The position numbers and the translations under genes were made by a program. Source: Sandaracinobacteroides saxicola (GTDB lineage Bacteria > Pseudomonadota > Alphaproteobacteria > Sphingomonadales > Sphingomonadaceae). Taken from it: DNA of 64,000 bases. The notes below the pieces were generated by a model. It was not told where the DNA came from. It saw only the letters and a list, made by a program, of their open reading frames with translations, and did not search any database. Shown piece after piece: positions 1-64,000 of the stretch; the stretch's first letter is position 1; each line of letters opens with the position of its first letter. The stretch is from contig NZ_CP059851.1 of NCBI RefSeq assembly GCF_014117445.1, forward strand, positions 1,922,001 through 1,986,000, given 5' to 3'.

Positions 1-1
1 G

Positions 2-451
2 TCGCAGGACGTCGAAATCGGCGTCGAGATCGACATCCGCTACGCCGGCCAGGCCTTCGAAGTACCTCTCAGCAGCCCGCAGGGCAGCACCATCCACAGC
101 CTCACCGAGCGCTTCGACACCGAACACAAGCGTCTCTTCACCTTCAACCTCTCGGTCCCGCACGAGCTGGTGAACATCCGCGTCATCGCGCTCGGCCGCG
201 CCGCCAACGTCGCCGCCCCGGAAATCCCTCGCGGAGACGGCAACCCCACCGCCGCCAAACTCCGCGACCACGAGGTGTGGATGGGCGGCAAGGCGCTCCC
301 CGCCATCATCTACGACCGCGCCAAACTCCGCGCCGGCGATACCATCCCCGGCCCCGCGGTGGTCTGCGAAATGGACTCGACGACGCTCATCCACGACGGC
401 TGCGTGGGCACCGTCGATGCCATGGGCAACATCCTGATCCGGCCGGCATGA
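2..451 (+). CDS. HyuA-type hydantoinase/oxoprolinase subunit, C-terminal part only
   Basis: The reading frame is open from the window edge, so the N-terminal part, with the ATP-binding hydantoinase fold, lies outside. The visible 149 residues match the C-terminal end of HyuA/oxoprolinase A proteins: a segment around DIRYAGQAFE, then a stretch ending in GPAVVCEMDSTT, where the family has its terminal beta-rich domain. HyuA pairs with HyuB for ATP-dependent opening of hydantoin or oxoproline rings; relatives act as acetone or acetophenone carboxylases. A HyuB gene follows about 0.8 kb downstream on the same strand. The stop overlaps the next start as ATGA, so translation is probably coupled. 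The true substrate cannot be read from the sequence. Confidence 0.85.
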   Translation, partial: SQDVEIGVEIDIRYAGQAFEVPLSSPQGSTIHSLTERFDTEHKRLFTFNLSVPHELVNIRVIALGRAANVAAPEIPRGDGNPTAAKLRDHEVWMGGKALPAIIYDRAKLRAGDTIPGPAVVCEMDSTTLIHDGCVGTVDAMGNILIRPA

Positions 452-903
452 CGGGATGGCGCGCCAAAATCGCCGAACAAATGCCCGCGATGCTCGCGCA
501 CGAGGGGCTGTGGGAGGGCACATACCGTCACCTCGACGCCGATGGCGCGCTCATCGACCAGCATGCGGCCCAGGTGCGGTGCGAATTTCCCGATGCCGGC
601 GACCATGCCTATATCCAGCATAATCGCTTCACCCACCCGGACGGTCGCGTCACCGTGTCAACCCTGCCGGGCACCCTGCGCGACGGCCGCCTCTGGTGGG
701 ATCTGCCCGCCTTCCACGGCCACGCCTGGGACGCCGGCGACGGCATGATCCTGCTCACCCTGGACCGCCGCGACGAACCGGGCGTGCGCTTCCACGAACT
801 GATCGTCATGGGCGACGCCGACACCCGCGCGCGGACCTGGCACTGGTTCCAGGGCGGCACCCTCATCCGGCGAACCCTGTGCAACGAAAGGCGCGTCGGA
901 TGA
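448..903 (+). CDS. Lipocalin-like (DUF3598-type) small protein
   Basis: A 151-residue protein starting at the ATG that overlaps the hyuA stop. It carries an N-terminal HEGLWEGTYRHLD segment, a middle RDGRLWWD and a late RARTWHW segment. The same three landmarks recur in order in the protein at 49082-49582, so the two are paralogues. The pattern of an early G-x-W-x-G followed by alternating hydrophobic and aromatic strands fits the calycin/lipocalin-like DUF3598 group, a beta-barrel fold that binds small hydrophobic ligands; that family assignment is inference. There is no signal peptide, so it should be cytoplasmic. It sits between the two hydantoinase subunits, which suggests an accessory role with the same substrate. 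Confidence 0.65.
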   Translation: MTGWRAKIAEQMPAMLAHEGLWEGTYRHLDADGALIDQHAAQVRCEFPDAGDHAYIQHNRFTHPDGRVTVSTLPGTLRDGRLWWDLPAFHGHAWDAGDGMILLTLDRRDEPGVRFHELIVMGDADTRARTWHWFQGGTLIRRTLCNERRVG

Positions 904-1235
904 CGTCCGTGAAAACCCATGCGGCGACCGCTGCCATCGCCGCCACCCTCATCGCCCTTCCCGCGGCCGCCTCCAGCCCCGCTGCCTGGCAAGCCTTCCA
1001 GCGCAAGACCGCGACCGCCTGCATCGCCGCCGTCACCAGGGCGGCCGCTCCCAAAGGCGCCAAACCCACCGCCACCGTCTCACCAACCGGGACCGAACGC
1101 TTCGGCGTCGCCATCGTCACCTTCAAACGCGGCACGGCGACCGAACGCCACCTCTGCCTGATGGACAAGCAGACCGGTGCCACCGACATCGACCCCACCC
1201 CGCTCGCCGACTTCATCACGCCGCCCCGCAAATAG
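900..1235 (+). CDS. Small secreted protein of unknown function
   Basis: A 111-residue protein whose ATG overlaps the preceding stop (ATGA). Residues 1 to about 25 form a signal peptide with a hydrophobic alanine-rich core and a likely cleavage after AAAS, so the mature part is periplasmic. The mature part has two cysteines (in TACIAAV and HLCLMD) that could pair in a disulfide. No family was recognised. It is in a coupled row with the hydantoinase genes and is followed 9 bases later by hyuB, so it is probably co-transcribed with them. Confidence 0.6.
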   Translation: MTSVKTHAATAAIAATLIALPAAASSPAAWQAFQRKTATACIAAVTRAAAPKGAKPTATVSPTGTERFGVAIVTFKRGTATERHLCLMDKQTGATDIDPTPLADFITPPRK

Positions 1236-1244
1236 GAACTCCCC

Positions 1245-3122
1245 ATGCCCACGCGCATCATCGAAACCAACCCCGCCCCCTTCGCCGACAGGACAATCGA
1301 TCCGGTCACGCTGGACATCATCGAAAACGCGCTCCGCAACGCCCGTGTCGAGATGGACGCAACGCTGGTGCGCACCGCCATGTCGCCCGGCATCCGCGAG
1401 CAGGGCGACGCCTTCCCCCTCATCGCCGACCCCGCCGGCAAGATGATCGTCGGCCAGTTCGGCAGCTTCATCGACGGCTTCCTCGCCAACTGGGACGGCA
1501 CGATCGAGGAAGGCGACATGATCTTCCTCTCCGACCCCTACAGCTGCGGCGGCGCCATCAGCCACTCCAACGACTGGCTGGTGCTCCTCCCCGTCTATCG
1601 CAACGGCCGCCTCGTCGCCTGGACCGCCATGTTCGGCCACCAGAGCGACATCGGCGGCAAGGTCGCCGGCTCCATGCCCATCGACGCCCGCAGCATCTAC
1701 GAGGAAGGCGTCCGCATCCCGCCCGTCAAAATCTGGCGCAAGGGCGAGTATAACGAGGACCTGATCAAGCTCGTCATGCACCAGACCCGCAAGCCGGACT
1801 GGTGCGCCGCCGACCTCAACGCCCTCATCGCCTCCTGCCGCGTCGCGGCAAGGCGCGTCGAGGAAATGTGCGCCCGCTTCGGCGATGATATCTACTACAG
1901 CGCCACCCAGGCGCTGCTCGCCCGCAACCACCGCGCCATGAAGGCACTGATCGCCATGGCCATCGCCGAGGAACCGATCAGCTTCGAGGACTATATCTGC
2001 GACGACGGCGTCGGCTTCGGCCCCTACAAGATCAAATGCACCATGTGGCGCGACGGCGAGAAAGTCATCCTCGACTTCGCCGGCACCGATCCACAATCGG
2101 CGGCCAGCATCAACTTCTTCCTCAACGAGAACATGTTCAAGATGTTCTTCGGCATCTACATGATCATGGTGTTCGACCCGCAAATCCTGTTCAACGACGG
2201 CTTCTATGACCTGATTGACGTCCGCATCCCCGAAGGCTCGCTGCTGAAACCCCGCTACCCCGCGGCGCTCTCCGGCCGTACCCACGCCTTGGGGCGCATC
2301 TTCGACATCCTGGGCGGCCTGCTGGGGCAGAAGACCCCCGAATTCCTCAACGCCGCCGGCTTCAGCTCCTCGCCGCACCTCATGTATTCCGGCACCGACA
2401 AAAGCGGCAAATGGTTCCAGCTCTTCCAGATCGGCTTCGGCGGCATCCCCGGCCGGCCGCTGGGAGACGGCCCGGACGGCCACTCGCTCTGGCCCGGCTT
2501 CACCAACGTCCCCAACGAATTCCTCGAACGCTATTTCCCGCTGCGCATCGAACGTTACGAGGCGCTGCCCGATTCGGGCGGTGCCGGGCTGCATCGCGGC
2601 GGCAACGGCATCCTCATGTCCTACCGTTTCCTCGAATCCGGCAGCGTCTCCATCCATGACGACCGCTGGTTCGTGCCCCCCTGGGGCGTCAACGGCGGCG
2701 AACCCGGCGCCCGCGCCCGCAAGATCCTGGAAAAGCCCGACGGCACGCAAACCATCGTCCCCAACAAGATCGACACGCTCGATGTCGAGGAGGGCGACCT
2801 CCTCCACTTCATCACCTGGGGCGGCGGCGGCTGGGGCGACCCACTCGCCCGCGATCCCGAACTGGTCGCCCGGGAAATCCGCCAGGGCCTGGTCAGCGTC
2901 GAAGGCGCCCGCGCCTACGGCGTCGTCATCACCGATGGCAATGTCGACACCGCCGCCACCGAAGCCCTGCGCCAGCAGCTCCAGGCCAGCCGCGGCCCCC
3001 TCCCCCTCTTCAACTACGGCCCCGATCTCGCCACGCTCCGCGCCAACTGCGCCAGTGAAACCGGCCTCCCCGCCCCACAACAACCCCTCTGGCGCAACAG
3101 CCTGGCGATGGCGGCCGAATGA
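1245..3122 (+). CDS. hyuB: HyuB-type hydantoinase/oxoprolinase subunit
   Basis: A 625-residue protein with the family's hallmarks: the VTLDIIENALRNARVEMD start, the EGDMIFLSDPYSCGGAISHS segment, HQSDIGGK (metal-ligand type histidine and aspartate), and the C-terminal WGGGGWGDPLARDPE. The length fits HyuB (usually 550-700). With HyuA it would hydrolyse a cyclic amide such as hydantoin or 5-oxoproline using ATP, or act as a carboxylase; the substrate is not determinable. An AGGA ribosome site lies just before the ATG. Its stop abuts the stop of the convergent kef gene in the palindrome TGATCA, so the two transcription units meet with no spacer. Confidence 0.88.
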   Translation: MPTRIIETNPAPFADRTIDPVTLDIIENALRNARVEMDATLVRTAMSPGIREQGDAFPLIADPAGKMIVGQFGSFIDGFLANWDGTIEEGDMIFLSDPYSCGGAISHSNDWLVLLPVYRNGRLVAWTAMFGHQSDIGGKVAGSMPIDARSIYEEGVRIPPVKIWRKGEYNEDLIKLVMHQTRKPDWCAADLNALIASCRVAARRVEEMCARFGDDIYYSATQALLARNHRAMKALIAMAIAEEPISFEDYICDDGVGFGPYKIKCTMWRDGEKVILDFAGTDPQSAASINFFLNENMFKMFFGIYMIMVFDPQILFNDGFYDLIDVRIPEGSLLKPRYPAALSGRTHALGRIFDILGGLLGQKTPEFLNAAGFSSSPHLMYSGTDKSGKWFQLFQIGFGGIPGRPLGDGPDGHSLWPGFTNVPNEFLERYFPLRIERYEALPDSGGAGLHRGGNGILMSYRFLESGSVSIHDDRWFVPPWGVNGGEPGARARKILEKPDGTQTIVPNKIDTLDVEEGDLLHFITWGGGGWGDPLARDPELVAREIRQGLVSVEGARAYGVVITDGNVDTAATEALRQQLQASRGPLPLFNYGPDLATLRANCASETGLPAPQQPLWRNSLAMAAE

Positions 3123-4928
3123 TCAGCTGACCTTTTCCGCCTCCACCCCGGCGAACGGAATCTCGCCCAGCGCGATCTCCGGCGTCCAGCTCGTTCCCGG
3201 CCGGAACACGCTGTCGCGCCCGGCCATGATGTCGCCGGTCGCCGCCTGCAATGCCAGCCGCTCGGCATCGCGCCGGCGGAACTCCGCCTCGATCGCGTCC
3301 ACCGCTTCCTCGTCATTGCCCAGCGCGCGCAGCGCCATGCGCCCCACCTCCACCGCGCCCAGGAACAGCTCGCGCACGATCAGCTCCTGATCCGCCCGCC
3401 TGAGATCGATGTAGTGCCGCCGGTCATGCGCCCGGGCCACGATCTCCAGCTGCGGAAAGGCGTCGCGGATCGGCAGCAGCCGCGTCGGCGCCCAGGGGCC
3501 ATCGGCGGCGATCACCAGCAGCTGCGCCCGCTCCGCGCCGGCCGCGCGCAGCACATCCACCCGGAACCCGTCGCCATAATAGACCTTCCAGCCGAACTGG
3601 TTGCTGCGCTCGATCTGCTCGGGCTTCACATCGATCAGCGTCACCTCCACGCCGCGCGCGTGCAGCATCTGCGTCACGATCTGGCCGAACCGGCCATAGC
3701 CGACCACGATCGCCGCGCCCTCGCCCGCCTCCTCGGGCAGCGCCAGCCCCTCGCTTGAAACCCCGCGCGCCTTCCACCGCCGCCACAATCCCAACAGCGG
3801 CGGCGTCAGCGCCATCGACAGCGTCACCACCGCGGCGAACATCGATGCCGCGCCCGGCGCGATCAGCAATCCCGCCGTCGCCGCCCCGAACACCACGAAG
3901 GCGAACTCGCCCCCCTGGCTCAGCAACAGACCGGTGCTGAACGCCTCCTTCCAGCTGCTGCCGAACAGCCGCGCCAGCCCGGTCATCACGGCGGTCTTCA
4001 CCAGCACCAGCGCCACTACCAGCGCCAGCACCAGCCCCACATTCTCCCACAACACCCTGAGGTCCAGGCTCATCCCGACGGAGAGAAAGAACAGCCCCAG
4101 CAGCAGCCCCCGGAACGGCTCGATGTCCGCCTCCAGCTCGTGCCGGTAACTGCTGTCCGCCAGCATCACGCCCGCTACGAACGCCCCCAGCGCCATCGAC
4201 AGTCCCAGCGAGGCCATCAGCAGCGCCGACCCCAGCACCGTCAGCAGCGCGGTCACCACGAACACCTCGCGCGCGCCCAGCGTGCCGATCACCCGCAGCA
4301 TCGGGTTCAGCACGAATCGTCCGGCAAGCACCAGCCCCAGCAGCGCCCCCACGGTGTAGAGCGCCTGCACCCAGCCCTCCGGCGCATTCGGATCGGGGTT
4401 GCGGCTCAGCGCCGCCACCACCGTCAACAGCGGCACGATCGCCAGGTCCTGCAACAGCAGCACGCTGAACACCCGTTCCCCCAGCGGCGTGTTCAGCTGG
4501 TCGCGCTCCCGCAACAGCTGCACCACCAGCGCGGTCGAGGACAGCGCCAGCGGCAGCCCCACCACCAGCGCCGCCTGCCAGGACAGGCTGGTCAGCAGCA
4601 GCAGCACGCCGGTCAGCGCCGCGCCGCACAGCAGCACCTGCGCCGTCCCCAGCCCGAAAATGTCGCGCCGCAAGGACCACAGCCGCGAGGGCTTCAGCTC
4701 CAGCCCGATCACGAACAGCAGCAGCACGATGCCGAACTCGGCGAATTTCAGCGTGGAGGCCGGATCGCCGATCAGCCCCAGCACATGCGGCCCGATCAGC
4801 ACCCCGCCAGCCAGATAGCCCAGCACCGCCCCCAGCCGCGCCCGGGTGAACAGCGGCACCATCGCCGCCGCCGCCGCCAGATACACCACCGCATCCGTCA
4901 GCAGGCCGGTCTCGGCCGCACCGGCCAT
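3123..4928 (-). CDS. Kef-type monovalent cation:proton antiporter with RCK domain
   Basis: A CPA2-family inner-membrane protein of 601 residues. The first ~370 residues are about 12 hydrophobic segments with the family motif GIVLLLFVIGLEL and a glycine- and serine-rich core (SLGLSMALGAFVAGVMLADS). A cytoplasmic TrkA-N (RCK) domain follows, with the nucleotide-binding loop VGYGRFGQ near residue 385 and an acidic end of the second strand (LIDVKP). It should couple potassium efflux to proton entry under ligand control. I chose the ATG at 4928 (MAGAAETG); the 52 codons upstream in frame are low-complexity antisense of the scaffold gene. The start overlaps the stop of the upstream IscU-like gene as ATGA. 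Confidence 0.9.
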   Translation of the reverse strand: MAGAAETGLLTDAVVYLAAAAAMVPLFTRARLGAVLGYLAGGVLIGPHVLGLIGDPASTLKFAEFGIVLLLFVIGLELKPSRLWSLRRDIFGLGTAQVLLCGAALTGVLLLLTSLSWQAALVVGLPLALSSTALVVQLLRERDQLNTPLGERVFSVLLLQDLAIVPLLTVVAALSRNPDPNAPEGWVQALYTVGALLGLVLAGRFVLNPMLRVIGTLGAREVFVVTALLTVLGSALLMASLGLSMALGAFVAGVMLADSSYRHELEADIEPFRGLLLGLFFLSVGMSLDLRVLWENVGLVLALVVALVLVKTAVMTGLARLFGSSWKEAFSTGLLLSQGGEFAFVVFGAATAGLLIAPGAASMFAAVVTLSMALTPPLLGLWRRWKARGVSSEGLALPEEAGEGAAIVVGYGRFGQIVTQMLHARGVEVTLIDVKPEQIERSNQFGWKVYYGDGFRVDVLRAAGAERAQLLVIAADGPWAPTRLLPIRDAFPQLEIVARAHDRRHYIDLRRADQELIVRELFLGAVEVGRMALRALGNDEEAVDAIEAEFRRRDAERLALQAATGDIMAGRDSVFRPGTSWTPEIALGEIPFAGVEAEKVS

Positions 4929-5365
4929 CAGGCGGCCTTCGCGCGCGCGGCGCTTTCCACCACCGCCGCCGCCACCTGCCAGGGCAGCAGGATCGAGCCG
5001 TGCCGCCCCTTGTGCGCCCGCGCCGGCTCGAACAGCGCCAAATCCGCCCAGCCCGCCGGCAACTCGCCCTGGCCCCGCAGCCATAGCGCCAGCGCATCCG
5101 CCGCGTCCGCCAGTTCAACACCATCGCGGCCGATCACACCCGCCCCCAGGATCGCCGCGCTCGCCTGCCCCAGCGCGCAGGCCCGCACCTCCTGGCCATA
5201 GTCCGCCACCCGGCCCTCGCCGTCCAGCACCACGTCCGCCGTCACCCGGCTGCCGCAGATCGGCGACACCCGCTGCGCGCTCGCGTCAGGCGCGGGCAGC
5301 CGCGCCGTCAGCGGAATGTTCGCCGCCAGCCGCAGGATCGCATGATTGTACAGGGGTTCACTCAC
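4928..5365 (-). CDS. IscU/NifU-like iron-sulfur cluster scaffold protein, third cysteine missing
   Basis: A 145-residue protein read from GTG at 5365 (MSEPLYNHAILRLA); a longer TTG start at 5386 is possible but would overlap the upstream gene. With this start the cysteines of PICGSR and ACALGQ fall at residues 37 and 63, the positions of the first two cluster cysteines in E. coli IscU. The third, in the IscU HCS motif, is replaced: the sequence reads RHGSILLPW, with glycine at about 123. It belongs to the IscU/NifU-N fold family; whether it still assembles clusters is unclear. It is translationally coupled to the antiporter downstream, an arrangement I believe recurs in sphingomonads. Confidence 0.75.
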   Translation of the reverse strand: MSEPLYNHAILRLAANIPLTARLPAPDASAQRVSPICGSRVTADVVLDGEGRVADYGQEVRACALGQASAAILGAGVIGRDGVELADAADALALWLRGQGELPAGWADLALFEPARAHKGRHGSILLPWQVAAAVVESAARAKAA

Positions 5366-5382
5366 CGCCCCGCTATAGGCGT

Positions 5383-6114
5383 TCAATCCCCATCGGTGAA
5401 GGAAGCTTTATACGCAGGCTTCAACAGTTTCAGTTCGCCATCCTCCAGGCGCAGCGTCACCGCATAGCTCCCTTCCGCATAAGGCCCGGCGACATAGGGG
5501 TCGGCCACGACCTTCACCCCCCAAATGAGGTCGCTGCCGGTCGGCACCAGCGTCACCTCCTTCGCCGCCGGGCAGGCGCTGAATCCCTCCATCGCCGCGC
5601 CGCCGCGCCGCTTCGCCCGTTCCTCATCCAGCGCCTTGCACCAGCGCGGCCACAGGCTCTTCATGACTGCGGCGCCGTCGCTGAACAGGTCGCGGAACGC
5701 CACTCGCCGCTGCGTCGCCCGGTCCCAGATCAGCGCCGACGTCCCCGAATTGCCATGCGCCCCGCCGGTGTAGGCATAGGTGGAAGCGACAAACACCAGC
5801 AGCCGCGGCGTTTCCGCTTCCGCGGTCCAGCGCACCTGTGTCGTGTACCGCCGCACCGGGAAGCCGCCCTTCCGCGCCTCCGCAGCATCCCGCTCCGCCG
5901 CCACCCGCGCCGCGCCCAGATCCTTCAGCGCCTCCGCCCGCAGCGCCTTCAACAACGCCGGCGCCAGCACCATCTCCGGCGCCGCCGTCCAGCGATAATC
6001 CAGCGCCGCCCCCCGCTCCCGGATCAGCAAGGACGGCCCTTGCGCTACCGCCGGCACCGACGACAGCATCAGGATCAGGGCGAGCGCGACGCGCGATGGA
6101 AAAGACTGGGGCAT
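5383..6114 (-). CDS. Secreted DUF3298/DUF4163-type protein
   Basis: A 243-residue protein with an N-terminal signal peptide (hydrophobic stretch, cleavage near PAVAQG), starting at ATG 6114. The TGGAHGN segment followed by a bulky C-terminal beta region is the signature of the DUF3298/RsiV-like and PdaC-like extracellular domain, found in some peptidoglycan deacetylases and anti-sigma factors. Here it stands alone with no catalytic or transmembrane partner domain, so it is a periplasmic protein of unknown role. Two cysteines (SLWPRWC, FSACP) may form a disulfide. Neighbours are the scaffold gene (18 bases downstream) and TonB (41 bases upstream). Confidence 0.65.
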   Translation of the reverse strand: MPQSFPSRVALALILMLSSVPAVAQGPSLLIRERGAALDYRWTAAPEMVLAPALLKALRAEALKDLGAARVAAERDAAEARKGGFPVRRYTTQVRWTAEAETPRLLVFVASTYAYTGGAHGNSGTSALIWDRATQRRVAFRDLFSDGAAVMKSLWPRWCKALDEERAKRRGGAAMEGFSACPAAKEVTLVPTGSDLIWGVKVVADPYVAGPYAEGSYAVTLRLEDGELKLLKPAYKASFTDGD

Positions 6115-6155
6115 GCGCCATTTCTGGCACATGCCCCTTGCGCTTGCCAAGCCGC

Positions 6156-6794
6156 TCAGCGCCGCTCCGCCAGCCGCCAGCTGATGTCGCGCACCACCGT
6201 TCCCGCCACTGGCACGCCATCGGCCGTCGCCGGCGTGAAGTGCCAGCGCCGTTGCGCCACCTGGCAGGCCCGCGCATCCAGCCGCTCATGGCCGGTGGAG
6301 CGCGTCACCGTGCAAGCCGTCACCCGGCCATCGACACCGATCGCCAGCCGCACCGTCATCGCGCCCGTCTCCCCCAGTCGCCGCGACGCTTCGGGATAGT
6401 CATCCTCGCTGATTCCCACGCTCGCCGTCGCTGCCGGTCCGCGCAGCACCGGCACGGGTTGCGGCAGCGGCGCCATCCCCGTGCCGCCGTCGCCCTTCAG
6501 CACGATTTCACCCTTGTCCGGCATCGCCGGTATCCGCGGCGTCTCATCGACGATGGTGAACACCGGCGCCTCCACTGGCACCCTCACCTTCTCCATCTTC
6601 GTCTCTGGCGGCGGCGGAACGTCCGGCGTCTTCACCACCGGCTCGTCGATGTTCCGCGCCTCCACCGGCGGCAGGAACTGTTTCACCACTTCCACCGCCA
6701 GGCCGCTGATCAGCGCATAGCCCAGCACGCCATGCAGCGCGACCACGCCCGCCACGGCATAAAGCCGCCGGCCCTTTTCCGTTTGATACGCCAT
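6156..6794 (-). CDS. TonB-family energy transducer
   Basis: A 212-residue protein started at ATG 6794 (MAYQTEKG). It has the TonB layout: a short cytoplasmic segment, one transmembrane helix (VAGVVALHGVLGYAL), a proline-rich periplasmic linker with PDVPPPPETK, and a C-terminal domain containing DYPEASRRLGETG and GVDGRVTACTVTRSTGH, as in TonB C-terminal domains. It would transmit proton-motive force to outer-membrane receptors. No exbB or exbD lies next to it in this window. Upstream codons in frame (to 6899) look non-coding. Confidence 0.85.
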   Translation of the reverse strand: MAYQTEKGRRLYAVAGVVALHGVLGYALISGLAVEVVKQFLPPVEARNIDEPVVKTPDVPPPPETKMEKVRVPVEAPVFTIVDETPRIPAMPDKGEIVLKGDGGTGMAPLPQPVPVLRGPAATASVGISEDDYPEASRRLGETGAMTVRLAIGVDGRVTACTVTRSTGHERLDARACQVAQRRWHFTPATADGVPVAGTVVRDISWRLAERR

Positions 6795-6947
6795 CCCAGG
6801 CTCTCCCACGCGGTTCGCGCCGCCGGCCAGCCCCGCGGCATCCCCCGCCGCGCCCGCTTCACCCGGGTCCCTCAACCCGTCCACGAACACCCCTATCACA
6901 TATCATAGGCCGAACCCGGCAACAAGCGTGCCGTCAGTTTTGTTGGC

Positions 6948-6992
6948 GCGCATCTAGAGCGGAAAACCGGTGCCCACGTTTCCGCGATGCGC
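6948..6992. repeat. Alphaproteobacterial palindromic repeat, copy 1
   Basis: Outer arms GCGCATC and GATGCGC (6948-6954, 6986-6992) enclose an inner hairpin GCGGAAA/TTTCCGC. It matches the two other copies at 38847 and 46195, which keep the inner GGAAAA/TTTTCC. This is the short palindromic repeat seen widely in alphaproteobacterial genomes. It ends exactly where the ferredoxin stop codon begins on the minus strand, so it may also act as a transcript end. Confidence 0.75.
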
Positions 6993-7328
6993 TCACCTCC
7001 CCTTCATATCCACATGTCCCGCCGGCATCCGCACCGTCAGGCTGCCCAAATCCGCCGTCAGCAGGATCTGGCACGCCAGCCGGCTCGTCCGCCGCACATG
7101 GGCTGCAAAATCCAGCATGTCCTCCTCATGCGCCGACGCCTTCGGCAGCCGCGCGAAATCCGCCTCGTCCACGATCACATGACAGGTGCTGCACGCCATC
7201 GCCCCCTCGCACGTCCCCTCCAGCGGCTGGCCATTCGCCTGCGCCACTTCCAGCAACCGCACCCCCGCCGCCGCCTCGACCTCCCGGTCCAGGCCGCCGT
7301 CCGCCCGCAGGAACCGCACCCGGATCAT
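6993..7328 (-). CDS. Adrenodoxin-type 2Fe-2S ferredoxin
   Basis: A 111-residue electron carrier. Cluster ligands are visible as CEGAMACSTC (C-x5-C-x2-C) plus a later cysteine in RLACQILL, the spacing of the ISC-type/adrenodoxin class. The C-terminal LTVRMPAG is also typical. It lies at the end of a three-gene minus-strand unit behind two cysteine desulfurases, with its ATG overlapping the stop of the second (ATGA). That context points to a role in cluster biogenesis, as for Fdx, rather than in a P450 system; no P450 is nearby. Confidence 0.88.
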   Translation of the reverse strand: MIRVRFLRADGGLDREVEAAAGVRLLEVAQANGQPLEGTCEGAMACSTCHVIVDEADFARLPKASAHEEDMLDFAAHVRRTSRLACQILLTADLGSLTVRMPAGHVDMKGR

Positions 7329-8434
7329 GCCATCCCCCGCACTGCATCCACGATCATCGCCATCGCCCGCTCCACCTCATCCACCCCGGTAAACCGCCCC
7401 CACCCCAGCCGCACCGTCTCCCGCACCGCGGCCCGTTCCAGGCCGATGGCGGCCAGCACATGGCTCGGCCGACCCGCGGCGCTGCTGCACGCCGCGCCGC
7501 TGCCCATCATCACCTGCGGCACCGCCGCCATCACGCGCGACGCATCCACCCCCGGAAACCGCACCGACAAATTCCCCAGCCAGCGTGCCGTCACCCCGCC
7601 ATTCACCGCATGCATGGTTCCATGCAGCGAACGCATGGCAGCCTCCCAGCACGCCGCCACATGCGCCGCATCCGCCGTCATCCGCTCCCCCGCCAGCCGC
7701 GCCGCCGCCCCCAGCCCGACGCACAGCGCCGGCGACAGCGTGCCGCTCCGGAACCGCTCCTGACCGCCGCCATGCAGCACCGGTTCCAGCACCACCCCCG
7801 GCCGCACCAGCAAGGCCCCCACCCCCTTCGGCCCATAAATCTTGTGTCCCGACACGCTCAGCAGATCGACGTCCAGCGCACTCGCATCCACCTTGCCGAA
7901 CCCTTGCGCCGCGTCGCTGTGCATCAGCGCGCCGGCACCATGCGCCATCTCCGCCATCGCCGCGATCGGCCAGACACTGCCGATCTCGTTGTTCACCAGC
8001 ATCGCCGACACCAGCGCCACATCATCGCCCAGCGCGCCGGCATAGGCCATCAGGTCGGGCTGCCCGTCGGCCAACACCGGCAGGACGGTGAGCGCGAACC
8101 CCACCCGCTCCAGCCAGCGCGCACTCACCAGCACGCAGCTGTGCTCGGTCGCAAAGGTCACCAGCCGGCGTCGCGGCGGCGGCGCCGCCAGCATTACCCC
8201 CTTCAGCGCCAGATTGTTCGCCTCGGTCGCCCCGCCGGTGAACACCACCCATTCCGCTGCCACCCCCATCACCGCCGCCACCTGCGCCCGCGCCACCTCC
8301 ACCGCCGCCTTGGCCCCGCGTCCGGCGCGATGCGGGCTGTGCGGATTGGCATGATGGTCCCGCAACCAGGGCAGCATCGCCTCCAGCACCGCCGGGTCCA
8401 GCGGGGTCGTCGCCTGCACGTCCAGGTCGATCAC
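7325..8434 (-). CDS. Cysteine desulfurase (NifS/IscS-type), second of a tandem pair
   Basis: A 369-residue class-V PLP enzyme. It starts at GTG 8434, which overlaps the upstream stop as GTGA. Visible features: an early LDVQATTPLDP, TGGATEANN for phosphate contact, HSDAAQGFGK, the PLP lysine in SGHKIYGPKG, and the catalytic cysteine in GSGAACSSAAG. It would release sulfur from cysteine as an enzyme-bound persulfide for iron-sulfur clusters or thio-modification. It is a full-length paralogue of the upstream gene and both keep all catalytic residues, so both should be active. The product feeds logically into the ferredoxin gene that follows. Confidence 0.88.
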   Translation of the reverse strand: MIDLDVQATTPLDPAVLEAMLPWLRDHHANPHSPHRAGRGAKAAVEVARAQVAAVMGVAAEWVVFTGGATEANNLALKGVMLAAPPPRRRLVTFATEHSCVLVSARWLERVGFALTVLPVLADGQPDLMAYAGALGDDVALVSAMLVNNEIGSVWPIAAMAEMAHGAGALMHSDAAQGFGKVDASALDVDLLSVSGHKIYGPKGVGALLVRPGVVLEPVLHGGGQERFRSGTLSPALCVGLGAAARLAGERMTADAAHVAACWEAAMRSLHGTMHAVNGGVTARWLGNLSVRFPGVDASRVMAAVPQVMMGSGAACSSAAGRPSHVLAAIGLERAAVRETVRLGWGRFTGVDEVERAMAMIVDAVRGMA

Positions 8435-9534
8435 CGCCGCATCCCCCGCCAGGCATCGATGAAGCGGTCGACATCCCCGTCCGTCGTTCCCCAGCCGAAA
8501 CTCACCCGCAGCGATTCCCGCGCCGCCTCGCCCGCCCCCATCGCCAGCAGGGTCGCGCTCGGCCCCATCGTGCCGCTGCTGCACGCCGCCCCCTGGCTCA
8601 CCGCGATCCCCGCCATGTCCATCCGCATCAGCTGCGTGCTCGCCGCCACCCCCGCCAGATGCACGCTGCTGATCGTCGGCAAGCGCTCCACGCCTGCGCC
8701 ATTCACGCGGCCCCCCTCCGCCAGCACCACCGACTCCAGCCGCGCCTGCACGCCCTCGCACCGCGCCAGCCAGCCGTCGGGCAGTGCCTCCAGCGCCGCC
8801 GCCCAGCCGATCACCCCGATCAGATTCTCCGTGCCGCCGCGCAAGCCCCCCTCCTGCGACCCCCGCACCATCGCGCCAACACCATCGCGGCAGCGCACCA
8901 CCAGCGCCCCCACCCCCGCCGGCCCGCCCAGCTTGTGCGCCGACAGCGCCACGAAATCCGCCGGCGGCAAGGGCCGCTTCCCCGCCGACTGTACCGCATC
9001 GCACAGCAATCGCCCGCCCGCCGCATGCACCGCCTCGGCAATCGCGCCACTTGCCTGCACCACGCCGGTCTCGTTGTTGGCGTCCTGCACCGCCACCAGG
9101 CCTCCCGGGTTCGCCGCCAGAAACGCCGCCAGCGCGTCCATCTCCAGCCGGCCATCAACATCCACCGGCAGCACCGTCGCCCCCCGCGCGTTGCCCAGCA
9201 CCGCGTTGTGCTCGGTCGCCATCACCGCCACCGCGGCACCATTGGCATTGCCCAGCGCCAGCACCAGCGCCTCCGTGCCGCCACTGGTGAACAGCAGGCT
9301 GTCCGCCGGCACCCGGAAAAAGCCCGCGATTCGCCCCCGCGCCGCCTCCATCGCCCGCCGCGCCGCCCGCCCTGGCGCATGCACGCTCGACGGGTTCGCC
9401 CATTCCCCGCACGCCAGCCGCGCCGCGGCGTCTGCCATCGCCTCTGCAGCCGCGGGCGCCAGCGGCGCCGTCGCCGCCCAATCCAGATAGGTCCGTCCCA
9501 GCGCGAGTCGCCTTTTTGTTGAACTTTGATGCAA
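8431..9534 (-). CDS. Cysteine desulfurase (NifS/IscS-type), first of a tandem pair
   Basis: A 367-residue class-V PLP enzyme with LDWAATAPLAP at the start, SGGTEALVL, CDAVQSAGK, the PLP lysine in SAHKLGGPAG and the catalytic cysteine in SQGAACSSGT. The start shown is TTG 9534, preceded by AGGGAG; no in-frame ATG lies before the conserved region, so the true start is uncertain by a few codons. It diverges from the hydrolase gene at 9613. A short palindrome GCCACT-N6-AGTGGC lies between the two starts and could be an operator. No IscR, SufR or other scaffold genes are visible here. Confidence 0.85.
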   Translation of the reverse strand: MHQSSTKRRLALGRTYLDWAATAPLAPAAAEAMADAAARLACGEWANPSSVHAPGRAARRAMEAARGRIAGFFRVPADSLLFTSGGTEALVLALGNANGAAVAVMATEHNAVLGNARGATVLPVDVDGRLEMDALAAFLAANPGGLVAVQDANNETGVVQASGAIAEAVHAAGGRLLCDAVQSAGKRPLPPADFVALSAHKLGGPAGVGALVVRCRDGVGAMVRGSQEGGLRGGTENLIGVIGWAAALEALPDGWLARCEGVQARLESVVLAEGGRVNGAGVERLPTISSVHLAGVAASTQLMRMDMAGIAVSQGAACSSGTMGPSATLLAMGAGEAARESLRVSFGWGTTDGDVDRFIDAWRGMRR

Positions 9535-9612
9535 CCGCTCCCTATAGCGGCTCTTTCCCTGTCCGTCGCCACTGCTGAAAGTGGCGCCGAAAATAGAATG
9601 TGCGGATCATCC

Positions 9613-10260
9613 ATGCCCGAAGTTATCTTCCCCGGTCCCGAGGGCCGCCTGCACGGTCGCTTCCAGCCCTCGCCCCGCCCGCGTGCCCCCGTCGCCATCA
9701 TCCTGCACCCGCACCCGCAGGGTGGCGGCACCATGAACAACGCCATTACGCTGGCGCTCTACAACATGTTCGTGAAACGCGGCTTTGCCACGCTGCGCTT
9801 CAACTTCCGCGGCGTCGGGCGCTCCGAAGGCGTGTTCGACAACGGCATCGGCGAACTGTCCGACGCGGCGAGCGCGCTCGACTGGCTGCAGGCCCAATAT
9901 CCCGAATCGGGCGGCACCTGGGTCGCCGGCTTCAGCTTCGGCGCCTGGATCGGCATGCAGTTGCTCATGCGCCGGCCGGAGGTGCGCGGCTTCATCAGCA
10001 TCGCGCCGCCCGCCAACATGTATGATTTCGGCTTCCTCGCCCCCTGCCCGTCCAGCGGCATCATCGTCCAGGGCACCGCCGACGAAGTCGTCACCGAACC
10101 CGCGGTCGTCAAGCTGGTCGAGAAGCTGAAGACCCAGCGCCACATCACCATCGATTACGAGCGCATCGAGGGCGCCAACCATTTCTTCGAGAATGAGATG
10201 GACGAGCTGATGACCACCGTCGAACGCTACCTCGACCGCCGCCTCCTCAGCGGCAAATAA
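9613..10260 (+). CDS. Alpha/beta hydrolase (COG2945-like, dienelactone-hydrolase fold)
   Basis: A 215-residue cytoplasmic protein begun at ATG 9613 (MPEVIFPGPEG). It shows HPHPQGGGTMNN near the oxyanion region, RFNFRGVGRSEG, the nucleophile elbow GFSFGAW and a late GANHFFEN histidine. This set matches the COG2945 group of small predicted hydrolases; the substrate is unknown. It is followed directly by a strong intrinsic terminator. It is divergent from the cysteine desulfurase pair. Confidence 0.8.
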   Translation: MPEVIFPGPEGRLHGRFQPSPRPRAPVAIILHPHPQGGGTMNNAITLALYNMFVKRGFATLRFNFRGVGRSEGVFDNGIGELSDAASALDWLQAQYPESGGTWVAGFSFGAWIGMQLLMRRPEVRGFISIAPPANMYDFGFLAPCPSSGIIVQGTADEVVTEPAVVKLVEKLKTQRHITIDYERIEGANHFFENEMDELMTTVERYLDRRLLSGK

Positions 10261-10263
10261 AAA

Positions 10264-10298
10264 AAACGGCGGCGCCATAGGGCACCGCCGTTTCTTAA
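10264..10298. terminator. Intrinsic terminator, probably bidirectional
   Basis: Arms 10264-10276 (AAACGGCGGCGCC) and 10281-10293 (GGCACCGCCGTTT) pair over 13 positions with one mismatch around an ATAG loop, followed by TTTCTT. An A-run precedes the stem, so it can also work on the minus strand. It closes the hydrolase transcript. Confidence 0.85.
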
Positions 10299-10320
10299 TG
10301 CTTTACACTTGAAGACTGCT

Positions 10321-10449
10321 CGAGAAATTGTTCAGGCCGTCGGCGAAAATGGTGATTTGCGAGCACCGAAGCGCAGCGACCTAAAGGGTCGTGAGCATCG
10401 GAGCGCAACAAATCGCCATTTGCAGCCCCGGCCTGGACGATTTATCGGG
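10321..10449. repeat. Long structured palindrome, copy 1
   Basis: A 129-base rod-like imperfect palindrome. Outer arms are 10321-10338 and 10430-10448. The middle stem is 10347-10359 with 10409-10421 and carries one T.G wobble. The inner stem CGACC/GGTCG (10377-10381, 10387-10391) has loop TAAAG. Between the middle and inner stems lie directly repeated sequences, GAGCACCGAAGCGCAGC (10361-10377) and GAGCATCGGAGCGCAAC (10393-10409). The second copy is at 30708-30854. It sits between convergent genes and its right arm contains the csbD stop codon. Confidence 0.85.
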
Positions 10450-10624
10450 CGGTCGTCTCGCGCACTTTGTCCTTGATGCCGCCCACGGCATTCTGGGCCT
10501 TGCCTTCGGCCTGGTCCAGCTTGCCTTCGGTCTGCAACTTGGCGTCGCCGGTCAGCTTGCCGACGCCTTCCTTGATCTTGCCGCCGATATTCTTCGCGGC
10601 GCCTTCGATGCGATCATTATCCAT
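10442..10624 (-). CDS. CsbD-family stress protein
   Basis: A 60-residue hydrophilic protein with the CsbD pattern: MDNDRIEGAAKN at the start, then repeated IKEGVGKLTGD and LDQAEGKAQNAVG helical segments. CsbD proteins are small general-stress proteins of unknown biochemical role. An AAGGAG ribosome site lies 6 bases before the ATG. It lies 27 bases downstream of anmK and may be co-transcribed. Its stop codon is inside the right arm of the structured palindrome, so the palindrome forms its 3' end. Confidence 0.88.
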   Translation of the reverse strand: MDNDRIEGAAKNIGGKIKEGVGKLTGDAKLQTEGKLDQAEGKAQNAVGGIKDKVRETTAR

Positions 10625-10651
10625 GTCACGCTCCTTGCTGGGGGTGGTGCC

Positions 10652-11767
10652 CTACAGACGCGCCATCCGCCCGAAGGTTCCTCCATCCGGCCCCACCAGC
10701 GCACCGCCCGTCGTCGCTCGCGGTACGCCCGTCGTCTCGGGCCAGCTCAGCGGCAGGCCCCTCATGCTGCGCACCGCCAGCCAGCCGAACGCCTCCGCCT
10801 CCAGCGCGTCACCATTCCATCCCAGCGCCTCCACCGGCAGCACCGGCAGCTCCGTCCGCCCGGCGATCATCGCCATCAGCACCGGATTGTGCCGCCCGCC
10901 GCCCGTCACCAGGATCCGGGTCAAGGCCACCGGCAGCAGCCGCAGCGCCAGCACCACCGTCTCCGCCGTGAACGCCGCCAGCGTCGCCGCGCCATCGCGC
11001 AACCCCAGCCCGCGCGCCGCCGCGGTCGAAAAGTCATTGCGGTCGAGCGATTTCGGCCCCGCCATATCGAACCAGGGGTTGTCCAGCAACGCGCACAGCA
11101 CCGCCTCGTCCACGCGGCCGGCCGCGGCAATCGCGCCGCCGGCGTCATGGGTCAGCCCGGCATGCTCCCCCACCCAGTCGTCGATCAGCGCATTGCCCGG
11201 CCCGGTATCGAACGCGCCCCAAGCCTCCGTGGAAAACCATGTCAGGTTCCCTACTCCCCCCAGGTTCAGCACCCCCGTCGCAGGCCCGCCCTGCAATCGC
11301 GCCCGGTGATAGCCCGGTGTCAGTGGCGCCCCCTGTCCCCCCGCCGCCACATCGGCGCTGCGGAAATCATGCACCACCGGCCGGCCGCACAGCTGCGCCA
11401 GCAACGTCGCATCTCCCACCTGCCAGGTCCACTGTTGCTCCGGCCGGTGCACCACCGTCTGCCCGTGAAAGCCGATCAACTCGGCCGTCTCCTGCCCGGG
11501 CAGCATCGCTACCGTTTCGGCATGCGCCAGCGTCAACAAACGCGCCGCCTCATCCACCACCGCGTCCGGCCCCGGCGCCGCCATCCCCCGCGCCCGCGCC
11601 CCCGCCGCCAGGACCGCCGCCCGTTCTGCCGCCGTATAAGCGCGCGACACGAACGCCAGCGGCCGCACATGCCGCTCGCCATCACTCTCGATCAGCGCCG
11701 CATCCACGCCATCGGCCGACGTCCCCGACATCAGCCCAATCACCCGCACCGGCTTTTGCAAATCCAT
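10652..11767 (-). CDS. anmK: Anhydro-N-acetylmuramic acid kinase
   Basis: A 371-residue sugar kinase that converts 1,6-anhydroMurNAc from cell-wall turnover to MurNAc-6-phosphate. Visible marks: GLMSGTSADGVDAAL at the N-terminus, IGFHGQTVVHRP, VGDATLLAQL, NLGGVGNLT, FDTGPGNALIDDW and the C-terminal TGGGRHNPVLM. I chose ATG 11767 (MDLQKPVR); ATG 11788 is an alternative that would leave almost no space to the divergent tyrS start at 11792. The divergent anmK/tyrS pair is a known conserved arrangement. Confidence 0.93.
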   Translation of the reverse strand: MDLQKPVRVIGLMSGTSADGVDAALIESDGERHVRPLAFVSRAYTAAERAAVLAAGARARGMAAPGPDAVVDEAARLLTLAHAETVAMLPGQETAELIGFHGQTVVHRPEQQWTWQVGDATLLAQLCGRPVVHDFRSADVAAGGQGAPLTPGYHRARLQGGPATGVLNLGGVGNLTWFSTEAWGAFDTGPGNALIDDWVGEHAGLTHDAGGAIAAAGRVDEAVLCALLDNPWFDMAGPKSLDRNDFSTAAARGLGLRDGAATLAAFTAETVVLALRLLPVALTRILVTGGGRHNPVLMAMIAGRTELPVLPVEALGWNGDALEAEAFGWLAVRSMRGLPLSWPETTGVPRATTGGALVGPDGGTFGRMARL

Positions 11768-11791
11768 CCCCCCGCGTTTAAACACCATGGC

Positions 11792-13006
11792 ATGTCCTTC
11801 AAGTCCCCCTTCCTGATCTCGATGGCCGAACGCGGCTATATCCACCAGATCACCGACGCCCCCGGCCTCGACGCCGCCGCGCCGGTTACTGCTTATGTCG
11901 GCTTCGACTGCACCGCGCCCAGCCTGCACATCGGCAACCTCGTCTCGATCATGATGCTCCGCCGCCTCCAGGCCGCCGGCGGCAAGCCCATCGTCCTGGT
12001 CGGCGGCGGCACCACCAAGGTCGGCGACCCCAGCGGCAAGGACGAAGCCCGCGCCTTGCGCACCGCGCAGGAGATCGAGGCCAACAAGGCCGGCATCCGC
12101 CGCATCTTCGAACGCTTCCTCACCTTCGGGGACGGCCCCACCGACGCCCTCATGCTCGACAACGACGCCTGGCTCAGCGGCCTCAACTACATCGACTTCC
12201 TGCGCGATTACGGCCGGCATTTCAGCGTCAACCGCATGCTCACCATGGACAGCGTCCGCCTCCGCCTTGACCGGGAACAACCGCTCAGCTTCATCGAGTT
12301 CAACTACATGGTGCTGCAAGCCTATGATTTCCTCGAACTCCACATCCGCCACGGCTGCCGGCTCCAGATGGGCGGCAGCGACCAGTGGGGCAATATCGTC
12401 AACGGCATCGACCTCGCCCGCCGCGTGATCGGCGCCGAGCTGTTCGGCCTCACCACCCCCCTCATCACCACCGCCGATGGCGCCAAGATGGGCAAGACCG
12501 CGCAGGGCGCGCTCTGGCTGCACGAGGACCAGCTGCCGCACTGGGACTATTGGCAGTTCTGGCGCAACACCGATGACCGCGACGTCGGCCGCTTCCTTCG
12601 CCTGTTCACCGACCTGCCGATGGACGAGATCGCCCGCCTCGAAGCGCTTCAGGGCGCGGAGATCAACCAGGCCAAGGTCGCGCTCGCCAACGCCGCCACC
12701 ACGCTGTGCCGGGGTGCCGCCGCCGCACAGCAGGCCGAAGCCACCGCCGCCGCCACCTTTGCCGGGGGTGCCGGCGACAGCCTGCCGCGCGCCGACATCG
12801 CCGCCCCCACCGCGCTCGCCGACGCCCTCGTCCTCACCGGCCTCGCCGCGTCGAAGGCCGAAGCGCGCCGCAAGCTTGCCGAGGGCGCCGTCCGCGTCGA
12901 TGGCATCCCCGCCACCGACCCCACCCAGCTTCTGTCCCCCGGCGCCGACCCGCTGAAGCTCAGCCTCGGCAAGAAACGCCACGCGCTGTTGGGAGCCGCC
13001 GCATGA
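11792..13006 (+). CDS. tyrS: Tyrosyl-tRNA synthetase
   Basis: A 404-residue class I aminoacyl-tRNA synthetase. The HIGH-like motif is HIGNLVSIM, the tyrosine-binding segment is around GGSDQWGNIVNG, and the KMSKS-like loop is AKMGKTAQG. A C-terminal S4-like RNA-binding domain (TGLAASKAEARRKLAEGAVRVDG) completes the protein. It charges tRNA-Tyr in the cytoplasm. Its start is 24 bases from that of divergent anmK, so the promoters must overlap. The stop overlaps the next start as ATGA. Confidence 0.96.
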   Translation: MSFKSPFLISMAERGYIHQITDAPGLDAAAPVTAYVGFDCTAPSLHIGNLVSIMMLRRLQAAGGKPIVLVGGGTTKVGDPSGKDEARALRTAQEIEANKAGIRRIFERFLTFGDGPTDALMLDNDAWLSGLNYIDFLRDYGRHFSVNRMLTMDSVRLRLDREQPLSFIEFNYMVLQAYDFLELHIRHGCRLQMGGSDQWGNIVNGIDLARRVIGAELFGLTTPLITTADGAKMGKTAQGALWLHEDQLPHWDYWQFWRNTDDRDVGRFLRLFTDLPMDEIARLEALQGAEINQAKVALANAATTLCRGAAAAQQAEATAAATFAGGAGDSLPRADIAAPTALADALVLTGLAASKAEARRKLAEGAVRVDGIPATDPTQLLSPGADPLKLSLGKKRHALLGAAA

Positions 13007-13743
13007 TCCGCCCCGCCCTGCTGCTCACCCTCCTCATCGCTACACCCCTCGCCGCCCAGACCATGGGCCGCTGCGCCCCGCCCCCGGACGGCACGCCCCA
13101 GGCCTTCGTCGCCCTCACCACCCCCCAGGGCAGGATCACCCTCGCGCTGGAAACCAAACGCGCGCCCCTCACCGCCGCCAACTTCCTTCGCTACGTCGAC
13201 CAGAAACGCTATGACGGCGCCAGCTTCTACCGCGCCATGAAGATCGGCCCGGAGGCTGTCGGCCTGATCCAGGGCGGCTTCCGCCAGGATGGCCGCCGCA
13301 TGCTGGCGCCGATCGCGCACGAGCCCACCAGCAAGACCGGCCTCACCCACTGCGACGGCGCCATCAGCATGGCCCGCGCCGCGCCGGGCAGCGCCCGCAG
13401 CGAATTCTTCATCATCGTGGAGGGCATCCCCAGCCTCGACGCCGCGCCGCAGGCGATGGGCGACAATGCCGGCTTCGCGGTGTTCGGCCGCGTCGTCGAC
13501 GGCATGGACGTCGTCCGCCGCATCCAGGCGGCAAAAACCGATCCCAGTGCCGGCGAGGGCGCGATGCGCGGCCAGATGATCGCCGCCCCCGTCGCCATCC
13601 TCAGCGCCCGGCGGGTGAAGCCCCCTGCCCCGCCTGCTCCGCCCGCCGCGCCGCCGCCAGCCGCGCCAGCAGCACCCGCGCCCCCGCCTGCTGACCATGC
13701 TCCGCCGCCGCCAGCGCCAGCCCCCGCGCCCGTTCCCAATTGA
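13003..13743 (+). CDS. Cyclophilin-type peptidyl-prolyl isomerase, secreted, proline-rich tail
   Basis: A 246-residue protein with a short signal peptide (MIRPALLLTLLIATPLAAQ), so periplasmic. The cyclophilin domain has TPQGRITLALETKRAP, FLRYVDQKRYDGASFYR, GLIQGGFRQDG and ARSEFFIIV. The last 40 or so residues are almost only proline and alanine and lie opposite the 3' end of the convergent Sel1 gene, overlapping it by 143 bases. The tail may be an extension through antisense sequence rather than a selected domain. Translation is coupled to tyrS. Confidence 0.88.
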   Translation: MIRPALLLTLLIATPLAAQTMGRCAPPPDGTPQAFVALTTPQGRITLALETKRAPLTAANFLRYVDQKRYDGASFYRAMKIGPEAVGLIQGGFRQDGRRMLAPIAHEPTSKTGLTHCDGAISMARAAPGSARSEFFIIVEGIPSLDAAPQAMGDNAGFAVFGRVVDGMDVVRRIQAAKTDPSAGEGAMRGQMIAAPVAILSARRVKPPAPPAPPAAPPPAAPAAPAPPPADHAPPPPAPAPAPVPN

Positions 13744-14086
13744 CCGGCACGCCGCGCCCGCGGGCATAGGCGTCCGCCAGTGCCAGCTGCGCCGGGCCAT
13801 AATTGCGCCGCGCCGCGCGCATGAACCAGGCCGCCCCCACCGCCGCATCGGCGCGGCATGGCGGCGTCGCGCAGCCCACCCCGCGCACCGCCATCACCCC
13901 CAGCATCGTGTCCGCCGCCGGCACATCGCGCAACGACAGGGCGCGCAGCCGGGGCATCGCCTCGGCATAGCGTCCCCCCGCGAAATCCGCGGTCGCCGCC
14001 TGCAGCATCGCGTCCAGCGGCTCGGCGTCCGCCGCCGCCAGCCCCGCGGATGCCGCCACCATCACCAGAAATGCCGTACACCGCAT
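13601..14086 (-). CDS. Secreted Sel1-like repeat protein
   Basis: A 161-residue protein with a signal peptide (MRCTAFLVMVAASAGLAAADA) and Sel1/TPR-like helical repeats (ADTMLGVMAVRGVGC, AAWFMRAARRNYGPAQLALADAYARGRGV). A cysteine pair in VGCATPPC is likely oxidised in the periplasm. Such proteins are adaptors; no partner is evident. It follows recG by 20 bases and is probably in its operon. Its last 143 bases overlap the end of the convergent isomerase gene. Confidence 0.72.
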   Translation of the reverse strand: MRCTAFLVMVAASAGLAAADAEPLDAMLQAATADFAGGRYAEAMPRLRALSLRDVPAADTMLGVMAVRGVGCATPPCRADAAVGAAWFMRAARRNYGPAQLALADAYARGRGVPVNWERARGLALAAAEHGQQAGARVLLARLAAARRAEQAGQGASPAGR

Positions 14087-14106
14087 GCCCGCGCCTTACC
14101 CCCCGC

Positions 14107-16164
<2,058 letters not shown>

Positions 16165-16235
16165 GGCTACCAATGCCCTAACGCCTGCGCGCTGTTCGGA
16201 AAAGCCGAACGGCGTCTGTCCCGTTTGGAACCCGC

Positions 16236-16505
16236 ATGTCCGCCGATCTTGCCCTCAAACGCACCCTCTGGCGCGCCCACCATCGCGGCACCAAGGAGGC
16301 CGACATGCTGGTGGGCGGCTTCGCCGACCGCTACCTGCCCACCATGACCGCCGAGGAGCGTGCCTGGTTCGACGCCCTGCTCGAGGAACAGGATGTCGAC
16401 ATCATGGCCTGGGCCTTCGCCAAGGCCCCCGCGCCGCCCGCCTTCCACGGCCCCATGCTCGACCGGCTCATGGCCCTCGACTATATCCGCCTGGTGCCGC
16501 GTTGA
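16236..16505 (+). CDS. sdhE: Succinate dehydrogenase assembly factor SdhE
   Basis: An 89-residue protein of the SdhE/YgfY (DUF339) family, which helps covalent FAD attachment to SdhA. The family motif RGxxE is visible as HHRGTKEAD, followed by the helical MTAEERAWFDALLEEQD. The size is normal. It is directly coupled to mfd: its stop TGA overlaps a TTG start codon. Alphaproteobacteria often place sdhE between recG and mfd. Confidence 0.92.
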   Translation: MSADLALKRTLWRAHHRGTKEADMLVGGFADRYLPTMTAEERAWFDALLEEQDVDIMAWAFAKAPAPPAFHGPMLDRLMALDYIRLVPR

Positions 16506-19500
16506 TCGACCTTCAGCCCCTCCTCACCGCCACCATGCCGCTGGACCTCGGCGAAGCACCCGACGGCCTCCTCCCCTGGCTGCTTGCCGACCTCGCCCGC
16601 GCGCGTGCCCTCGATGGTGCCCGCGCCGTCTTCATCGCGGCCGACGACGCCGCCGCCCGCGCCCTCCTCGATACCGCCCCCTTCTTCGCCCCTGATGTCA
16701 CGCCCGTCTGGCTGCCCGCCTGGGATTGCCTGCCCTACGACCGCGCCTCCCCCTCGCAGCGTATCGCCGCCGACCGCATGGCCGCCTTCGCCACCCTCGC
16801 CGCCCCTCCGTCCGGGCCACAGCTGCTCGTCACCACCGTCAACGCCCTCACCCAGCGGGTCCTGCCGCCGTCGGTGATCACCGCGGCCACCGCCGTCCTC
16901 ACCCCCGGCGCCGCCATCGGCCGCGAGGCCCTGATCGCGAAACTCTCGACCGCCGGCTATGTCCGTACCGACACCGTCGCCGACGCCGGCGAATATGCCG
17001 TGCGCGGCGGCCTCATCGATCTCTACCCCGCCGGCGAAAGCCACATCCTGCGCCTCGACTTCTTCGGCGACGAGCTGGAATCGATCCGCCGCGTCGATCC
17101 CGCCACCCAGCGCACCGTGGGGAAGGCCGACCGCTTCACCCTCGCGCCGGTGTCGGAGGTCATGCTCGACCCCGACGGCATCCGCCGCTTCCGTACCCGC
17201 TGGCTCGAACGCTTCGGCGCCGCCGCCACCACCGACCCGCTCTACCAGGCCGTCAGCGAGGGCCGCCGCCACCCCGGCACCGAACATTATCTGCCGCTGT
17301 TCGCCGAAACCCTGATCCCCCTGTTCGACTGGCTGTCGCCATCGGACATCCTCATCCGGGACGCCGGCTCCACCGCCGCCGCCGCCAACCGTTTCGAGGC
17401 GATCACCGATTACCACGCCAACCGCGTCGCGGCACTGACCGACAAAAAGGCGAAACTCGGCGCCGCCATCTACCGCCCCCTCCCCCCCTCCGCCCTCTAC
17501 CTGTCGGAAACCGAATACGCCGCCGCCCTCACCGCCACCAACACCCACGCCGCCTCTCCCTTCACCCGCCCCGACACCCCCGCCACCCTCAACCTGGGCG
17601 CCCGGACCGCGCATGATTTCACCCCCGAACGCCAGGCGGCCGCCGCCGGCGGTCCCAGCCTCTACACGGCCATCGCCACCCAGATCGCCGCGGCGCAATC
17701 CACCGGCCAGCGCATCATCCTCGCCTGCTACTCCGAAGGCTCCCGCGACCGCATCGGCAGCCAGTTGCAGGAGGCCGGCCTCGCCAACCTCTCCGGCGCC
17801 AAAAGCTGGCAGGATGCACTGGCCCGCGCCGCCAGGGCCGAAACCCCCCTCATCGTTCTTCCCTTGGAACATGGTTTCACCCGTGAAACGCTAACCCTGT
17901 TCAGCGAGCAGGACCTGCTCGGCGACCGCCTCGTCCGCCGCAAGAAGGCCCGCAAGGCCGATGCCTTCATGGCCGAACTCGCCATGCTCAACCTCGGCGA
18001 CCTCGTCGTCCATGTCGACCATGGCATCGGCCGCTACCTCGGCCTCTCCGCGCTCACCATCGCCGGCGCCGCCCACGATACCGTCGCGCTCGAATATGCC
18101 GGCGGCGACAAGCTCTACGTCCCCGTCGAAAACCTCGACGTCCTCAGCCGCTACGGCGCCGACGGCGAAGGCGTCCCGCTCGACAAGCTCGGCGGCCAGG
18201 CCTGGCAGGCACGCAAGGCGCGGATGAAGGACCGCATCCGCGAGATCGCCCACGAACTGCTGAAGATCGCCGCCGTCCGTGCCACCCGCGAGGCCGACGC
18301 CTTCCAGATCGATCCCCAGGCCTACGCCGGTTTCGTCGACCGTTTCCCCTATGCCGAGACCGAGGATCAGCTGAAGGCCACCGCCGACGTGCTGGAGGAC
18401 CTCGCCGCCGGCCGCCCCATGGACCGCCTGGTCTGCGGCGATGTCGGCTTCGGCAAGACCGAGGTCGCGATGCGCGCTGCCTTCGCCGCCGTCATGGCGG
18501 GCAAACAGGTCGCCGTCGTCTGCCCCACCACCCTCCTCGCCCGCCAGCACGCCCAATCCTTTCGGGAGCGTTTCCACGGCCTCCCCGTCAACGTCCGCCA
18601 TCTCTCCCGCCTCGTCCCCGCCGCGGAAGCCAGGGCGACGAAGGAAGGCCTTGCCGACGGCACCGTCGACCTCGTCATCGGCACCCACGCGCTGCTGTCC
18701 AAATCCATCGACTTCAAACGCCTGGGGCTGGTGGTGGTGGACGAGGAACAGCGCTTCGGCGTCACGCATAAGGAGCGGCTGAAAGCCCTCCGGCACGACG
18801 TCCACGTCCTCACCCTCACCGCCACCCCCATCCCCCGCACCTTGCAAATGGCGCTCTCGGGCCTGCGCGAACTCTCCGTCATCGCCACGCCGCCGGTCGA
18901 TCGCCTCGCCGTCCGCACCACCGTCGCCCCGTTTGATCCGGTGGTGGTCAGGGAGGCCCTGCTGCGCGAGCACTACCGCGGCGGTCAGAGCTTCTTCGTC
19001 GTCCCCCGCGTCGCCGACCTCCCCGACATCGAGCAGTTCCTGCGCGAAAGCGTCCCCGAAGTCCGCGCCGTCACCGCCCACGGCCAGATGGCGCCCAGCG
19101 AGATCGAGGAGCGCATGACCGCCTTCTACGACCATCGCTACGACGTGCTGCTCGCCACCACCATCATCGAGTCCGGCCTCGACATTCCCGCCGCCAACAC
19201 CCTCATCGTGCATCGCGCCGACATGTTCGGCCTGGCCCAGCTCTACCAGATCCGCGGCCGCGTCGGCCGTGCGAAAACCCGTGCCTACGCCTATCTCACC
19301 ACCGCGCCCGACGGCCGCATGACCGAGGGCGCCGAAAAACGCCTCCAGGTGCTCGCCGCGCTCGACAATCTCGGCGCCGGCTTCCAGCTCGCCAGCCACG
19401 ACCTCGACCATCGCGGTGCCGGCAACCTGCTCGGCGATGAACAGTCCGGCCACATCCGCGAAGTGGGCTTCGAACTCTACCAGTCCATGCTCGAGGACGC

Positions 19501-20071
19501 GATCATCGCCGCCAAAGCGATGGCAAACGGCCTGCGCGCGCCGGACGATCCGCTCAGCCCGCAGATCAGCGTCGATGCCCCCGTCAGCATCCCCGAGGAT
19601 TATGTGCCCGACCTCGGCCTGCGCATGGCGCTCTACCGCCGCGCCGCCGACCTTACGGACAAGGCGTCGCTCGAAGGCTTCGCCGCCGAACTGATCGACC
19701 GTTTCGGGCCCCTTCCCGAACCCGCCGGCAACCTGCTCAAGATCGTCGAGGCCAAGAACGCGGCAAAAACGGCCCACATCGCGAAGCTGGAGGTGGGGCC
19801 CAAGGGCGCGCTCGTCACCTTTGCCGACAACCGCTTCCCCAACCCCGCCGGCCTGGTCGACTATATCCAGCGGCTGAAAGGCACCGCCAAACTCCGCCCC
19901 GACCAGAAATTCTTCGTCGCCCGCGAGTTCAACACCCCCGCCGCCCGCCTCGCCGGCGCCCTCGCGCTCGCCCGCGGCCTCGTCCAAGCCGCCAGGGCCG
20001 ACCCTGCAACGCCCAAAACCCCCGCCAAACCCCGCCCCGTCGCCCCCGGCATCTTCCGCGCCAAACGCTGA
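16502..20071 (+). CDS. mfd: Transcription-repair coupling factor Mfd
   Basis: A ~1189-residue DNA translocase that removes stalled RNA polymerase and recruits UvrA. Read in order: the UvrB-like N-terminal module (PAWDCLPYDRASPSQRI), the polymerase-interaction domain (GDLVVHVDHGIGRYLGL, KLYVPVENLDVLSRYG), helicase motifs (VCGDVGFGKTEVAMR, VVDEEQRFGV, TLTATPIPRTLQM, TTIIESGLDIPAANT, QIRGRVGRAKTRAYAYL) and a C-terminal D7 domain. The start is taken as TTG 16502, coupled to the sdhE stop; ATG 16535 is the alternative. The length matches the family (about 1150). Confidence 0.95.
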   Translation: MIDLQPLLTATMPLDLGEAPDGLLPWLLADLARARALDGARAVFIAADDAAARALLDTAPFFAPDVTPVWLPAWDCLPYDRASPSQRIAADRMAAFATLAAPPSGPQLLVTTVNALTQRVLPPSVITAATAVLTPGAAIGREALIAKLSTAGYVRTDTVADAGEYAVRGGLIDLYPAGESHILRLDFFGDELESIRRVDPATQRTVGKADRFTLAPVSEVMLDPDGIRRFRTRWLERFGAAATTDPLYQAVSEGRRHPGTEHYLPLFAETLIPLFDWLSPSDILIRDAGSTAAAANRFEAITDYHANRVAALTDKKAKLGAAIYRPLPPSALYLSETEYAAALTATNTHAASPFTRPDTPATLNLGARTAHDFTPERQAAAAGGPSLYTAIATQIAAAQSTGQRIILACYSEGSRDRIGSQLQEAGLANLSGAKSWQDALARAARAETPLIVLPLEHGFTRETLTLFSEQDLLGDRLVRRKKARKADAFMAELAMLNLGDLVVHVDHGIGRYLGLSALTIAGAAHDTVALEYAGGDKLYVPVENLDVLSRYGADGEGVPLDKLGGQAWQARKARMKDRIREIAHELLKIAAVRATREADAFQIDPQAYAGFVDRFPYAETEDQLKATADVLEDLAAGRPMDRLVCGDVGFGKTEVAMRAAFAAVMAGKQVAVVCPTTLLARQHAQSFRERFHGLPVNVRHLSRLVPAAEARATKEGLADGTVDLVIGTHALLSKSIDFKRLGLVVVDEEQRFGVTHKERLKALRHDVHVLTLTATPIPRTLQMALSGLRELSVIATPPVDRLAVRTTVAPFDPVVVREALLREHYRGGQSFFVVPRVADLPDIEQFLRESVPEVRAVTAHGQMAPSEIEERMTAFYDHRYDVLLATTIIESGLDIPAANTLIVHRADMFGLAQLYQIRGRVGRAKTRAYAYLTTAPDGRMTEGAEKRLQVLAALDNLGAGFQLASHDLDHRGAGNLLGDEQSGHIREVGFELYQSMLEDAIIAAKAMANGLRAPDDPLSPQISVDAPVSIPEDYVPDLGLRMALYRRAADLTDKASLEGFAAELIDRFGPLPEPAGNLLKIVEAKNAAKTAHIAKLEVGPKGALVTFADNRFPNPAGLVDYIQRLKGTAKLRPDQKFFVAREFNTPAARLAGALALARGLVQAARADPATPKTPAKPRPVAPGIFRAKR

Positions 20072-20084
20072 GGCCACATCCCGC

Positions 20085-20303
20085 TCGCTCCCGATCCTCC
20101 CCCACTTCCGGACGTCGATCCTTCCCTAGCGGAGCTGAAGGAGGCGACTCGCGCCAGCGAGCGGGAGGGGCGCCTGCGCGGCCAAGCCGCGCGGTCGCTG
20201 CCCTGGCGTTCGGCTCGGACGTATCGGGCGGCCAAGTCCTCCACACGCCGGCCAGGCCCTCGGCGAGACTGAAAATAGCGCTCCGGCGCTATTGCCAGCC
20301 GCC
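20085..20303. repeat. Intergenic mosaic with hairpin module (copy B1)
   Basis: Between the convergent ends of mfd and recN. It holds a REP-like part (CCTCCCCC..GGAGGCGACTCGCGC..GAGCGGGAGGGG), the palindrome GCGCGGCCAAGCCGCGC, the constant linker CACGCCGGCCAGGCC (about 20253-20268) and a hairpin AATAGCGC/GCGCTATT (about 20274-20293) next to the recN stop. Related modules occur at 26135, 35460, 48790 and 56187. No gene is seen in this stretch. Confidence 0.7.
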
Positions 20304-21944
20304 TCAGGCCAAAAGCTTCTCCGCCGCCGCGCGCGCTTCGTCACTCACCGCGTCCCCGCTCAACATCCGCGCCAGTTCCTCCCGCCGCGCCGCGCCCGTC
20401 ACCGCCACCACCTCCGTCCGCACACCCCCGGGGCCCGTCGCCTTCGAGATCACCAGATGCTGCGCCCCGGCGGCGGCCACCTGCGGCGAGTGCGTCACCA
20501 CGATCACCTGTGCCCCCGCCGCCACCCGTGCCAGCCGCGCGCCGATCGCCGACGCGGTCGCGCCTCCCACCCCCCGGTCGATTTCGTCGAAGATCAGCGT
20601 GCCCGCCGCTCCCTCGCTCGCCAGCGCTACCTTCAATGCCAGCACGAACCGGCTCATCTCACCACCACTGGCGATTTTCGTCAGCGGGCCAAAAGTGGCC
20701 CCCGTGTTGGTCGCCACCTCGAACAGCACGCCATCCTGCCCCGCCGGCCCCGGCTCCGCCCGCTCCACCCGGGTCCGGAATCGCGCCGCTTCCAGCTTCA
20801 GTGCCGGCAGTTCGGCATTGACCGCCCCATCCAGGCGCGCTGCCGCCGCCGTCCGCGCCTCGCTCAACCCGTCAGCCGCCGCGGCATAATGTTTCTCCGC
20901 CGCCACCACCGCCGCCCGCAGCGGCTTCAATCCTCCCTCCCCCGCCTCGATCGCCGCCGCGCGCTCCCCCAGCTCCCCCGCCAGCGCCGCCAGGTCATCC
21001 GCCGCCACCCGATGCTTGCGCGCCATTGCCCGCAATTCGAACAGCCGCGCTTCCGTCGCCTCCAGATCATCCGGCGTGAATGACAGCGCCTCGCGCGCCG
21101 CCGCCAGCCCGGCCTCCACCTCGTCGCCCTCCACCAGGGCCCGGTCGACCGCCGCCAGCGCCGCCGCCAGCCCCGCGTCCGCCTCCGCCAGCCGTTCCAG
21201 CCGCCGCCCCGCCTGCCGCAACTGAGAGAGCGCGCCGTCGCCGCCACTCACCAGCGCCTCCACCGCCAGCAGGTCATCCGCCAGCCGCGCGCCACGCTGC
21301 ATCCTTGCCCGCGCTTCCGCCAGTTCCGCTTCCTCCCCCGGCCGTGGCGCCAGCGCGCGCAGTTCGGTCACCGCATGGCTCAACCACTCCCGGTCGCGCG
21401 CCGCGTTCGCCAGCGCTTCCTCCGCTGCCAGCAGCGCCGCCCGAGCCGCGCTCGCCGCTGCCCAGGCCGCCGCCACCGCCGCCGTGTTGCAGCCGCCGAA
21501 GGCATCCAGCAGCGCCCGATGTCCCTTCGGCGCCAGCAGACCCCGGTCATCATGCTGGCCATGCACCTCAACCAGCGCCGCGCCCACCTCCCGCAGCAGC
21601 GCCGCCGACACGGGCAGGTCGTTCACGAACGCCCGGCTGCCACCATCCGCCTTCACCACCCGCCGCAGCAGCAGCTCTTCGCCCTGCTCCAGCCCATTCT
21701 CCTGCAGCAGCGCCCGCACGCCATGCCCGGCCGGCGGCGCGAAGGCCGCGCTCACCACCGCCTGTGCCGCGCCGTGGCGCACCAGCCCCGCGTCCGCCCG
21801 GTCGCCGAGCACCAGTCCCAGCCCGTCCAGCAGGATGGACTTGCCCGCCCCCGTTTCGCCCGTCAGCACGGTCAACCCGCCCGCCAGCTCCAGGTCCACC
21901 GAAGCGATCAGCACCACATCCCGCAGGGACAGCCGCGTCAGCAT
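20304..21944 (-). CDS. recN: DNA repair protein RecN
   Basis: A 546-residue SMC-like ATPase acting in double-strand break repair. The N-terminal half has Walker A GETGAGKSILLDGLGLVLG, a long central helical region rich in glutamate and alanine, then the ABC signature ASGGEMSRFVLALK, Walker B TLIFDEIDRGVGG and the H-loop VVTHSPQVAA. The start at ATG 21944 (MLTRLSLRDVV) fits the family; upstream codons are not conserved in style. It follows bamD by 10 bases and is likely co-transcribed. Confidence 0.95.
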   Translation of the reverse strand: MLTRLSLRDVVLIASVDLELAGGLTVLTGETGAGKSILLDGLGLVLGDRADAGLVRHGAAQAVVSAAFAPPAGHGVRALLQENGLEQGEELLLRRVVKADGGSRAFVNDLPVSAALLREVGAALVEVHGQHDDRGLLAPKGHRALLDAFGGCNTAAVAAAWAAASAARAALLAAEEALANAARDREWLSHAVTELRALAPRPGEEAELAEARARMQRGARLADDLLAVEALVSGGDGALSQLRQAGRRLERLAEADAGLAAALAAVDRALVEGDEVEAGLAAAREALSFTPDDLEATEARLFELRAMARKHRVAADDLAALAGELGERAAAIEAGEGGLKPLRAAVVAAEKHYAAAADGLSEARTAAAARLDGAVNAELPALKLEAARFRTRVERAEPGPAGQDGVLFEVATNTGATFGPLTKIASGGEMSRFVLALKVALASEGAAGTLIFDEIDRGVGGATASAIGARLARVAAGAQVIVVTHSPQVAAAGAQHLVISKATGPGGVRTEVVAVTGAARREELARMLSGDAVSDEARAAAEKLLA

Positions 21945-21954
21945 GGGCCGCGGC

Positions 21955-22734
21955 TCAGGCCGCCTTGTGCTCCTGGACGAGCTTGTACGCGCGCTCATAC
22001 CATTTGCTGCCCGGATAGTTCGCCCCCAGCACCGCCGCGGTCCGCTTCGCCTCCTCGGGGATTCCCAGCGCCAGATAGCATTCCACCAGCCGATGCAGCG
22101 CCTCGGGCGTGTGGCTCGTCGTCTGATATTGTTCGATCACCTTCCGGAACCGGATGCTGGCCGCGATCCACTGGCGCTGCTTCTGGTGAAAGCGGCCGAC
22201 ATCCATCTCCTTGCCGGCCAGATGGTCGTTCACCAGGTCGATCTTCAGCCGCGCATCCTCCGCATAGGGCGAATCCGGATAGCGCCGCACCAGCTCCGTC
22301 AGCGCATCCAGCGCCTGGCCGGTGGTCTTCTGGTCGCGGCTGGTGTCGGCGATCTGCTCATACTGGCTCACCGCGATGATGTAATAGGCATAGGGCGCAT
22401 CGCGGTTGCCCGGGTGCAGGCTCAGGAACCGCTGCCCTGCCAGCACGGCTTCGGAATATTGCCGCGCCGCGTAATAGCTGAATGCGCTCATCAACTGCGC
22501 CCGCCGCGCCCACACTGAATAGGGGTGCTGCCGCTCCACCTCGTCGAACAGCGCCGCGGCCATCCGATACTGGCCCTTGTCCAGCGTGTCCTTGGCCAGG
22601 TTATAGAGCGTCTCGACATCGCGGGCGACATAAGCGGTGTCGCCCTTCTTCGCCCGGTCGCGGGCGCAGCCCGCCACCGTCAGGGACAGGGTCAGCGCCA
22701 GCAGCGCGGCGGTCGTGAAACGCGAAACAGCCAT
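21955..22734 (-). CDS. bamD: Outer-membrane assembly lipoprotein BamD
   Basis: A 259-residue lipoprotein with a signal peptide ending in the lipobox LTVAGC, so lipid-anchored in the outer membrane facing the periplasm. Five TPR-type repeats follow, with landmarks YNLAKDTLDKGQY, FDEVERQHPYSVWARRAQ, RYPDSPYAEDAR and NYPGSKWYERAY. It works with BamA to insert beta-barrel proteins. The start is ATG 22734. The order bamD-recN is conserved in alphaproteobacteria, though the usual lpxC upstream is replaced here by an RNA ligase-like gene. Confidence 0.94.
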   Translation of the reverse strand: MAVSRFTTAALLALTLSLTVAGCARDRAKKGDTAYVARDVETLYNLAKDTLDKGQYRMAAALFDEVERQHPYSVWARRAQLMSAFSYYAARQYSEAVLAGQRFLSLHPGNRDAPYAYYIIAVSQYEQIADTSRDQKTTGQALDALTELVRRYPDSPYAEDARLKIDLVNDHLAGKEMDVGRFHQKQRQWIAASIRFRKVIEQYQTTSHTPEALHRLVECYLALGIPEEAKRTAAVLGANYPGSKWYERAYKLVQEHKAA

Positions 22735-22744
22735 GGCGCGGCTT

Positions 22745-23263
22745 CTACCGGCGGAAAGCCACCGCGGCAAGGCGCGTCCAGGGTCCGCCGTCAAAGCGCC
22801 ACAACAGCAAGGATTCCGCCCGGAACGGCAGCGGCCGCAGTTCGGCCTGCAAAACCGCGTGGCACCGCTTCGCTTCCGCAGCCGGCAGTTTGTTCGCCAG
22901 CGTCACATGCGGGCGAAAACCCGCCTGGTCCTGCGGGATCAGCCAGTCCGCGAACCGCCCCGCCAGCCAGTCCCGCAGCGCCAGCAGCCCATCGCTCTCC
23001 ACCACCCAGGCGCTGCCCCGCCCAAGAAAGCGCACCCCGGCCAACCACCCCTCTGGCGCCGCGAGATGCCGCGCCGCCTCCCGCAAGGTCGCCGTCACCG
23101 CCGCCACCTCCGTTCCCGGCAGATGGTGGAACAGCGTCAGATGCGCCGGCACCCGGTTCAGCGCCGGCGGATAATGCGCCCGCCGCAGCGCCTCCAGCCG
23201 CGCCGCCACCGCCGCCGGAAAGCCCAGCGTCACGATCAACGGGGCAAACGGTGGCTCAGGCAT
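22745..23263 (-). CDS. 2H phosphoesterase (2'-5' RNA ligase-like)
   Basis: A 172-residue protein of the 2H phosphoesterase superfamily, recognised by two H-x-[T/S]-x motifs, HLTLFHHL near residue 41 and HVTLANKL near residue 119. Family members hydrolyse or ligate 2'-5' RNA bonds or cyclic phosphates in the cytoplasm; the native substrate here is unknown. It ends 10 bases before bamD, so it leads the bamD-recN unit. It diverges from the M48 protease gene. Confidence 0.82.
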   Translation of the reverse strand: MPEPPFAPLIVTLGFPAAVAARLEALRRAHYPPALNRVPAHLTLFHHLPGTEVAAVTATLREAARHLAAPEGWLAGVRFLGRGSAWVVESDGLLALRDWLAGRFADWLIPQDQAGFRPHVTLANKLPAAEAKRCHAVLQAELRPLPFRAESLLLWRFDGGPWTRLAAVAFRR

Positions 23264-23317
23264 CGATACGCCCTACCCTTCACGCGCCATTCAGCCTAGA
23301 CTTGCCCTGTGCAGCCG

Positions 23318-24673
23318 ATGCGACTTCTCCGGACCCTGATGATCGCCGTGCTCGCCGCGCTGCTGCCGGTCACCAGCGCCACGGCGCAAAGCCTGCTGCG
23401 CGATGCCGAGACCGAGGCGCTGTTCCGCGACCTTGCGCGACCGCTCGCCACAGCCGCCGGCCTCAATCCCGACAGCGTGCGGGTGGGCCTGATCGGCGAT
23501 CCGTCGATCAATGCCTTTGCCACGCTTGGCCAGCAGGTCTATTTCCACAGCGGGCTGATCATCGCCGCCGACAATGTGAATCAGGTGCAGGGCGTGCTCG
23601 CGCACGAGCTGGGCCATGTCGCCGCCGGTCATGCGGTGCGCGACAACGAGGGCAGCGCGCCGGCCACCAACATCTCGCTGCTCAGCCTCGTGCTCGGCGC
23701 CGCGCTGATCGCGGCCGGCGGCGCCGACGCCGGCCTCGGCGTGATCATGGCAGGGCAGCAGGCCGCCATGGGCAGCTTCCTGGCCTTCAGCCGCGAACAG
23801 GAAAGCCGCACGGATCAGGCCGCGGTCGTCTATCTCGCCAAGACCTGCACCTCCGGCCGCGGCATGATCGAATTCTTCAAGCGCCTGCAGGGGGACGAAT
23901 ACCGCCTCGCGATCAAACAGGACAATGCCTATAACCGCACCCACCCGCTGTCGGGCGAGCGCATTTCCGTGCTCCAGAACCAGTTCGAGAACAGCCCCTG
24001 CTGGAATCGTCCCACCGACCCGGTGCTGGAGGCGCGCTTCCAGCGCGTGCGGGCAAAGCTGATCGGCTTCGTCAGCGCACCCGAGGCGACGCTTGCGGCC
24101 TACCCGCCCGGCAACGGCAGCGAACCCGCCCGCTACGCCCGCGCCTACGCCTTCCACAAACAGGCCTTCCCCGACAAGGCCATCGCCGAGGTGGATTCGC
24201 TGCTGAAAGACCGCCCCGCCGACCCCTATTATCTCGAGCTCAAGGGCCAGGTGCTGCTCGAATCCGGCCGCGTCGCCGACAGCATCGCGCCGCTGCGTGC
24301 CGCCGTCGCCGCCAGCCGCGGCGAGCCGCTGATCGCCGCCATGCTCGGCCACGCGCTGGTGCAGACCGAAGACCCCGCCAACATGAAGGAGGCGGAAACC
24401 GTCCTGCGCACGGCGATCAACCGCGACAACGCCAACCCCTTCGCCTGGCTGCAACTTGGCACCATCTACGACCGGCTGGGGGACCAGCCCCGCGCCGCGC
24501 TCGCCACCGCCGAGCGCATCAACCTGTCGGGCGGCGATCCGCGCGGCGCCGTCAACGCGGCCAGGACCGCCATGGCCGGCCTGCCCAAGGGCTCGCCCGA
24601 CTGGCTGCGCGCGCAGGACATCCTGCTGGTCAGCGAGGATGCGGCGAGCAAGATCAAGAAACGGCGCCGCTGA
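23318..24673 (+). CDS. Secreted M48 metalloprotease with TPR tail (BepA-like)
   Basis: About 451 residues, with a signal peptide (cleavage near TSATAQ). The zinc motif HELGHVAAGH is present, with the third ligand in SREQESRTDQAA. A hydrophobic stretch between them (ISLLSLVLGAALIAAGG) is like that of BepA/YfgC, which degrade misassembled outer-membrane proteins together with BAM. C-terminal TPRs follow. The start is ATG 23318; GTG 23309 is an equally open alternative. The BAM link fits the divergent bamD operon. Its stop overlaps the next start (TGATG). Confidence 0.88.
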   Translation: MRLLRTLMIAVLAALLPVTSATAQSLLRDAETEALFRDLARPLATAAGLNPDSVRVGLIGDPSINAFATLGQQVYFHSGLIIAADNVNQVQGVLAHELGHVAAGHAVRDNEGSAPATNISLLSLVLGAALIAAGGADAGLGVIMAGQQAAMGSFLAFSREQESRTDQAAVVYLAKTCTSGRGMIEFFKRLQGDEYRLAIKQDNAYNRTHPLSGERISVLQNQFENSPCWNRPTDPVLEARFQRVRAKLIGFVSAPEATLAAYPPGNGSEPARYARAYAFHKQAFPDKAIAEVDSLLKDRPADPYYLELKGQVLLESGRVADSIAPLRAAVAASRGEPLIAAMLGHALVQTEDPANMKEAETVLRTAINRDNANPFAWLQLGTIYDRLGDQPRAALATAERINLSGGDPRGAVNAARTAMAGLPKGSPDWLRAQDILLVSEDAASKIKKRRR

Positions 24674-25434
24674 TGGCGCCCCTCAAACATTATTGGGAGC
24701 AGATGATGATGCACGGACGCTGGGCATGGCTGCTCGGTGGCGCAACCGTCGCCGCGACAACGATGTTCGCCGCGCAAACCCTCGCCGACCCCGTCACCCC
24801 GCCGGACAAGGCCGCCATCGAGAAGATCGTCCGCGACTATATCCTCGCCCATCCCGAGATCATCCCCGAGGCGATCAACCGGCTGCAAACCAAGGAAGTC
24901 ACGAAATTGCTGGCGACCAACCGGGAGGCGATGGAGACCCCCTTCGGCAGCGCCTGGGCCGGCGCCAGGGACGGCGATGTCGTCCTGGTCGAGTTCTTCG
25001 ACTTCAACTGTCCCTATTGCCGCCAGGGCGCCGCCGATGTCGCGAAACTGCTCGCCGAGGACCCGAAGCTGAAGGTCGTGTTCCGCGATTTCCCCGTCCT
25101 CGGCCCGGACAGCGAGACCGCCTCGATGGCCGCGCTCAGCGCCGCGCAGCAGGGCCGCTACACCGCCTTCTACAACCGCATGTTCGGCACACCCGGCCGC
25201 GCCACCCGCGAAAAGGTCATCGCCACCATCCGCGCCGCCGGCCTCAACGAATCCCGCACCGCCGCCGACATGTCCGCCGCCGCGCTGAAGAAAGAGGTCG
25301 ACAGGAATTTGCAGCTCGGCCGCGCGCTCGGCCTCACCGGTACCCCCAGCTACATCGTCGGCAACCAGATCCTCTCCGGCGCCGTCGGCTACGACGAACT
25401 GAAAAAGGCGGTCGCGGAGGCGCGGAAGGGCTGA
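24673..25434 (+). CDS. DsbA-family periplasmic thiol oxidoreductase
   Basis: A 253-residue protein with an N-terminal signal anchor (WLLGGATVAATTMFAAQ), a helical segment (DKAAIEKIVRDYILAHPEII) and a thioredoxin-type domain with the active site CPYC in FFDFNCPYCRQG. The cis-proline loop TGTPSYIVG follows. This is the layout of Com1/ScsC-like DsbA relatives with an N-terminal multimerisation region, which act as disulfide isomerases or oxidases. The start is coupled to the M48 protease; a later in-frame start at MMMHGRW would give a cleaner signal peptide. Confidence 0.88.
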   Translation: MAPLKHYWEQMMMHGRWAWLLGGATVAATTMFAAQTLADPVTPPDKAAIEKIVRDYILAHPEIIPEAINRLQTKEVTKLLATNREAMETPFGSAWAGARDGDVVLVEFFDFNCPYCRQGAADVAKLLAEDPKLKVVFRDFPVLGPDSETASMAALSAAQQGRYTAFYNRMFGTPGRATREKVIATIRAAGLNESRTAADMSAAALKKEVDRNLQLGRALGLTGTPSYIVGNQILSGAVGYDELKKAVAEARKG

Positions 25435-25439
25435 TCAGC

Positions 25440-25468
25440 TTGGCCGTCAAGCGTCCATCTGCTATAAA
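25440..25468 (+). promoter_or_regulatory. Sigma-70-type promoter of the PIN toxin-antitoxin pair
   Basis: TTGGCC (25440-25445) and TATAAA (25463-25468) are 17 bases apart. The expected start of transcription falls at or next to the antitoxin ATG at 25475, so the message may be leaderless; a weak AAAGG before the ATG is the alternative ribosome site. Confidence 0.5.
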
Positions 25469-25474
25469 GGCGCA

Positions 25475-25705
25475 ATGACAACGATCGAAGTCACCCTTCC
25501 CGATGCCCTTGCCAGCGAGGCAAAAAGCGCGGGCCTGTTCGATCCCGGGCGGATGGAAATACTCTTGCGCAACCAGCTTCGCGTGGAGGCGGTCGACCGT
25601 CTGTTCGCCGACCTTGCCGTCCTCGATGCAACCGCACACAAGCCGCTGACACCCGAAGAAGTGACCCGCGAACTCGCCGCCGTTCGTCGTGCCCGCGCCG
25701 CCTGA
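25475..25705 (+). CDS. Probable antitoxin of a PIN-type toxin-antitoxin pair
   Basis: A 76-residue protein directly before a PIN-domain gene. It begins with a short strand (TTIEVTLPDALASEAK) typical of ribbon-helix-helix DNA-binding antitoxins, and ends in a charged helix (EEVTRELAAVRRARAA) that could wrap the toxin. I did not recognise a named family; the assignment rests on size, position and immediate coupling. Base use is less GC-rich at third positions than in the housekeeping neighbours, consistent with transfer. Confidence 0.65.
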   Translation: MTTIEVTLPDALASEAKSAGLFDPGRMEILLRNQLRVEAVDRLFADLAVLDATAHKPLTPEEVTRELAAVRRARAA

Positions 25706-26125
25706 GTGCGGATCCTGCTGGATACAAATGTCGTCGTGTCAGCGCTACTGTGGAATGGCCCACCACGGCGATTGCTCATGATGGCACGTGACCATGACGT
25801 CATGCTGTTGACCAGCCCTCCCCTTCTAGACGAATTGCGCGATGTTCTCGAACGTCGAAAATTCGCCGCCAGGCTGCAAGCAGCGTCACTATCCCCGATC
25901 GACCTTGTTCGCGGCTACGCCGCGCTCGCTTATTCCGTGCGCCCCGATGCCGTCTCGGGCATCGCGCCTGACTCTGACGACGACATTGTTATAGGAACGG
26001 CATTGGGTGGTCGTGCAGCCTTGCTGGTCACCGGCGACCACGGCTTGCAATCCGTCGGCCGGGTGGACACGGTGCGGATCGTTGATACCGGAAACGCCCT
26101 GCTGCTGATCGGGCAGGAAGCATAG
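25706..26125 (+). CDS. PIN-domain toxin (COG1569-like ribonuclease)
   Basis: A 139-residue PIN nuclease. Acidic active-site residues are visible in RILLDTNVVVSALLW, SPPLLDELRDVLERRKF, PDSDDDIVIGTAL and LVTGDHGLQ. The sequence type (COG1569) is the PIN family often annotated as toxin component of type II pairs. It begins with GTG immediately after the antitoxin stop. The predicted target is RNA, probably tRNA or mRNA, in the cytoplasm. Codon use is less biased than in the flanking genes. Confidence 0.8.
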   Translation: MRILLDTNVVVSALLWNGPPRRLLMMARDHDVMLLTSPPLLDELRDVLERRKFAARLQAASLSPIDLVRGYAALAYSVRPDAVSGIAPDSDDDIVIGTALGGRAALLVTGDHGLQSVGRVDTVRIVDTGNALLLIGQEA

Positions 26126-26134
26126 CGCCACAGG

Positions 26135-26264
26135 AGATGTGGCAAAGCCGCGCTGTCGGACGGATCGAACCGGGGGTATCCCGGTTCGTCCGCCGGCCAA
26201 GCCGCACGCGAGTCTGCGAACCTTCGGCGGATTGCGATGCAATCCGCCTCCAGGCCGCAGCCGC
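26135..26264. repeat. Hairpin module downstream of rpsD (copy B2)
   Basis: A chain of perfect hairpins on the rpsD 3' side: CGAACCGGG/CCCGGTTCG (26166-26174, 26180-26188), then GGCGGATTGC/GCAATCCGCC (26226-26235, 26239-26248). Between them is CGCCGGCCAAGCCGCACGCGAGTCTG, a variant of the constant linker of the other copies. A further palindrome, CAGCCGC-TTA-GCGGCTG (26258-26274), has the rpsD stop codon as its loop. No gene is seen here. Confidence 0.7.
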
Positions 26265-26876
26265 TTAGCGGCTGTAGAACTCGACCACCAGGTTCGGCTC
26301 CATCTTCACCGGATAGGGCACTTCGTCCAGCGTCGGCACGCGCACATATTGCGCGGCGAAGCCATCGACGTTCACATATTCCGGCGCCTCGCGCTCGCTC
26401 GATTGGGTCGCTTCCAGGATCAGCGCCATTTCGCGCCCCTTCGGCCCCACCTCGATCACGTCGCCCGGCTTGATGCGCGCGGACGCGATGTTGCACTTGC
26501 GGCCATTCACATGGATATGCCCATGGTTCACGATCTGCCGTGCGGCGAAGATCGTCGGCGCGAACTTGGCGCGATAGATCACCATGTCCAGCCGCTGTTC
26601 CAAAAGGCCGATCAGGTTCTGGCTGGTATCACCCTTCATCCGCACGGCCTCGGCATAGACCTTGCGGAACTGCTTCTCGGTCACGTCGCCGTAATAGCCC
26701 TTCAGCTTCTGCTTCGCCTTCAGCTGCACGCCGAAGTCAGAGAGCTTGCTCTTGCGCCGCTGGCCGTGCTGGCCCGGCCCATATTCGCGCTTGTTCACGG
26801 GCGACTTCGGCCGGCCCCAGATATTCTCGCCCATGCGGCGGTCGAGCTTGTACTTGGCGCTTGTGCGCTTCGACAT
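26265..26876 (-). CDS. rpsD: 30S ribosomal protein S4
   Basis: A 203-residue ribosomal protein of normal length. It carries [37 protein letters not shown], and the S4 RNA-binding domain around [20 protein letters not shown] and [12 protein letters not shown]. It binds 16S rRNA early in small-subunit assembly. It stands alone as a minus-strand gene, as is usual in alphaproteobacteria, and is followed by a chain of hairpins. Confidence 0.97.
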
Positions 26877-27027
26877 GATGGCATCCTCTCGCTGTCCGGC
26901 GCCTGATTACGCCGAACGAATTGCCCGGATCCGCGCATGCCAGGGCGCAAGGCCACAGGCATGGACCACCGCTTCACCGGACGTGCGGGGTCAAATGCGA
27001 AGCGCGCCCCTTAATCGCCCATCCCTC

Positions 27028-27073
27028 CCCGGTCAAGCAATCGTTGACCGGGCCGCCCCTCCCGCGCTATGAG
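27028..27073 (+). promoter_or_regulatory. Candidate rpoZ promoter with inverted repeat over the -35 box
   Basis: A perfect inverted repeat, CCCGGTCAA (27028-27036) and TTGACCGGG (27044-27052) with a 7-base centre, includes a -35-like TTGACC (27044-27049). TATGAG (27068-27073) lies 18 bases further. The repeat could be an operator or a hairpin in a longer transcript. Confidence 0.45.
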
Positions 27074-27113
27074 CGCCGCTCTTTCCCGATATTCCAGCAG
27101 AGAGTTGCCAGCC

Positions 27114-27455
27114 ATGGCCCGCGTCACCGTCGAAGATTGCATCGAAGTCGTCCCCAACCGGTTCGAACTGGTCCTGCTCGCCGGCGCCCGCGCCCGCCAG
27201 ATTTCCGGCGGCAGCGAACTGACGCTGGACCGCGACCGCGACAAGAACCCCGTCGTCGCGCTGCGCGAGATCGCCGAACGCACCATCAGCCCCGAGGGCC
27301 TGACCGAGCGCATGGTGCAGGATCTGCAGAAGGTGCAGATCGACGAGGACGATGTCGCCGACGAACTCGGCAGCCTCGCCGCCAGCGCCGAAGCCCTCCG
27401 CCTCACCGCCGCCGCCCCCCCGCGCAACCAGAATCTGGGGCCGGACTACGAATAA
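27114..27455 (+). CDS. rpoZ: RNA polymerase omega subunit
   Basis: A 113-residue protein started at ATG 27114 ([23 protein letters not shown]). The N-terminal half is the conserved omega fold with ARARQISGG and [12 protein letters not shown]; the C-terminal acidic tail is variable. It binds beta-prime and helps polymerase assembly, and forms part of one ppGpp site in proteobacteria. The (p)ppGpp enzyme gene at 28579 lies nearby, an order related to the rpoZ-spoT pairing known from E. coli, though an unknown minus-strand gene is inserted here. Confidence 0.93.
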
Positions 27456-27461
27456 CGGGCG

Positions 27462-28505
27462 TTATGCCGGGTCGGTCACGATCCGCAAACCTGAAAGCCA
27501 ATCGTTCGTCCAAGCGCGGTCGCTGGCAGCAAGCCCATCCTCGGTGGGGATCTGCATCCGGACAAAGACAATGCCATGCGCCAGAGGAACGACATAGGTC
27601 TCCTGCAATACGGTCAGCGGCGGACTGTCCGGAATATTGAAGAGAAGGCGATAACTCAGGTAGAGAATGCCGGCGGAGCGCTGAACGGAATCGAAGCTGA
27701 CGCTCAGATGCGGCGAAACCGACTGCATTTGCACCGCGCCCAGGATCATGTTGATCAATCCCGCCGTCGGTGGATCCCCGCCCAGTTTTTCCAGTAGCTT
27801 GATCTGATCCGGTCCCAGTTCGTGCGGCGTGCCGGCATCGTCCTTCTCCTGCGTGGCCAGCATGTTGCGCCGCTGGATGTCGCGGATCGTGTCTGTCCGC
27901 ACATACTGCAGTATCACTTGCGGCCAGGAGTTCACCGTCATGTCCAGCTCATCCTCGCCGGCGGCGACGGCGAGGAGTCGCGTTCGCACTGCATCACGTC
28001 GCCAGACATGGACGGTCAACTGTTCCGCGGCTGCATCGATCGGCATCGTCACGCCCTCAACGAACCATCCCTCCCGCTGCAAATCGGCCTCGGACATCGC
28101 TTGATAAACAATCCCCGCCACCGCCGGGTCGCGGATATAGAAGCGCCCGCCTTCCAGCGACCGATAGCCATCGCCCAGTGCCAGTGCGCCGTTTGCCGCG
28201 ATGAAGAACTTGCGCACATCGATCAACGCCTGCTCATCTCCGATGCGCCGCTCGATGCTGGCAAAGCGCCGGTCCCGCTCGGCAAGCTCTGCCTTCAACC
28301 CCGCTGATTCCTGCTTGGCAGCGGCAACCTCTCTCTGCAGCGCCGCCGCGGCGTCCGCCCCCGCCTGCCGTTCCATCGCAACTTTGCGGTCGCTGGCCTG
28401 ATTGCCAAACCACGCCATTACCCCCGCCACCAATCCACCCGCGGCAACCGCCACGCCCGAAACGAGCACCAGCGGATCGGTTTCCAGAAATTCCTTCAGC
28501 GGCAT
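27462..28505 (-). CDS. Membrane-anchored coiled-coil protein of unknown function
   Basis: A 347-residue protein from ATG 28505. Residues ~11-32 form one transmembrane helix (LVLVSGVAVAAGGLVAGVMA). A coiled coil follows to about residue 90 (repeated A/E/R/Q heptads such as AAALQREVAAAKQESAG). The remaining ~250 residues are soluble, of mixed alpha/beta character, with no motif I recognise. There is no signal cleavage site, so it should be an inner-membrane protein with a large domain on one side. Base use is less biased than in rpoZ and spoT on either side, so it may be an insertion between them. Confidence 0.6.
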   Translation of the reverse strand: MPLKEFLETDPLVLVSGVAVAAGGLVAGVMAWFGNQASDRKVAMERQAGADAAAALQREVAAAKQESAGLKAELAERDRRFASIERRIGDEQALIDVRKFFIAANGALALGDGYRSLEGGRFYIRDPAVAGIVYQAMSEADLQREGWFVEGVTMPIDAAAEQLTVHVWRRDAVRTRLLAVAAGEDELDMTVNSWPQVILQYVRTDTIRDIQRRNMLATQEKDDAGTPHELGPDQIKLLEKLGGDPPTAGLINMILGAVQMQSVSPHLSVSFDSVQRSAGILYLSYRLLFNIPDSPPLTVLQETYVVPLAHGIVFVRMQIPTEDGLAASDRAWTNDWLSGLRIVTDPA

Positions 28506-28578
28506 TGAATCCCCGCTATCTCGCCTGCACGCCAGCAACTTATTGCATGCCCCCGGCGGCAGCACCATAAGGTTCCTG

Positions 28579-30666
28579 ATGCTCAGGCAATATGAACTGG
28601 TCGAACGGGTCAAGGCCTATGACCCCGAGGCGGACGAGGACCTCCTCAACCGCGCCTATGTCTTCTCCATGAAAGCCCACGGCTCGCAGCTCCGCGCGTC
28701 GGGCGACCCTTATTTCAGCCACCCGATCGAAGTCGCCGGCATCCTAACCGACCTCCGGCTGGACGACGAAACCATCGCCACCGGCATCCTCCACGACACC
28801 ATCGAGGATACCGTCGCCACCCCCGAAACCATCCTCAAACTCTTCGGCCCCAACGTCGCCCGCCTGGTCGATGGCGTCACCAAACTCAGCCGGATCGAGG
28901 CGCAATCCGAATCCGAACGTGCCGCCGAAAACCTCCGCCGCTTCCTCCTCGCCATGTCCGATGACATCCGCGTGCTGCTGGTAAAACTCGCCGACCGCCT
29001 GCACAATATGCGCACGCTGCATTTCATCGCCAAACCGGAAAAGCGCCGCCGCATCGCCCGCGAGACCATGGACATCTACGCGCCGCTCGCCGAGCGCATC
29101 GGCATGTACGGCTTCATGGACGAGCTGAAACAGCTCGCCTTCCGCGAACTCGAACCCGAAGGCCACGCCAGCGTCACCAAGCGCCTCGAATCGCTCCGCG
29201 CCGGCGGTGGCGACACCGTCCGCCGCATCGAAAGCGGCATCCGCATGACGCTGGAAACCGCCGGCCTACCCCCACTCGACGTCAAGGGCCGCGAAAAGAA
29301 ACCCTGGTCGATCTGGCGCAAGATGCAGGACCGCCGCCTGCCCTTCGAACAGCTGTCGGACATCGTCGCCTTCCGCGTGATCGTGGACAATCCCGCCGAT
29401 TGCTACCGCGCGCTGGGCATCCTGCACCAGCGCTGGCCTATGGTCCCCGGCCGCTTCAAGGATTTCATCTCCACCCCCAAACGCAACGGCTACCGCTCGC
29501 TCCACACCACGCTGATCGACCGCGACAAGATGCGGATCGAGGTGCAGATCCGCGACACCGCCATGCATGCCGAGGCGGAATTCGGCCTTGCCGCCCACTG
29601 GGCCTACAAGCAGAAGACCGACGGCACCGCCGCGCAATATCCCTGGCTCGACGACCTCATCGAAATCCTGGACACCGCCGGCAGCGCGGAGGAAGTGCTG
29701 GAACACACCCGCATGGCGATGTTCCAGGACCAGCTCTTCTGCTTCACGCCAAAGGGCGAGCTGATCCAGCTTCCCAAGGGCGCCACCCCCGTCGATTTCG
29801 CCTATGCCGTCCACACCACGCTCGGCAACACCTGCGTCGGCGCCAAGGTGCAGGGCCAGACCGTGCCGCTGCGCACCGCGCTGAAGAACGGCGACCAGGT
29901 CGAAATCCTCCGCTCCTCCGCGCAAACCCCCGACCCCGCCTGGGAAAATTTCGTCGTCACCGCCAAGGCCCGCGCCGCCGTCCGCCGCTTCGTCCGCGGC
30001 CGCGAACGCGACACCCTCATCCACATCGGCACGCAGCTTTTCGCCGACATCAGCAACCGCCTCGGCATCACCCTGTCGGACGAGGCCGTGCTCGCCGCGC
30101 TCGCCCGCCTGAAACTCGCCGACCGCAACGCGCTCTACATCGCGCTCGCCCGCCAGACGCTCGCCGACCATGCCGTCATGGACGCGCTCGTCCCCGGCAG
30201 CGGCGCGCCGGCGAAGAAACGCGGCAAACGCAGCCCCGTCCTGATCGAGGGCCGCGCCGCATCGGGCATCCGCCTGATGGACTGCTGCGCCCCCGTCCCC
30301 GGCGACCGCATCGTCGGCGTCCGCCAGGAAGGCGAGGGCATCGAGGTCCACCGCATCGACTGCCCCCGCCTGGCGGACGCGGAGGAGGCCGACTGGGTGG
30401 ACCTGAAATGGCACGAGGACGCCGGCGCCGCGGCGGCCCGCATCCTGGTCATCGTCCGCAACGAACCCGGCAGCCTGGCGCAGGTCACCGCGGTGCTGGC
30501 GGCGCAACGCGCCAACATCGTCAACCTGCAACTGAAACACCGGGACCGCGCCTTCCACAATTTCCTGATGGATGTGGAGGTGGACGACATCGCCCACCTT
30601 ACCAACATCATCACCGGCCTGAAAGCCCCCAAGGCCGTGGTCAGCGTGGAACGGGTCGCCGGCTGA
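28579..30666 (+). CDS. Bifunctional (p)ppGpp synthetase/hydrolase (RelA/SpoT homologue)
   Basis: A 695-residue RSH protein. The HD hydrolase domain is intact: SHPIEVAG near residue 48, LHDTIEDT near 72, and LADRLHNMRT. The synthetase domain shows RFKDFISTPKRNGYRSLHT, where the RxKD form marks bifunctional enzymes rather than the ExDD form of RelA, and VQIRDTAMHAEAEFG. TGS (FTPKGELIQLPKGATPVDFA) and ACT domains follow. It makes and destroys the stringent-response alarmone. TTGCAT (28543) and CATAAG (28566), 17 bases apart, form a possible promoter ending close to the ATG. Confidence 0.95.
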   Translation: MLRQYELVERVKAYDPEADEDLLNRAYVFSMKAHGSQLRASGDPYFSHPIEVAGILTDLRLDDETIATGILHDTIEDTVATPETILKLFGPNVARLVDGVTKLSRIEAQSESERAAENLRRFLLAMSDDIRVLLVKLADRLHNMRTLHFIAKPEKRRRIARETMDIYAPLAERIGMYGFMDELKQLAFRELEPEGHASVTKRLESLRAGGGDTVRRIESGIRMTLETAGLPPLDVKGREKKPWSIWRKMQDRRLPFEQLSDIVAFRVIVDNPADCYRALGILHQRWPMVPGRFKDFISTPKRNGYRSLHTTLIDRDKMRIEVQIRDTAMHAEAEFGLAAHWAYKQKTDGTAAQYPWLDDLIEILDTAGSAEEVLEHTRMAMFQDQLFCFTPKGELIQLPKGATPVDFAYAVHTTLGNTCVGAKVQGQTVPLRTALKNGDQVEILRSSAQTPDPAWENFVVTAKARAAVRRFVRGRERDTLIHIGTQLFADISNRLGITLSDEAVLAALARLKLADRNALYIALARQTLADHAVMDALVPGSGAPAKKRGKRSPVLIEGRAASGIRLMDCCAPVPGDRIVGVRQEGEGIEVHRIDCPRLADAEEADWVDLKWHEDAGAAAARILVIVRNEPGSLAQVTAVLAAQRANIVNLQLKHRDRAFHNFLMDVEVDDIAHLTNIITGLKAPKAVVSVERVAG

Positions 30667-30707
30667 CATGGCCGCCGCTGTTCCCCCATGCCTTGCTCAG
30701 CAAGGAC

Positions 30708-30854
30708 GAGAGCCTGTCCGGGAAATTGCTCAGGCCGTGGCGAGAACGCTGATTTGAGAGCACCGAAGCGCAGCGCACTTAAGGTGCGTGAGCATCGGAG
30801 CGCAGCAAATCGGCGTTCGCAGCCCGGCATGGGCGATTTGTCGGACAGGCCCTC
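30708..30854. repeat. Long structured palindrome, copy 2
   Basis: A 147-base rod-like palindrome with the same plan as 10321-10449. Outer arms are 30708-30736 and 30826-30854 (GCCTGTCCG against CGGACAGGC). The middle stem is 30744-30756 with 30806-30818. The inner stem CGCAC/GTGCG (30774-30778, 30784-30788) has loop TTAAG. Stem bases differ from copy 1 in a compensatory way, while the internal repeats GAGCACCGAAGCGCAGC and GAGCATCGGAGCGCAGC are nearly unchanged. It lies between convergent genes and overlaps the stop codon of the minus-strand gene. Confidence 0.85.
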
Positions 30855-31821
30855 ACGTTGCGACTTCGATGCCCGCCTCCGTCACCCAGCCCTTGCTGCC
30901 CAGCTCGTCCTCAACCTCCCAGAACCCGTCCTGCTTCTTGCCGGTCGGATAGAGCATCGCCCCGGCATCCAGCGGCTTCAGCACCTTCGCCTTCAGCGAG
31001 GCGCTCGCATACAGCCGCCCGGACCGCTTCATGCGCACGGCTTTCTCCGCCGCCGGCTGGCCGACAGCCGCCTGCATCCCGCCCAGGTCGTTCACCAGCT
31101 TGCGATAGGCGTCCAGATAGGCGAGCGCGATCACCTGGCCGATTTCCGTATTGTCATAACCGCTCGCCCCGCCCGCCGCCAGGAAACCGCCGAACAGGCC
31201 CCCGCCCCCGCCCCAGCCCAGGTCGGTCTTCTTCGCCTGCCCCTCGCTGACGAACTCTTCCGACGTCTTGTTGTTGACCACGTTCAGCGTCACGTTCGCG
31301 GCGCGCTTCTTGATGTTGATGCCACCGATCAGCCCGCCGCCGATGCCGCCGATCAACCCGCCGATCAAACCGCCCACATTGGTGCCGCCGCGATCCGAAT
31401 TGCCGGTCACGATGTCGGGGATCAGCGTATAGTCCGCCTCCACCATCTGCCCCTTGCCGACCACCCCGCCACGCCGCAGCTCGCCGCCCGACGCCAGCGC
31501 GCGTTCCTGCTGCATCGCCGCCATGCCACGGTTGCTGCGGTTCACCAGCCGGAAGCATTTGGACTGCTGGACATAGACGCGGATCAGCGCTTCGGGCGAC
31601 CCCAGGCCCAGGTCGCCCCACCAGCGCGTTTCCGGTTCCCCCAGCGCGAGCGTGCCAATGGGCCGCGCGCAATTGGGCAGCGTCGCCTGTTCCTTGGCGC
31701 GCGTCGCCTCCGCCGATTCGCTGCGCTTCGAATTGATCTGCGCCAACCCCGGCACCGATGTCGCCACCAACGCCCCCGCAACCGCCGCACCCACGCTCGT
31801 CCGAACCCACGCCATAGCCAT
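30853..31821 (-). CDS. Secreted CsgG-like protein with C-terminal SH3-type domain
   Basis: A 322-residue protein with a signal peptide ([18 protein letters not shown]). The central part resembles CsgG/HfaB-type proteins: [44 protein letters not shown], a glycine-rich stretch, then [21 protein letters not shown] bacterial SH3-like domain ends the protein ([29 protein letters not shown]). It lacks a lipobox, unlike CsgG itself. I chose ATG 31821 because an AGGAGG site precedes it by a normal distance; ATG 31824 and 31815 are alternatives. A role in outer-membrane export or envelope stress is inference. Confidence 0.65.
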
Positions 31822-31942
31822 CATGCCCTCCTGTGCGCCGCATGCTATCCATGAAATCGGCCAAAGACTATTGTATATTCCCGACAGAATCATGCCGTCA
31901 GCCGGGCTTTCCTTGTCCATCATCGATGGCTACACCGCCACC

Positions 31943-32527
31943 ATGGCCGACATACCCGACGTCCTTGCCGAATTCCGCGCCGCCGGCGCCCTCCTCGAAG
32001 GCCATTTCATCCTCTCCTCCGGCCTCAGAAGCCCGCGCTACCTGCAATGCGCCCGCGTCCTGATGGACCCGCGGCGCGCGGAGCGACTGGCCCACGCCCT
32101 CGCCGCGAAACTCCCCGCCGCCGCCCGCGCCGCCACCGCCGTCGTCGCCCCCGCCATGGGCGGCCTCATCTGCGGTTATGAGCTCGCCCGCGCGCTCGGC
32201 ATCGATTCCATGTTCGTTGAACGCCCTACCGGCACTTTCGAACTGCGTCGCGGCTTTGCCCTCACGCCCGGCCAGCCGGTCATCCTGATGGAAGATGTCG
32301 TCACCACCGGCCTCTCCAGCCGCGAAGCCATCGCCGCCATCACTGCCGCCGGCGGCCACGTCATCCACGCCGCCTGCCTCGTCGACCGCAGCAACGGACA
32401 GGCCGACGTCGGCGTCCCCCTCACCCCGCTCCTCCGCCTCGACATCCCCAGCTACGCCCCCGACTCCCTCCCCCCCGACCTCGCCGCCCTCCCCCCGGTA
32501 AAGCCCGGCAGCCGCGCCGCCGGTTGA
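31943..32527 (+). CDS. pyrE: Orotate phosphoribosyltransferase
   Basis: A 194-residue enzyme of pyrimidine synthesis that joins orotate to PRPP. Visible features: [35 protein letters not shown] and the PRPP-binding loop [17 protein letters not shown]. The start at ATG 31943 fits the family length. The gene is followed by a promoter whose -35 box overlaps its stop codon and that drives an accessory cassette, so pyrE and pdxJ are now separated by inserted genes. Confidence 0.93.
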
Positions 32528-32552
32528 GAACCCCGTCCCGCCCTGCTATAGT
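32524..32552 (+). promoter_or_regulatory. Sigma-70-type promoter of the accessory cassette
   Basis: TTGAGA (32524-32529) and TATAGT (32547-32552) are exactly 17 bases apart, one of the best matches to the bacterial consensus in this GC-rich window. An AGGAG ribosome site (32559-32563) precedes the ATG at 32571. The -35 box overlaps the pyrE stop codon. Confidence 0.65.
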
Positions 32553-32570
32553 ATATTCAGGAGCTACGAG

Positions 32571-32765
32571 ATGAGCGTCGAAGTCTATCAGGATGAAACC
32601 GGACGCTACCGCTGGCGCCTCCTCGATGCAGCTGGCCGCACGCGCCGCATACGCTTCGGCCACATTATCGGCGTTGAGCCCTACCCCGTTGGCAGTCCGG
32701 AAGATCGGGCGATGCAGGCCGCCTTTGCCGCCTATGCCGAGCGTCAGGACCGAACGGCCGCCTGA
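32571..32765 (+). CDS. Small DUF1508/YegP-like protein
   Basis: A 64-residue protein with a strand-rich start, VEVYQDETGRYRWRLLDAAG, that resembles the YegP/DUF1508 repeat (G-x-Y-R-x-R-L with a following NG-like turn). The second half, FGHIIGVEPYPVGSPED, is not characteristic. It has its own promoter and ribosome site. The next gene begins right at its stop (TGA then TTG), so the two are translated together. Codon use differs from the neighbours, suggesting transfer. Function unknown. Confidence 0.6.
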   Translation: MSVEVYQDETGRYRWRLLDAAGRTRRIRFGHIIGVEPYPVGSPEDRAMQAAFAAYAERQDRTAA

Positions 32766-33389
32766 TTGACCACCAAGCCCGCCAACCGGCGTATCCGGGT
32801 CTTCATCAATTGTCCGTTCGACGCGGAATTCGCGCCAATTCAGGACGCCATCAATTTTGCCGTCATTACCTGCGGCTTCAAGGTCAACAGCGCTGCCACC
32901 ATCGAAGACAGTGGCCAGTTGCGCCTCGCCAAAATCATCGACCTGATCGCGGACAGCAGCCTCAGCATACACGACCTCTCGCGCGTCGAACTCGATCCCC
33001 GATCCAACCTCCCGCGCTTCAACATGCCGCTTGAACTGGGCATTGCGCTCGGCATGAAATATCTCGGACGCAGAAAACTCCGCGACCATCAGCTTCTGGT
33101 CCTCGACAGCAAACCATACCGTTATCAACAAAGCATGTCCGATATCGCGGGCGTCGACCCCAAATCGCACGGGAAAAACCCGGCTCAGGCTATTGTCGAG
33201 GTTCGCAACTTCCTTGCCGCGCATTCGGCTGAGCGCCTGCCCGGCCCGGATGCAATCAGCAGCCTCTACACCCTGTTCAATGCCGTGCTGCCCAGCGACC
33301 TCGCCCCACATCGACAGAAATCGCACGAGTTGACACCTGCCGAACGCCTGCGCCTGATGGAAAGCTTTGTTGCCGGAGCCGCCGCATGA
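32766..33389 (+). CDS. Conserved protein of possible TIR/deoxyribosyltransferase-like fold
   Basis: A 207-residue protein beginning at TTG 32766. The N-terminal strand and loop [20 protein letters not shown], then [31 protein letters not shown], and [18 protein letters not shown] recall a family of uncharacterised bacterial proteins. An early strand followed by a short loop, and an acidic residue inside MPLELG, are also seen in nucleoside deoxyribosyltransferase-like and TIR-like folds. That fold link is inference only. A helical C-terminal part follows. It is coupled to the small protein before it and to pdxJ after it (ATGA). A defence or toxin role is possible but unproven. Confidence 0.55.
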
Positions 33390-34108
33390 CCCACCCCCTC
33401 CGCCTCGGCGTCAACATCGATCATGTCGCCACCGTTCGCAACGCCCGCGGCGGCAGCCACCCCGATCCCGTGCGCGCCGCCCATATCGCCGCCGCTGCCG
33501 GCGCCGACGGCATCACCGCCCACCTGCGAGAGGACCGCCGCCATATCACCGACGCCGACATCGCCCGCCTGATGGCCGAGATCGACCTCCCCCTGAATCT
33601 CGAAATGGCCGCGACCGAGGAGATGCTCGCCATCGCGCTCGCCCACCGCCCGCACGCCGCCTGCATCGTGCCCGAACGCCGCGCCGAACGCACCACCGAA
33701 GGCGGCCTGGACGCCGCCGGCCAGCGTGAAGCACTCGCCCCCTTCGTCGACCGGCTGAAAGCCGCCGGCATCCGCGTCTCGCTCTTCATCGCGCCCGAAC
33801 CGCGCCAGCTCGACGCCGCCGCCCGCCTCGGCGCCCCCGTCGTCGAACTGCACACCGGCCCCTACGCTCACGCAACCGCACCCGCCGCCGAACTCCGCCG
33901 CCTCGAAGACGCCGCCGCCCTCGGTTCCAAGATGGGCCTCGAAATCCACGCCGGCCACGGCCTCAGCTTCGCCAACGTCTCTGCAGTCGCCGCCCTGCCC
34001 CAGATCGCCGAACTCAACATCGGCCATTTCCTCATCGGCGAAGCCGTCTTCACCGGCCTGGACGCCGCCATCCGCACCATGCGCACCCACATGACCGCCG
34101 CCCGCTGA
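33386..34108 (+). CDS. pdxJ: Pyridoxine 5'-phosphate synthase
   Basis: A 240-residue TIM-barrel enzyme that condenses 1-deoxyxylulose-5-phosphate with amino-acetone phosphate in vitamin B6 synthesis. Family marks: [16 protein letters not shown] at the start, [37 protein letters not shown] and LEIHAGHGL. Its ATG overlaps the stop of the preceding accessory gene, so its translation is now coupled to the inserted cassette. A REP-like repeat separates it from acpS. Confidence 0.94.
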
Positions 34109-34127
34109 TGCAATCGTGGCGTCGGAA

Positions 34128-34195
34128 CCGCCCCAAAGCTCTCCCCCGGCACGGGGGAGCGACTCGCCGCAGGCGAGCGGAGGGGGCCAGCGCAC
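34128..34195. repeat. REP-like intergenic palindrome
   Basis: Sequence of the type CTCCCCCGGCACGGGGGAGCGACTCGCC followed by GGCGAGCGGAGGGGG, a nested palindrome. Relatives lie at about 20090, 41000, 48790 and 53605. It fills the gap between pdxJ and acpS. Confidence 0.6.
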
Positions 34196-34205
34196 GGAGA
34201 AACCC

Positions 34206-34607
34206 ATGATCATCGGCCTCGGCAACGATCTCTGCAACATCACCCGCATAGAGGCCTCGCTGGACCGCTTCGGCGACCGGTTCATCGCCCGCATCTTCAC
34301 CGAAACCGAACAGGCCAAGGCCGACCGCCGCCCCCTCACCCGCGCCGCCACCTTCGCCAAGCGCTTCGCCGCCAAGGAAGCCTGTGCCAAGGCGCTGGGC
34401 ACCGGCATCCGCCGCGGCGTCTTCTTCCGCGACATGGGCGTGGTGAACCTCCCCTCCGGCCAGCCCACGCTCCACCTCACCGGCGGCGCCGCCGCGCGGC
34501 TTGCGCAAATCACGCCCGCGGGGCATGTCGCCACCATCCACCTGACGATAACCGACGACCACCCCTGGGCGCAGGCGATCGTGATCATCACCGCGAGGCC
34601 CGAATGA
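34206..34607 (+). CDS. acpS: Holo-[acyl-carrier-protein] synthase
   Basis: A 133-residue phosphopantetheinyl transferase of AcpS type. It has [14 protein letters not shown] near the N-terminus (metal-binding aspartate) and [15 protein letters not shown] (the conserved KEA). It activates ACP for lipid synthesis in the cytoplasm. Start at ATG 34206, stop overlapping the lepB start (ATGA). The acpS-lepB order is typical of the order. Confidence 0.93.
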
Positions 34608-35431
34608 CCGCAGCCGTCAAGAAACCCTTCAGCTGGAGCCACGAGGTCCGCCAATGGGCCTGGCTCATCCTGATCGTGCTCGGCATCCACAGCTTCATCG
34701 CCAAGCCCTTCTTCATCCCGTCCGAATCGATGGTCGATACCCTGCTCGTCGGCGACCGCCTCGTCGTCAGCAAATTCCCCTACGGCTTCAGCTACATGTC
34801 CCCCTCGATCCCGCTCGTGGTGCAACCCATCCTGCCCAAGATGCAGGGCCGCATCTTCGGCAGCCTGCCGCGCCGCGGCGACGTCGTCGTGATCAAGTCG
34901 CCCAGCGATGGCAACGACTGGATCAAGCGCGTCATCGGCCTCCCCGGCGACACGGTGGAGATGGTCAACGGCCGCCTCATCCTCAACGGCAAGCCCGTCC
35001 CCACCACCCGCGTCGCCGATTCCATCGTCGTCGCCAGCCCGAACAGCGACTGCGCGCTCAACGGCTTTCCACAATACCGCACCACCGCCGCGGACGGCAC
35101 CGGCATCTGCAAATATCCCCGCTTCCAGGAAGTCTTTCCCGACGGTCGCCGCCACAACGTCATCGACCTGATGGACGGCCCCTATGACAACTGGGGGCCG
35201 GCGACCGTCCCCGAGGGCGCCGTCTTCCTGATGGGCGACAACCGCGACAATTCCAAGGACAGCCGCGTCCCCGTGGAGGAAGGCGGCCTCGGCATGGTCC
35301 CGATCGAGAATATCGTCGGCCGCGCCGAATTCACCACTTTCAGCCTCGACGGCAGCACCACCCTCAACCCCCTCACCTGGTGGACCAGCCTCCGCGGCGA
35401 CCGCGCCTTCCGCAACCTGCAACCCGACTGA
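34604..35431 (+). CDS. lepB: Signal peptidase I
   Basis: A 275-residue inner-membrane protease with one N-terminal transmembrane helix ([16 protein letters not shown]). The catalytic serine is in [11 protein letters not shown] (residue 42) and the lysine in [14 protein letters not shown]. The [12 protein letters not shown] box is present. It cleaves export signal peptides on the periplasmic face. Coupled to acpS. The rnc and era genes that often follow are not here; a repeat-rich gap and a minus-strand kinase follow instead. Confidence 0.95.
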
Positions 35432-35459
35432 CCCTTCCCTTATCGCAACACGATTCAAG

Positions 35460-35592
35460 CCATCCCTCAAGAAACGGAGGATTCGCCACCAGCGGGAGCA
35501 TCACGGCCTCCCTCGAACCGCCTGCCGGTCGGCGAAGCCACCCGCACGCCGGCCAGGCCTGCGGCGGATCTGAAAATGGCCCCGCGCTGCCT
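35460..35592. repeat. Intergenic hairpin module (copy B3)
   Basis: Between the convergent ends of lepB and the sensor kinase. It carries the constant linker GCACGCCGGCCAGGCCTGCGG (about 35544-35565) followed by a TCTGAAAATGG segment, as at the other module copies, but the distal hairpin is weaker. No coding region is seen. Confidence 0.6.
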
Positions 35593-36933
35593 TCAGCCGC
35601 CCACGGCCAGCCGGAACCGCGCCCCGCCCCCCGGCGCCCGCAACACTGCCAGGCCGCCGTCATGCGCCAGCGCGATCTGCCGCGCCAGGCTCAAGCCCAC
35701 CCCGGTGCCGCCCGCCTTCGTCGTGAAGAAGGGCAGGAACACGTCCCCCGCCGCGTCGGCCGCCACCCCTGGCCCATTGTCGTCCACATCGATCCACACC
35801 CGCCCCGCCGCCGCTTCCGCGCGCAGCGCCACCGCCGGCACCGCCGCATGTCCCCGGGCCGCCTCCGCGGCATTCTTCAGCAGGTTGATCAGCGCCTGCA
35901 TCAGCAAATCCGGATCCGCTTCCATCCGCAAGCCATTCGCCTCCACCGTCAACGCCACGCCTAACGCCGCCGGCTCCGCCGCGAACAGCCGCGCCAGCTC
36001 GGCGAACAGCGGCTCCAGCACCACCGGCTGCGCCACGACCTGCGGAAACCGCGTCAACTGCCGGTAACTGCGCACGAACCGCATCACGCCCTCGGCCCGC
36101 GCCGCCAGCGTCTCCACCGCCTCCCGCGCATCCCCCACGCGCGGGTCGTCCCCCTCCACCTCCGCCATCAACCCCGCCGCGCTCGCCGCCAGCGACGTCA
36201 CCGGGGTCATGCTGTTCATGATTTCATGCGTCAGCACCCGCACCAGGTCCGCCTGCGCGCTCAACTCGGCGCGGTTCAACTCACGCTGGATCGATTCCAC
36301 CGCCACCACCCGCACCGCGCCCCGCGTTCCCGACCGCACCACGGCCACCGACATCAGCATTGCCACTTGCACCCCGTCCACCAGCAGAGGCACCTCCCGC
36401 CGCGCCCCCGCCGGCGCTTCGCTCAGGAACGCGCGGAACGCGCCGCCATAGACGCCATAGTCCGCCAGCCGCGTCCCCATCCCCACCCCGAACCGCCGCC
36501 GCGCCGCCTTGTTCAGCAATGCCACCTCGCCCGCCTCGCTCACCGAGAGCAGCGCCACCGGCGCATCCTCCACCAGCGCCGCCAGGAACCGCGCCTCATC
36601 CTCCCCTTGCCGACGCTCCGCCCGCAACCGCGCCACCGCGGCATCCATGCTCGCCGCCAGCGCATCGAACCCGCTGTCCCCGGGTTGCGCAGCAAAATGT
36701 TGCGTCAGGTCGCCGTGCCGCAGCGCCTCGATGAAGCGTGCCAGTTGCGCGTTCGTCCGGCTGACATGGCGCCAGATCGATACCCCCACCGCCACCACCA
36801 GCAACGCCGCCACCAGCGTCGCCGCCCGCAGGTCGGCCCGCCCCCAGGCCGCGATCAACAACCCCATCGCCGGCAGCAGCAGCAACAGCCGCAGCAGCAG
36901 CTGCACGTCGAACCGCCGCCACCAGCCCCTCAC
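35593..36933 (-). CDS. Membrane sensor histidine kinase (NtrY-like)
   Basis: A 446-residue kinase with two N-terminal transmembrane helices, a HAMP-like linker (SRTNAQLARFIEALRHGDLT), a PAS-like domain around VEDAPVALLSVSEAG, the phospho-acceptor histidine in RVLTHEIMNSMTPV, and the ATPase boxes LINLLKNAAEAA, VDDNGPGVA and GTGVGLSLARQI. It begins at GTG overlapping the response-regulator stop (GTGA), so the pair is co-translated. The short periplasmic loop suggests it senses the membrane or cytoplasm. Its partner is a sigma-54 activator, and the likely target is the divergent efflux operon. Confidence 0.9.
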   Translation of the reverse strand: MRGWWRRFDVQLLLRLLLLLPAMGLLIAAWGRADLRAATLVAALLVVAVGVSIWRHVSRTNAQLARFIEALRHGDLTQHFAAQPGDSGFDALAASMDAAVARLRAERRQGEDEARFLAALVEDAPVALLSVSEAGEVALLNKAARRRFGVGMGTRLADYGVYGGAFRAFLSEAPAGARREVPLLVDGVQVAMLMSVAVVRSGTRGAVRVVAVESIQRELNRAELSAQADLVRVLTHEIMNSMTPVTSLAASAAGLMAEVEGDDPRVGDAREAVETLAARAEGVMRFVRSYRQLTRFPQVVAQPVVLEPLFAELARLFAAEPAALGVALTVEANGLRMEADPDLLMQALINLLKNAAEAARGHAAVPAVALRAEAAAGRVWIDVDDNGPGVAADAAGDVFLPFFTTKAGGTGVGLSLARQIALAHDGGLAVLRAPGGGARFRLAVGG

Positions 36934-38333
36934 AACCCGTGCTTTTCCATGCGGCGATACAGCGACGCCCGCGTCAGCCCCAACTCGCCCGCCGCCAGCG
37001 AGATGTTGTAGCCATGCTTCTTCAGCGCCGCCTCGATCATCCGCCGCTCCGCCCGGTCCAGGTTCAGATCCCCCTCGGCCACCGGCGCCACCGGCGCCCG
37101 CGCCACCGCCGCTGCCAGCGCAAAATCGGACAGCGCAAAGGCGTCCCCCGTCGCCAGGATCACCGCCCGCTCCGCCACATGCCGCAGTTCGCGCACATTG
37201 CCCGGCCAGTCATGCGCGCACAGCGCCGCCAGCACATCCGCCGGCAGCGGCCGCTCCGCCCGCCCATATTTGCGCGCGAACAGCGGCAGATAATGCGCCA
37301 GCAACCCCGGCACATCCTCGCGTCTTGCCCGCAAGGGCGGCACTTGAATCGTCACCGTGTTCAACCGGAACAGCAGGTCGGGGCGGAAACGGGCCTCGTC
37401 GTTCAGCGCCGCCTGTCCGGCATTGGTCGCCGCCACCACCCGCACATCGATCGCCACCGCCCGGTTGCTCCCCACCGGCGTTACCTGCCGCTGCTCCAGC
37501 GCGGTCAGCAGCTTGGGTTGCAGGTGCAGCGGCAGGTTGCCGATCTCGTCCAGGAACAGCGTGCCGCCATCCGCCGCCTGCAACCGGCCGATCCGGTCCG
37601 CCTTGGCATCGGTGAACGCCCCCTTCAGATGGCCGAACAGCTCGCTGTCGAACAGGCTCTCCGCCACCGCCCCCAGGTCGACCGACACCAGCGCCCGCGC
37701 CGCCCGCCCCGATCGCGCATGGATCTCCCGCGCCACCAGCTCCTTGCCCGTGCCATTCTCCCCCAGGATCAGCACATTGGCATCGGTCGGCGCCGCCCGC
37801 TCGATCAGGGAGAGCACTTCCCGCATCGCCGCCGAATGTCCCAGCAGCGGCGTTTCCCGCGCTGGCGCCGCCGCCACCGCGGTGCGCTGCCGCTCGGTCG
37901 CCGCCTCCCGCCGGCTCGCCCCCAGCGCCGCCGCGGTCTTCACGCTCGCCACCAGCCGCTCATTCACCCAGGGCTTGCTGACGAAATCCGTCGCCCCGCG
38001 CTTCATCGCCTCCACCGCGATGTTCACCCCGCCATGGGCGGTGATCACCAGCACCACCGCCTCGGGCGCCGCCGCCTTCAGCGCCTCCAGCGCGCGGAAT
38101 CCCTCCTGCCCGCTGGTGCTGCCGCGCGAATAGTTCATGTCCAGCAGCACCACGTCCGGCCGATGCCGCGCGTAAAGCGCCGGCAGCCCGTCCGCGCTCT
38201 CCGCCGTCACGATCTCCGACGCATGCGCGCGCAGCGCCAGCCGCGCCGACAACAGCACATCCCGGTCGTCATCCACAATCAGCAGGCTCGGCCGCGTCTC
38301 CAACCACCCCTCCCACTGTCCGGAAACGGACAT
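36930..38333 (-). CDS. Sigma-54-dependent response regulator
   Basis: A 467-residue NtrC-type activator: a receiver domain with acidic pocket IVDDDRD and phospho-aspartate 65 in VVLLDMNYS, an AAA+ domain with Walker A LILGENGTGKELVAR, a GAFTDA loop (variant of GAFTGA, contacting sigma-54), Walker B GGTLFLDEIG and WPGNVRELRHV, then a Fis-type helix-turn-helix (AAGELGLTRASLYRRM). The start is ATG 38333. Two palindromic sites and a -24/-12 promoter lie just upstream on the other strand. The first site overlaps its own start codon, so it probably controls itself too. Confidence 0.93.
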   Translation of the reverse strand: MSVSGQWEGWLETRPSLLIVDDDRDVLLSARLALRAHASEIVTAESADGLPALYARHRPDVVLLDMNYSRGSTSGQEGFRALEALKAAAPEAVVLVITAHGGVNIAVEAMKRGATDFVSKPWVNERLVASVKTAAALGASRREAATERQRTAVAAAPARETPLLGHSAAMREVLSLIERAAPTDANVLILGENGTGKELVAREIHARSGRAARALVSVDLGAVAESLFDSELFGHLKGAFTDAKADRIGRLQAADGGTLFLDEIGNLPLHLQPKLLTALEQRQVTPVGSNRAVAIDVRVVAATNAGQAALNDEARFRPDLLFRLNTVTIQVPPLRARREDVPGLLAHYLPLFARKYGRAERPLPADVLAALCAHDWPGNVRELRHVAERAVILATGDAFALSDFALAAAVARAPVAPVAEGDLNLDRAERRMIEAALKKHGYNISLAAGELGLTRASLYRRMEKHGL

Positions 38334-38355
38334 CACCACTGTTCGATAGCGGACA
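38317..38355. promoter_or_regulatory. Two tandem palindromic enhancer sites for the sigma-54 activator
   Basis: Site 1 is TGTCCG-GAAA-CGGACA (38317-38332) and site 2 is TGTTCG-ATAG-CGGACA (38340-38355). Their centres are 23 bases apart. They lie about 65-100 bases before the -24 box at 38420, the usual place for upstream activator sites. Site 1 overlaps the activator start codon. Confidence 0.75.
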
Positions 38356-38419
38356 CCGGTCGCTGCGTCCATCCACCACTGGATCCATTTTTACCAATGA
38401 TATCAACGGTCATGCCACC

Positions 38420-38435
38420 TGGCACGCCCCCTGCA
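38420..38435 (+). promoter_or_regulatory. Sigma-54 promoter (-24/-12) of the urcA-efflux operon
   Basis: The sequence TGGCACGCCCCCTGCA matches TGGCACG-N4-TTGCA with one base off and the correct spacing of the GG and GC pairs. It lies 53 bases before the urcA ATG, which has AAAGGAG as ribosome site. Confidence 0.8.
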
Positions 38436-38488
38436 TCACCATTGGCATCAGGGCACCTCCCCACCCTGACGATTGAAAGGAGCATCCC

Positions 38489-38848
38489 ATGTCCACCCCC
38501 CTCCCCCGCACGCTCATCAGCGCCACGTTGGCGCTCGCCGCCACCGGCCTCACCCTGATCGCCACTGCCGGGCCGGTGAGTGCCGCCAGCATCGCCCCCA
38601 GCATCAATGTCCGCACCGGTGACCTCAACCTTGCCTCGCCCGCCGGTCAGGCCACCCTCCACAACCGGCTGCGCCAGGCCGCCCGCAGCCTGTGCGACGT
38701 CAACGGCCCCGCCCCGGTCGCACAGCGCCAGGCCGCCGCCCGCTGCGCGCGCGAAACCCTCGCCGGGCTCGCTCCCCAGGTTCAGGCGCGCATTGAGGCC
38801 GCCACAAAGACCCAGCTCGTGTCCGCCACATCCAGTCCGGCGGCATGA
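38489..38848 (+). CDS. UrcA-family secreted protein
   Basis: A 119-residue protein with a signal peptide (ATLALAATGLTLIATAGPVSA). The mature part has VRTGDLNLASPAGQATLHNRLRQAARSLC, the UrcA pattern of a short strand followed by an S-P-x-G turn and helix, with two cysteines (SLCDVNG and AARCARE) likely in a disulfide. UrcA proteins are small periplasmic proteins of unknown function common in Alphaproteobacteria. It is the first gene after a sigma-54 promoter, ahead of efflux genes, so it may be a stress-response component of the same regulon. Confidence 0.8.
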   Translation: MSTPLPRTLISATLALAATGLTLIATAGPVSAASIAPSINVRTGDLNLASPAGQATLHNRLRQAARSLCDVNGPAPVAQRQAAARCARETLAGLAPQVQARIEAATKTQLVSATSSPAA

Positions 38849-38897
38849 GCGCATTCCGGAAAAGTGTGACGCGGTTTTCCGATCAGAATGCGCGATC
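38847..38897. repeat. Alphaproteobacterial palindromic repeat, copy 2
   Basis: Outer arms GCGCATTC (38849-38856) and GAATGCGC (38886-38893) with inner CGGAAAA/TTTTCCG. The urcA stop codon is at its left edge. The outer pairs differ from the copy at 46195 in a compensatory way (TTC/GAA against TCG/CGA). Confidence 0.75.
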
Positions 38898-39017
38898 ACA
38901 AAATCCAGGCGGTCATTATCTGTCCAGCCGAATGACGACCTGCTGACTGGCTGCGGCGTGCAACGAATCCCCCTCTCGCCCGCACGTCGCAGCCTCCTTT
39001 CTTCCCCAGGAACCCGC

Positions 39018-40313
39018 ATGATGGCCGTCCTGAAGCTCGAACGTCCCGCCCCGCCGCCGCCCGGCATAGACCGCGTCATCACCCCCCGCCGCTTCTCCCG
39101 CCGCCTGCGCATCGCCGCTCTCGCCGCGGCCGCCCTCCTCGCCGTCGCCGCCGCCGCGCTCTTCATCAACCGCAGCAGCAACAGCATCACCCTCCCCCTC
39201 AGCCGGGTCAGCATCGCCCCCGTCACCGCCGGCACCTTCGACGACTATATCCCCCTGCGCGCCCGCGTGACTCCCTCACTCACCGTCTATCTCGACGCCG
39301 TCGAAGGCGGTCGCATCGACCGGCTGCTGGTGGAGGACGGCGCCACCGTGAAACGCGGCCAGCCGCTCGCCATCCTCTCCAACGCCACGCTGCAACTCGA
39401 TGTCATCGCGCGGGAGGCCGACGTCAGCCAGCAGCTCAACAACCTGCGCACCCAGGAACTGGCGCTGGAACGCAGCCGCCTGGAAAACCGCCGCAACCTT
39501 TCCGAAGTGGACTGGCAGGCCCGCAAGCTCGCCCGCCAGCTCGAACGCGACCGGGCGCTGGCCGCGCAGGGCTGGGTGTCGAAAAAGGCACTCGCGGACA
39601 GCCAGGACGAATATGACTATTACACCCGCCGCCGCACCCTCACGCTGGAAAGCCTGGCCACCGAGGAACGGCTGCAGGGCAGCCAGCTCGCCCAGCTTCG
39701 CACCTCCGGCGCGCAGCTGCTCGCCAACCTCCGCCTTGCGCGCGCCAGCCTCGATGCGCTCACCATCCGCGCCCCTGTCGATGGCCTGCTCAGCGGCTTC
39801 TCCATCCAGGTCGGCCAGAGCCTCGACCGCGGCGAGCGCCTGGGCCAGGTGGACAGCGCCGGCCGCCACAAACTCGTCGCCGACATCGACGAATATTGGC
39901 TCGGCCGGGTCCAGGTCGGCCAGCCGGTGACGCTCGACGACGGCACCCGCCTCGCCGTCGCCAAACTCTACCCGCAGGTGAAGAACGGCAGCTTCACCGC
40001 CGACCTCCGCTTCACCGGCGCCGAACCCGCCCGCCTGCAACGCGGCCAGACGCTGCCCGCCCGCCTGACGCTGGGCGACCCCAGCCGCGCGCTGCTGCTC
40101 CCCGCCGGCGCCTTCCTCACCGACGGCAACGGCAGCTTCGCCTTCGTGCTGGACAGCGCCGACAGCGCCGTCCGCCGCCCCATCCGCCTCGGCCGCCGCA
40201 ATGCCGATCAGGTGGAGGTGCTGGGCGGCCTCGCCCCCGGTGACCGCGTCATCGTCTCCGCCTACACCGGTTTCGCGGACAAGGACCGGATCTCGCTCGA
40301 AAAGGACCAATGA
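39018..40313 (+). CDS. Periplasmic adaptor of an efflux system (HlyD/MacA-like)
   Basis: A 431-residue membrane-fusion protein. It has a short cytoplasmic N-terminus, one transmembrane helix (IAALAAAALLAVAAAALFI), a lipoyl half (GRIDRLLVEDGATVKRGQPLAIL), a long coiled coil (to about residue 240), the second lipoyl half (LTIRAPVDGLLSGFSIQVGQSLDRGE), and beta-barrel and proximal domains (ALLLPAGAFLTDGNGSFAFVL). It would link the ABC permease to an outer-membrane channel. AGGA precedes ATG 39018. Its stop overlaps the ATPase start. Confidence 0.88.
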   Translation: MMAVLKLERPAPPPPGIDRVITPRRFSRRLRIAALAAAALLAVAAAALFINRSSNSITLPLSRVSIAPVTAGTFDDYIPLRARVTPSLTVYLDAVEGGRIDRLLVEDGATVKRGQPLAILSNATLQLDVIAREADVSQQLNNLRTQELALERSRLENRRNLSEVDWQARKLARQLERDRALAAQGWVSKKALADSQDEYDYYTRRRTLTLESLATEERLQGSQLAQLRTSGAQLLANLRLARASLDALTIRAPVDGLLSGFSIQVGQSLDRGERLGQVDSAGRHKLVADIDEYWLGRVQVGQPVTLDDGTRLAVAKLYPQVKNGSFTADLRFTGAEPARLQRGQTLPARLTLGDPSRALLLPAGAFLTDGNGSFAFVLDSADSAVRRPIRLGRRNADQVEVLGGLAPGDRVIVSAYTGFADKDRISLEKDQ

Positions 40314-40993
40314 TGCTGACGCTCGACCGCCTCACCAAAAGCTACCGCACCGACACCATCGAGACGACCGCGCTCAACGCCATCGACCTCCACATCGCAA
40401 AGGGCGAATTCGTCGCCATCATGGGGCCGTCCGGCTGCGGCAAGTCCACGCTCCTGAACATCATCGGCCTGCTCGATCGCGCCACCGCCGGCCACTACCG
40501 GTTCGAAGGCACCGAAACCACCGCGCTCTCCGAAGCGGCGCTCACCGACCTCAGGAAACGCCGCATCGGCTTCATCTTCCAGAGCTTCAACCTGATCGAC
40601 GAGCTGACCGTGCGCGAGAATGTCGAACTCGCGCTGCTCTACCACGCCATTCCCTCGGCCGAGCGCCGCACCCGCGTCGATGCCGTGCTCGACCGTGTCG
40701 GCATCGCCCACCGCGCCCGCCACCGCCCCAGCCAGCTCTCCGGCGGCCAGCAGCAGCGCGTCGCCGTCGCCCGCGCGCTGGTCGCCAGCCCGCCGCTGAT
40801 CCTCGCCGACGAACCCACCGGCAACCTCGACACCGCGCATGGCGAGGAAGTGATGCGCATGCTCCGCAGCCTCAACCAGGAAGGTTCCACCATCGTCATG
40901 GTCACCCACTCCCCCGCCCACGCCGATTACGCCGGCCGCGTCGTCAACATGCTCGACGGCCGCATCCTCACCGAACGCCAGCGCGCCGCTTAA
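40310..40993 (+). CDS. ABC transporter ATPase (MacB/LolD type)
   Basis: A 227-residue ATPase with Walker [14 protein letters not shown]-loop [14 protein letters not shown], signature [15 protein letters not shown], Walker [13 protein letters not shown] and H-loop VMVTHSP. The FQSFNLID segment is typical of the MacB/LolD/FtsE group that drives mechanotransmission rather than direct transport. It is coupled to the adaptor gene and followed, after a REP-like repeat, by the FtsX-type permease. Confidence 0.93.
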
Positions 40994-41090
40994 CCCCTCT
41001 CCCGCTTGTCCGGGGTCCCCATGAACTTGTTCATGGGGCGGCTCGGGAGAGGCGAGTCGCGCGCCAGCGCGCCGGGTGAGGGTGATCCCC
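40994..41090. repeat. REP-like intergenic repeat between ATPase and permease genes
   Basis: Contains CCCCTCTCCC ... GGGAGAGGCGAGTCGCGCGCCAGCGCGCCGGGTGAGGG plus an inner hairpin CCCCATGAAC/GTTCATGGGG. It splits an otherwise compact operon and could lower expression of the distal permease gene. Confidence 0.6.
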
Positions 41091-41126
41091 AACCCAACGC
41101 CAGCAGACCAAAGCAAGGACCGACCA

Positions 41127-43625
41127 ATGTTCCGCAACTACCTCACCGTCGGCATCCGGGCGCTGGCCGCCAACCCCACCTACGCCGCGCTCAACATCGT
41201 CGGCCTGGCGATCGGCATGGCGGCCTGCCTCATCCTCCTGCTCTTCGTCCGCTACGAGATCAGCTTCGACCGCTGGCTCCCCGGCCACGAAAACGCCTAT
41301 CAGGTGCAGACCATCTCGCTGCCGCGCGATTCCAGCCCCGGCGAGGCGATGCAGATGTCCGCCTATGTCGTCGGCCACAGCCTCGCCAAGGATTTCCCGC
41401 AGATCGAGGCGGTGTCCTACGCCGGTCTCGCCAACCCCGTCATCCTGCAGGACGGGAAGGCCAGCACAACCGTCCTGCTCGAGGTCGAGGCCCCCTTCCT
41501 CTCCATCATCCGCCTGCCGCTGCTGCATGGCGATCCGCCCACCGCGCTCCGCAACCCCAACACCATGCTGCTCAGCGAAGCCGAGGCGATCAGGCGCTTC
41601 GGCCGCAGCGACATCCTCGGCAAGACCCTCACCCTCGTCCGCTCCGGCAGGGAACGCGATTATCGCATCACCGGCGTCTATCGCGACATCCCGAAAAACA
41701 GCCACATCAAGACCGAGATGATCGTCCGCTTCAACCCGGACGACGTCGCCAGCCAGCCCGACCAGCTCACTCGTTACGGCTGGAACAGCGGCTACAACTA
41801 TCTACGCCTGCGGCCCGGCACCGACATCGCCGCCATTCACGCCGCCATGCCCGCCTGGGAAAAGCGCAACATCCCCGACGACAATTTCGGCACCGTCCGC
41901 ACCAACGAGGGCGACCTGCAGGACTGGCGCCTCACCCCCATCGCCGACATCCACCTGGGGGAGGCACAGGCCGCCGCCATGACCCCCGGCAACGACCCGC
42001 GCACCATCGCCACCTTCGCCATCGTCGCGCTCCTCATCCTCGCCATGGCAGCGGTCAACTTCACCAACCTCGCCACCGCCCGCGCCGGGCAGCGCGCCCG
42101 CGAAGTCGCGCTCAGGAAGGTGCTCGGCGCCAGCCGCGGGCAGTTGATCGCGCAGTTCCTCGGCGAATCCATCCTCATCGCCACGCTGGCCATGCTGCTC
42201 GGCCTGGCGCTCGCCGAGCTGCTGCTGCCGCTGATCGCCGATTTCCTGAAGGCCGACCTGACCCTCAGCTATCTCGGCCCGGACGGCATCGCGCTCCCCA
42301 TCCTCGTCCTCATCCTCCTCGTCGGCGTCGCCGGCGGCCTCTACCCCGCCCTCATCCTGTCCCGCTTCGCGCCCGCCGCCACGCTGAAGGCGAACCGCAG
42401 CGCCTCCGGTCCCGAAGGCTCGGGCCGCCTGCGCCAGGCGCTCGTCGTGGCGCAATTCGCCGTCGGCATCGGCCTTGTCATATGCACCGGCGTCATCGCC
42501 GCCCAGACCTGGCACGCCCGCAGCCTCGACCCCGGCTACAACCGCGGCGGGCTGCTCCAGGTCGATGGCATGGCACGCAAGCAGATCGAGCCCGTCGCCG
42601 AAACCCTGGTCAACGCCGTCGCCGCCATCCCCGGCGTGCAGGGTGTCGGCCGCACCATGATCGGCGTCGATACCGGCAGCAAGATCAACACGTCCGTGCA
42701 GGTCCCCGGTCGCGCCGAACCGATCATGATCGGCAGCTACGGCGTCGACACCGGCTTCTTCCGCACCATGGGCATCCGCCTCATCGCAGGCCGCGGCTTC
42801 GACCCGAACAACGCAAGGGACGATGTCCAGACCCCCACGCCCGAAGTGCCGGCCCTGGAGCAGGCGCTCGCCGCGCGCGGCGCCAATGTCGTCGTCAACG
42901 CGCTGGCGGCGCAGCGCCTCGGCTTCGCCACGCCGGCCGCCGCCATCGGCAAGACCGTGAAACTGGCGCTGGTCCGCGACATCTACGGCCCTGTCGCCGT
43001 CACCATCGTCGGCGTCGTGGATGACGTCCGCTACCGCTCGATCCGCGAGCCGCTGGAGCCGATCATCTTCACCTACAACCGCGGCTTCATCAGCACCATG
43101 GTGGTCCGCGTCGATGCCGCCCGCGCCGCCCAGGTCCGCGACCGTATCGAAAGGGTCTGGCGCCGCTACGCCCCCAATGTCCCGTTCGAGGCGAAATTCG
43201 CCGACGACATCGTCTTCGACCTGTACAAGGCCGAGCAGGCCCGCGCCACCATCTTCGCCGCCTTCGCCGGCCTCGCCATCATCGTCGCCTGCCTCGGCCT
43301 GTTCGGCCTCGCCGCCTTCACCGCCGAGCGCCGCACGAAGGAAATCGGCATCCGCAAGGTGCTCGGCGCCCGCGACCGCGACATCGTCCGCCTGCTGGTC
43401 TGGCAGTTCAGCCGGCCCGTCCTCCTCGCCAACCTCCTCGCCTGGCCCGTCGCCTGGTGGCTGATGCGCGGCTGGCTGGACAGCTTCAACGACCGCATCC
43501 CCCTGGGCCCGCACTGGTTCCTCGGCGCCGGGCTGCTCGCCGCCCTCATCGCCGCCGCCACCATCATCACCCACGCCCTGAAGGTCGCCCGCGCCAGCCC
43601 GATCAATGCCCTTCGGTACGAGTAA
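41127..43625 (+). CDS. FtsX/MacB-like ABC transporter permease
   Basis: An 832-residue permease with the duplicated layout: an N-terminal helix and periplasmic MacB_PCD-like domain, three membrane helices around residue 290-400 (VALLILAMAAVNFTNLATA), then a second helix, a second periplasmic domain (about residues 455-690), and three more helices (LAIIVACLGLFGLAAFT, VAWWLM, AGLLAALIAAATII). Coupling motifs RAREVALRKVLGASRGQL and ERRTKEIGIRKVLGARDRD mark both halves. It resembles the large FtsX permeases of two-component-controlled exporters. Start ATG 41127 with AAGGAC upstream. Confidence 0.9.
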   Translation: MFRNYLTVGIRALAANPTYAALNIVGLAIGMAACLILLLFVRYEISFDRWLPGHENAYQVQTISLPRDSSPGEAMQMSAYVVGHSLAKDFPQIEAVSYAGLANPVILQDGKASTTVLLEVEAPFLSIIRLPLLHGDPPTALRNPNTMLLSEAEAIRRFGRSDILGKTLTLVRSGRERDYRITGVYRDIPKNSHIKTEMIVRFNPDDVASQPDQLTRYGWNSGYNYLRLRPGTDIAAIHAAMPAWEKRNIPDDNFGTVRTNEGDLQDWRLTPIADIHLGEAQAAAMTPGNDPRTIATFAIVALLILAMAAVNFTNLATARAGQRAREVALRKVLGASRGQLIAQFLGESILIATLAMLLGLALAELLLPLIADFLKADLTLSYLGPDGIALPILVLILLVGVAGGLYPALILSRFAPAATLKANRSASGPEGSGRLRQALVVAQFAVGIGLVICTGVIAAQTWHARSLDPGYNRGGLLQVDGMARKQIEPVAETLVNAVAAIPGVQGVGRTMIGVDTGSKINTSVQVPGRAEPIMIGSYGVDTGFFRTMGIRLIAGRGFDPNNARDDVQTPTPEVPALEQALAARGANVVVNALAAQRLGFATPAAAIGKTVKLALVRDIYGPVAVTIVGVVDDVRYRSIREPLEPIIFTYNRGFISTMVVRVDAARAAQVRDRIERVWRRYAPNVPFEAKFADDIVFDLYKAEQARATIFAAFAGLAIIVACLGLFGLAAFTAERRTKEIGIRKVLGARDRDIVRLLVWQFSRPVLLANLLAWPVAWWLMRGWLDSFNDRIPLGPHWFLGAGLLAALIAAATIITHALKVARASPINALRYE

Positions 43626-43628
43626 GGC

Positions 43629-43669
43629 TGGACAATCGGGGCGTCATGATATATTAGTGAATATCACTA
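43629..43669 (+). promoter_or_regulatory. Promoter and operator of the second PIN toxin-antitoxin pair
   Basis: A possible -35 TGGACA (43629-43634) and -10 TATATT (43650-43655) precede a perfect palindrome TAGTGA-ATA-TCACTA (43655-43669) just before the antitoxin ATG at 43682. Type II antitoxins commonly bind such sites to shut off their own promoter. The stretch is strikingly AT-rich for this window. Confidence 0.6.
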
Positions 43670-43681
43670 GAAAGCTGCTCC

Positions 43682-43915
43682 ATGGACATCGCCATCACCG
43701 CCACCGACGCCAACCAGCGCTTTTCCGAGGTGCTGCGCGACATTCAGGCCGGCGAGACCTTCATCGTCACCTCCCATGGTCGCCCGGTCGCCCGCCTCCT
43801 GCCCATCGACCATGGCCAGAACCAGACGGCCGCCATTGACCTGCTGCTCGATCACCTCAATACCCTGCCCCCTCGCACCCTTCCCGGCTGGCAGCGAGAC
43901 GAGCTTTACACGTGA
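43682..43915 (+). CDS. Phd/YefM-type antitoxin
   Basis: A 77-residue protein with the Phd/YefM N-terminal fold: ITATDANQRFSEVLRDIQAGETFIVTSHGRPVARLLP, which has the typical FSEVL and the G-x-P-V-A strand. The C-terminal tail (TLPPRTLPGWQRDELYT) is the part expected to cover the toxin active site. It should repress its own promoter at the adjacent palindrome. The stop overlaps the toxin start as GTGA. Confidence 0.85.
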   Translation: MDIAITATDANQRFSEVLRDIQAGETFIVTSHGRPVARLLPIDHGQNQTAAIDLLLDHLNTLPPRTLPGWQRDELYT

Positions 43916-44370
43916 TCCGTCTTGCCTTCGACACCAACATCCTTGCCTATCTGAGCGGCGTGAACCGCCATCCCGACGATCTCGACAAGATCGCTGAAAG
44001 CCGCCGCCTTCTCGCCGCCCTGCGTGGTCGCGCCACGCTCGTTGCACCCGCCCAGGCGCTTGCGGAGCTGTTCGTGGTTCTCACCCGCGCCGGCGCCTCC
44101 CGGGCCGAGACGCGTGAAACAATTCTCCACATCCGCTCTGGCTTTGCGCCCGCCGATACCACCAGCGCCACCCTCGATTCAGCGCTCGACTGCGCGGCCG
44201 CCCACAAGCTGCAACTGTGGGATGCGATCATCCTGACCGCCGCCGCCGAAAGCGGCGCCGTGCTGCTGCTGTCGGAGGACATGCAGTCCGGCTTCCAGTG
44301 GCGAGGAACCACCGTCGTCAATCCGCTGGCCGCCAGGCCCGACCGCCGTCTCGCCGCTCTCTTCGCCTGA
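43912..44370 (+). CDS. PIN-domain ribonuclease toxin (VapC-like)
   Basis: A 152-residue PIN protein. Active-site acids are visible in RLAFDTNILAYLSG, QALAELFVVLTR, KLQLWDAIILTAA and LLLSEDMQSGF, giving the four-acid set of VapC-type RNases. It starts at GTG overlapping the antitoxin stop, the usual coupling of such pairs. The target RNA cannot be predicted. It lies between the efflux operon and moaA, and the pair looks like an accessory insertion. Confidence 0.85.
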   Translation: MIRLAFDTNILAYLSGVNRHPDDLDKIAESRRLLAALRGRATLVAPAQALAELFVVLTRAGASRAETRETILHIRSGFAPADTTSATLDSALDCAAAHKLQLWDAIILTAAAESGAVLLLSEDMQSGFQWRGTTVVNPLAARPDRRLAALFA

Positions 44371-44418
44371 TGCTTCTGACACTTTGACTCGCGCCGCCGC
44401 CGCGCCCACATAGGCGCC

Positions 44419-45426
44419 ATGGCCGCGCCCGCCTCCCGCCCGTTGATCGACGGCTTCGGCCGCCGCATCAGCTATGTCCGCCTCTCCGTCACCGACCGCT
44501 GCGACTTCCGCTGCACCTACTGCATGCCGTCGGACATGACCTTCCTGCCCAAGGCCGACATCCTGACGCTCGAGGAGCTGGCGCTCGTCGCCGAGGCCTT
44601 CATCGCCCGCGGCGTCACCCGCCTGCGCCTCACCGGCGGGGAGCCCCTCGTCCGCCGCGACATGCTCGACCTCGTCCAGCGCCTCGGCCGGCATGTGGGG
44701 AGCGGCCTCGACGAACTCACCCTCACCACCAACGGCAGCCAGCTCGCCCGCTTCGCCGAACCCCTGTTCCGGGCCGGCGTCCGCCGCGTCAACGTCAGCC
44801 TCGACACGCTCGACCCCGCCCGCTTCACCGCCATCACCCGCCGCGGGCAGCTCGCCCCCGTCCTCGACGGCATCGCCGCGGCGAAAGCCGCCGGCCTCGC
44901 CGTCAAGATCAACATGGTCGCCCTCAAAGGCCTGAACGAGGACGAGATCGAAGCCATGCTCGCCTGGTGCGCCCGCGAAGGCCACGCCCTCACCCTCATC
45001 GAAACCATGCCGCTCGGCCAAATCGAGGAAGACCGCACCGACCGCTACCTGCCGCTCTCCGAAATCCGCCGCCGCCTCGAAACCCGCTTCACCCTCACGC
45101 CGCTGACGCAGCGCACCGGCGGCCCCGCCCGCTACCTGCGCATCGAGGAGACCGGCCAGACGCTCGGCCTCATCACCCCCCTCACCCACAATTTCTGCGA
45201 AAGCTGCAACCGCGTCCGCGTCACCGCCACCGGCACGCTCTTCATGTGCCTGGGGCAGGAAGACCGCCTCGACCTGCGCGACCTGCTCCGCCAACACGGC
45301 CCCGCCGCGCTCGACGCCGCGCTCGACCGCGCCATGCAGCTGAAACCCAAAGGCCACGACTTCGTCATCGAACGCCGCGAAGCCGCCCCCGCCGTCGCCC
45401 GCCACATGAGCATGACCGGAGGCTGA
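44419..45426 (+). CDS. moaA: GTP 3',8-cyclase (molybdenum cofactor synthesis)
   Basis: A 335-residue radical-SAM enzyme that makes the first intermediate of molybdopterin synthesis. The N-terminal cluster is CDFRCTYC (cysteines 28, 32, 35), [10 protein letters not shown] follows, and the C-terminal cluster is [19 protein letters not shown]. The protein ends in GG as required. A possible promoter TTGACT-N17-CACATA (44384-44412) places the transcript start near the ATG. There is no room upstream for a Moco riboswitch. No other moa genes are in the window. Confidence 0.94.
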
Positions 45427-45430
45427 GCGC

Positions 45431-46195
45431 TTGAAGATCGGCCTGATGGTCTCCCCCACCCCCGCCGCGCGCGAGGCCGAGGCCGAACTCCGCCCCCTCA
45501 TCGACTTCGTCGATCCCGCGCACGCCGACATCCTCGTCGCGCTCGGCGGCGACGGCTTCATGCTCGACGTCCTGCACCGCATGCTCAACGCGCAGCGCTC
45601 GGTCCCCGTCTTCGGCATGAACCGCGGCACCGTCGGCTTCATGATGAACGCCTGGGCGCCCGACGGCCTCGCCGAACGCCTCGCCGCCGCCCGCGCCTTC
45701 ACGCTCAACCCGCTGCTCATGACCGCGCACAGCATCGAGGGCGAAACCGTCACCAGCCCCGCCATCAACGAGGTCAGCCTGCTGCGCGAAACCCGCCAGG
45801 TCGCCAAGATCGAGATCGCCATCGATGGCCGCGTCCGCCTCTCCGAGCTCGCCTGCGACGGTGTCCTCGTCGCCACGCCGGCCGGCAGCACCGCCTACAA
45901 CCTCAGCGCCCACGGTCCCATCCTGCCGCTCGGCAGCGACCTGCTCGCGCTCACCCCGATCAGCCCCTTCCGCCCCCGCCGCTGGCGCGGCGCCCTGATC
46001 CCGAACGACAGCAGCGTCACCTTCCGCGTGCTCGACCCCGAAAAGCGCCCCGTCAGCGCCGTCGCCGACCAGGTCGAGGTGCGCAATGTCGACAGCGTCA
46101 CCGTGACCACCGACAAGAGCCGCACGCTGACCATGCTGTTCGATCCCGAATATGCGCTGGACGACCGCATCCTGATGGAACAATTTCTGAGCTAG
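45431..46195 (+). CDS. nadK: NAD kinase
   Basis: A 254-residue enzyme that phosphorylates NAD to NADP. It has the GGDG motif in VALGGDGFMLDVLH, the NE motif in INEVSLLRE, and SELACDGVLVATPAGSTAYN. It begins at TTG 45431, four bases after the moaA stop, so is probably co-transcribed with it. Its stop codon is the first part of a palindromic repeat. Confidence 0.92.
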   Translation: MKIGLMVSPTPAAREAEAELRPLIDFVDPAHADILVALGGDGFMLDVLHRMLNAQRSVPVFGMNRGTVGFMMNAWAPDGLAERLAAARAFTLNPLLMTAHSIEGETVTSPAINEVSLLRETRQVAKIEIAIDGRVRLSELACDGVLVATPAGSTAYNLSAHGPILPLGSDLLALTPISPFRPRRWRGALIPNDSSVTFRVLDPEKRPVSAVADQVEVRNVDSVTVTTDKSRTLTMLFDPEYALDDRILMEQFLS

Positions 46196-46245
46196 AGCGC
46201 ATCGCGGAAAAGTGGCACCCGGTTTTCCGCAACCGATGCGCGACC
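46195..46245. repeat. Alphaproteobacterial palindromic repeat, copy 3
   Basis: Outer arms GCGCATCG (46197-46204) and CGATGCGC (46234-46241) around CGGAAAA/TTTTCCG. It starts within the nadK stop codon and lies between nadK and the lipase gene. Confidence 0.78.
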
Positions 46246-46267
46246 ACAAAAGACAGGGGAGAGACCG

Positions 46268-47185
46268 ATGCCGTTCATCCGAGACGATGTGCAGAAACTG
46301 CTCGCCATGCTCGCCGCCACGCCCGGCCCGCAGATGCACGAGGTCGATCCGGCGACCGCGCGCCAGATGTATCAGATGATGGGCCAGCTCGCCGAACGCC
46401 CGGCCAACCCTGCCGTCACCCAGACCGACCTTGCCATCCCCGGCCCCGCCGGCGCGCTGAAGGCCCGGCGCTATGCCCCGCCGTCGCCCGAACCCGGCCG
46501 CGTGCTGCTCTTCTTCCACGGCGGCGGCTGGGTCATCGGCGACCTTGAAACCCACAACAGCCTCTGCTCCGAAATCGCCGCGCTTGCCGGCATGACGGTG
46601 GTCGCCACCGATTACCGCCTCGCCCCCGAAACCCGCTTCCCCGGCGCCGTTCAGGACTGCCTCGCCACGGTGCGCTGGGCGGCGTCCTCCCCGCCCGAAC
46701 TCGGCAGTGTGACCGGCATCATCCTCGCCGGCGACAGCGCCGGCGGCAACCTCAGCGCCGTCTGCGCCCGCGCGCTCCGCCGCGAAGCCCCCATCGTCGC
46801 GCAATGGCTGATCTACCCCGGCGTCGACATGACCGACGCCACCGGCTCCATGACCGAGTTTGCCGAGGGCTACCTCCTCACCGCCGCCGGCATGGCCTGG
46901 TTCGGCGACCATTATGCCGCCGATGTCGACCACGAACATGCCAGCCCGCTCCATTCGGCCGACTGGGACGCGCTGCCCCCCGCGCTGGTCTTCACCTGCG
47001 GCCTCGACCCGCTGCGCGACCAGGGCCGCGCCTACGCCGCCAAACTCATCAGCACCGGCCACCGCGTGATTTTCCGCGAGGCCCCCGGGCAGGTGCACGG
47101 CAGCGCCCAGCTCCGCGGCGCCCTCCCCAGCGCCCAGGCCGACCTCGAAGGCCAGATCGCCGACCTGAAAGCCCTGCTGGCATGA
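46268..47185 (+). CDS. Alpha/beta hydrolase, hormone-sensitive-lipase family
   Basis: A 305-residue cytoplasmic esterase. It has the HSL oxyanion motif FFHGGGWVIGDLE, the nucleophile elbow AGDSAGGNLSAV, DYRLAPETRFPGA, a probable acid in TCGLDPLRDQG and the histidine in GQVHGSAQL. Such enzymes cleave short-chain esters of varied compounds. AGGGGAGAG precedes the ATG. Its stop overlaps the rppH start (ATGA). Confidence 0.9.
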   Translation: MPFIRDDVQKLLAMLAATPGPQMHEVDPATARQMYQMMGQLAERPANPAVTQTDLAIPGPAGALKARRYAPPSPEPGRVLLFFHGGGWVIGDLETHNSLCSEIAALAGMTVVATDYRLAPETRFPGAVQDCLATVRWAASSPPELGSVTGIILAGDSAGGNLSAVCARALRREAPIVAQWLIYPGVDMTDATGSMTEFAEGYLLTAAGMAWFGDHYAADVDHEHASPLHSADWDALPPALVFTCGLDPLRDQGRAYAAKLISTGHRVIFREAPGQVHGSAQLRGALPSAQADLEGQIADLKALLA

Positions 47186-47706
47186 GCGATGCCTACCGGC
47201 CTGGCGCTGACGTTGACGCCTCGGCCTATCGGCCCGGCGTTGGCATCATGCTCGTCAACGGCGAAGGCAAGATCTTCGTCGGCCAGCGCTTCGATTCGGT
47301 GGTGGAGGCGTGGCAGATGCCCCAGGGCGGCATCGACCCCGGCGAGGACCCCTGGACCGCCGCCCGGCGCGAGCTGGAGGAGGAAACCGGCGTCACCCCT
47401 GCCCATGTCGAAAAGATCGCCGAAACCGCCGGCTGGCTCAGCTACGACCTGCCGCCCGAGCTCCGCGCCGTGCTGTGGAAAGGCCGCTACATCGGCCAGC
47501 GCCAGAAATGGTTCGCCTGCCGCTTCACCGGCACCGACGCCGACATCGACATCGCCACCACGCACCCCGAGTTCAAGGCCTGGCGCTGGGCCGACCCCGA
47601 CACCCTCCCCGACCTCATCGTCACCTTCAAACAGGATCTCTACAGGGCCCTGATCGCCGAACTCGGCCCCCATCTTACCCGGCCGACCCGCGCGCCCACA
47701 CCATAA
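47182..47706 (+). CDS. rppH: RNA pyrophosphohydrolase (Nudix)
   Basis: A 174-residue Nudix hydrolase of RppH type, which removes pyrophosphate from mRNA 5' ends to start decay. The Nudix box reads GGIDPGEDPWTAARRELEEE-TG. AYRPGVGIMLVNGEGKIFVGQR and WQMPQGG are family marks. The length is typical. It overlaps the lipase stop and ends just before a convergent dioxygenase gene. Confidence 0.92.
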   Translation: MSDAYRPGADVDASAYRPGVGIMLVNGEGKIFVGQRFDSVVEAWQMPQGGIDPGEDPWTAARRELEEETGVTPAHVEKIAETAGWLSYDLPPELRAVLWKGRYIGQRQKWFACRFTGTDADIDIATTHPEFKAWRWADPDTLPDLIVTFKQDLYRALIAELGPHLTRPTRAPTP

Positions 47707-47715
47707 AACCGCGTT

Positions 47716-48576
47716 TCACGGATAAAACGGCCCCGGCGCCTCCCGCAGCGCCTCATAATGCACCAGCGCCGGCTCGCCCGCCAGCGGCACCGGCACCCCG
47801 TTACGGAACGCCCATTCCCCCCGGTCGCAATCCTCCGCCCGCACATAGCCGTTGATCACCAGCCGCCGCGCATGGCCCGACACATTGGTGCCCGAGGCAT
47901 GCACCAGATAGGGGCTCCACAGCGCGACATCCCCCGGCTCCAGCAGCAGCTCCGCCGTATCCGCCGGGTCCAGCCCCACCGCCCGCAGCGCCTCGTCGCT
48001 CACCGCCTGCCCCAGCACCTCGCCGTCGATCCTCATCGCCAGGTCGCCGTGACGATGGCTCCCCCGCACCACCCGCAGGCATCCTGATTCGGCGGTGTGC
48101 GGATCGACCGCCAGCCCGGTCTGCACATAGCTTGTCGCCAGGTTGCGATAGGCCCATGCCGGCCGCCGGCTGCGGCTGTCCTGGTGCCAGGCGAAATCGC
48201 CGCCGGTCCCCACGCCCCGCGCCTTCCAGTGCAGCTGGTGGATGATCTGCTTCAGGTCGCGCCCGATCAGGGGTTGCAGCAGCTCCACCCAGCGCGGATC
48301 GATGCGCAACGCCGCCATCGCCGCATTGTGATAGGCCGGCCACTGCACCATCCGCACGCGCGGCGCGCCATCGGGCGGCGTGCCCGGCAGGACATTGTAG
48401 AACAGGTTGCCATGGCGATAGCTGCGGCCATGCGCCATTCCCTCCGCATGGATCGCGTCCATCGCCGCGCCGATCGCCGCTACCTCAGCCATCGAAAACA
48501 GGCCGCGCACGATGGCATAACCATCCCGCCGGAACGCCTCCACCATCGCCACCGTGTTTTTCTCTTGCTTTTTCAT
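47716..48576 (-). CDS. Phytanoyl-CoA dioxygenase-family protein
   Basis: A 286-residue iron(II)/2-oxoglutarate oxygenase. The metal motif HxD is in FAWHQDSRSRR, the distal histidine in LVHASGTNVSGHARR, and the 2-oxoglutarate-binding arginine is probably one of those following it. The N-terminal AFRRDGYAIVRGLFS is the family's start. It hydroxylates an unknown small molecule. The start at ATG 48576 (MKKQEKNTV) is preceded by a repeat-rich gap with no clear promoter. It is convergent with rppH. Confidence 0.85.
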   Translation of the reverse strand: MKKQEKNTVAMVEAFRRDGYAIVRGLFSMAEVAAIGAAMDAIHAEGMAHGRSYRHGNLFYNVLPGTPPDGAPRVRMVQWPAYHNAAMAALRIDPRWVELLQPLIGRDLKQIIHQLHWKARGVGTGGDFAWHQDSRSRRPAWAYRNLATSYVQTGLAVDPHTAESGCLRVVRGSHRHGDLAMRIDGEVLGQAVSDEALRAVGLDPADTAELLLEPGDVALWSPYLVHASGTNVSGHARRLVINGYVRAEDCDRGEWAFRNGVPVPLAGEPALVHYEALREAPGPFYP

Positions 48577-48659
48577 CCAGGATTTATTACCATAAAGGTT
48601 AACAAGCGACCCTCTCCCACAACCACTATACGCCAGTGATGACAAAAAGACGGCAAAAA

Positions 48660-48775
48660 TCGCTAAGCCCTTGATTCAGGCTGTCACTTTTTGCGACAAA
48701 CTTTCCAGATTTCCTGCCCGCAACAAACCAACAGCCTCACCCACCCCCCGTCACCCCGGGCTCGACCCGGGGCCC
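48660..48775. repeat. Dispersed repeat A (copy A1) plus REP palindrome
   Basis: A conserved ~80-base segment starts CCCTTGATTCAGGCTGTCAC (48668) and runs through TTTCCAGATTTCCT and CCAACAGCCTCACCCACC. It is followed by the REP unit with arms CCCCGGG/CCCGGGG (48754-48760, 48766-48772). The same pairing occurs at 55906-56010, and a partial copy lies at 56137. Any reading frame through it reflects the repeat rather than a gene. Confidence 0.75.
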
Positions 48776-48789
48776 CTCACACTATCGGC

Positions 48790-49081
48790 TCAATCGCTAA
48801 AGCCCCGCCCCCGCTTGCGGGGGAGGTGTCAGGCAAAGCCTGACGGAGGGGGCCAGCGCGCCCGAACCAACCCCGAACCATCGCCCCTGCGCGGCCAAGC
48901 CGCGCGAACTCGGACCGGGGTCGAGGCGGAGAGTGTGAGAAGAACAAAAGAAAGAAAGAACAAAAAAGCGGGCAAAGCCCGCTTGTCGGACGTGTCGGTT
49001 GGCCACCGGCCAACCGCACGCCGGCCAGGCCTGCGGCGAGTCTGGAAATAGCGCTTTGCGCTATTTCCAGCCGCCTTGGCC
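48790..49081. repeat. Intergenic mosaic with terminator and hairpin module (copy B4)
   Basis: The best-formed copy. In order on the plus strand: a REP-like unit, GCGCGGCCAAGCCGCGC (48892-48908), the terminator stem at 48966-48984, hairpin CGGTTGGCC/GGCCAACCG (48996-49016), linker GCACGCCGGCCAGGCCTGCGG (from 49017), and a 13-bp perfect hairpin CTGGAAATAGCGC/GCGCTATTTCCAG (49042-49070) next to the stop of the lipocalin-like gene. No coding region is seen in 48577-49081. Confidence 0.8.
48960..48984 (-). terminator. Intrinsic terminator of the minus-strand gene at 49082
   Basis: Stem AAGCGGGC/GCCCGCTT (48966-48973, 48977-48984) with an AAA loop; on the minus strand it is followed by a run of six or more T. 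It ends transcription from the lipocalin-like gene after the upstream hairpins. Confidence 0.8.
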
Positions 49082-49582
49082 TTACGCCGCTTTCTTCACC
49101 ATGTCCGCTTCCATCCCGCGCCAATCCCGGCTCACCAGCTTTTCCTCGATCGCCGTCCGCGTCTCCAGCACACCCCCGCGGATCCAATGCCACGTCCGGC
49201 AGCGCTTCTTGCCATCATCGCTCAGCTGGATCATCTCATACAGATACAGCTCCGGGTCCCCCGTCCGCTGCCAGTACAGCACCGTCGTCCGGTTGTTGGT
49301 GTCCAGCGTCATGTCGCTGGCCCAGCCCTTGATCAGGTCATTGTCCCACCAGATGCGCCCGTCGCGATACTCCGCCGGAAACTCCCGCACCTCGGTCCGC
49401 CCGTCCGCCCAGGTGTAATGATTGGTCTGGTGATAGGGAAACGGCCCCTCATCCGGAAAGCGGCAGAACAGCCGGCTCGTGTGCTCGTCCACCAGCTTCC
49501 CCTCGGCATTGTAATAGCGATAGGTGCCGTCCCACACCCCTTCATGCCGCGCCAGCGTCGGCAAATCTTCCTTGATACCCAT
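49082..49582 (-). CDS. Lipocalin-like (DUF3598-type) small protein, paralogue of 448-903
   Basis: A 166-residue cytoplasmic protein with HEGVWDGTYRYYNAEG, YRDGRIWWDNDLIKG and CRTWHWIRGGVLETRT, in the same order as the protein at 448-903. Aromatic residues alternate in strand-like fashion, consistent with a small beta-barrel. It lies 31 bases downstream of the hydrolase gene in a minus-strand unit with a VOC protein. Its position next to catabolic enzymes parallels that of its paralogue inside the hydantoinase locus. Function unknown; a ligand-binding or isomerase-like role is inference. Confidence 0.65.
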   Translation of the reverse strand: MGIKEDLPTLARHEGVWDGTYRYYNAEGKLVDEHTSRLFCRFPDEGPFPYHQTNHYTWADGRTEVREFPAEYRDGRIWWDNDLIKGWASDMTLDTNNRTTVLYWQRTGDPELYLYEMIQLSDDGKKRCRTWHWIRGGVLETRTAIEEKLVSRDWRGMEADMVKKAA

Positions 49583-49613
49583 GACTGTGCTCCTCCTGTC
49601 TCACCTGATTCCG

Positions 49614-51068
49614 TCAACCACCCGCCGCGTCAAGACAGGCGTTCAACAGCGGACGCGCCGCCCGCGCCCGCATCAGCGCCAGATGCCGCACCGCCAGCGC
49701 CTCCGGCGTCGCCTCGGCCACATCGAACGCCCGCGCGGTCGCAGCAGAAGCCGCGAACCACGGCTCGAAAAACGTCTCCGCCCGCAGCATCTGCCAGCCG
49801 CGCTGCAAATGGCCGCCAAAGCGATCCGGCACCAGATCGGGCAGGCCCTGTGCCCGCCACTCCGCCACCGCTCCCTTCGGATCGGCGGCCGCCACCGGCC
49901 CAACCCCCAGCCGCGCCGCCACCGCCGCCGCCAGCCGCACCGACCAGCCGCGCCCCTCGACGGACCGCACCGCCACGCCCAGCGCCGCCACCGCCGCCGC
50001 CACAACCTCCGCCCAATCCGCCAGGCTCTCCGGCGCGCCATCCCAATCGCCGGACAGCCCATGCCCCGGCAGGTCGACCGCCAGCGCCTCCACCCCGAAC
50101 GCACTCGCCGCCCCGCCCGGCGCATGCAGGTGCAGCACCTCCCCGTTGCCGCGCCAATGGATCAACCCGTCGAACCCGGCGGCCGCGACCGGAACGAACC
50201 CCTCGTCCGCCACCTCCACCGCGGTCGCCGCACACGCCGCCGGATGCGCCCGCAGATGCGCCAGCGCCAGCGCCTCCAGTTCGTCCGGCGTCGCCACCCC
50301 TTCTGCCCGCCAATTGGGCGGCAGCGTCCCCAGCCGCGCCAGATGCGCCGCCAGCGGATCGCCCTGATACGCGCTCAGCAGCACCGGCGGAGTCGCCACC
50401 CCCGGCCCCGGCACATCGCGGTTCGCCCGCAGCACCGCGGCATAGCCCAGCCGGAAACTGTCGCCCGCCGCCAGCACCTCCATCACGATCGGATGCACCT
50501 TCCCCGGATCATCATTCGCCATCGGCAAGCGCGCCGCATCATCCGCCCGATACCAGGGGAAGAACCAGCTCTGTTCCAGGATCCGCCCCCACAGCCAGGC
50601 CAGATGCTCGCCATAGGGCAGCGGCAGAAACGCCGGCGTGTAATTCGCACCGAAATCCGCCTTCTCCGCCTCGCTCCACACCGCATAGCCACCGCACGCC
50701 AGCGCGCTGAAGCGATGCGCCGCCCGCTTCACCGCCGTCACCAGGATGATCGCTCCCGAATGAAAGCCGTACGCCCCCACCTGCGGCAGCCCCATCGCAT
50801 CCAGGAAGCCCAGCGCCGCGTCGGCATAATCCTCCACCTGCGGATCGGCCTTGTGCAGCGGCGCGCTGTCCCCGAACCCCGGCGAATCCGGCGCATAGCA
50901 GGTGAAATGCGCCGCCCAGCGCGCCATCACCCCCTCATATTCCCCGCCCGACCGCGGCGACTGGTGCACCAGCAGCAGCGGTGGCCCGGACCCGCATTTC
51001 CGGTAATGCACCCGCCGCAGCGCGCCACTGGTCGCGTCCACGACATCGACAAAATGCCGGGAGATCAT
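49614..51068 (-). CDS. Alpha/beta-fold hydrolase, double-domain
   Basis: A 484-residue protein from ATG 51068. The first ~270 residues are a hydrolase fold with PLLLVHQSPRSGGEYEGV, YAPDSPGFGDSAPLH and a nucleophile elbow GFHSGAII (serine at the elbow). The second half has another hydrolase-like segment, EALAVDLPGHGLSGDW, but without an evident nucleophile elbow, so it may be a degenerate duplicate. The length is well above that of a single hydrolase (~280). It is coupled to the VOC gene upstream (ATGA). Substrate unknown. Confidence 0.75.
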   Translation of the reverse strand: MISRHFVDVVDATSGALRRVHYRKCGSGPPLLLVHQSPRSGGEYEGVMARWAAHFTCYAPDSPGFGDSAPLHKADPQVEDYADAALGFLDAMGLPQVGAYGFHSGAIILVTAVKRAAHRFSALACGGYAVWSEAEKADFGANYTPAFLPLPYGEHLAWLWGRILEQSWFFPWYRADDAARLPMANDDPGKVHPIVMEVLAAGDSFRLGYAAVLRANRDVPGPGVATPPVLLSAYQGDPLAAHLARLGTLPPNWRAEGVATPDELEALALAHLRAHPAACAATAVEVADEGFVPVAAAGFDGLIHWRGNGEVLHLHAPGGAASAFGVEALAVDLPGHGLSGDWDGAPESLADWAEVVAAAVAALGVAVRSVEGRGWSVRLAAAVAARLGVGPVAAADPKGAVAEWRAQGLPDLVPDRFGGHLQRGWQMLRAETFFEPWFAASAATARAFDVAEATPEALAVRHLALMRARAARPLLNACLDAAGG

Positions 51069-51988
51069 GCCGCCATCTCGATCAACTCCATCCGCTCGTC
51101 CGAAGGCCCGATCACGCACGCCACCCGCCGGCCCTCATACAGCGCCCCCTCCCGCCGCACCGGCGGCTCGATGAACGGCGCCCGCACCGCGTCCAGGTCG
51201 CGCACCATGAAGCTCACCATGGCATTGCCCGGCGGCAGCTCGCCTGGCGCGGCTTTCCGGAACACCGCCGCATCCGGATACTGGTCCACCTCGCTCGCCG
51301 GCAGCCGCCCCACCTTCGTCATCGTCATCGCCGTCTGGAAGTCCGCCGGCAGCCCGAAACTCCGGTTGATCATGCTGTAGGGGATCACCCAGGTCTCCCC
51401 CTCCTCGAACCCCAGCGCCTCCACATGAAAGGCCACCGTCCGCGCCCGGTCTTCCGCCGCCAGCACCGCGATGAACATATGGTCCACCTCGGCCGCCGCA
51501 AATGGCAGGTCCAGCCCACCGGAGTCCGCCTTCAGCACCCGGTTCAGGTACAGCACCTCCTCCGCCCGCCCCTTTACCTGGAACGGGATGAAGCTGTCGA
51601 ACCCCGGCACCAGCTTCGGCGCCCCGATCACCTCGAACGCCGCCCGGTCGATGCGTTCATGCAGCGCAAAGGCATCCCTGACCGTCAGCTCATACGCCGC
51701 CCAGCCATAGCTCCCGAGCGCCCGATAGCCCTCCACACCCGACCCGCCCACCAGCCGCAGGAACCCCGGCGCGCCCCCTTCGCCCCGCAGCAGCGCGTAT
51801 GGCTGCGCCACCTGCGCCGGCGCCCCCCAGCTCCGCGCCAGGTCCGTGCTCACCACCCCCTGCTCCACCACGCCCAGCGACAGTTCGCGGGTATAGTCCG
51901 CCAGGCTCGCGGCAAAATCCGGGCAGCTCACCGTCCCGCACTTGATCCGGCCGTGCGTGTCAAAGGCTGCGTCGGGGGAATCGCTCAT
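51065..51988 (-). CDS. VOC-superfamily (glyoxalase/dioxygenase-like) protein
   Basis: A 307-residue protein from ATG 51988. Two vicinal-oxygen-chelate modules are suggested: an N-terminal one around KCGTVSCPDFAASLADYTRE and a C-terminal one around VDHMFIAVLAAEDRARTVAFHVEALGFEEGE, with a final ACVIGPSDERMELIEM. VOC proteins bind a metal and act as glyoxalases, ring-cleaving dioxygenases or epimerases; the metal ligands are only partly evident. It is coupled to the hydrolase gene and diverges from the isocitrate-lyase-like gene 66 bases away. Confidence 0.7.
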   Translation of the reverse strand: MSDSPDAAFDTHGRIKCGTVSCPDFAASLADYTRELSLGVVEQGVVSTDLARSWGAPAQVAQPYALLRGEGGAPGFLRLVGGSGVEGYRALGSYGWAAYELTVRDAFALHERIDRAAFEVIGAPKLVPGFDSFIPFQVKGRAEEVLYLNRVLKADSGGLDLPFAAAEVDHMFIAVLAAEDRARTVAFHVEALGFEEGETWVIPYSMINRSFGLPADFQTAMTMTKVGRLPASEVDQYPDAAVFRKAAPGELPPGNAMVSFMVRDLDAVRAPFIEPPVRREGALYEGRRVACVIGPSDERMELIEMAA

Positions 51989-52054
51989 GTCGCGCAATTT
52001 GTCCGGACATTTGCCCCTCGACAAGCCGCAAATGACGCGGCACTCCATCAGGCG

Positions 52055-52909
52055 ATGAGTGCCGCCGCGCTGAAAGCCCGTCTCGCCGACCCGCGCTTCC
52101 TCCTGGCGCCCGGCGTCGCCGACCCTCTCACCGCCCTCATCGCCGCCGAAGCCGGCCACCAGGCGCTCTTCCTCAGCGGCGCCGGCCTGTCCTTCGCGCA
52201 ATTCGCCCGCCCCGACCTCGGCTTCCACGGCCTCGCGGATCTGGCGGAATCCACCCGCCGCATCACCTCCCGTTGTGCCCTCCCCCTCATCGTCGATGCC
52301 GACACCGGCTTCGGCAACGCCCTTAACGTCGCCGACACCGTCGCCCGCCTCGAAGCCACCGGCGCCGCGGCGATCGTGCTGGAGGATCAAACCGCCCCCA
52401 AACGCTGCGGTCACCTCGCCGGCAAATCCGTCATCCCGTTGCCCGAAGCCGCCGGCAAGATCGCCGCTGCCGTCGCCGCCCGCCGCGCCACCCTCATCAT
52501 CGCCCGCACCGACGCGCTCGCCGTCGAGGGCCTCGAGCCCGCCCTCACCCGCGCCCGCGCCTACGCCGCCGCCGGCGCCGACCTGATTTTTGTGGAGGCC
52601 CCGCTCCACCGTGCCACCCTCTCCACCATCGCCACCCTCCCCGCCCCCCTCGTCGTCAACATGGTGGAGGCCGGGCCCCCCACCCTCTCCGCCGCCGATG
52701 TCGCCGCGCTCGGCTTCCGCATCGCCCTCTTTCCCGTCATGGCCCTGCGCGCCCAGGTCGCCGCCGCCCGCGCGGCCCTCGCCCACCTCCACGCCGCCGG
52801 CACCCCCGCCGCCGCTCCCGTCCCGCTCGCCCCCTTCGCCGACCTCAACAGCCTCACCGGCCTCGACAGCCTCCTCGCCGATGCCGACCGCTTCAAAGGA
52901 ACGTCCTGA
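52055..52909 (+). CDS. Isocitrate lyase/PEP mutase-family enzyme
   Basis: A 284-residue TIM-barrel lyase. It has the family's metal site VDADTGFGNALNVADTV, the loop QTAPKRCGHLAGK with a cysteine at the catalytic position of lyases, and IIARTDALAVEG. That cysteine favours C-C lyase or oxaloacetate decarboxylase activity over PEP mutase. The substrate is unknown; methylisocitrate-like compounds are candidates. The stop overlaps the next start (TGATG), so it works with the isochorismatase-like enzyme. Confidence 0.85.
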   Translation: MSAAALKARLADPRFLLAPGVADPLTALIAAEAGHQALFLSGAGLSFAQFARPDLGFHGLADLAESTRRITSRCALPLIVDADTGFGNALNVADTVARLEATGAAAIVLEDQTAPKRCGHLAGKSVIPLPEAAGKIAAAVAARRATLIIARTDALAVEGLEPALTRARAYAAAGADLIFVEAPLHRATLSTIATLPAPLVVNMVEAGPPTLSAADVAALGFRIALFPVMALRAQVAAARAALAHLHAAGTPAAAPVPLAPFADLNSLTGLDSLLADADRFKGTS

Positions 52910-53592
52910 TGCTCGGAACCCGCATGATCGACGACGGCCAGACCGCCAGGGCGCTGTTCGACGCCGTCATGGCCAATCCCGCCCGCGCCAAGTTCGGCTT
53001 CGGCCGCAAGCTCGCGATTCTGAACGTCGATTTCCAGCGCGCCTACACCGACATCGCCACCTTCAGGACCGCCTACGAAAGCGATCCCCGCCAGATCGAG
53101 CATGTCAACCACCTCAGCCGCCTCGCCCGCCACTGCGGCATGCCCGTCATCTGGACCCGCGTCGGCTTCCGGCCGGACGGCGCCGACGCCGGCGTCTGGG
53201 GCACCCGCACCAACACGCCGGACTCCTTGCAGAACATCGCCATCGGCAGCGAGCGCCACCAGTTCGACCCCCGCTGCGACGTGCAGCCCCAGGACGCCGA
53301 CTATACCAAGCGCATGCCCAGCGCCTTCTTCGAAACCCCCTTGCAAAGCTGGCTCACCTGGCACGGCGTGGACACCATCGTCGTCACCGGCGGCAGCACG
53401 TCCGGCTGCGTCCGCGCCACCGCGGTGGACAGCCTCTCCCACGGCTACCGCACCATCGTGCCGCTCGAAACCTGCGCCGACAAACACGCCAGCTACCACT
53501 ACGCCAACCTCACCGACCTCCAGCTCAAATACGCCGACGTCGAACCGGTCCAGACCGTGCTGGACTGGCTGGAAGCGCAGCCAAAGACCTGA
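52909..53592 (+). CDS. Isochorismatase-family cysteine hydrolase
   Basis: A 227-residue enzyme with the D-K-C triad: aspartate 41 in LAILNVDFQRAY, lysine in DYTKRMPSAFF, and cysteine in GGSTSGCVRATA. The N-terminal extension and sequence style resemble N-carbamoylsarcosine amidohydrolase-type members, which release ammonia and CO2 from N-carbamoyl amino acids. That would fit the hydantoinase genes at the other end of the window, but the two loci are 50 kb apart, so a shared pathway is inference. Coupled to the isocitrate-lyase-like gene. Confidence 0.82.
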   Translation: MLGTRMIDDGQTARALFDAVMANPARAKFGFGRKLAILNVDFQRAYTDIATFRTAYESDPRQIEHVNHLSRLARHCGMPVIWTRVGFRPDGADAGVWGTRTNTPDSLQNIAIGSERHQFDPRCDVQPQDADYTKRMPSAFFETPLQSWLTWHGVDTIVVTGGSTSGCVRATAVDSLSHGYRTIVPLETCADKHASYHYANLTDLQLKYADVEPVQTVLDWLEAQPKT

Positions 53593-53599
53593 CACCCCA

Positions 53600-53713
53600 A
53601 GCCCCTCCCCCACCTGTGGGGGAGGCGACTCGCGCCAGCGAGCGGGAGGGGGCGGCCGGCGCCAGCAACCCGCCCTCCGACCACCCCCGTCACCCCGGGC
53701 TCGACCCGGAGCC
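53600..53713. repeat. Two REP-like palindromes
   Basis: First CCCCTCCCCCACCTGTGGGGG with GGCGACTCGCGCCAGCGAGCGGGAGGGGG, then GTCACCCCGGGCTCGACCCGG (about 53687). Both units recur elsewhere in the window. The remaining bases to 53813 hold no visible gene; a GGAGG ribosome site precedes the next start. Confidence 0.65.
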
Positions 53714-53813
53714 CATTCCGCACACTGCCGCCGTCCGCAAACCACCCACGCCCACATCCCCCTTGAAATCGCCACGTCCCGCGTCACATTAACCACTACG
53801 GAGGCGACAACCG

Positions 53814-55748
53814 GTGACCCTGAAATGGAACTGCCTGGAATCGGTCGCCGCTATCGCTGTCGGCGCCGCCGCCTGCTTCCTCACCGGCCGTCCTGACACC
53901 GGCATCATCGTCGGCAGCGCGGTGGGCGGTGCCAAGCTGGCCGGCCTGCTCGGCGAAGCCCGTCAAAGCCACGGCATCGAAAGCGAAGCGGAACTCACCC
54001 GCATCCGCAATGACATTCTCGCCGAATGGGAAGCATGTTATCCCGATGGCGCCGATCGGTTCGATCTCGATTCCGCCGACAACGCCCTGGCCCGCCTGTT
54101 GCCACGCGCGATGCCCGATACCGACACGCTAGGGCGCCTCGTCGCCACCTTCGATTATCCCGGCCAGGTCGCAGATCTGGTGATCGCGTCCCTCGCGCGG
54201 CGCGATAGTCGCTTCGAGCCCGATGGCATCGAACGCCGCTTCGCCCGCACCGTCATCATCGCCGCGCTCGATTCTGCCCTCGTCAACCCGGCCTATACCC
54301 AACAGCTTATCGTCCCGATGCTGCGCGGCTTGGGCGAAGCAGTGGCCCGCGTCGAGGCAGGGGTGGGGCGGGTTGAATCCGGCCAACACAATATCATCGC
54401 CAAACTCGATGGTCTCGAAGCAGCCATCGCCCGCATCCAGGCCGCATCGCCCTCCCCCGCCATCGCCGAAACCGCCGTGCAGACCCTCACCACTCTCGCC
54501 CAGTCCCCTGATCCCGCCCTGCGCGCCGTTGCCGACGCGGATTCCGCCGGCGATCCGGACGCCGCCTACGCGCAGCTCATGGCCCTCGGCGAAGCTGACG
54601 TGACCACCGCCGCCGACCGCTTCCGCAACGCCGCCGCCCTCGCCGCTCCCTTCAATGTCACCCGCGCCATCGCCGCCTACGCCCGCGCCACCGATCTCGA
54701 CCCCCATGACTTCTGGACCTGGATCAACCTTGTCCGCCTCCATGTTGCCGAAGGAAGCCTTCCCGCCGCCCGCGCCACGCTCGACCGCGCCGCACAAATT
54801 GTTGGCGATGAGCGCGAGCAATCGATCGTCGCCAATGAACGCGGCGACATCGCCGTCGCCGAGGGCGACCTCCCCGCCGCCCGCGCCGCCTACGCCGCCA
54901 GCCTCGCCATCGCCGAACGCCTCGCTGCCCGCGACCCCGGCAACAGCGCGCGGCAGCGCGACCTCTCCATCAGTCACAACAAGCTCGGCGACATCGCTGT
55001 CGCCGAAGGCGACCTCCCCGCTGCCCGCGCCGCCTACGCCGCCAGCCTCGCCATCGCCGAACGCCTCGCCGCCCGCGACCCCGGCAACAGCGAATGGCAG
55101 CGCGACCTCTCCGTCAGCCACGATCGCCTTGGCAACATCGCCCGCGCCGAGGGCAACCTCCCCGCCGCCCGCGCCGCCTACGTCGCCAGCCTCGCCATCC
55201 GCGACCGCCTCGCCGCCCGCGACCCCGGCAACAGCGAGTGGCAGCGCGACCTCTCCGTCAGCCACAACAAGCTCGGCGACATCGCCCGCGCCGAGGGCGA
55301 CCTCCCCGCCGCCCGCGCCGCCTACGCCGCCGACCTCGCCATCGCCGAACGCCTCGCTGCCCGCGACCCCGGCAACAGCGAGTGGCAGCGCGACCTCTCC
55401 GTCAGCCACGAACGCCTTGGCGACATCGCCCGCGCCGAGGGCGACCTCCCCGCCGCCCGCGCCGCCTACGCCGCCGGCCTCGCCATCCGCGAAAGCCTCG
55501 CCGCCCGCGACCCCGGCAACAGCAAATGGCAGCGCGACCTCTCCGTCAGCCACGAACGCCTCGGCGACATCGCCGTCGCCGAGGGCGATCTCCCCGCCGC
55601 CTTCGCCTGCTATCGCCGCAGCCTGCCCATCGCCCAGGCACTTGCCGAAAAATGGCCCACCAACCCCGGCTTTGCCAAAGACCTTGCCTTCACTCGCCAG
55701 CGCCTCGCTACCCTGGAGGCCGAGTTGCGCGGCCGAACTACCGACTGA
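53814..55748 (+). CDS. TPR-repeat protein with hydrophobic N-terminus
   Basis: A 644-residue protein from GTG 53814 (GGAGG site before it). The N-terminus has a hydrophobic glycine-rich stretch (AAIAVGAAACFLTG, then IIVGSAVGGAKLAGLLG), possibly membrane-inserted. A helical region of unknown type runs to about residue 240, then a TPR region. From 54843, six 48-residue (144-base) repeats beginning GDIAVAEGDLPAARAAYAAS and ending in DLSVSH are nearly identical. This architecture resembles the TPR sensor halves of bacterial conflict or signalling proteins, but no NTPase or effector domain is seen. Function unknown. Confidence 0.7.
   Translation: MTLKWNCLESVAAIAVGAAACFLTGRPDTGIIVGSAVGGAKLAGLLGEARQSHGIESEAELTRIRNDILAEWEACYPDGADRFDLDSADNALARLLPRAMPDTDTLGRLVATFDYPGQVADLVIASLARRDSRFEPDGIERRFARTVIIAALDSALVNPAYTQQLIVPMLRGLGEAVARVEAGVGRVESGQHNIIAKLDGLEAAIARIQAASPSPAIAETAVQTLTTLAQSPDPALRAVADADSAGDPDAAYAQLMALGEADVTTAADRFRNAAALAAPFNVTRAIAAYARATDLDPHDFWTWINLVRLHVAEGSLPAARATLDRAAQIVGDEREQSIVANERGDIAVAEGDLPAARAAYAASLAIAERLAARDPGNSARQRDLSISHNKLGDIAVAEGDLPAARAAYAASLAIAERLAARDPGNSEWQRDLSVSHDRLGNIARAEGNLPAARAAYVASLAIRDRLAARDPGNSEWQRDLSVSHNKLGDIARAEGDLPAARAAYAADLAIAERLAARDPGNSEWQRDLSVSHERLGDIARAEGDLPAARAAYAAGLAIRESLAARDPGNSKWQRDLSVSHERLGDIAVAEGDLPAAFACYRRSLPIAQALAEKWPTNPGFAKDLAFTRQRLATLEAELRGRTTD
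54843..55600 (+). repeat. 144-base tandem repeat inside the TPR gene
   Basis: Units begin at 54843, 54987, 55131, 55275, 55419 and 55563, exactly 144 bases (48 codons) apart and nearly identical in DNA. The high DNA identity means recent expansion or gene conversion, and repeat number may vary between strains. Confidence 0.85.
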
Positions 55749-55899
55749 CTCGCCATCATGCCGCCACCGGTGCCAGCAATCCTCCCCGCCACGAATTATC
55801 TTGCCAAAACTGAAGAAGCATGATAACCATATTGGCATTATATAGCTTTCGTTTAGTAGAGGTGACGCTCACACGGCCCTGGAAAAAACCCCCGAAATC

Positions 55900-56010
55900 C
55901 CTAACCCCTTGATTCAGGCTGTCACTTTTTTCGCAAAACCTTCCAGATTTCCTATCCGCAATAAACCAACAGCCTCACCCACCCGTCACCCCGGGCTCAA
56001 CCCGGGGCCC
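55900..56010. repeat. Dispersed repeat A (copy A2) plus REP palindrome
   Basis: Starts CCCTTGATTCAGGCTGTCAC (55906) and matches 48668 onward through TTCCAGATTTCCT and CCAACAGCCTCACCCACC, then the REP unit GTCACCCCGGGCTCAACCCGG (55985). The 55749-55899 stretch before it is AT-richer and holds no recognisable gene. Confidence 0.75.
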
Positions 56011-56062
56011 ATTCGACACTCAGCCCACGCCATCATCCCACCCTCCCACACACACCCCGTCC

Positions 56063-56081
56063 TGCTGAACTTGGTTCAGCA
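56063..56081. repeat. Short perfect hairpin repeat
   Basis: TGCTGAAC-TTG-GTTCAGCA, followed by TCCATGG. This is a widespread REP unit type in sphingomonads and Caulobacter-like genomes (from general knowledge). Confidence 0.6.
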
Positions 56082-56136
56082 TCCATGGCGCCACCAACAC
56101 CCAACGTGGTGCAGAAAACCGACCATTTCCGCCAAC

Positions 56137-56187
56137 CCCTTGATTCAGAACGCCACTTTTTTCGACGAACCTTCCAAAATCCTACAA
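56137..56187. repeat. Dispersed repeat A (partial copy A3)
   Basis: CCCTTGATTCAG at 56137 followed by CGCCACTTTTTTCGACGAACC and TTCCAAAATCCT, a diverged partial copy of the repeat at 48668 and 55906. It runs directly into module B5. Confidence 0.6.
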
Positions 56188-56405
56188 CCCCTGCGCGGCC
56201 AAGCCGCGCGAACTCGGGCAGCGGTCGAGGCGGAGAGCGCGAAAGAAGGAAAGAAAAAAAGAACAAAAAAAGCGGGCAAAGCCCGCTTGTCGGACGTGTC
56301 GGTCGGCCACCGGCCGCCCGCACGCCGGCCAGGCACCGGCGGGAGTCGAGCCGTTTCAGAAAATTGCTGCGCAATTTTCCTCCAACGGCTACGCCCCGCC
56401 GGGCC
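56187..56405. repeat. Intergenic mosaic with terminator and hairpin module (copy B5)
   Basis: Homologous to 48888-49081 over about 200 bases: GCGCGGCCAAGCCGCGC, an A-rich stretch, the stem AAGCGGGC/GCCCGCTT (56270-56277, 56281-56288), TCGGACGTGTCGG, linker GCACGCCGGCCAGGC, and a hairpin GAAAATTGC/GCAATTTTC (about 56357-56380). Unlike the other copies it precedes a plus-strand gene (queE) rather than following a minus-strand gene, so its terminator points away from queE. Confidence 0.75.
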
Positions 56406-57035
56406 ATGTACACCATCCGCGAACTCTTCCTCACCCTCCAGGGCGAAGGCGCGCAAACCGGCATGCGCGCCGTCTTCCTCCGCTTTGCCGGCTGCAACCT
56501 CTGGTCCGGCCGAGAGGCCGACCGCGCCACCGCCACCTGCACCTTCTGCGACACCGACTTCGTCGGCACCGGCGGCCCCGGCGGCGGCAAATTCGCCGAC
56601 GCCGCCACCCTCGCCGCCGCCGTCGCCGCCACCTGGGGGCCCAGCCCCGCCCACCGCCTCGTCGTCTGCACCGGCGGCGAGCCGCTGCTGCAACTCGATG
56701 CCCCCCTCATCGATGCCCTCCACGCCCACGGCTTCCGCATCGCCGTCGAAACCAACGGCACCATCGCCGCGCCGGCGGGCATCGACTGGCTCTGCGTCAG
56801 CCCCAAGGCCGGCAGCACCACCGTCCAGCGCGCCGGCCACGAACTGAAACTCGTCTTCCCGCAACCCGCCCTCCCGCCGGAGGCGGTCGAAACCTGGCGC
56901 TTCGACCATTATTTCCTGCAACCCATGGACAGCCCCCACCAGGCCGCTAACATCCAGGCGGCCATCGCCTACATCCTCGACCACCCGCAATGGCGCCTCA
57001 GCCTCCAGACCCACAAGGTCACGGGCATCGCATGA
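56406..57035 (+). CDS. queE: 7-carboxy-7-deazaguanine synthase
   Basis: A 209-residue radical-SAM enzyme of queuosine precursor synthesis. The cluster cysteines have the C-x14-C-x2-C spacing (residues 30, 45, 48; AGCNLWSGREADR to CTFCDTDF), which marks the QueE subtype with an extended cluster loop. TLQGEGAQTG and CTGGEPLLQLD are conserved. It starts at ATG 56406 directly after a hairpin-rich module, without a clear promoter. It is followed 13 bases later by a small ribbon-helix-helix gene. Confidence 0.93.
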   Translation: MYTIRELFLTLQGEGAQTGMRAVFLRFAGCNLWSGREADRATATCTFCDTDFVGTGGPGGGKFADAATLAAAVAATWGPSPAHRLVVCTGGEPLLQLDAPLIDALHAHGFRIAVETNGTIAAPAGIDWLCVSPKAGSTTVQRAGHELKLVFPQPALPPEAVETWRFDHYFLQPMDSPHQAANIQAAIAYILDHPQWRLSLQTHKVTGIA

Positions 57036-57048
57036 CCGGCGCCACCGC

Positions 57049-57261
57049 ATGAGCCTCATCCGCCGCTCCGTCACGCTTCAGGGCCACCGCACCTCGCTCG
57101 CCCTCGAACCCGAATATTGGGCCGAGCTCGATGCCGCCGCCAGGGACCGCAACCTCAGCCGCAACGCCCTCGTCGCCGAAATCGACGAAGCCCGCACCAC
57201 CCTCCTCGCCAGCGCCATCCGCGTCTGGCTCCTCAATCGCCTGAAAGCGCAGCAGTCATGA
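57049..57261 (+). CDS. Small ribbon-helix-helix domain protein
   Basis: A 70-residue protein with RRSVTLQGHRTSLALEPEYWAEL, then RDRNLSRNALVAEIDEAR, the pattern of the alphaproteobacterial ribbon-helix-helix group (RHH_4-like), which is predicted to bind DNA. The end is a hydrophobic helix (LLASAIRVWLLNRL). It sits between queE and a secreted protein gene, with overlap to the latter (ATGA). No toxin partner is visible, so it is more likely a regulator than an antitoxin. Confidence 0.75.
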   Translation: MSLIRRSVTLQGHRTSLALEPEYWAELDAAARDRNLSRNALVAEIDEARTTLLASAIRVWLLNRLKAQQS

Positions 57262-57842
57262 TCGCCGCCACCGCCATCGCCGCCCTCGCACTCGCCGCCA
57301 CAACACCGGCCACCATCACCGATTGCGACCGCCTCGCCGCCCACCCCAGCGACCCCGACCGCGTCGCCCCCGGCGTCGCCCAGCCGCAGGTCGATCTCGC
57401 CCGCGCCATCCCCGCCTGCCAGGCCGCCGTCGCCGCCGACCCCGCCAATCCCCGTCTCAACTATCAGCTCGCCCGTACGCTCGGCTACGCCGGCCGCGGC
57501 GCCGAAGCCGGTCCCTATCGAGACGCGGCGGTCAAGGCCGACTATCCCCAGGCGCTGTTCGTCGTCGGCTTCATCACCCTGTTCGGCCTCAATGCCGTGC
57601 CCGCCGACCCCTGCCGCGCCGCCGACCTCATCCGCCGCTCCGCGCTCAAGGGCCGCCTCGCCGGCCAGCTCGGCTTCCCCGCCTACGCGCTGGCCGGCCG
57701 GTTCAAGGGCTGCCCCACCCCCATCGTCAAAAGCGAAATGCAGGCCTTCGTCGAAGCCGCGGCAAAGACCGTCGGCACAGACTATTTCCAGGGCCTGCTG
57801 GTCGAAAGCCTGCGCCGCGAACTCGCCGCCCTGCCCGATTAA
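57258..57842 (+). CDS. Secreted Sel1/TPR-like protein
   Basis: A 194-residue protein with a short signal peptide (AATAIAALALAATTPA). Helical repeats follow: AIPACQAAVAADPANPRLNYQLARTLGYAGRG, then YPQALFVVGFITLFG and AADLIRRSALKGRLAGQLGFPAYALA. Four cysteines (DCDRLA, PACQAA, DPCRAAD, KGCPTP) suggest disulfides in the periplasm. Coupled to the ribbon-helix-helix gene. Its stop shares the TTAA palindrome with the stop of the convergent DUF924 gene. Confidence 0.68.
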   Translation: MIAATAIAALALAATTPATITDCDRLAAHPSDPDRVAPGVAQPQVDLARAIPACQAAVAADPANPRLNYQLARTLGYAGRGAEAGPYRDAAVKADYPQALFVVGFITLFGLNAVPADPCRAADLIRRSALKGRLAGQLGFPAYALAGRFKGCPTPIVKSEMQAFVEAAAKTVGTDYFQGLLVESLRRELAALPD

Positions 57843-58390
57843 AAGCCGTCCGGATTGTCCCGCAGAAACGCCACCTCCGCCGCCGTCGAAACCCGCCCCA
57901 ACGCCGCATTGCGCGCCGGGAACCGCCCGAACCGCGCAATGGCCTCCCGATGCCGCCGGGCGAAATCCACCACATCGCCCAGCCCCAGCCGCGCCGCCTC
58001 CGCCACCATCCGGTCCTGATCCGCCAGCACCTCGCTGTGCATCAGCGGCAGCAACAGGAACTGCTGTTCGGTTGCATCCAATCGTTCCAAGTCGCCCCGC
58101 GCCAGCGCCGCCTTCGTCAACCCCAGCGCCACCCCGTCCTGCGCGAACGCCCGCCCGTCATCCCGGAACAGGTTGCGGGAAAACTGGTCCAGCACGATCA
58201 CCGCCGCCAGCAATCCCCGCGCCGTCGCCACCCAATCCTCCGGCACTGCTTCGGACAACCGCGCATGCAGCCCGCCGAACCGCGCGGCGATCGCTGCGTC
58301 CAGCGCCGCATCCCGGGCAAAGCGCTTCTCCGCCGGCGTCTCCGCCAGCCAGAAGTCCAGCACGCCCTGCGCCTCCGCCGTTATGCTCAC
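57839..58390 (-). CDS. DUF924-family protein
   Basis: A 183-residue helical protein with the DUF924 hallmarks: GVLDFWLAETPAEKRFARDA at the start, VIVLDQFSRNLFRDDGRAFA in the middle, EQQFLLLPLMHSE, and the end GRFPARNAALGR. The family is TPR-like in fold and of unknown function, common in proteobacteria. It begins at GTG overlapping the upstream hydrolase stop (GTGA) and is the last gene of a minus-strand row of four. Confidence 0.85.
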   Translation of the reverse strand: MSITAEAQGVLDFWLAETPAEKRFARDAALDAAIAARFGGLHARLSEAVPEDWVATARGLLAAVIVLDQFSRNLFRDDGRAFAQDGVALGLTKAALARGDLERLDATEQQFLLLPLMHSEVLADQDRMVAEAARLGLGDVVDFARRHREAIARFGRFPARNAALGRVSTAAEVAFLRDNPDGF

Positions 58391-59088
58391 CGGCTCAACC
58401 GATCGATCACCGCCGCCAGCTCGGCCGGCGCCGTCACCGGCAGGTCGTGCCCGCTGTCGATCGTCACCACCGGCCAGCCCGCCGCCCGCGCCTGCGCCAG
58501 CCCCCGCCTCGGCCCGTCCAGGCTGTTGCCCGCCGCCTCGACATAGGTCTTGGGCACCGCGGCATGGCGATCCGGCAGCGCCGGCAGCTCATCCGCCAGG
58601 CAGCGCCACGGCAGCGGCGTCAGCCGCCGCTTCACCCAGGGATACCCCGGATGATCCGCCGGCACGTCGAACTCGGTCGGATCGAGCGGCGGCAGCGCCA
58701 GCCCGCCGGAAACCAGCCGCGCCCGCGCGGCTTCCACCGCTTCCGCCGGCGCGCCGCTCAGCAGCGATTGCCCCGGCACCGCCGGCACGGCATCCACCAA
58801 CACCAGCCGCGCGATCGCCGGATGCGCCGTCGCCAGCGCGCCGGGCATCCCGCCATAGCTGTGCACCGCCAGCGTCGCCTCGCGGACTTCCTCCGCCTCC
58901 GCCACCGCCATGATGTCCGCCGCATGCTGTACCACGCCGGTCTCCGCGCTCAACAGATGCACCCGTTCCCCCATGCCGGTCAGCGTCGGCACCAGCACCC
59001 GATGCCCCCGCCCCCGCAGGTCCGCCGCCACATCGCGCCAGCACCAGCCGCCATGCCACGCCCCGTGCACCAGGATGATGTCAGCCAT
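58387..59088 (-). CDS. Alpha/beta hydrolase (esterase-like)
   Basis: A 233-residue hydrolase from ATG 59088. Marks: ILVHGAWHGGWCWRDVAADL with the oxyanion region, LTGMGERVHLL, the nucleophile elbow VHSYGGMPG, a probable acid, and the histidine in IDSGHDLPVTAP. This type resembles plant-like methyl esterases or MenH/salicylate-esterase relatives. It overlaps the GFA gene stop by 8 bases and the DUF924 start by 4. Substrate unknown. Confidence 0.85.
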   Translation of the reverse strand: MADIILVHGAWHGGWCWRDVAADLRGRGHRVLVPTLTGMGERVHLLSAETGVVQHAADIMAVAEAEEVREATLAVHSYGGMPGALATAHPAIARLVLVDAVPAVPGQSLLSGAPAEAVEAARARLVSGGLALPPLDPTEFDVPADHPGYPWVKRRLTPLPWRCLADELPALPDRHAAVPKTYVEAAGNSLDGPRRGLAQARAAGWPVVTIDSGHDLPVTAPAELAAVIDRLSR

Positions 59089-59497
59089 GCCTTGCCCCCT
59101 GCGCCACGCTTTGAAGAAAATGCTGCGATGCCGGCACCTGCACCCAGGGATGCGCGCTTTCCTCCCACACCGACCGCAACGGCGGCGGCGCGTCCGGATC
59201 GGCGAAGGCACCCACCGGAATGCCGATCATGCCCGGCCGCAGGCTGGCGCGGAACCATATGGTGGCCCCGCACCGCGGGCAGAACCACTGGTCGAACACG
59301 CCGCCACTTGCCGTCGGCCGCGCGAAATGCCGTGCCTCTCCCACCGTTACCACGTCCGCCTCGGCAAAATAGGCCCCCACCCCGAACGGCGAGCCGCTCC
59401 GCTTCTGGCATGCCCGGCAATGGCAGGCGACCACCGCCGGGCTGTGCGCCGGCACCGTCGCCCGCAGCGCGCCGCAACTGCACTCAGCCGTCGGCAT
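59081..59497 (-). CDS. GFA-family zinc protein (Gfa/CENP-V type)
   Basis: A 138-residue protein with the zinc-ligand set of the GFA domain: CSCGALRATV, VVACHCRACQKRSGSPFG and FCPRCGATIWFR. GFA domains bind zinc and, in one case, glutathione-formaldehyde adducts; many have unknown roles. It overlaps the gene upstream by 14 bases and the one downstream by 8, so the row is tightly coupled. The ATG at 59497 starts just before CSCG. Confidence 0.88.
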   Translation of the reverse strand: MPTAECSCGALRATVPAHSPAVVACHCRACQKRSGSPFGVGAYFAEADVVTVGEARHFARPTASGGVFDQWFCPRCGATIWFRASLRPGMIGIPVGAFADPDAPPPLRSVWEESAHPWVQVPASQHFLQSVAQGARHG

Positions 59498-59849
59498 CCG
59501 CCGTCTCCCACCAATCGAATGTCCGCCGCTGGATGTCGCGCACATAGGCCGCCGCCGCCGGTCCCACGAACGGCCCCGTCCATTCCGCCTGCGCCGGATG
59601 CTTGGACAACCACCACCCCTGCCCCGGCAACCGGTCCGATCCCCGTACCACCAGCACCGCCAGCTCCGGCCGGTCCTTGCCGCGCTGCACCTGGTCCACG
59701 CTGTCCAGCGCCGCGCACAGCGCCCCCACCTGGAACCGCTGGAACGGCAGGCCGAACGCCGCGAAGACCTCGCCATAGGTCACGCTCTCGCGCACCTTCG
59801 CTGCCGCGATCAGATAGGCCTCGAGTTCATCCACCGGAAACGAGCTCAC
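59484..59849 (-). CDS. Small protein with possible MGMT/ATL-like DNA-binding domain
   Basis: A 121-residue protein from GTG 59849. The segment ESVTYGEVFAAFGLPFQRFQVGALCAALDSVD resembles the winged-helix part of alkyltransferase-like (ATL/MGMT) proteins, where T-Y-G-E and R-x-V-G are conserved. The PCHR active site is absent, so it is not a methyltransferase. The C-terminal half (QGWWLSKHPAQAEWTGPF) is not typical. The assignment is weak. It starts the minus-strand row of four and diverges from hemB. Confidence 0.45.
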   Translation of the reverse strand: MSSFPVDELEAYLIAAAKVRESVTYGEVFAAFGLPFQRFQVGALCAALDSVDQVQRGKDRPELAVLVVRGSDRLPGQGWWLSKHPAQAEWTGPFVGPAAAAYVRDIQRRTFDWWETADADG

Positions 59850-59894
59850 ACCCGCCGTCTAGCGCGCTCATTCCGCCCGCGCTATGCCCCTCTG

Positions 59895-60887
59895 ATGCAT
59901 CTCGGTCAGTTTCCGCACACCCGCCTCCGCCGCACCCGCGCCTCCGCCTGGAGCCGCGCCATGGTCGCCGAAACCCGCGCCCACCCCTCCGACCTGATCT
60001 GGCCGCTGTTCGTCACCGACGGCAGCAATGTCGAACAACCGATCGCCACCATGCCCGGCGTCTGCCGCCACAGTATCGACCGCCTGCCTGATCTGGCCCG
60101 CCGCGCCGCCGACCTCGGCATCCCCTGCCTCGCCCTCTTCCCCAACACGCCCGCCGACCGCCGCACCCCCGGCGGCGAGGAAGCGCTCAACCCCGACAAT
60201 CTGATCTGCCGCGGCATGCGCGCCATCAAGGACAGCGGTGTTGCCATCGGCCTCCTCGCCGACGTCGCGCTCGACCCCTACACCAGCCACGGTCACGATG
60301 GTCTGCTGCACGAAGACGGCCGCATCCTGAACGACGCGACCGTCGCCATCCTCGCCGGACAGGCGCTCAACCAGGCCCGCGCCGGCGCCGACATCATCGC
60401 GCCCAGCGACATGATGGACGGCCGCATCGCCGCCATCCGCGCCGCGCTGGAGGCGGACGGCCATCACGACGTGCAGATCATGGCCTACGCCGCCAAATAT
60501 GCCAGCGGCTTCTACGGCCCCTTCCGCGACGCCGTCGGCGCCGCCGGCTACCTGAAGGGCGACAAGAAAACCTACCAGATGGACCCCGCCAATGCCGAGG
60601 AAGCCCTGCGCGAAGTCGCCATGGACATCGCCGAGGGTGCCGACAGCGTCATGGTCAAACCCGGCCTGCCCTATCTGGACATCGTCGCCCGCGTGAAAGC
60701 CGAATTCCGCGTGCCCGTCTTCGCCTATCAGGTCAGCGGCGAATATGCGATGGTGGAGGCCGCCGTCGCCGCCGGCATGATGGAGCGCGACCGCGTCATC
60801 CTGGAAACGCTCACCGCCTTCAAGCGCGCTGGCGCCGCCGGCGTCCTCACCTACCACGCACCGCGGCTTGCGGAATTGCTGGCATGA
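59895..60887 (+). CDS. hemB: Delta-aminolevulinic acid dehydratase (porphobilinogen synthase)
   Basis: A 330-residue haem-pathway enzyme that joins two ALA molecules. Family marks: RLRRTRASAWSRAMVAE, DLIWPLFVTDG, LLADVALDPYTSHGHDG, IIAPSDMMDGRI with the first active-site lysine nearby, SVMVKPGLPYLD (Schiff-base lysine), and YQVSGEYAM. The zinc cysteine triad of animal enzymes is replaced here (ALDPYTSHGHDG), which is the magnesium-type site. Its stop overlaps the aminopeptidase start (ATGA). Confidence 0.95.
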   Translation: MHLGQFPHTRLRRTRASAWSRAMVAETRAHPSDLIWPLFVTDGSNVEQPIATMPGVCRHSIDRLPDLARRAADLGIPCLALFPNTPADRRTPGGEEALNPDNLICRGMRAIKDSGVAIGLLADVALDPYTSHGHDGLLHEDGRILNDATVAILAGQALNQARAGADIIAPSDMMDGRIAAIRAALEADGHHDVQIMAYAAKYASGFYGPFRDAVGAAGYLKGDKKTYQMDPANAEEALREVAMDIAEGADSVMVKPGLPYLDIVARVKAEFRVPVFAYQVSGEYAMVEAAVAAGMMERDRVILETLTAFKRAGAAGVLTYHAPRLAELLA

Positions 60888-62263
60888 CCGATTTCGAAGC
60901 GCTGCTGCTGCCGGACAGTGGCGGCGAGGCCGGCACGCTCCAGCTGCTCGACCGCGAGACGCTGGAACGGCTGCGCCCGGGCCTTTCCGCCACCGCCCGC
61001 GCCGCGCTGGAGGCCGCGGGCTTCACCGGCGAACCCGACAGCATCGCCTGGATGGGCGAGCGGGACTGGGCGGTCGGCGTGCGCGACCCCGCCCGACCCG
61101 GCCGCTGGTGCCTCGCCGCCGCCGCCGGCAAACTGCCGCCCGGCCGCTACCGCCTCCAAAGCGTTCTCGGCTTCGCCGGCCTGGGCAATGCCGCGCACGG
61201 CTGGCTGATGGCGCAGCACCGCTTCACCCGCTACCGCAAGGCCGAACCCGAGGGTGCGCGCGTCCTGCTGACCGAGGCGATCGCCGCCATCGCCCCCGCC
61301 GTCGCCATGGCGCAGGCCAGCGCCCTTGTCCGCGACCTCACCGATACTCCCGCCAACGACATGGGCCCCGCCGAGGTCGAGGCCGCCGCCCGCAGCGTCG
61401 CCACCCGCCACGGCGCCGCCATGGAGGCGGTGAAGGGCGAGGCGCTGCTCGACGCCAACTTTCCCGCCATCCACGCCGTCGGTCGCGCCTCGCCCCGCGC
61501 CCCGCGCCTGGTCCGGCTCGACTGGGGCGACCCGCGCCACCCGCAGCTCACGCTCGTCGGCAAGGGCATCTGCTTCGATAGCGGAGGCCTCAACATCAAG
61601 CCGGGCAGCGGCATGGCGCTCATGAAAAAGGACATGGGTGGCGCCGCCCACGCCCTCGCCCTCGCCGGCCTGGTCATGGGCGCCTCGCTCCCCGTCCGTC
61701 TCACCCTGCTGCTCGCCGTCGCCGACAACGCCATCAGCGGCGACGCCATGCGCCCCGGCGACATCCTCGCCACCCGCAAGGGCCTCAGCGTCGAGATCGG
61801 CAACACCGACGCCGAAGGCCGCCTGGTGCTCGCCGATGCGCTGGCACTCGCCGCCGAAGATCGCCCCGCGCTGCTGATGGATTTCGCCACCCTCACCGGC
61901 GCCGCCCGCGTCGCGCTCGGCCCCGAGCTGCCGGCGCTGTTCAGCAACAACGCCGCCCTCGCCGCCGACCTCATCGCCGCCGGCAGCACCGCGGAGGACC
62001 CGCTCTGGCAGCTGCCGCTCTGGCAGAATTACCGCAGTCTGTTCAAATCCGCCATTGCCGACCTCAACAACAATTCGGACAGCGGCTTTGCCGGCGCCAT
62101 CGTCGCCGCGCTGTTCCTGGAACGCTTCGTCGCAGCCGACCTCCCCTGGGCGCACATCGACCTCTACGCCTGGAACGGCACCGTAAAACCCGGCCGGCCC
62201 AAGGGCGGCGCCGAGATGACGCTCGCCGCCTGCTTCACCCTTTTGAAACAGCGCTTCCAATGA
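60884..62263 (+). CDS. Leucyl aminopeptidase-family protease (M17)
   Basis: A 459-residue M17 enzyme. The metal and catalytic motifs are clear: GKGICFDSGGLNIKPG, MKKDMGGAAHAL, IGNTDAEGRLVLADAL (the NTDAEGRL box), and SGFAGAIVAALFLERFV. It releases N-terminal amino acids in the cytoplasm. The N-terminal domain (about 150 residues) is the usual variable one. It is coupled to hemB upstream and to the NlpC/P60 gene downstream (ATGA). Confidence 0.92.
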   Translation: MTDFEALLLPDSGGEAGTLQLLDRETLERLRPGLSATARAALEAAGFTGEPDSIAWMGERDWAVGVRDPARPGRWCLAAAAGKLPPGRYRLQSVLGFAGLGNAAHGWLMAQHRFTRYRKAEPEGARVLLTEAIAAIAPAVAMAQASALVRDLTDTPANDMGPAEVEAAARSVATRHGAAMEAVKGEALLDANFPAIHAVGRASPRAPRLVRLDWGDPRHPQLTLVGKGICFDSGGLNIKPGSGMALMKKDMGGAAHALALAGLVMGASLPVRLTLLLAVADNAISGDAMRPGDILATRKGLSVEIGNTDAEGRLVLADALALAAEDRPALLMDFATLTGAARVALGPELPALFSNNAALAADLIAAGSTAEDPLWQLPLWQNYRSLFKSAIADLNNNSDSGFAGAIVAALFLERFVAADLPWAHIDLYAWNGTVKPGRPKGGAEMTLAACFTLLKQRFQ

Positions 62264-63141
62264 GCAGCCTGACCAGCCGCATTGCCGGACCGCGCGTCGC
62301 CGACCGCCTCGGCCCGCTCGACCCGCGCGAGGCCGCCTGGCGCCCCGACCTCGCCGACATCGCGCTCGCCGACCGCATCGCGGTGCCCAACTATGTCAAA
62401 CCCGTGCCGCACCGCCTCTCCGCCGTCCGCGCGCCGCTGCACATCGCGCCAGACGCCGCGGCCACCGCCGCCAGCGAACTGCTGCACGGCGAGGCCTTCG
62501 CCGTCCTCGAAATCCAGAATGGCTGGGCCTGGGGCTATGGCCTGCACGACCATTATGTCGGCTATCTCCGCGCCGACACGCTCGGCCCCGACCGCCCGGT
62601 CAGCCACCGCATCGGCCCCGGCGACGCGCTGCTGTTCGCCGACCCGCGGGTGAAGGCCGCCGTCGTCGGCACGCTGCCCATGGGCGCCGAAATCGAGGCC
62701 TTCGAGCATGACGAGCGCTTCATGCGCCTCCTCGACGGCCGCTTCATCCACCGCCGCCACCTGCTGCCGCTCACCGGACACCCCCGCGCCGACTGGATCG
62801 GCCTCGCGCAGTCCTTCCTCGGCGCGCCCTATCAATGGGGAGGGCGCAGCCGCGCCGGCGTCGATTGCTCCGGGCTGCTCCAGGTCGCCGCCGGCCTCAC
62901 CGGGCGCCCCCTGCGCCGCGACAGCGACATGCAGTTTGCCGACGCCGCCACGCCGCTGGAGCAGCCCGAACGCGGCGCCATCGCCTATTGGCCCGGCCAC
63001 ATCGGCGTGATGCTCGACGCCACCACCCTGCTGCACGCCAACGCCCACTGGATGACGGTCGTCGCCGAGCCGCTGGCGGATGTCATCGCCCGCGCCGCCG
63101 CCGGCGAGGGCCCCGCCGAACCCCGGTTCAAGCATTTGTAA
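62260..63141 (+). CDS. NlpC/P60 peptidase with SH3 domains
   Basis: A 293-residue cell-wall peptidase. Residues ~50-170 look like two SH3-type modules (LHIAPDAAATAASELLHGEAF..GWAWGYGLHDHYVGYL, then AAVVGTLPMGAEIE). The C-terminal NlpC/P60 domain has the catalytic cysteine in GVDCSGLLQ, histidine in WPGHIGVMLD and a third polar residue (HANAHWM). No signal peptide is evident, so its route to peptidoglycan is unclear. Coupled to the aminopeptidase gene; the pair recurs in sphingomonads (general knowledge). Confidence 0.88.
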   Translation: MSSLTSRIAGPRVADRLGPLDPREAAWRPDLADIALADRIAVPNYVKPVPHRLSAVRAPLHIAPDAAATAASELLHGEAFAVLEIQNGWAWGYGLHDHYVGYLRADTLGPDRPVSHRIGPGDALLFADPRVKAAVVGTLPMGAEIEAFEHDERFMRLLDGRFIHRRHLLPLTGHPRADWIGLAQSFLGAPYQWGGRSRAGVDCSGLLQVAAGLTGRPLRRDSDMQFADAATPLEQPERGAIAYWPGHIGVMLDATTLLHANAHWMTVVAEPLADVIARAAAGEGPAEPRFKHL

Positions 63142-63286
63142 CATCCCGCTTTTGCCGCTTGCTCCCGTGCCGGCTTTGACATATGGCAGCGCCACGATGG
63201 CCGCTCAGGGGTGAGGGGTCATCGGCACGGTCCGGGCGACCATGTGGCAATGGCGGTCGGGCCTGCCGAGGGCAGGGAGCGGCATT

Positions 63287-63772
63287 GTGTCAGAGGCCAA
63301 ATCGCGGATCGATACGTCCGACATCTTCGATGACAAGGGCCTGATGGCCGAACTGGCGCGGCTGGAATTGCCCCCCAACTATCGTCCCCACGCCGACGAG
63401 GAGTTCATGTCCGAACGGCAGCTCGCCTATTTCAAGGCCAAGCTGCTGAAATGGAAAGCCGACATCCTGGAAGAGTCGAAGGCGACGCTGGCCGTCCTGC
63501 AATCCGAACCGCTGCGGGAGCCGGATTCGACCGACCGCGCCTCCAGCGAGACCGACTGGGGCATCGAACTGCGCACCCGCGACCGCCAGCGCAAGCTGAT
63601 CGGCAAGATCGATTCCGCCCTGCGCCGGATCGACAGCGGCGACTATGGCTATTGCGAGATCAGCGGCGAACCCATCTCGCTCGGTCGGCTCGAAGCCCGC
63701 CCGATCGCCACCATGACGCTGGAAGCACAGGAAAAACACGAGCGCGAGGAACGCGTCTCCCGCGACGATTAA
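63287..63772 (+). CDS. dksA: DksA-type RNA polymerase-binding transcription factor
   Basis: A 161-residue protein from GTG 63287 (AGGGAG 8 bases before it; the ATG at 63242 would add 15 unlikely residues). The coiled-coil part carries LPPNYRPHADEEFMSERQLAYFKAKL and the DxxD-like tip region (DRASSETDWGIELRTRDR). The C-terminal globular part, GDYGYCEISGEPISLGRLEARPI, has only one of the four zinc cysteines, the low-cysteine form of alphaproteobacterial DksA. It acts with ppGpp on RNA polymerase. It is convergent with the YdcH-like gene. Confidence 0.93.
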   Translation: MSEAKSRIDTSDIFDDKGLMAELARLELPPNYRPHADEEFMSERQLAYFKAKLLKWKADILEESKATLAVLQSEPLREPDSTDRASSETDWGIELRTRDRQRKLIGKIDSALRRIDSGDYGYCEISGEPISLGRLEARPIATMTLEAQEKHEREERVSRDD

Positions 63773-63775
63773 TTC

Positions 63776-63934
63776 TCACCCCGCGTGCTGCATCTGATCC
63801 TTCAGCCGCAGCTTCTCCCGTTTCAGTCGGGCAAGCAGGCTTTCATCGGGATGCGGGCGATGGCTTTCGGTATGGATCTGCGCTTCGATCGAGGCATGGC
63901 GGGTTGAAAGGGCGGCGAGATGCGCGCTGGCCAT
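63776..63934 (-). CDS. YdcH-like small protein (DUF465)
   Basis: A 52-residue protein starting at ATG 63934, with AGGAAAGG upstream. It begins MASAHLAALSTRHASIEAQI and continues with ESLLARLKREKLRLKDQM, the DUF465/YdcH pattern of a helical hairpin of about 50-70 residues (H-x-x-L-dxxI and LKxxKLxLKD). These proteins are abundant in alphaproteobacteria and of unknown function. It is only 3 bases from the dksA stop on the other strand. Confidence 0.82.
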   Translation of the reverse strand: MASAHLAALSTRHASIEAQIHTESHRPHPDESLLARLKREKLRLKDQMQHAG

Positions 63935-64000
63935 CGTGAAAAGCCTTTCCTGTCTGTCGCCGGTCGATGCCGGGCCAAGAGTAAATCATGATGCCCGGCG

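Follow-up and report, generated by a model that had tools for sequence, protein, structure and literature searches.

Results

The locus and its copies in the window

The window analyzed here is a stretch of 64,000 nucleotides of the Sandaracinobacteroides saxicola genome. A minus-strand gene encoding a 165-aa protein without NCBIfam match ends at 49082, and an element of 130–160 nt with three ordered hairpins is found at its stop codon (Table 1). In the sense of the gene, the parts are the basal helix P1, the variable hairpin H1, GACTC, the 3' arm of P1, H2, which carries a bulged A and a bulged U, and H3, which has a U-tract in this genome. The original prediction had drawn the module at 48790–49081; the element itself accounts for 48957–49081, while the rest consists of the hairpin H4 and other repeats. 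The linker GCACGCCGGCCAGGCCTGCGG, around which that module had been built, is the middle of the ordered fold, made up of the P1 3' arm and the 5' part of H2.

Table 1. Parts of the element at the 165-aa gene, and element copies in the window (R1, covariance model).
Feature	Position	Strand	Remarks
TAA stop of the 165-aa gene, abutted at 49082	49082..49084	-	One letter paired in predicted P1
P1 5' arm GGCCAAGGC, then GGC	49070..49081	-	
H1, variable apical hairpin TGGAAATAGCGC-AAA-GCGCTATTTCCA	49043..49069	-	
GACTC (GANTC, CcrM site)	49038..49042	-	3' foot of H1; A and T bulged; G and both C paired
Linker of the original prediction	49016..49036	-	P1 3' arm plus 5' part of H2
H2, hairpin TGGCCGGCGTGCGG...CCGACACGTCCGACA	48984..49027	-	Bulged A and U
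H3, intrinsic-terminator-like hairpin	48966..48984	-	T-rich tail 48956-48965
C/U-rich tract beyond H3	48917..48965	-	Boundary approximate
H4, hairpin GCGCGGCTTGGCCGCGC	48889..48905	-	Associated
Best copy	48952-49088	-	R1, 150 bits, top score in genome
Copy antisense directly before queE start codon	56256-56411	-	R1, 101 bits
Copy after rpsD	26122-26278	-	R1, 63.8 bits
Degenerate copy after recN	20184-20316	-	R1, 42.2 bits
Remnant after histidine kinase gene	35469-35600	-	R1, 20.4 bits, E 0.09; outside the 46
recN stop, abutted	20304	-	
rpsD stop, abutted	26265	-	
Histidine kinase stop, abutted	35593	-	

Five linker sites had been listed in the window. Pattern matching at ≤3 mismatches recovered three of them, against 0.03 expected: the linker is exact on the plus strand at 35544–35564 and 49016–49036 and has 3 mismatches at 20243–20263. 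The linkers at 26135 and 56187 were too diverged, and these copies were located by structure. Perfect hairpins had been reported to flank most linkers; by eye, this applies to H1 in three of the five copies, while the hairpin at recN is imperfect and the copy at 35460 has none. The placement of four copies at minus-strand stops (recN, rpsD, histidine kinase, and the 165-aa gene) was confirmed, but the wording that they start right at the stop was too weak, as the basal helix contains the stop or has it at its edge. Two copies, at 48966–48984 and at 56.2 kb, do share a GCGGGC hairpin with a T-tract. The CcrM site had been missed, and the fifth copy had been listed without its gene: it is antisense, immediately ahead of queE, whose ATG is at 56406.

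Genomic placement and distribution

Covariance model R1, built from 19 copies, found 46 copies in the 3.36-Mb genome of S. saxicola at E<1e-3, with a best E of 2e-33. Classified with a codon model trained on named genes, 31 abut a same-strand stop, four abut a tRNA end, nine (one of them weak) flank the 5' part of a gene in antisense orientation, and two are ambiguous. The proposed link to gene ends was strongly borne out, with 35/46 copies at same-strand CDS or tRNA 3' ends, as was the view of a constant framework with exchangeable hairpins, distinct from random debris. A genome-wide search with the linker returned 15 places at ≤3 mismatches and none for the reversed pattern.

Not every copy follows this arrangement. 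At three loci (L060, L061, and L097), an identical 86-nt H1 end immediately precedes, in antisense orientation, the ATG of queE, trpC, and tdk, the latter two named by eye, and these starts have no evident Shine-Dalgarno sequence. The serC leader of Rfam adjoins an antisense copy both in S. saxicola and in the relative G003 (L011 1360–1412, L121 1131–1183). The copy at L054 continues in frame into the truncated-looking N-terminal part of a gene that by eye resembles a dehydratase and has no clear start codon, an insertion by which the gene may have been cut. Given the antisense copies (9/46, with the serC copy in two genera) and L054, a role at 3' ends is not the whole story.

R1 matched nine of 59 relatives, S. 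saxicola included. In relatives, the element also follows tRNAs and, in four loci, RNase P RNA. Sites at groEL, an SDR gene, and rpoA each recur in three genomes of different genera, and those at rpsD, glnA, hppA, ahpC, and rpoZ in two; these genes were named by eye, except rpsD and rpoA, and their stops rest on an earlier codon model that misread the strand for some S. saxicola genes. Among named genomes, the core pattern picked out 84 stretches; their labels were Sphingomonadales taxa, unspecific Alphaproteobacteria, and, in one case, Microvirga. Core model R2 matched at least 25 of 196 genomes of the order, all within the own family (best 23 candidates per genome scored), and, at E≤1e-4, at least two of 289 genomes of the class, namely S. 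saxicola and one of the same family (best 16 candidates per genome).

In Rfam 15, no family reached its gathering score over the element and only weak matches lay below it, so a known Rfam RNA was ruled out. A literature search, conducted mostly outside subscription papers, found no published description of the element. Integron attC sites have a variable terminal hairpin and occur at gene 3' ends; judged by these general features, they were dropped as a candidate because the copies are scattered behind housekeeping genes.

A conserved fold with covariation

For the best window copy, the predicted folding energy was −86.5 kcal/mol (z −6.5), and four further copies gave z values of −3.8 to −5.9, with 1/200 shuffles folding as well in one of them. 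Across 90 copies from seven genomes, in an alignment fitted to the covariance model, covariation was 0.523 compared with 0.129 for shuffled and 0.05–0.07 for slid controls; in the same rows, 94% of cells were paired and 35/39 pairs had changed on both sides. A model-independent alignment of 52 cores gave 0.470 compared with 0.127 shuffled, and here 14 pairs had changed on both sides, a count reached by 25/500 shuffles. P1/H1, H2, and H3 are each conserved as structures and show covariation. It follows from the covariation and the two-sided changes that the hairpins described as different at each site are mostly one structure under compensatory change. That this constraint acts on RNA is less clear, given that the excess of G-U over A-C mismatches was only weak (63:41, p 0.04; 37:23, p 0.09; 19:12, p 0.28; overlapping sets).

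Pairing of the stop codon and last codons in P1

The stop codon, and often the final codons as well, are included in P1, which at tRNA and RNase P RNA loci borders the RNA end instead. Pairing was assessed in 85 of 108 parsed elements, the others having no GGC near H1 or an H1 longer than 62 nt, and 61 of the 85 have a coding stop. Since this set was picked for a stop near GGC, it tests pairing, not position; its stops derive from the earlier codon model, with its strand misreadings in S. saxicola, and it held locus L094 twice and some sister copies, which were dropped in a reduced repeat (n=56 and 80). Measured from the GGC that opens H1, stops were up to 12 nt inside or up to 19 nt before it (n=61), and lay 1–11 nt before it in 52/56 cases of the reduced set. 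The predicted helix includes stop letters in 37/61 and coding letters in 35/61 elements.

The P1 duplex scored −9.4, compared with −7.2 when arms were permuted within genome groups (0/500, n=85). The last three sense codons alone scored −5.73 compared with −4.75 permuted (0/2000, n=61), and −5.79 compared with −4.71 in the reduced set (0/2000, n=56). Codon pairing was pronounced where the stop is 1–6 nt from GGC (0/2000, n=28; reduced set 0/2000, n=25) and marginal at 7–14 nt (44/2000, n=30; reduced 21/2000, n=28). TAG is the stop of 17/31 element-bearing genes of S. saxicola and of 3/47 window genes, a comparison set that includes four element-bearing genes (p 2e-6); among stops preceding H1 only, it accounts for 14/24 (p 3e-6). 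Either the element supplies the TAG or P1 favors it.

A CcrM site within the element

The nearly invariant GACTC of the elements is a GANTC, the CcrM site, and S. saxicola encodes CcrM (6pbd match, E 1.3e-156, with a RAMA domain). GANTC is depleted in the window (81 occurrences, 222 expected), where its density is 1.27 per kb; over 600 nt of 30 composites from the same genome, it reaches 4.8 per kb, a count whose GAGAC variants may be register errors. Elements of the relatives G003 and G020 have 6.5–8.3 sites per kb, compared with 1.4 in upstream coding DNA and 1.8–2.4 downstream. GACTC is present in 34/34 G003 and 15/19 G020 elements. Within the fold, its A is unpaired in 86/90 rows and its T in 76/90, and the other letters are paired. 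The variable letter of GANTC is C in 83/90 rows, which pairing explains and methylation does not. GACTC probably has a further function as a methylated site in the DNA.

Exchange, orthology, and the repeat mosaic

The prediction had also called the module mobile or recombining. Recombination is documented by the copy at 2025525–2025680, which is identical to the queE copy over 96 nt (H1 part) and to the copy at 1020301–1020438 over 156 nt (linker/H2 to H4); the two stretches overlap at the linker, and the copy is a chimera joined there. Of the 595 pairs formed by 35 parsed copies of the 46, the H2 core is identical in 16 and the last 20 nt of H1 agree to ≥90% in 12; no pair is alike in both. 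Mobility, by contrast, was not supported, and hairpin diversity is mostly compensatory. The Y1 transposase family PF01797 had no match in S. saxicola or G003 and one in G020; with PF01797 absent from the first two, a RAYT-driven REP was dropped as a candidate.

When G003 was compared with two sister Polymorphobacter MAGs (13/14 loci, one cut hit omitted), 12/15 sister copies, representing 10 G003 sites, were at the same gene. Of the paired cells, 575 were unchanged, 21 were double-changed and still Watson-Crick, and 20 were changed on one side and still paired, whereas 25 one-sided and four double changes broke the pair and nine cells were gapped. Two loci hold 15/21 of the double changes, as if hairpins had been replaced in a block. 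Given compensatory change, also at orthologous sites, the elements mostly stay put.

In S. saxicola, a repeat mosaic of up to about 600 nt has the element on its gene-proximal side, and shared sequence sets in at the gene border. Boundaries, H4, and composite GANTC counts were assessed in 30 of the 46 copies: shared sequence begins −9 to +27 nt from the model start and can reach about 600 nt downstream, and H4 was found downstream of 26/30. A repeat like CCTTGATTCAGGCTGTCACTTTTT with a GANTC site occurs in the window at 48669–48692, 55907–55930, and 56138–56161; a longer form matches the genome 29 times at ≤3 mismatches, and in 25 cases an element lies no more than 500 nt upstream. Palindromes CCCGGGCTCGACCCGGG, which resemble CGTC-type REPs, lie at 48750, 53689, and 55985. 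A module like ATGCCAATATGGTTATCA ... TTTGGCAAGC, seen by eye ~500–600 nt after the element start at L043, L044, L045, L048, and L061, is possibly a regulator site or the end of the element. The window also has six units at 144-nt spacing (54667–55686, with 64–88% similarity to the reference unit), which belong to the plus-strand gene 53793–55748 for a repetitive protein, and a pair of 57-nt inverted repeats (6938–6994 and 46195–46251), 82% complementary and 39 kb apart.

Discussion

A predicted structure at transcript 3' ends

We consider the element a lineage-specific, CIR/REP-like repeat family that serves mainly as a transcribed 3'-end structure, a predicted role to which we assign a probability of roughly 55%. 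The T fraction in the 8 nt after H3 was 0.64 in S. saxicola (n=34), compared with 0.143 in the window; Sandarakinorhabdus reached 0.51 (n=10), but the fraction dropped to 0.31 for Polymorphobacter (n=29), to 0.25 for a mixed set of four Sphingomonas/MAG copies, and to 0.17 for Glacieibacterium (n=10). A terminator scan of 48600–49200 returned one site, H3; shuffles average 1.2 sites, so that this single site alone is not above chance. H3 would end the transcript, and in lineages without a U-tract, Rho or processing would make the end. Ribosomes are described as repressing E. coli terminators that lie within a few bp of the stop, with recovery beyond about 30 bp (PMC4824070). H1 and H2 would supply that distance, separating the stop from the terminator by about 100 nt of folded sequence, beyond ribosome reach, and may block 3' exonucleases as well. 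Terminating ribosomes would open P1 transiently, and the hairpins diverge through compensatory change with occasional exchange between copies.

A more far-reaching version would make the element a new class of cis-acting RNA around the stop codon, in which P1 co-evolves with the last codons, opening by the ribosome decides the fate of the 3' end, and the CcrM site links it to replication-dependent methylation; we regard this as quite doubtful. Bacterial gene ends are usually described as a stop, a spacer, and a terminator. In the present case, the stop itself appears to be part of a conserved multi-hairpin structure, which is found repeatedly at housekeeping genes, tRNAs, and RNase P RNA. Several genera carry it, with a cell-cycle methylation site embedded. 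It offers a natural series in which to ask what a structure at the stop does to termination and decay, and what role GANTC repeats of the CIR type play.

Alternative explanations

Copies could instead spread as DNA, with recombination at the linker swapping hairpins and gene ends merely tolerated. The chimera, the uncoupled sharing of H1 and H2, the identical H1 end at three unrelated gene starts, the copy within the N-terminal part of a gene (L054), and the shared sequence that, at the 30 loci examined, starts near the model start and can run ~600 nt downstream all speak for such a cassette. We nevertheless hold it to be rather unlikely, as most sister-species copies stand at orthologous sites, several sites are common to different genera, P1 fits the local coding end as pasted DNA would not, and S. 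saxicola and G003 have no Y1 transposase, the only family searched.

A role at the DNA level, as a CcrM-methylated, cruciform- or protein-binding site at gene borders with incidental transcription, would account for the GANTC enrichment in composites and in the elements of two relatives against depletion in the window, for the weak wobble asymmetry, and for the antisense copies. This seems improbable to us given the pairing-explained C of GANTC, the copies that lack GACTC (4/19 in G020), the strong preference for the 3' ends of sense genes and for tRNA ends, and the T-rich tract on one side. That the copies are ordinary clustered terminator hairpins and REP debris, alike through GC-richness, is very improbable and disfavored: hairpin clusters near stops are described as common, more so in GC-rich bacteria (PMC8355165), but linkers and bulges are ordered and conserved across genera, model matches in this genome reach 2e-33, and covariation appears in fitted and unfitted alignments alike.

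Comparison with known systems

The element resembles known bacterial gene-end repeats of the CIR and REP kinds. REPs are described as single hairpins of 20–40 bp with unpaired GTAG or CGTC tags; those with GTAG often provide a TAG stop, those with CGTC have no dedicated transposase in that account, and in S. wittichii most convergent CGTC REPs lie <20 bp from 3' ends (PMC3733652). Our element likewise consists of dispersed palindromes near gene 3' ends, but it is an ordered three-hairpin fold rather than a single tagged hairpin, and CGTC-like REPs adjoin it as separate modules. REPs ≤15 nt from stops lower translation, as reported in RepRanger (PMC12306157), and they too place structure right after the stop codon; in contrast to these, the helix described here contains or edges the stop, and non-translated genes carry the element as well. 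BIMEs are known as mosaics of REPs and other motifs (PMC2817692). The element is similarly the gene-proximal end of a repeat mosaic in S. saxicola; unlike in BIMEs as described, the H1-H2-H3 block alone is kept across genera. The HRC-28-1 motif is comparable as a structured candidate possibly in a 3' UTR and with a terminator at its end, but differs in its six stems and in its 33 examples, mostly from Polynucleobacter (PMC8632094).

The CcrM-associated intergenic repeats (CIR) of Caulobacter and Brucella, about 110 bp long, are described as two hairpin arms joined by a linker, with a conserved GANTC site (PMC2229807). Core model R2 had no match outside the own family in 289 genomes of the class (best 16 candidates each), and CIR1–4 were compared by description. 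On that basis, the element recalls CIR repeats: both are alphaproteobacterial intergenic repeats with a conserved GANTC, CcrM is encoded in S. saxicola, and the two inverted-repeat arms with their linker correspond to H1, the linker, and H2 here. As described, however, the GANTC of CIR is at or in a terminal loop, whereas here it is at the 3' foot of H1, and our element has in addition a third hairpin, a stop codon in its basal helix, and sites after tRNAs and RNase P RNA.
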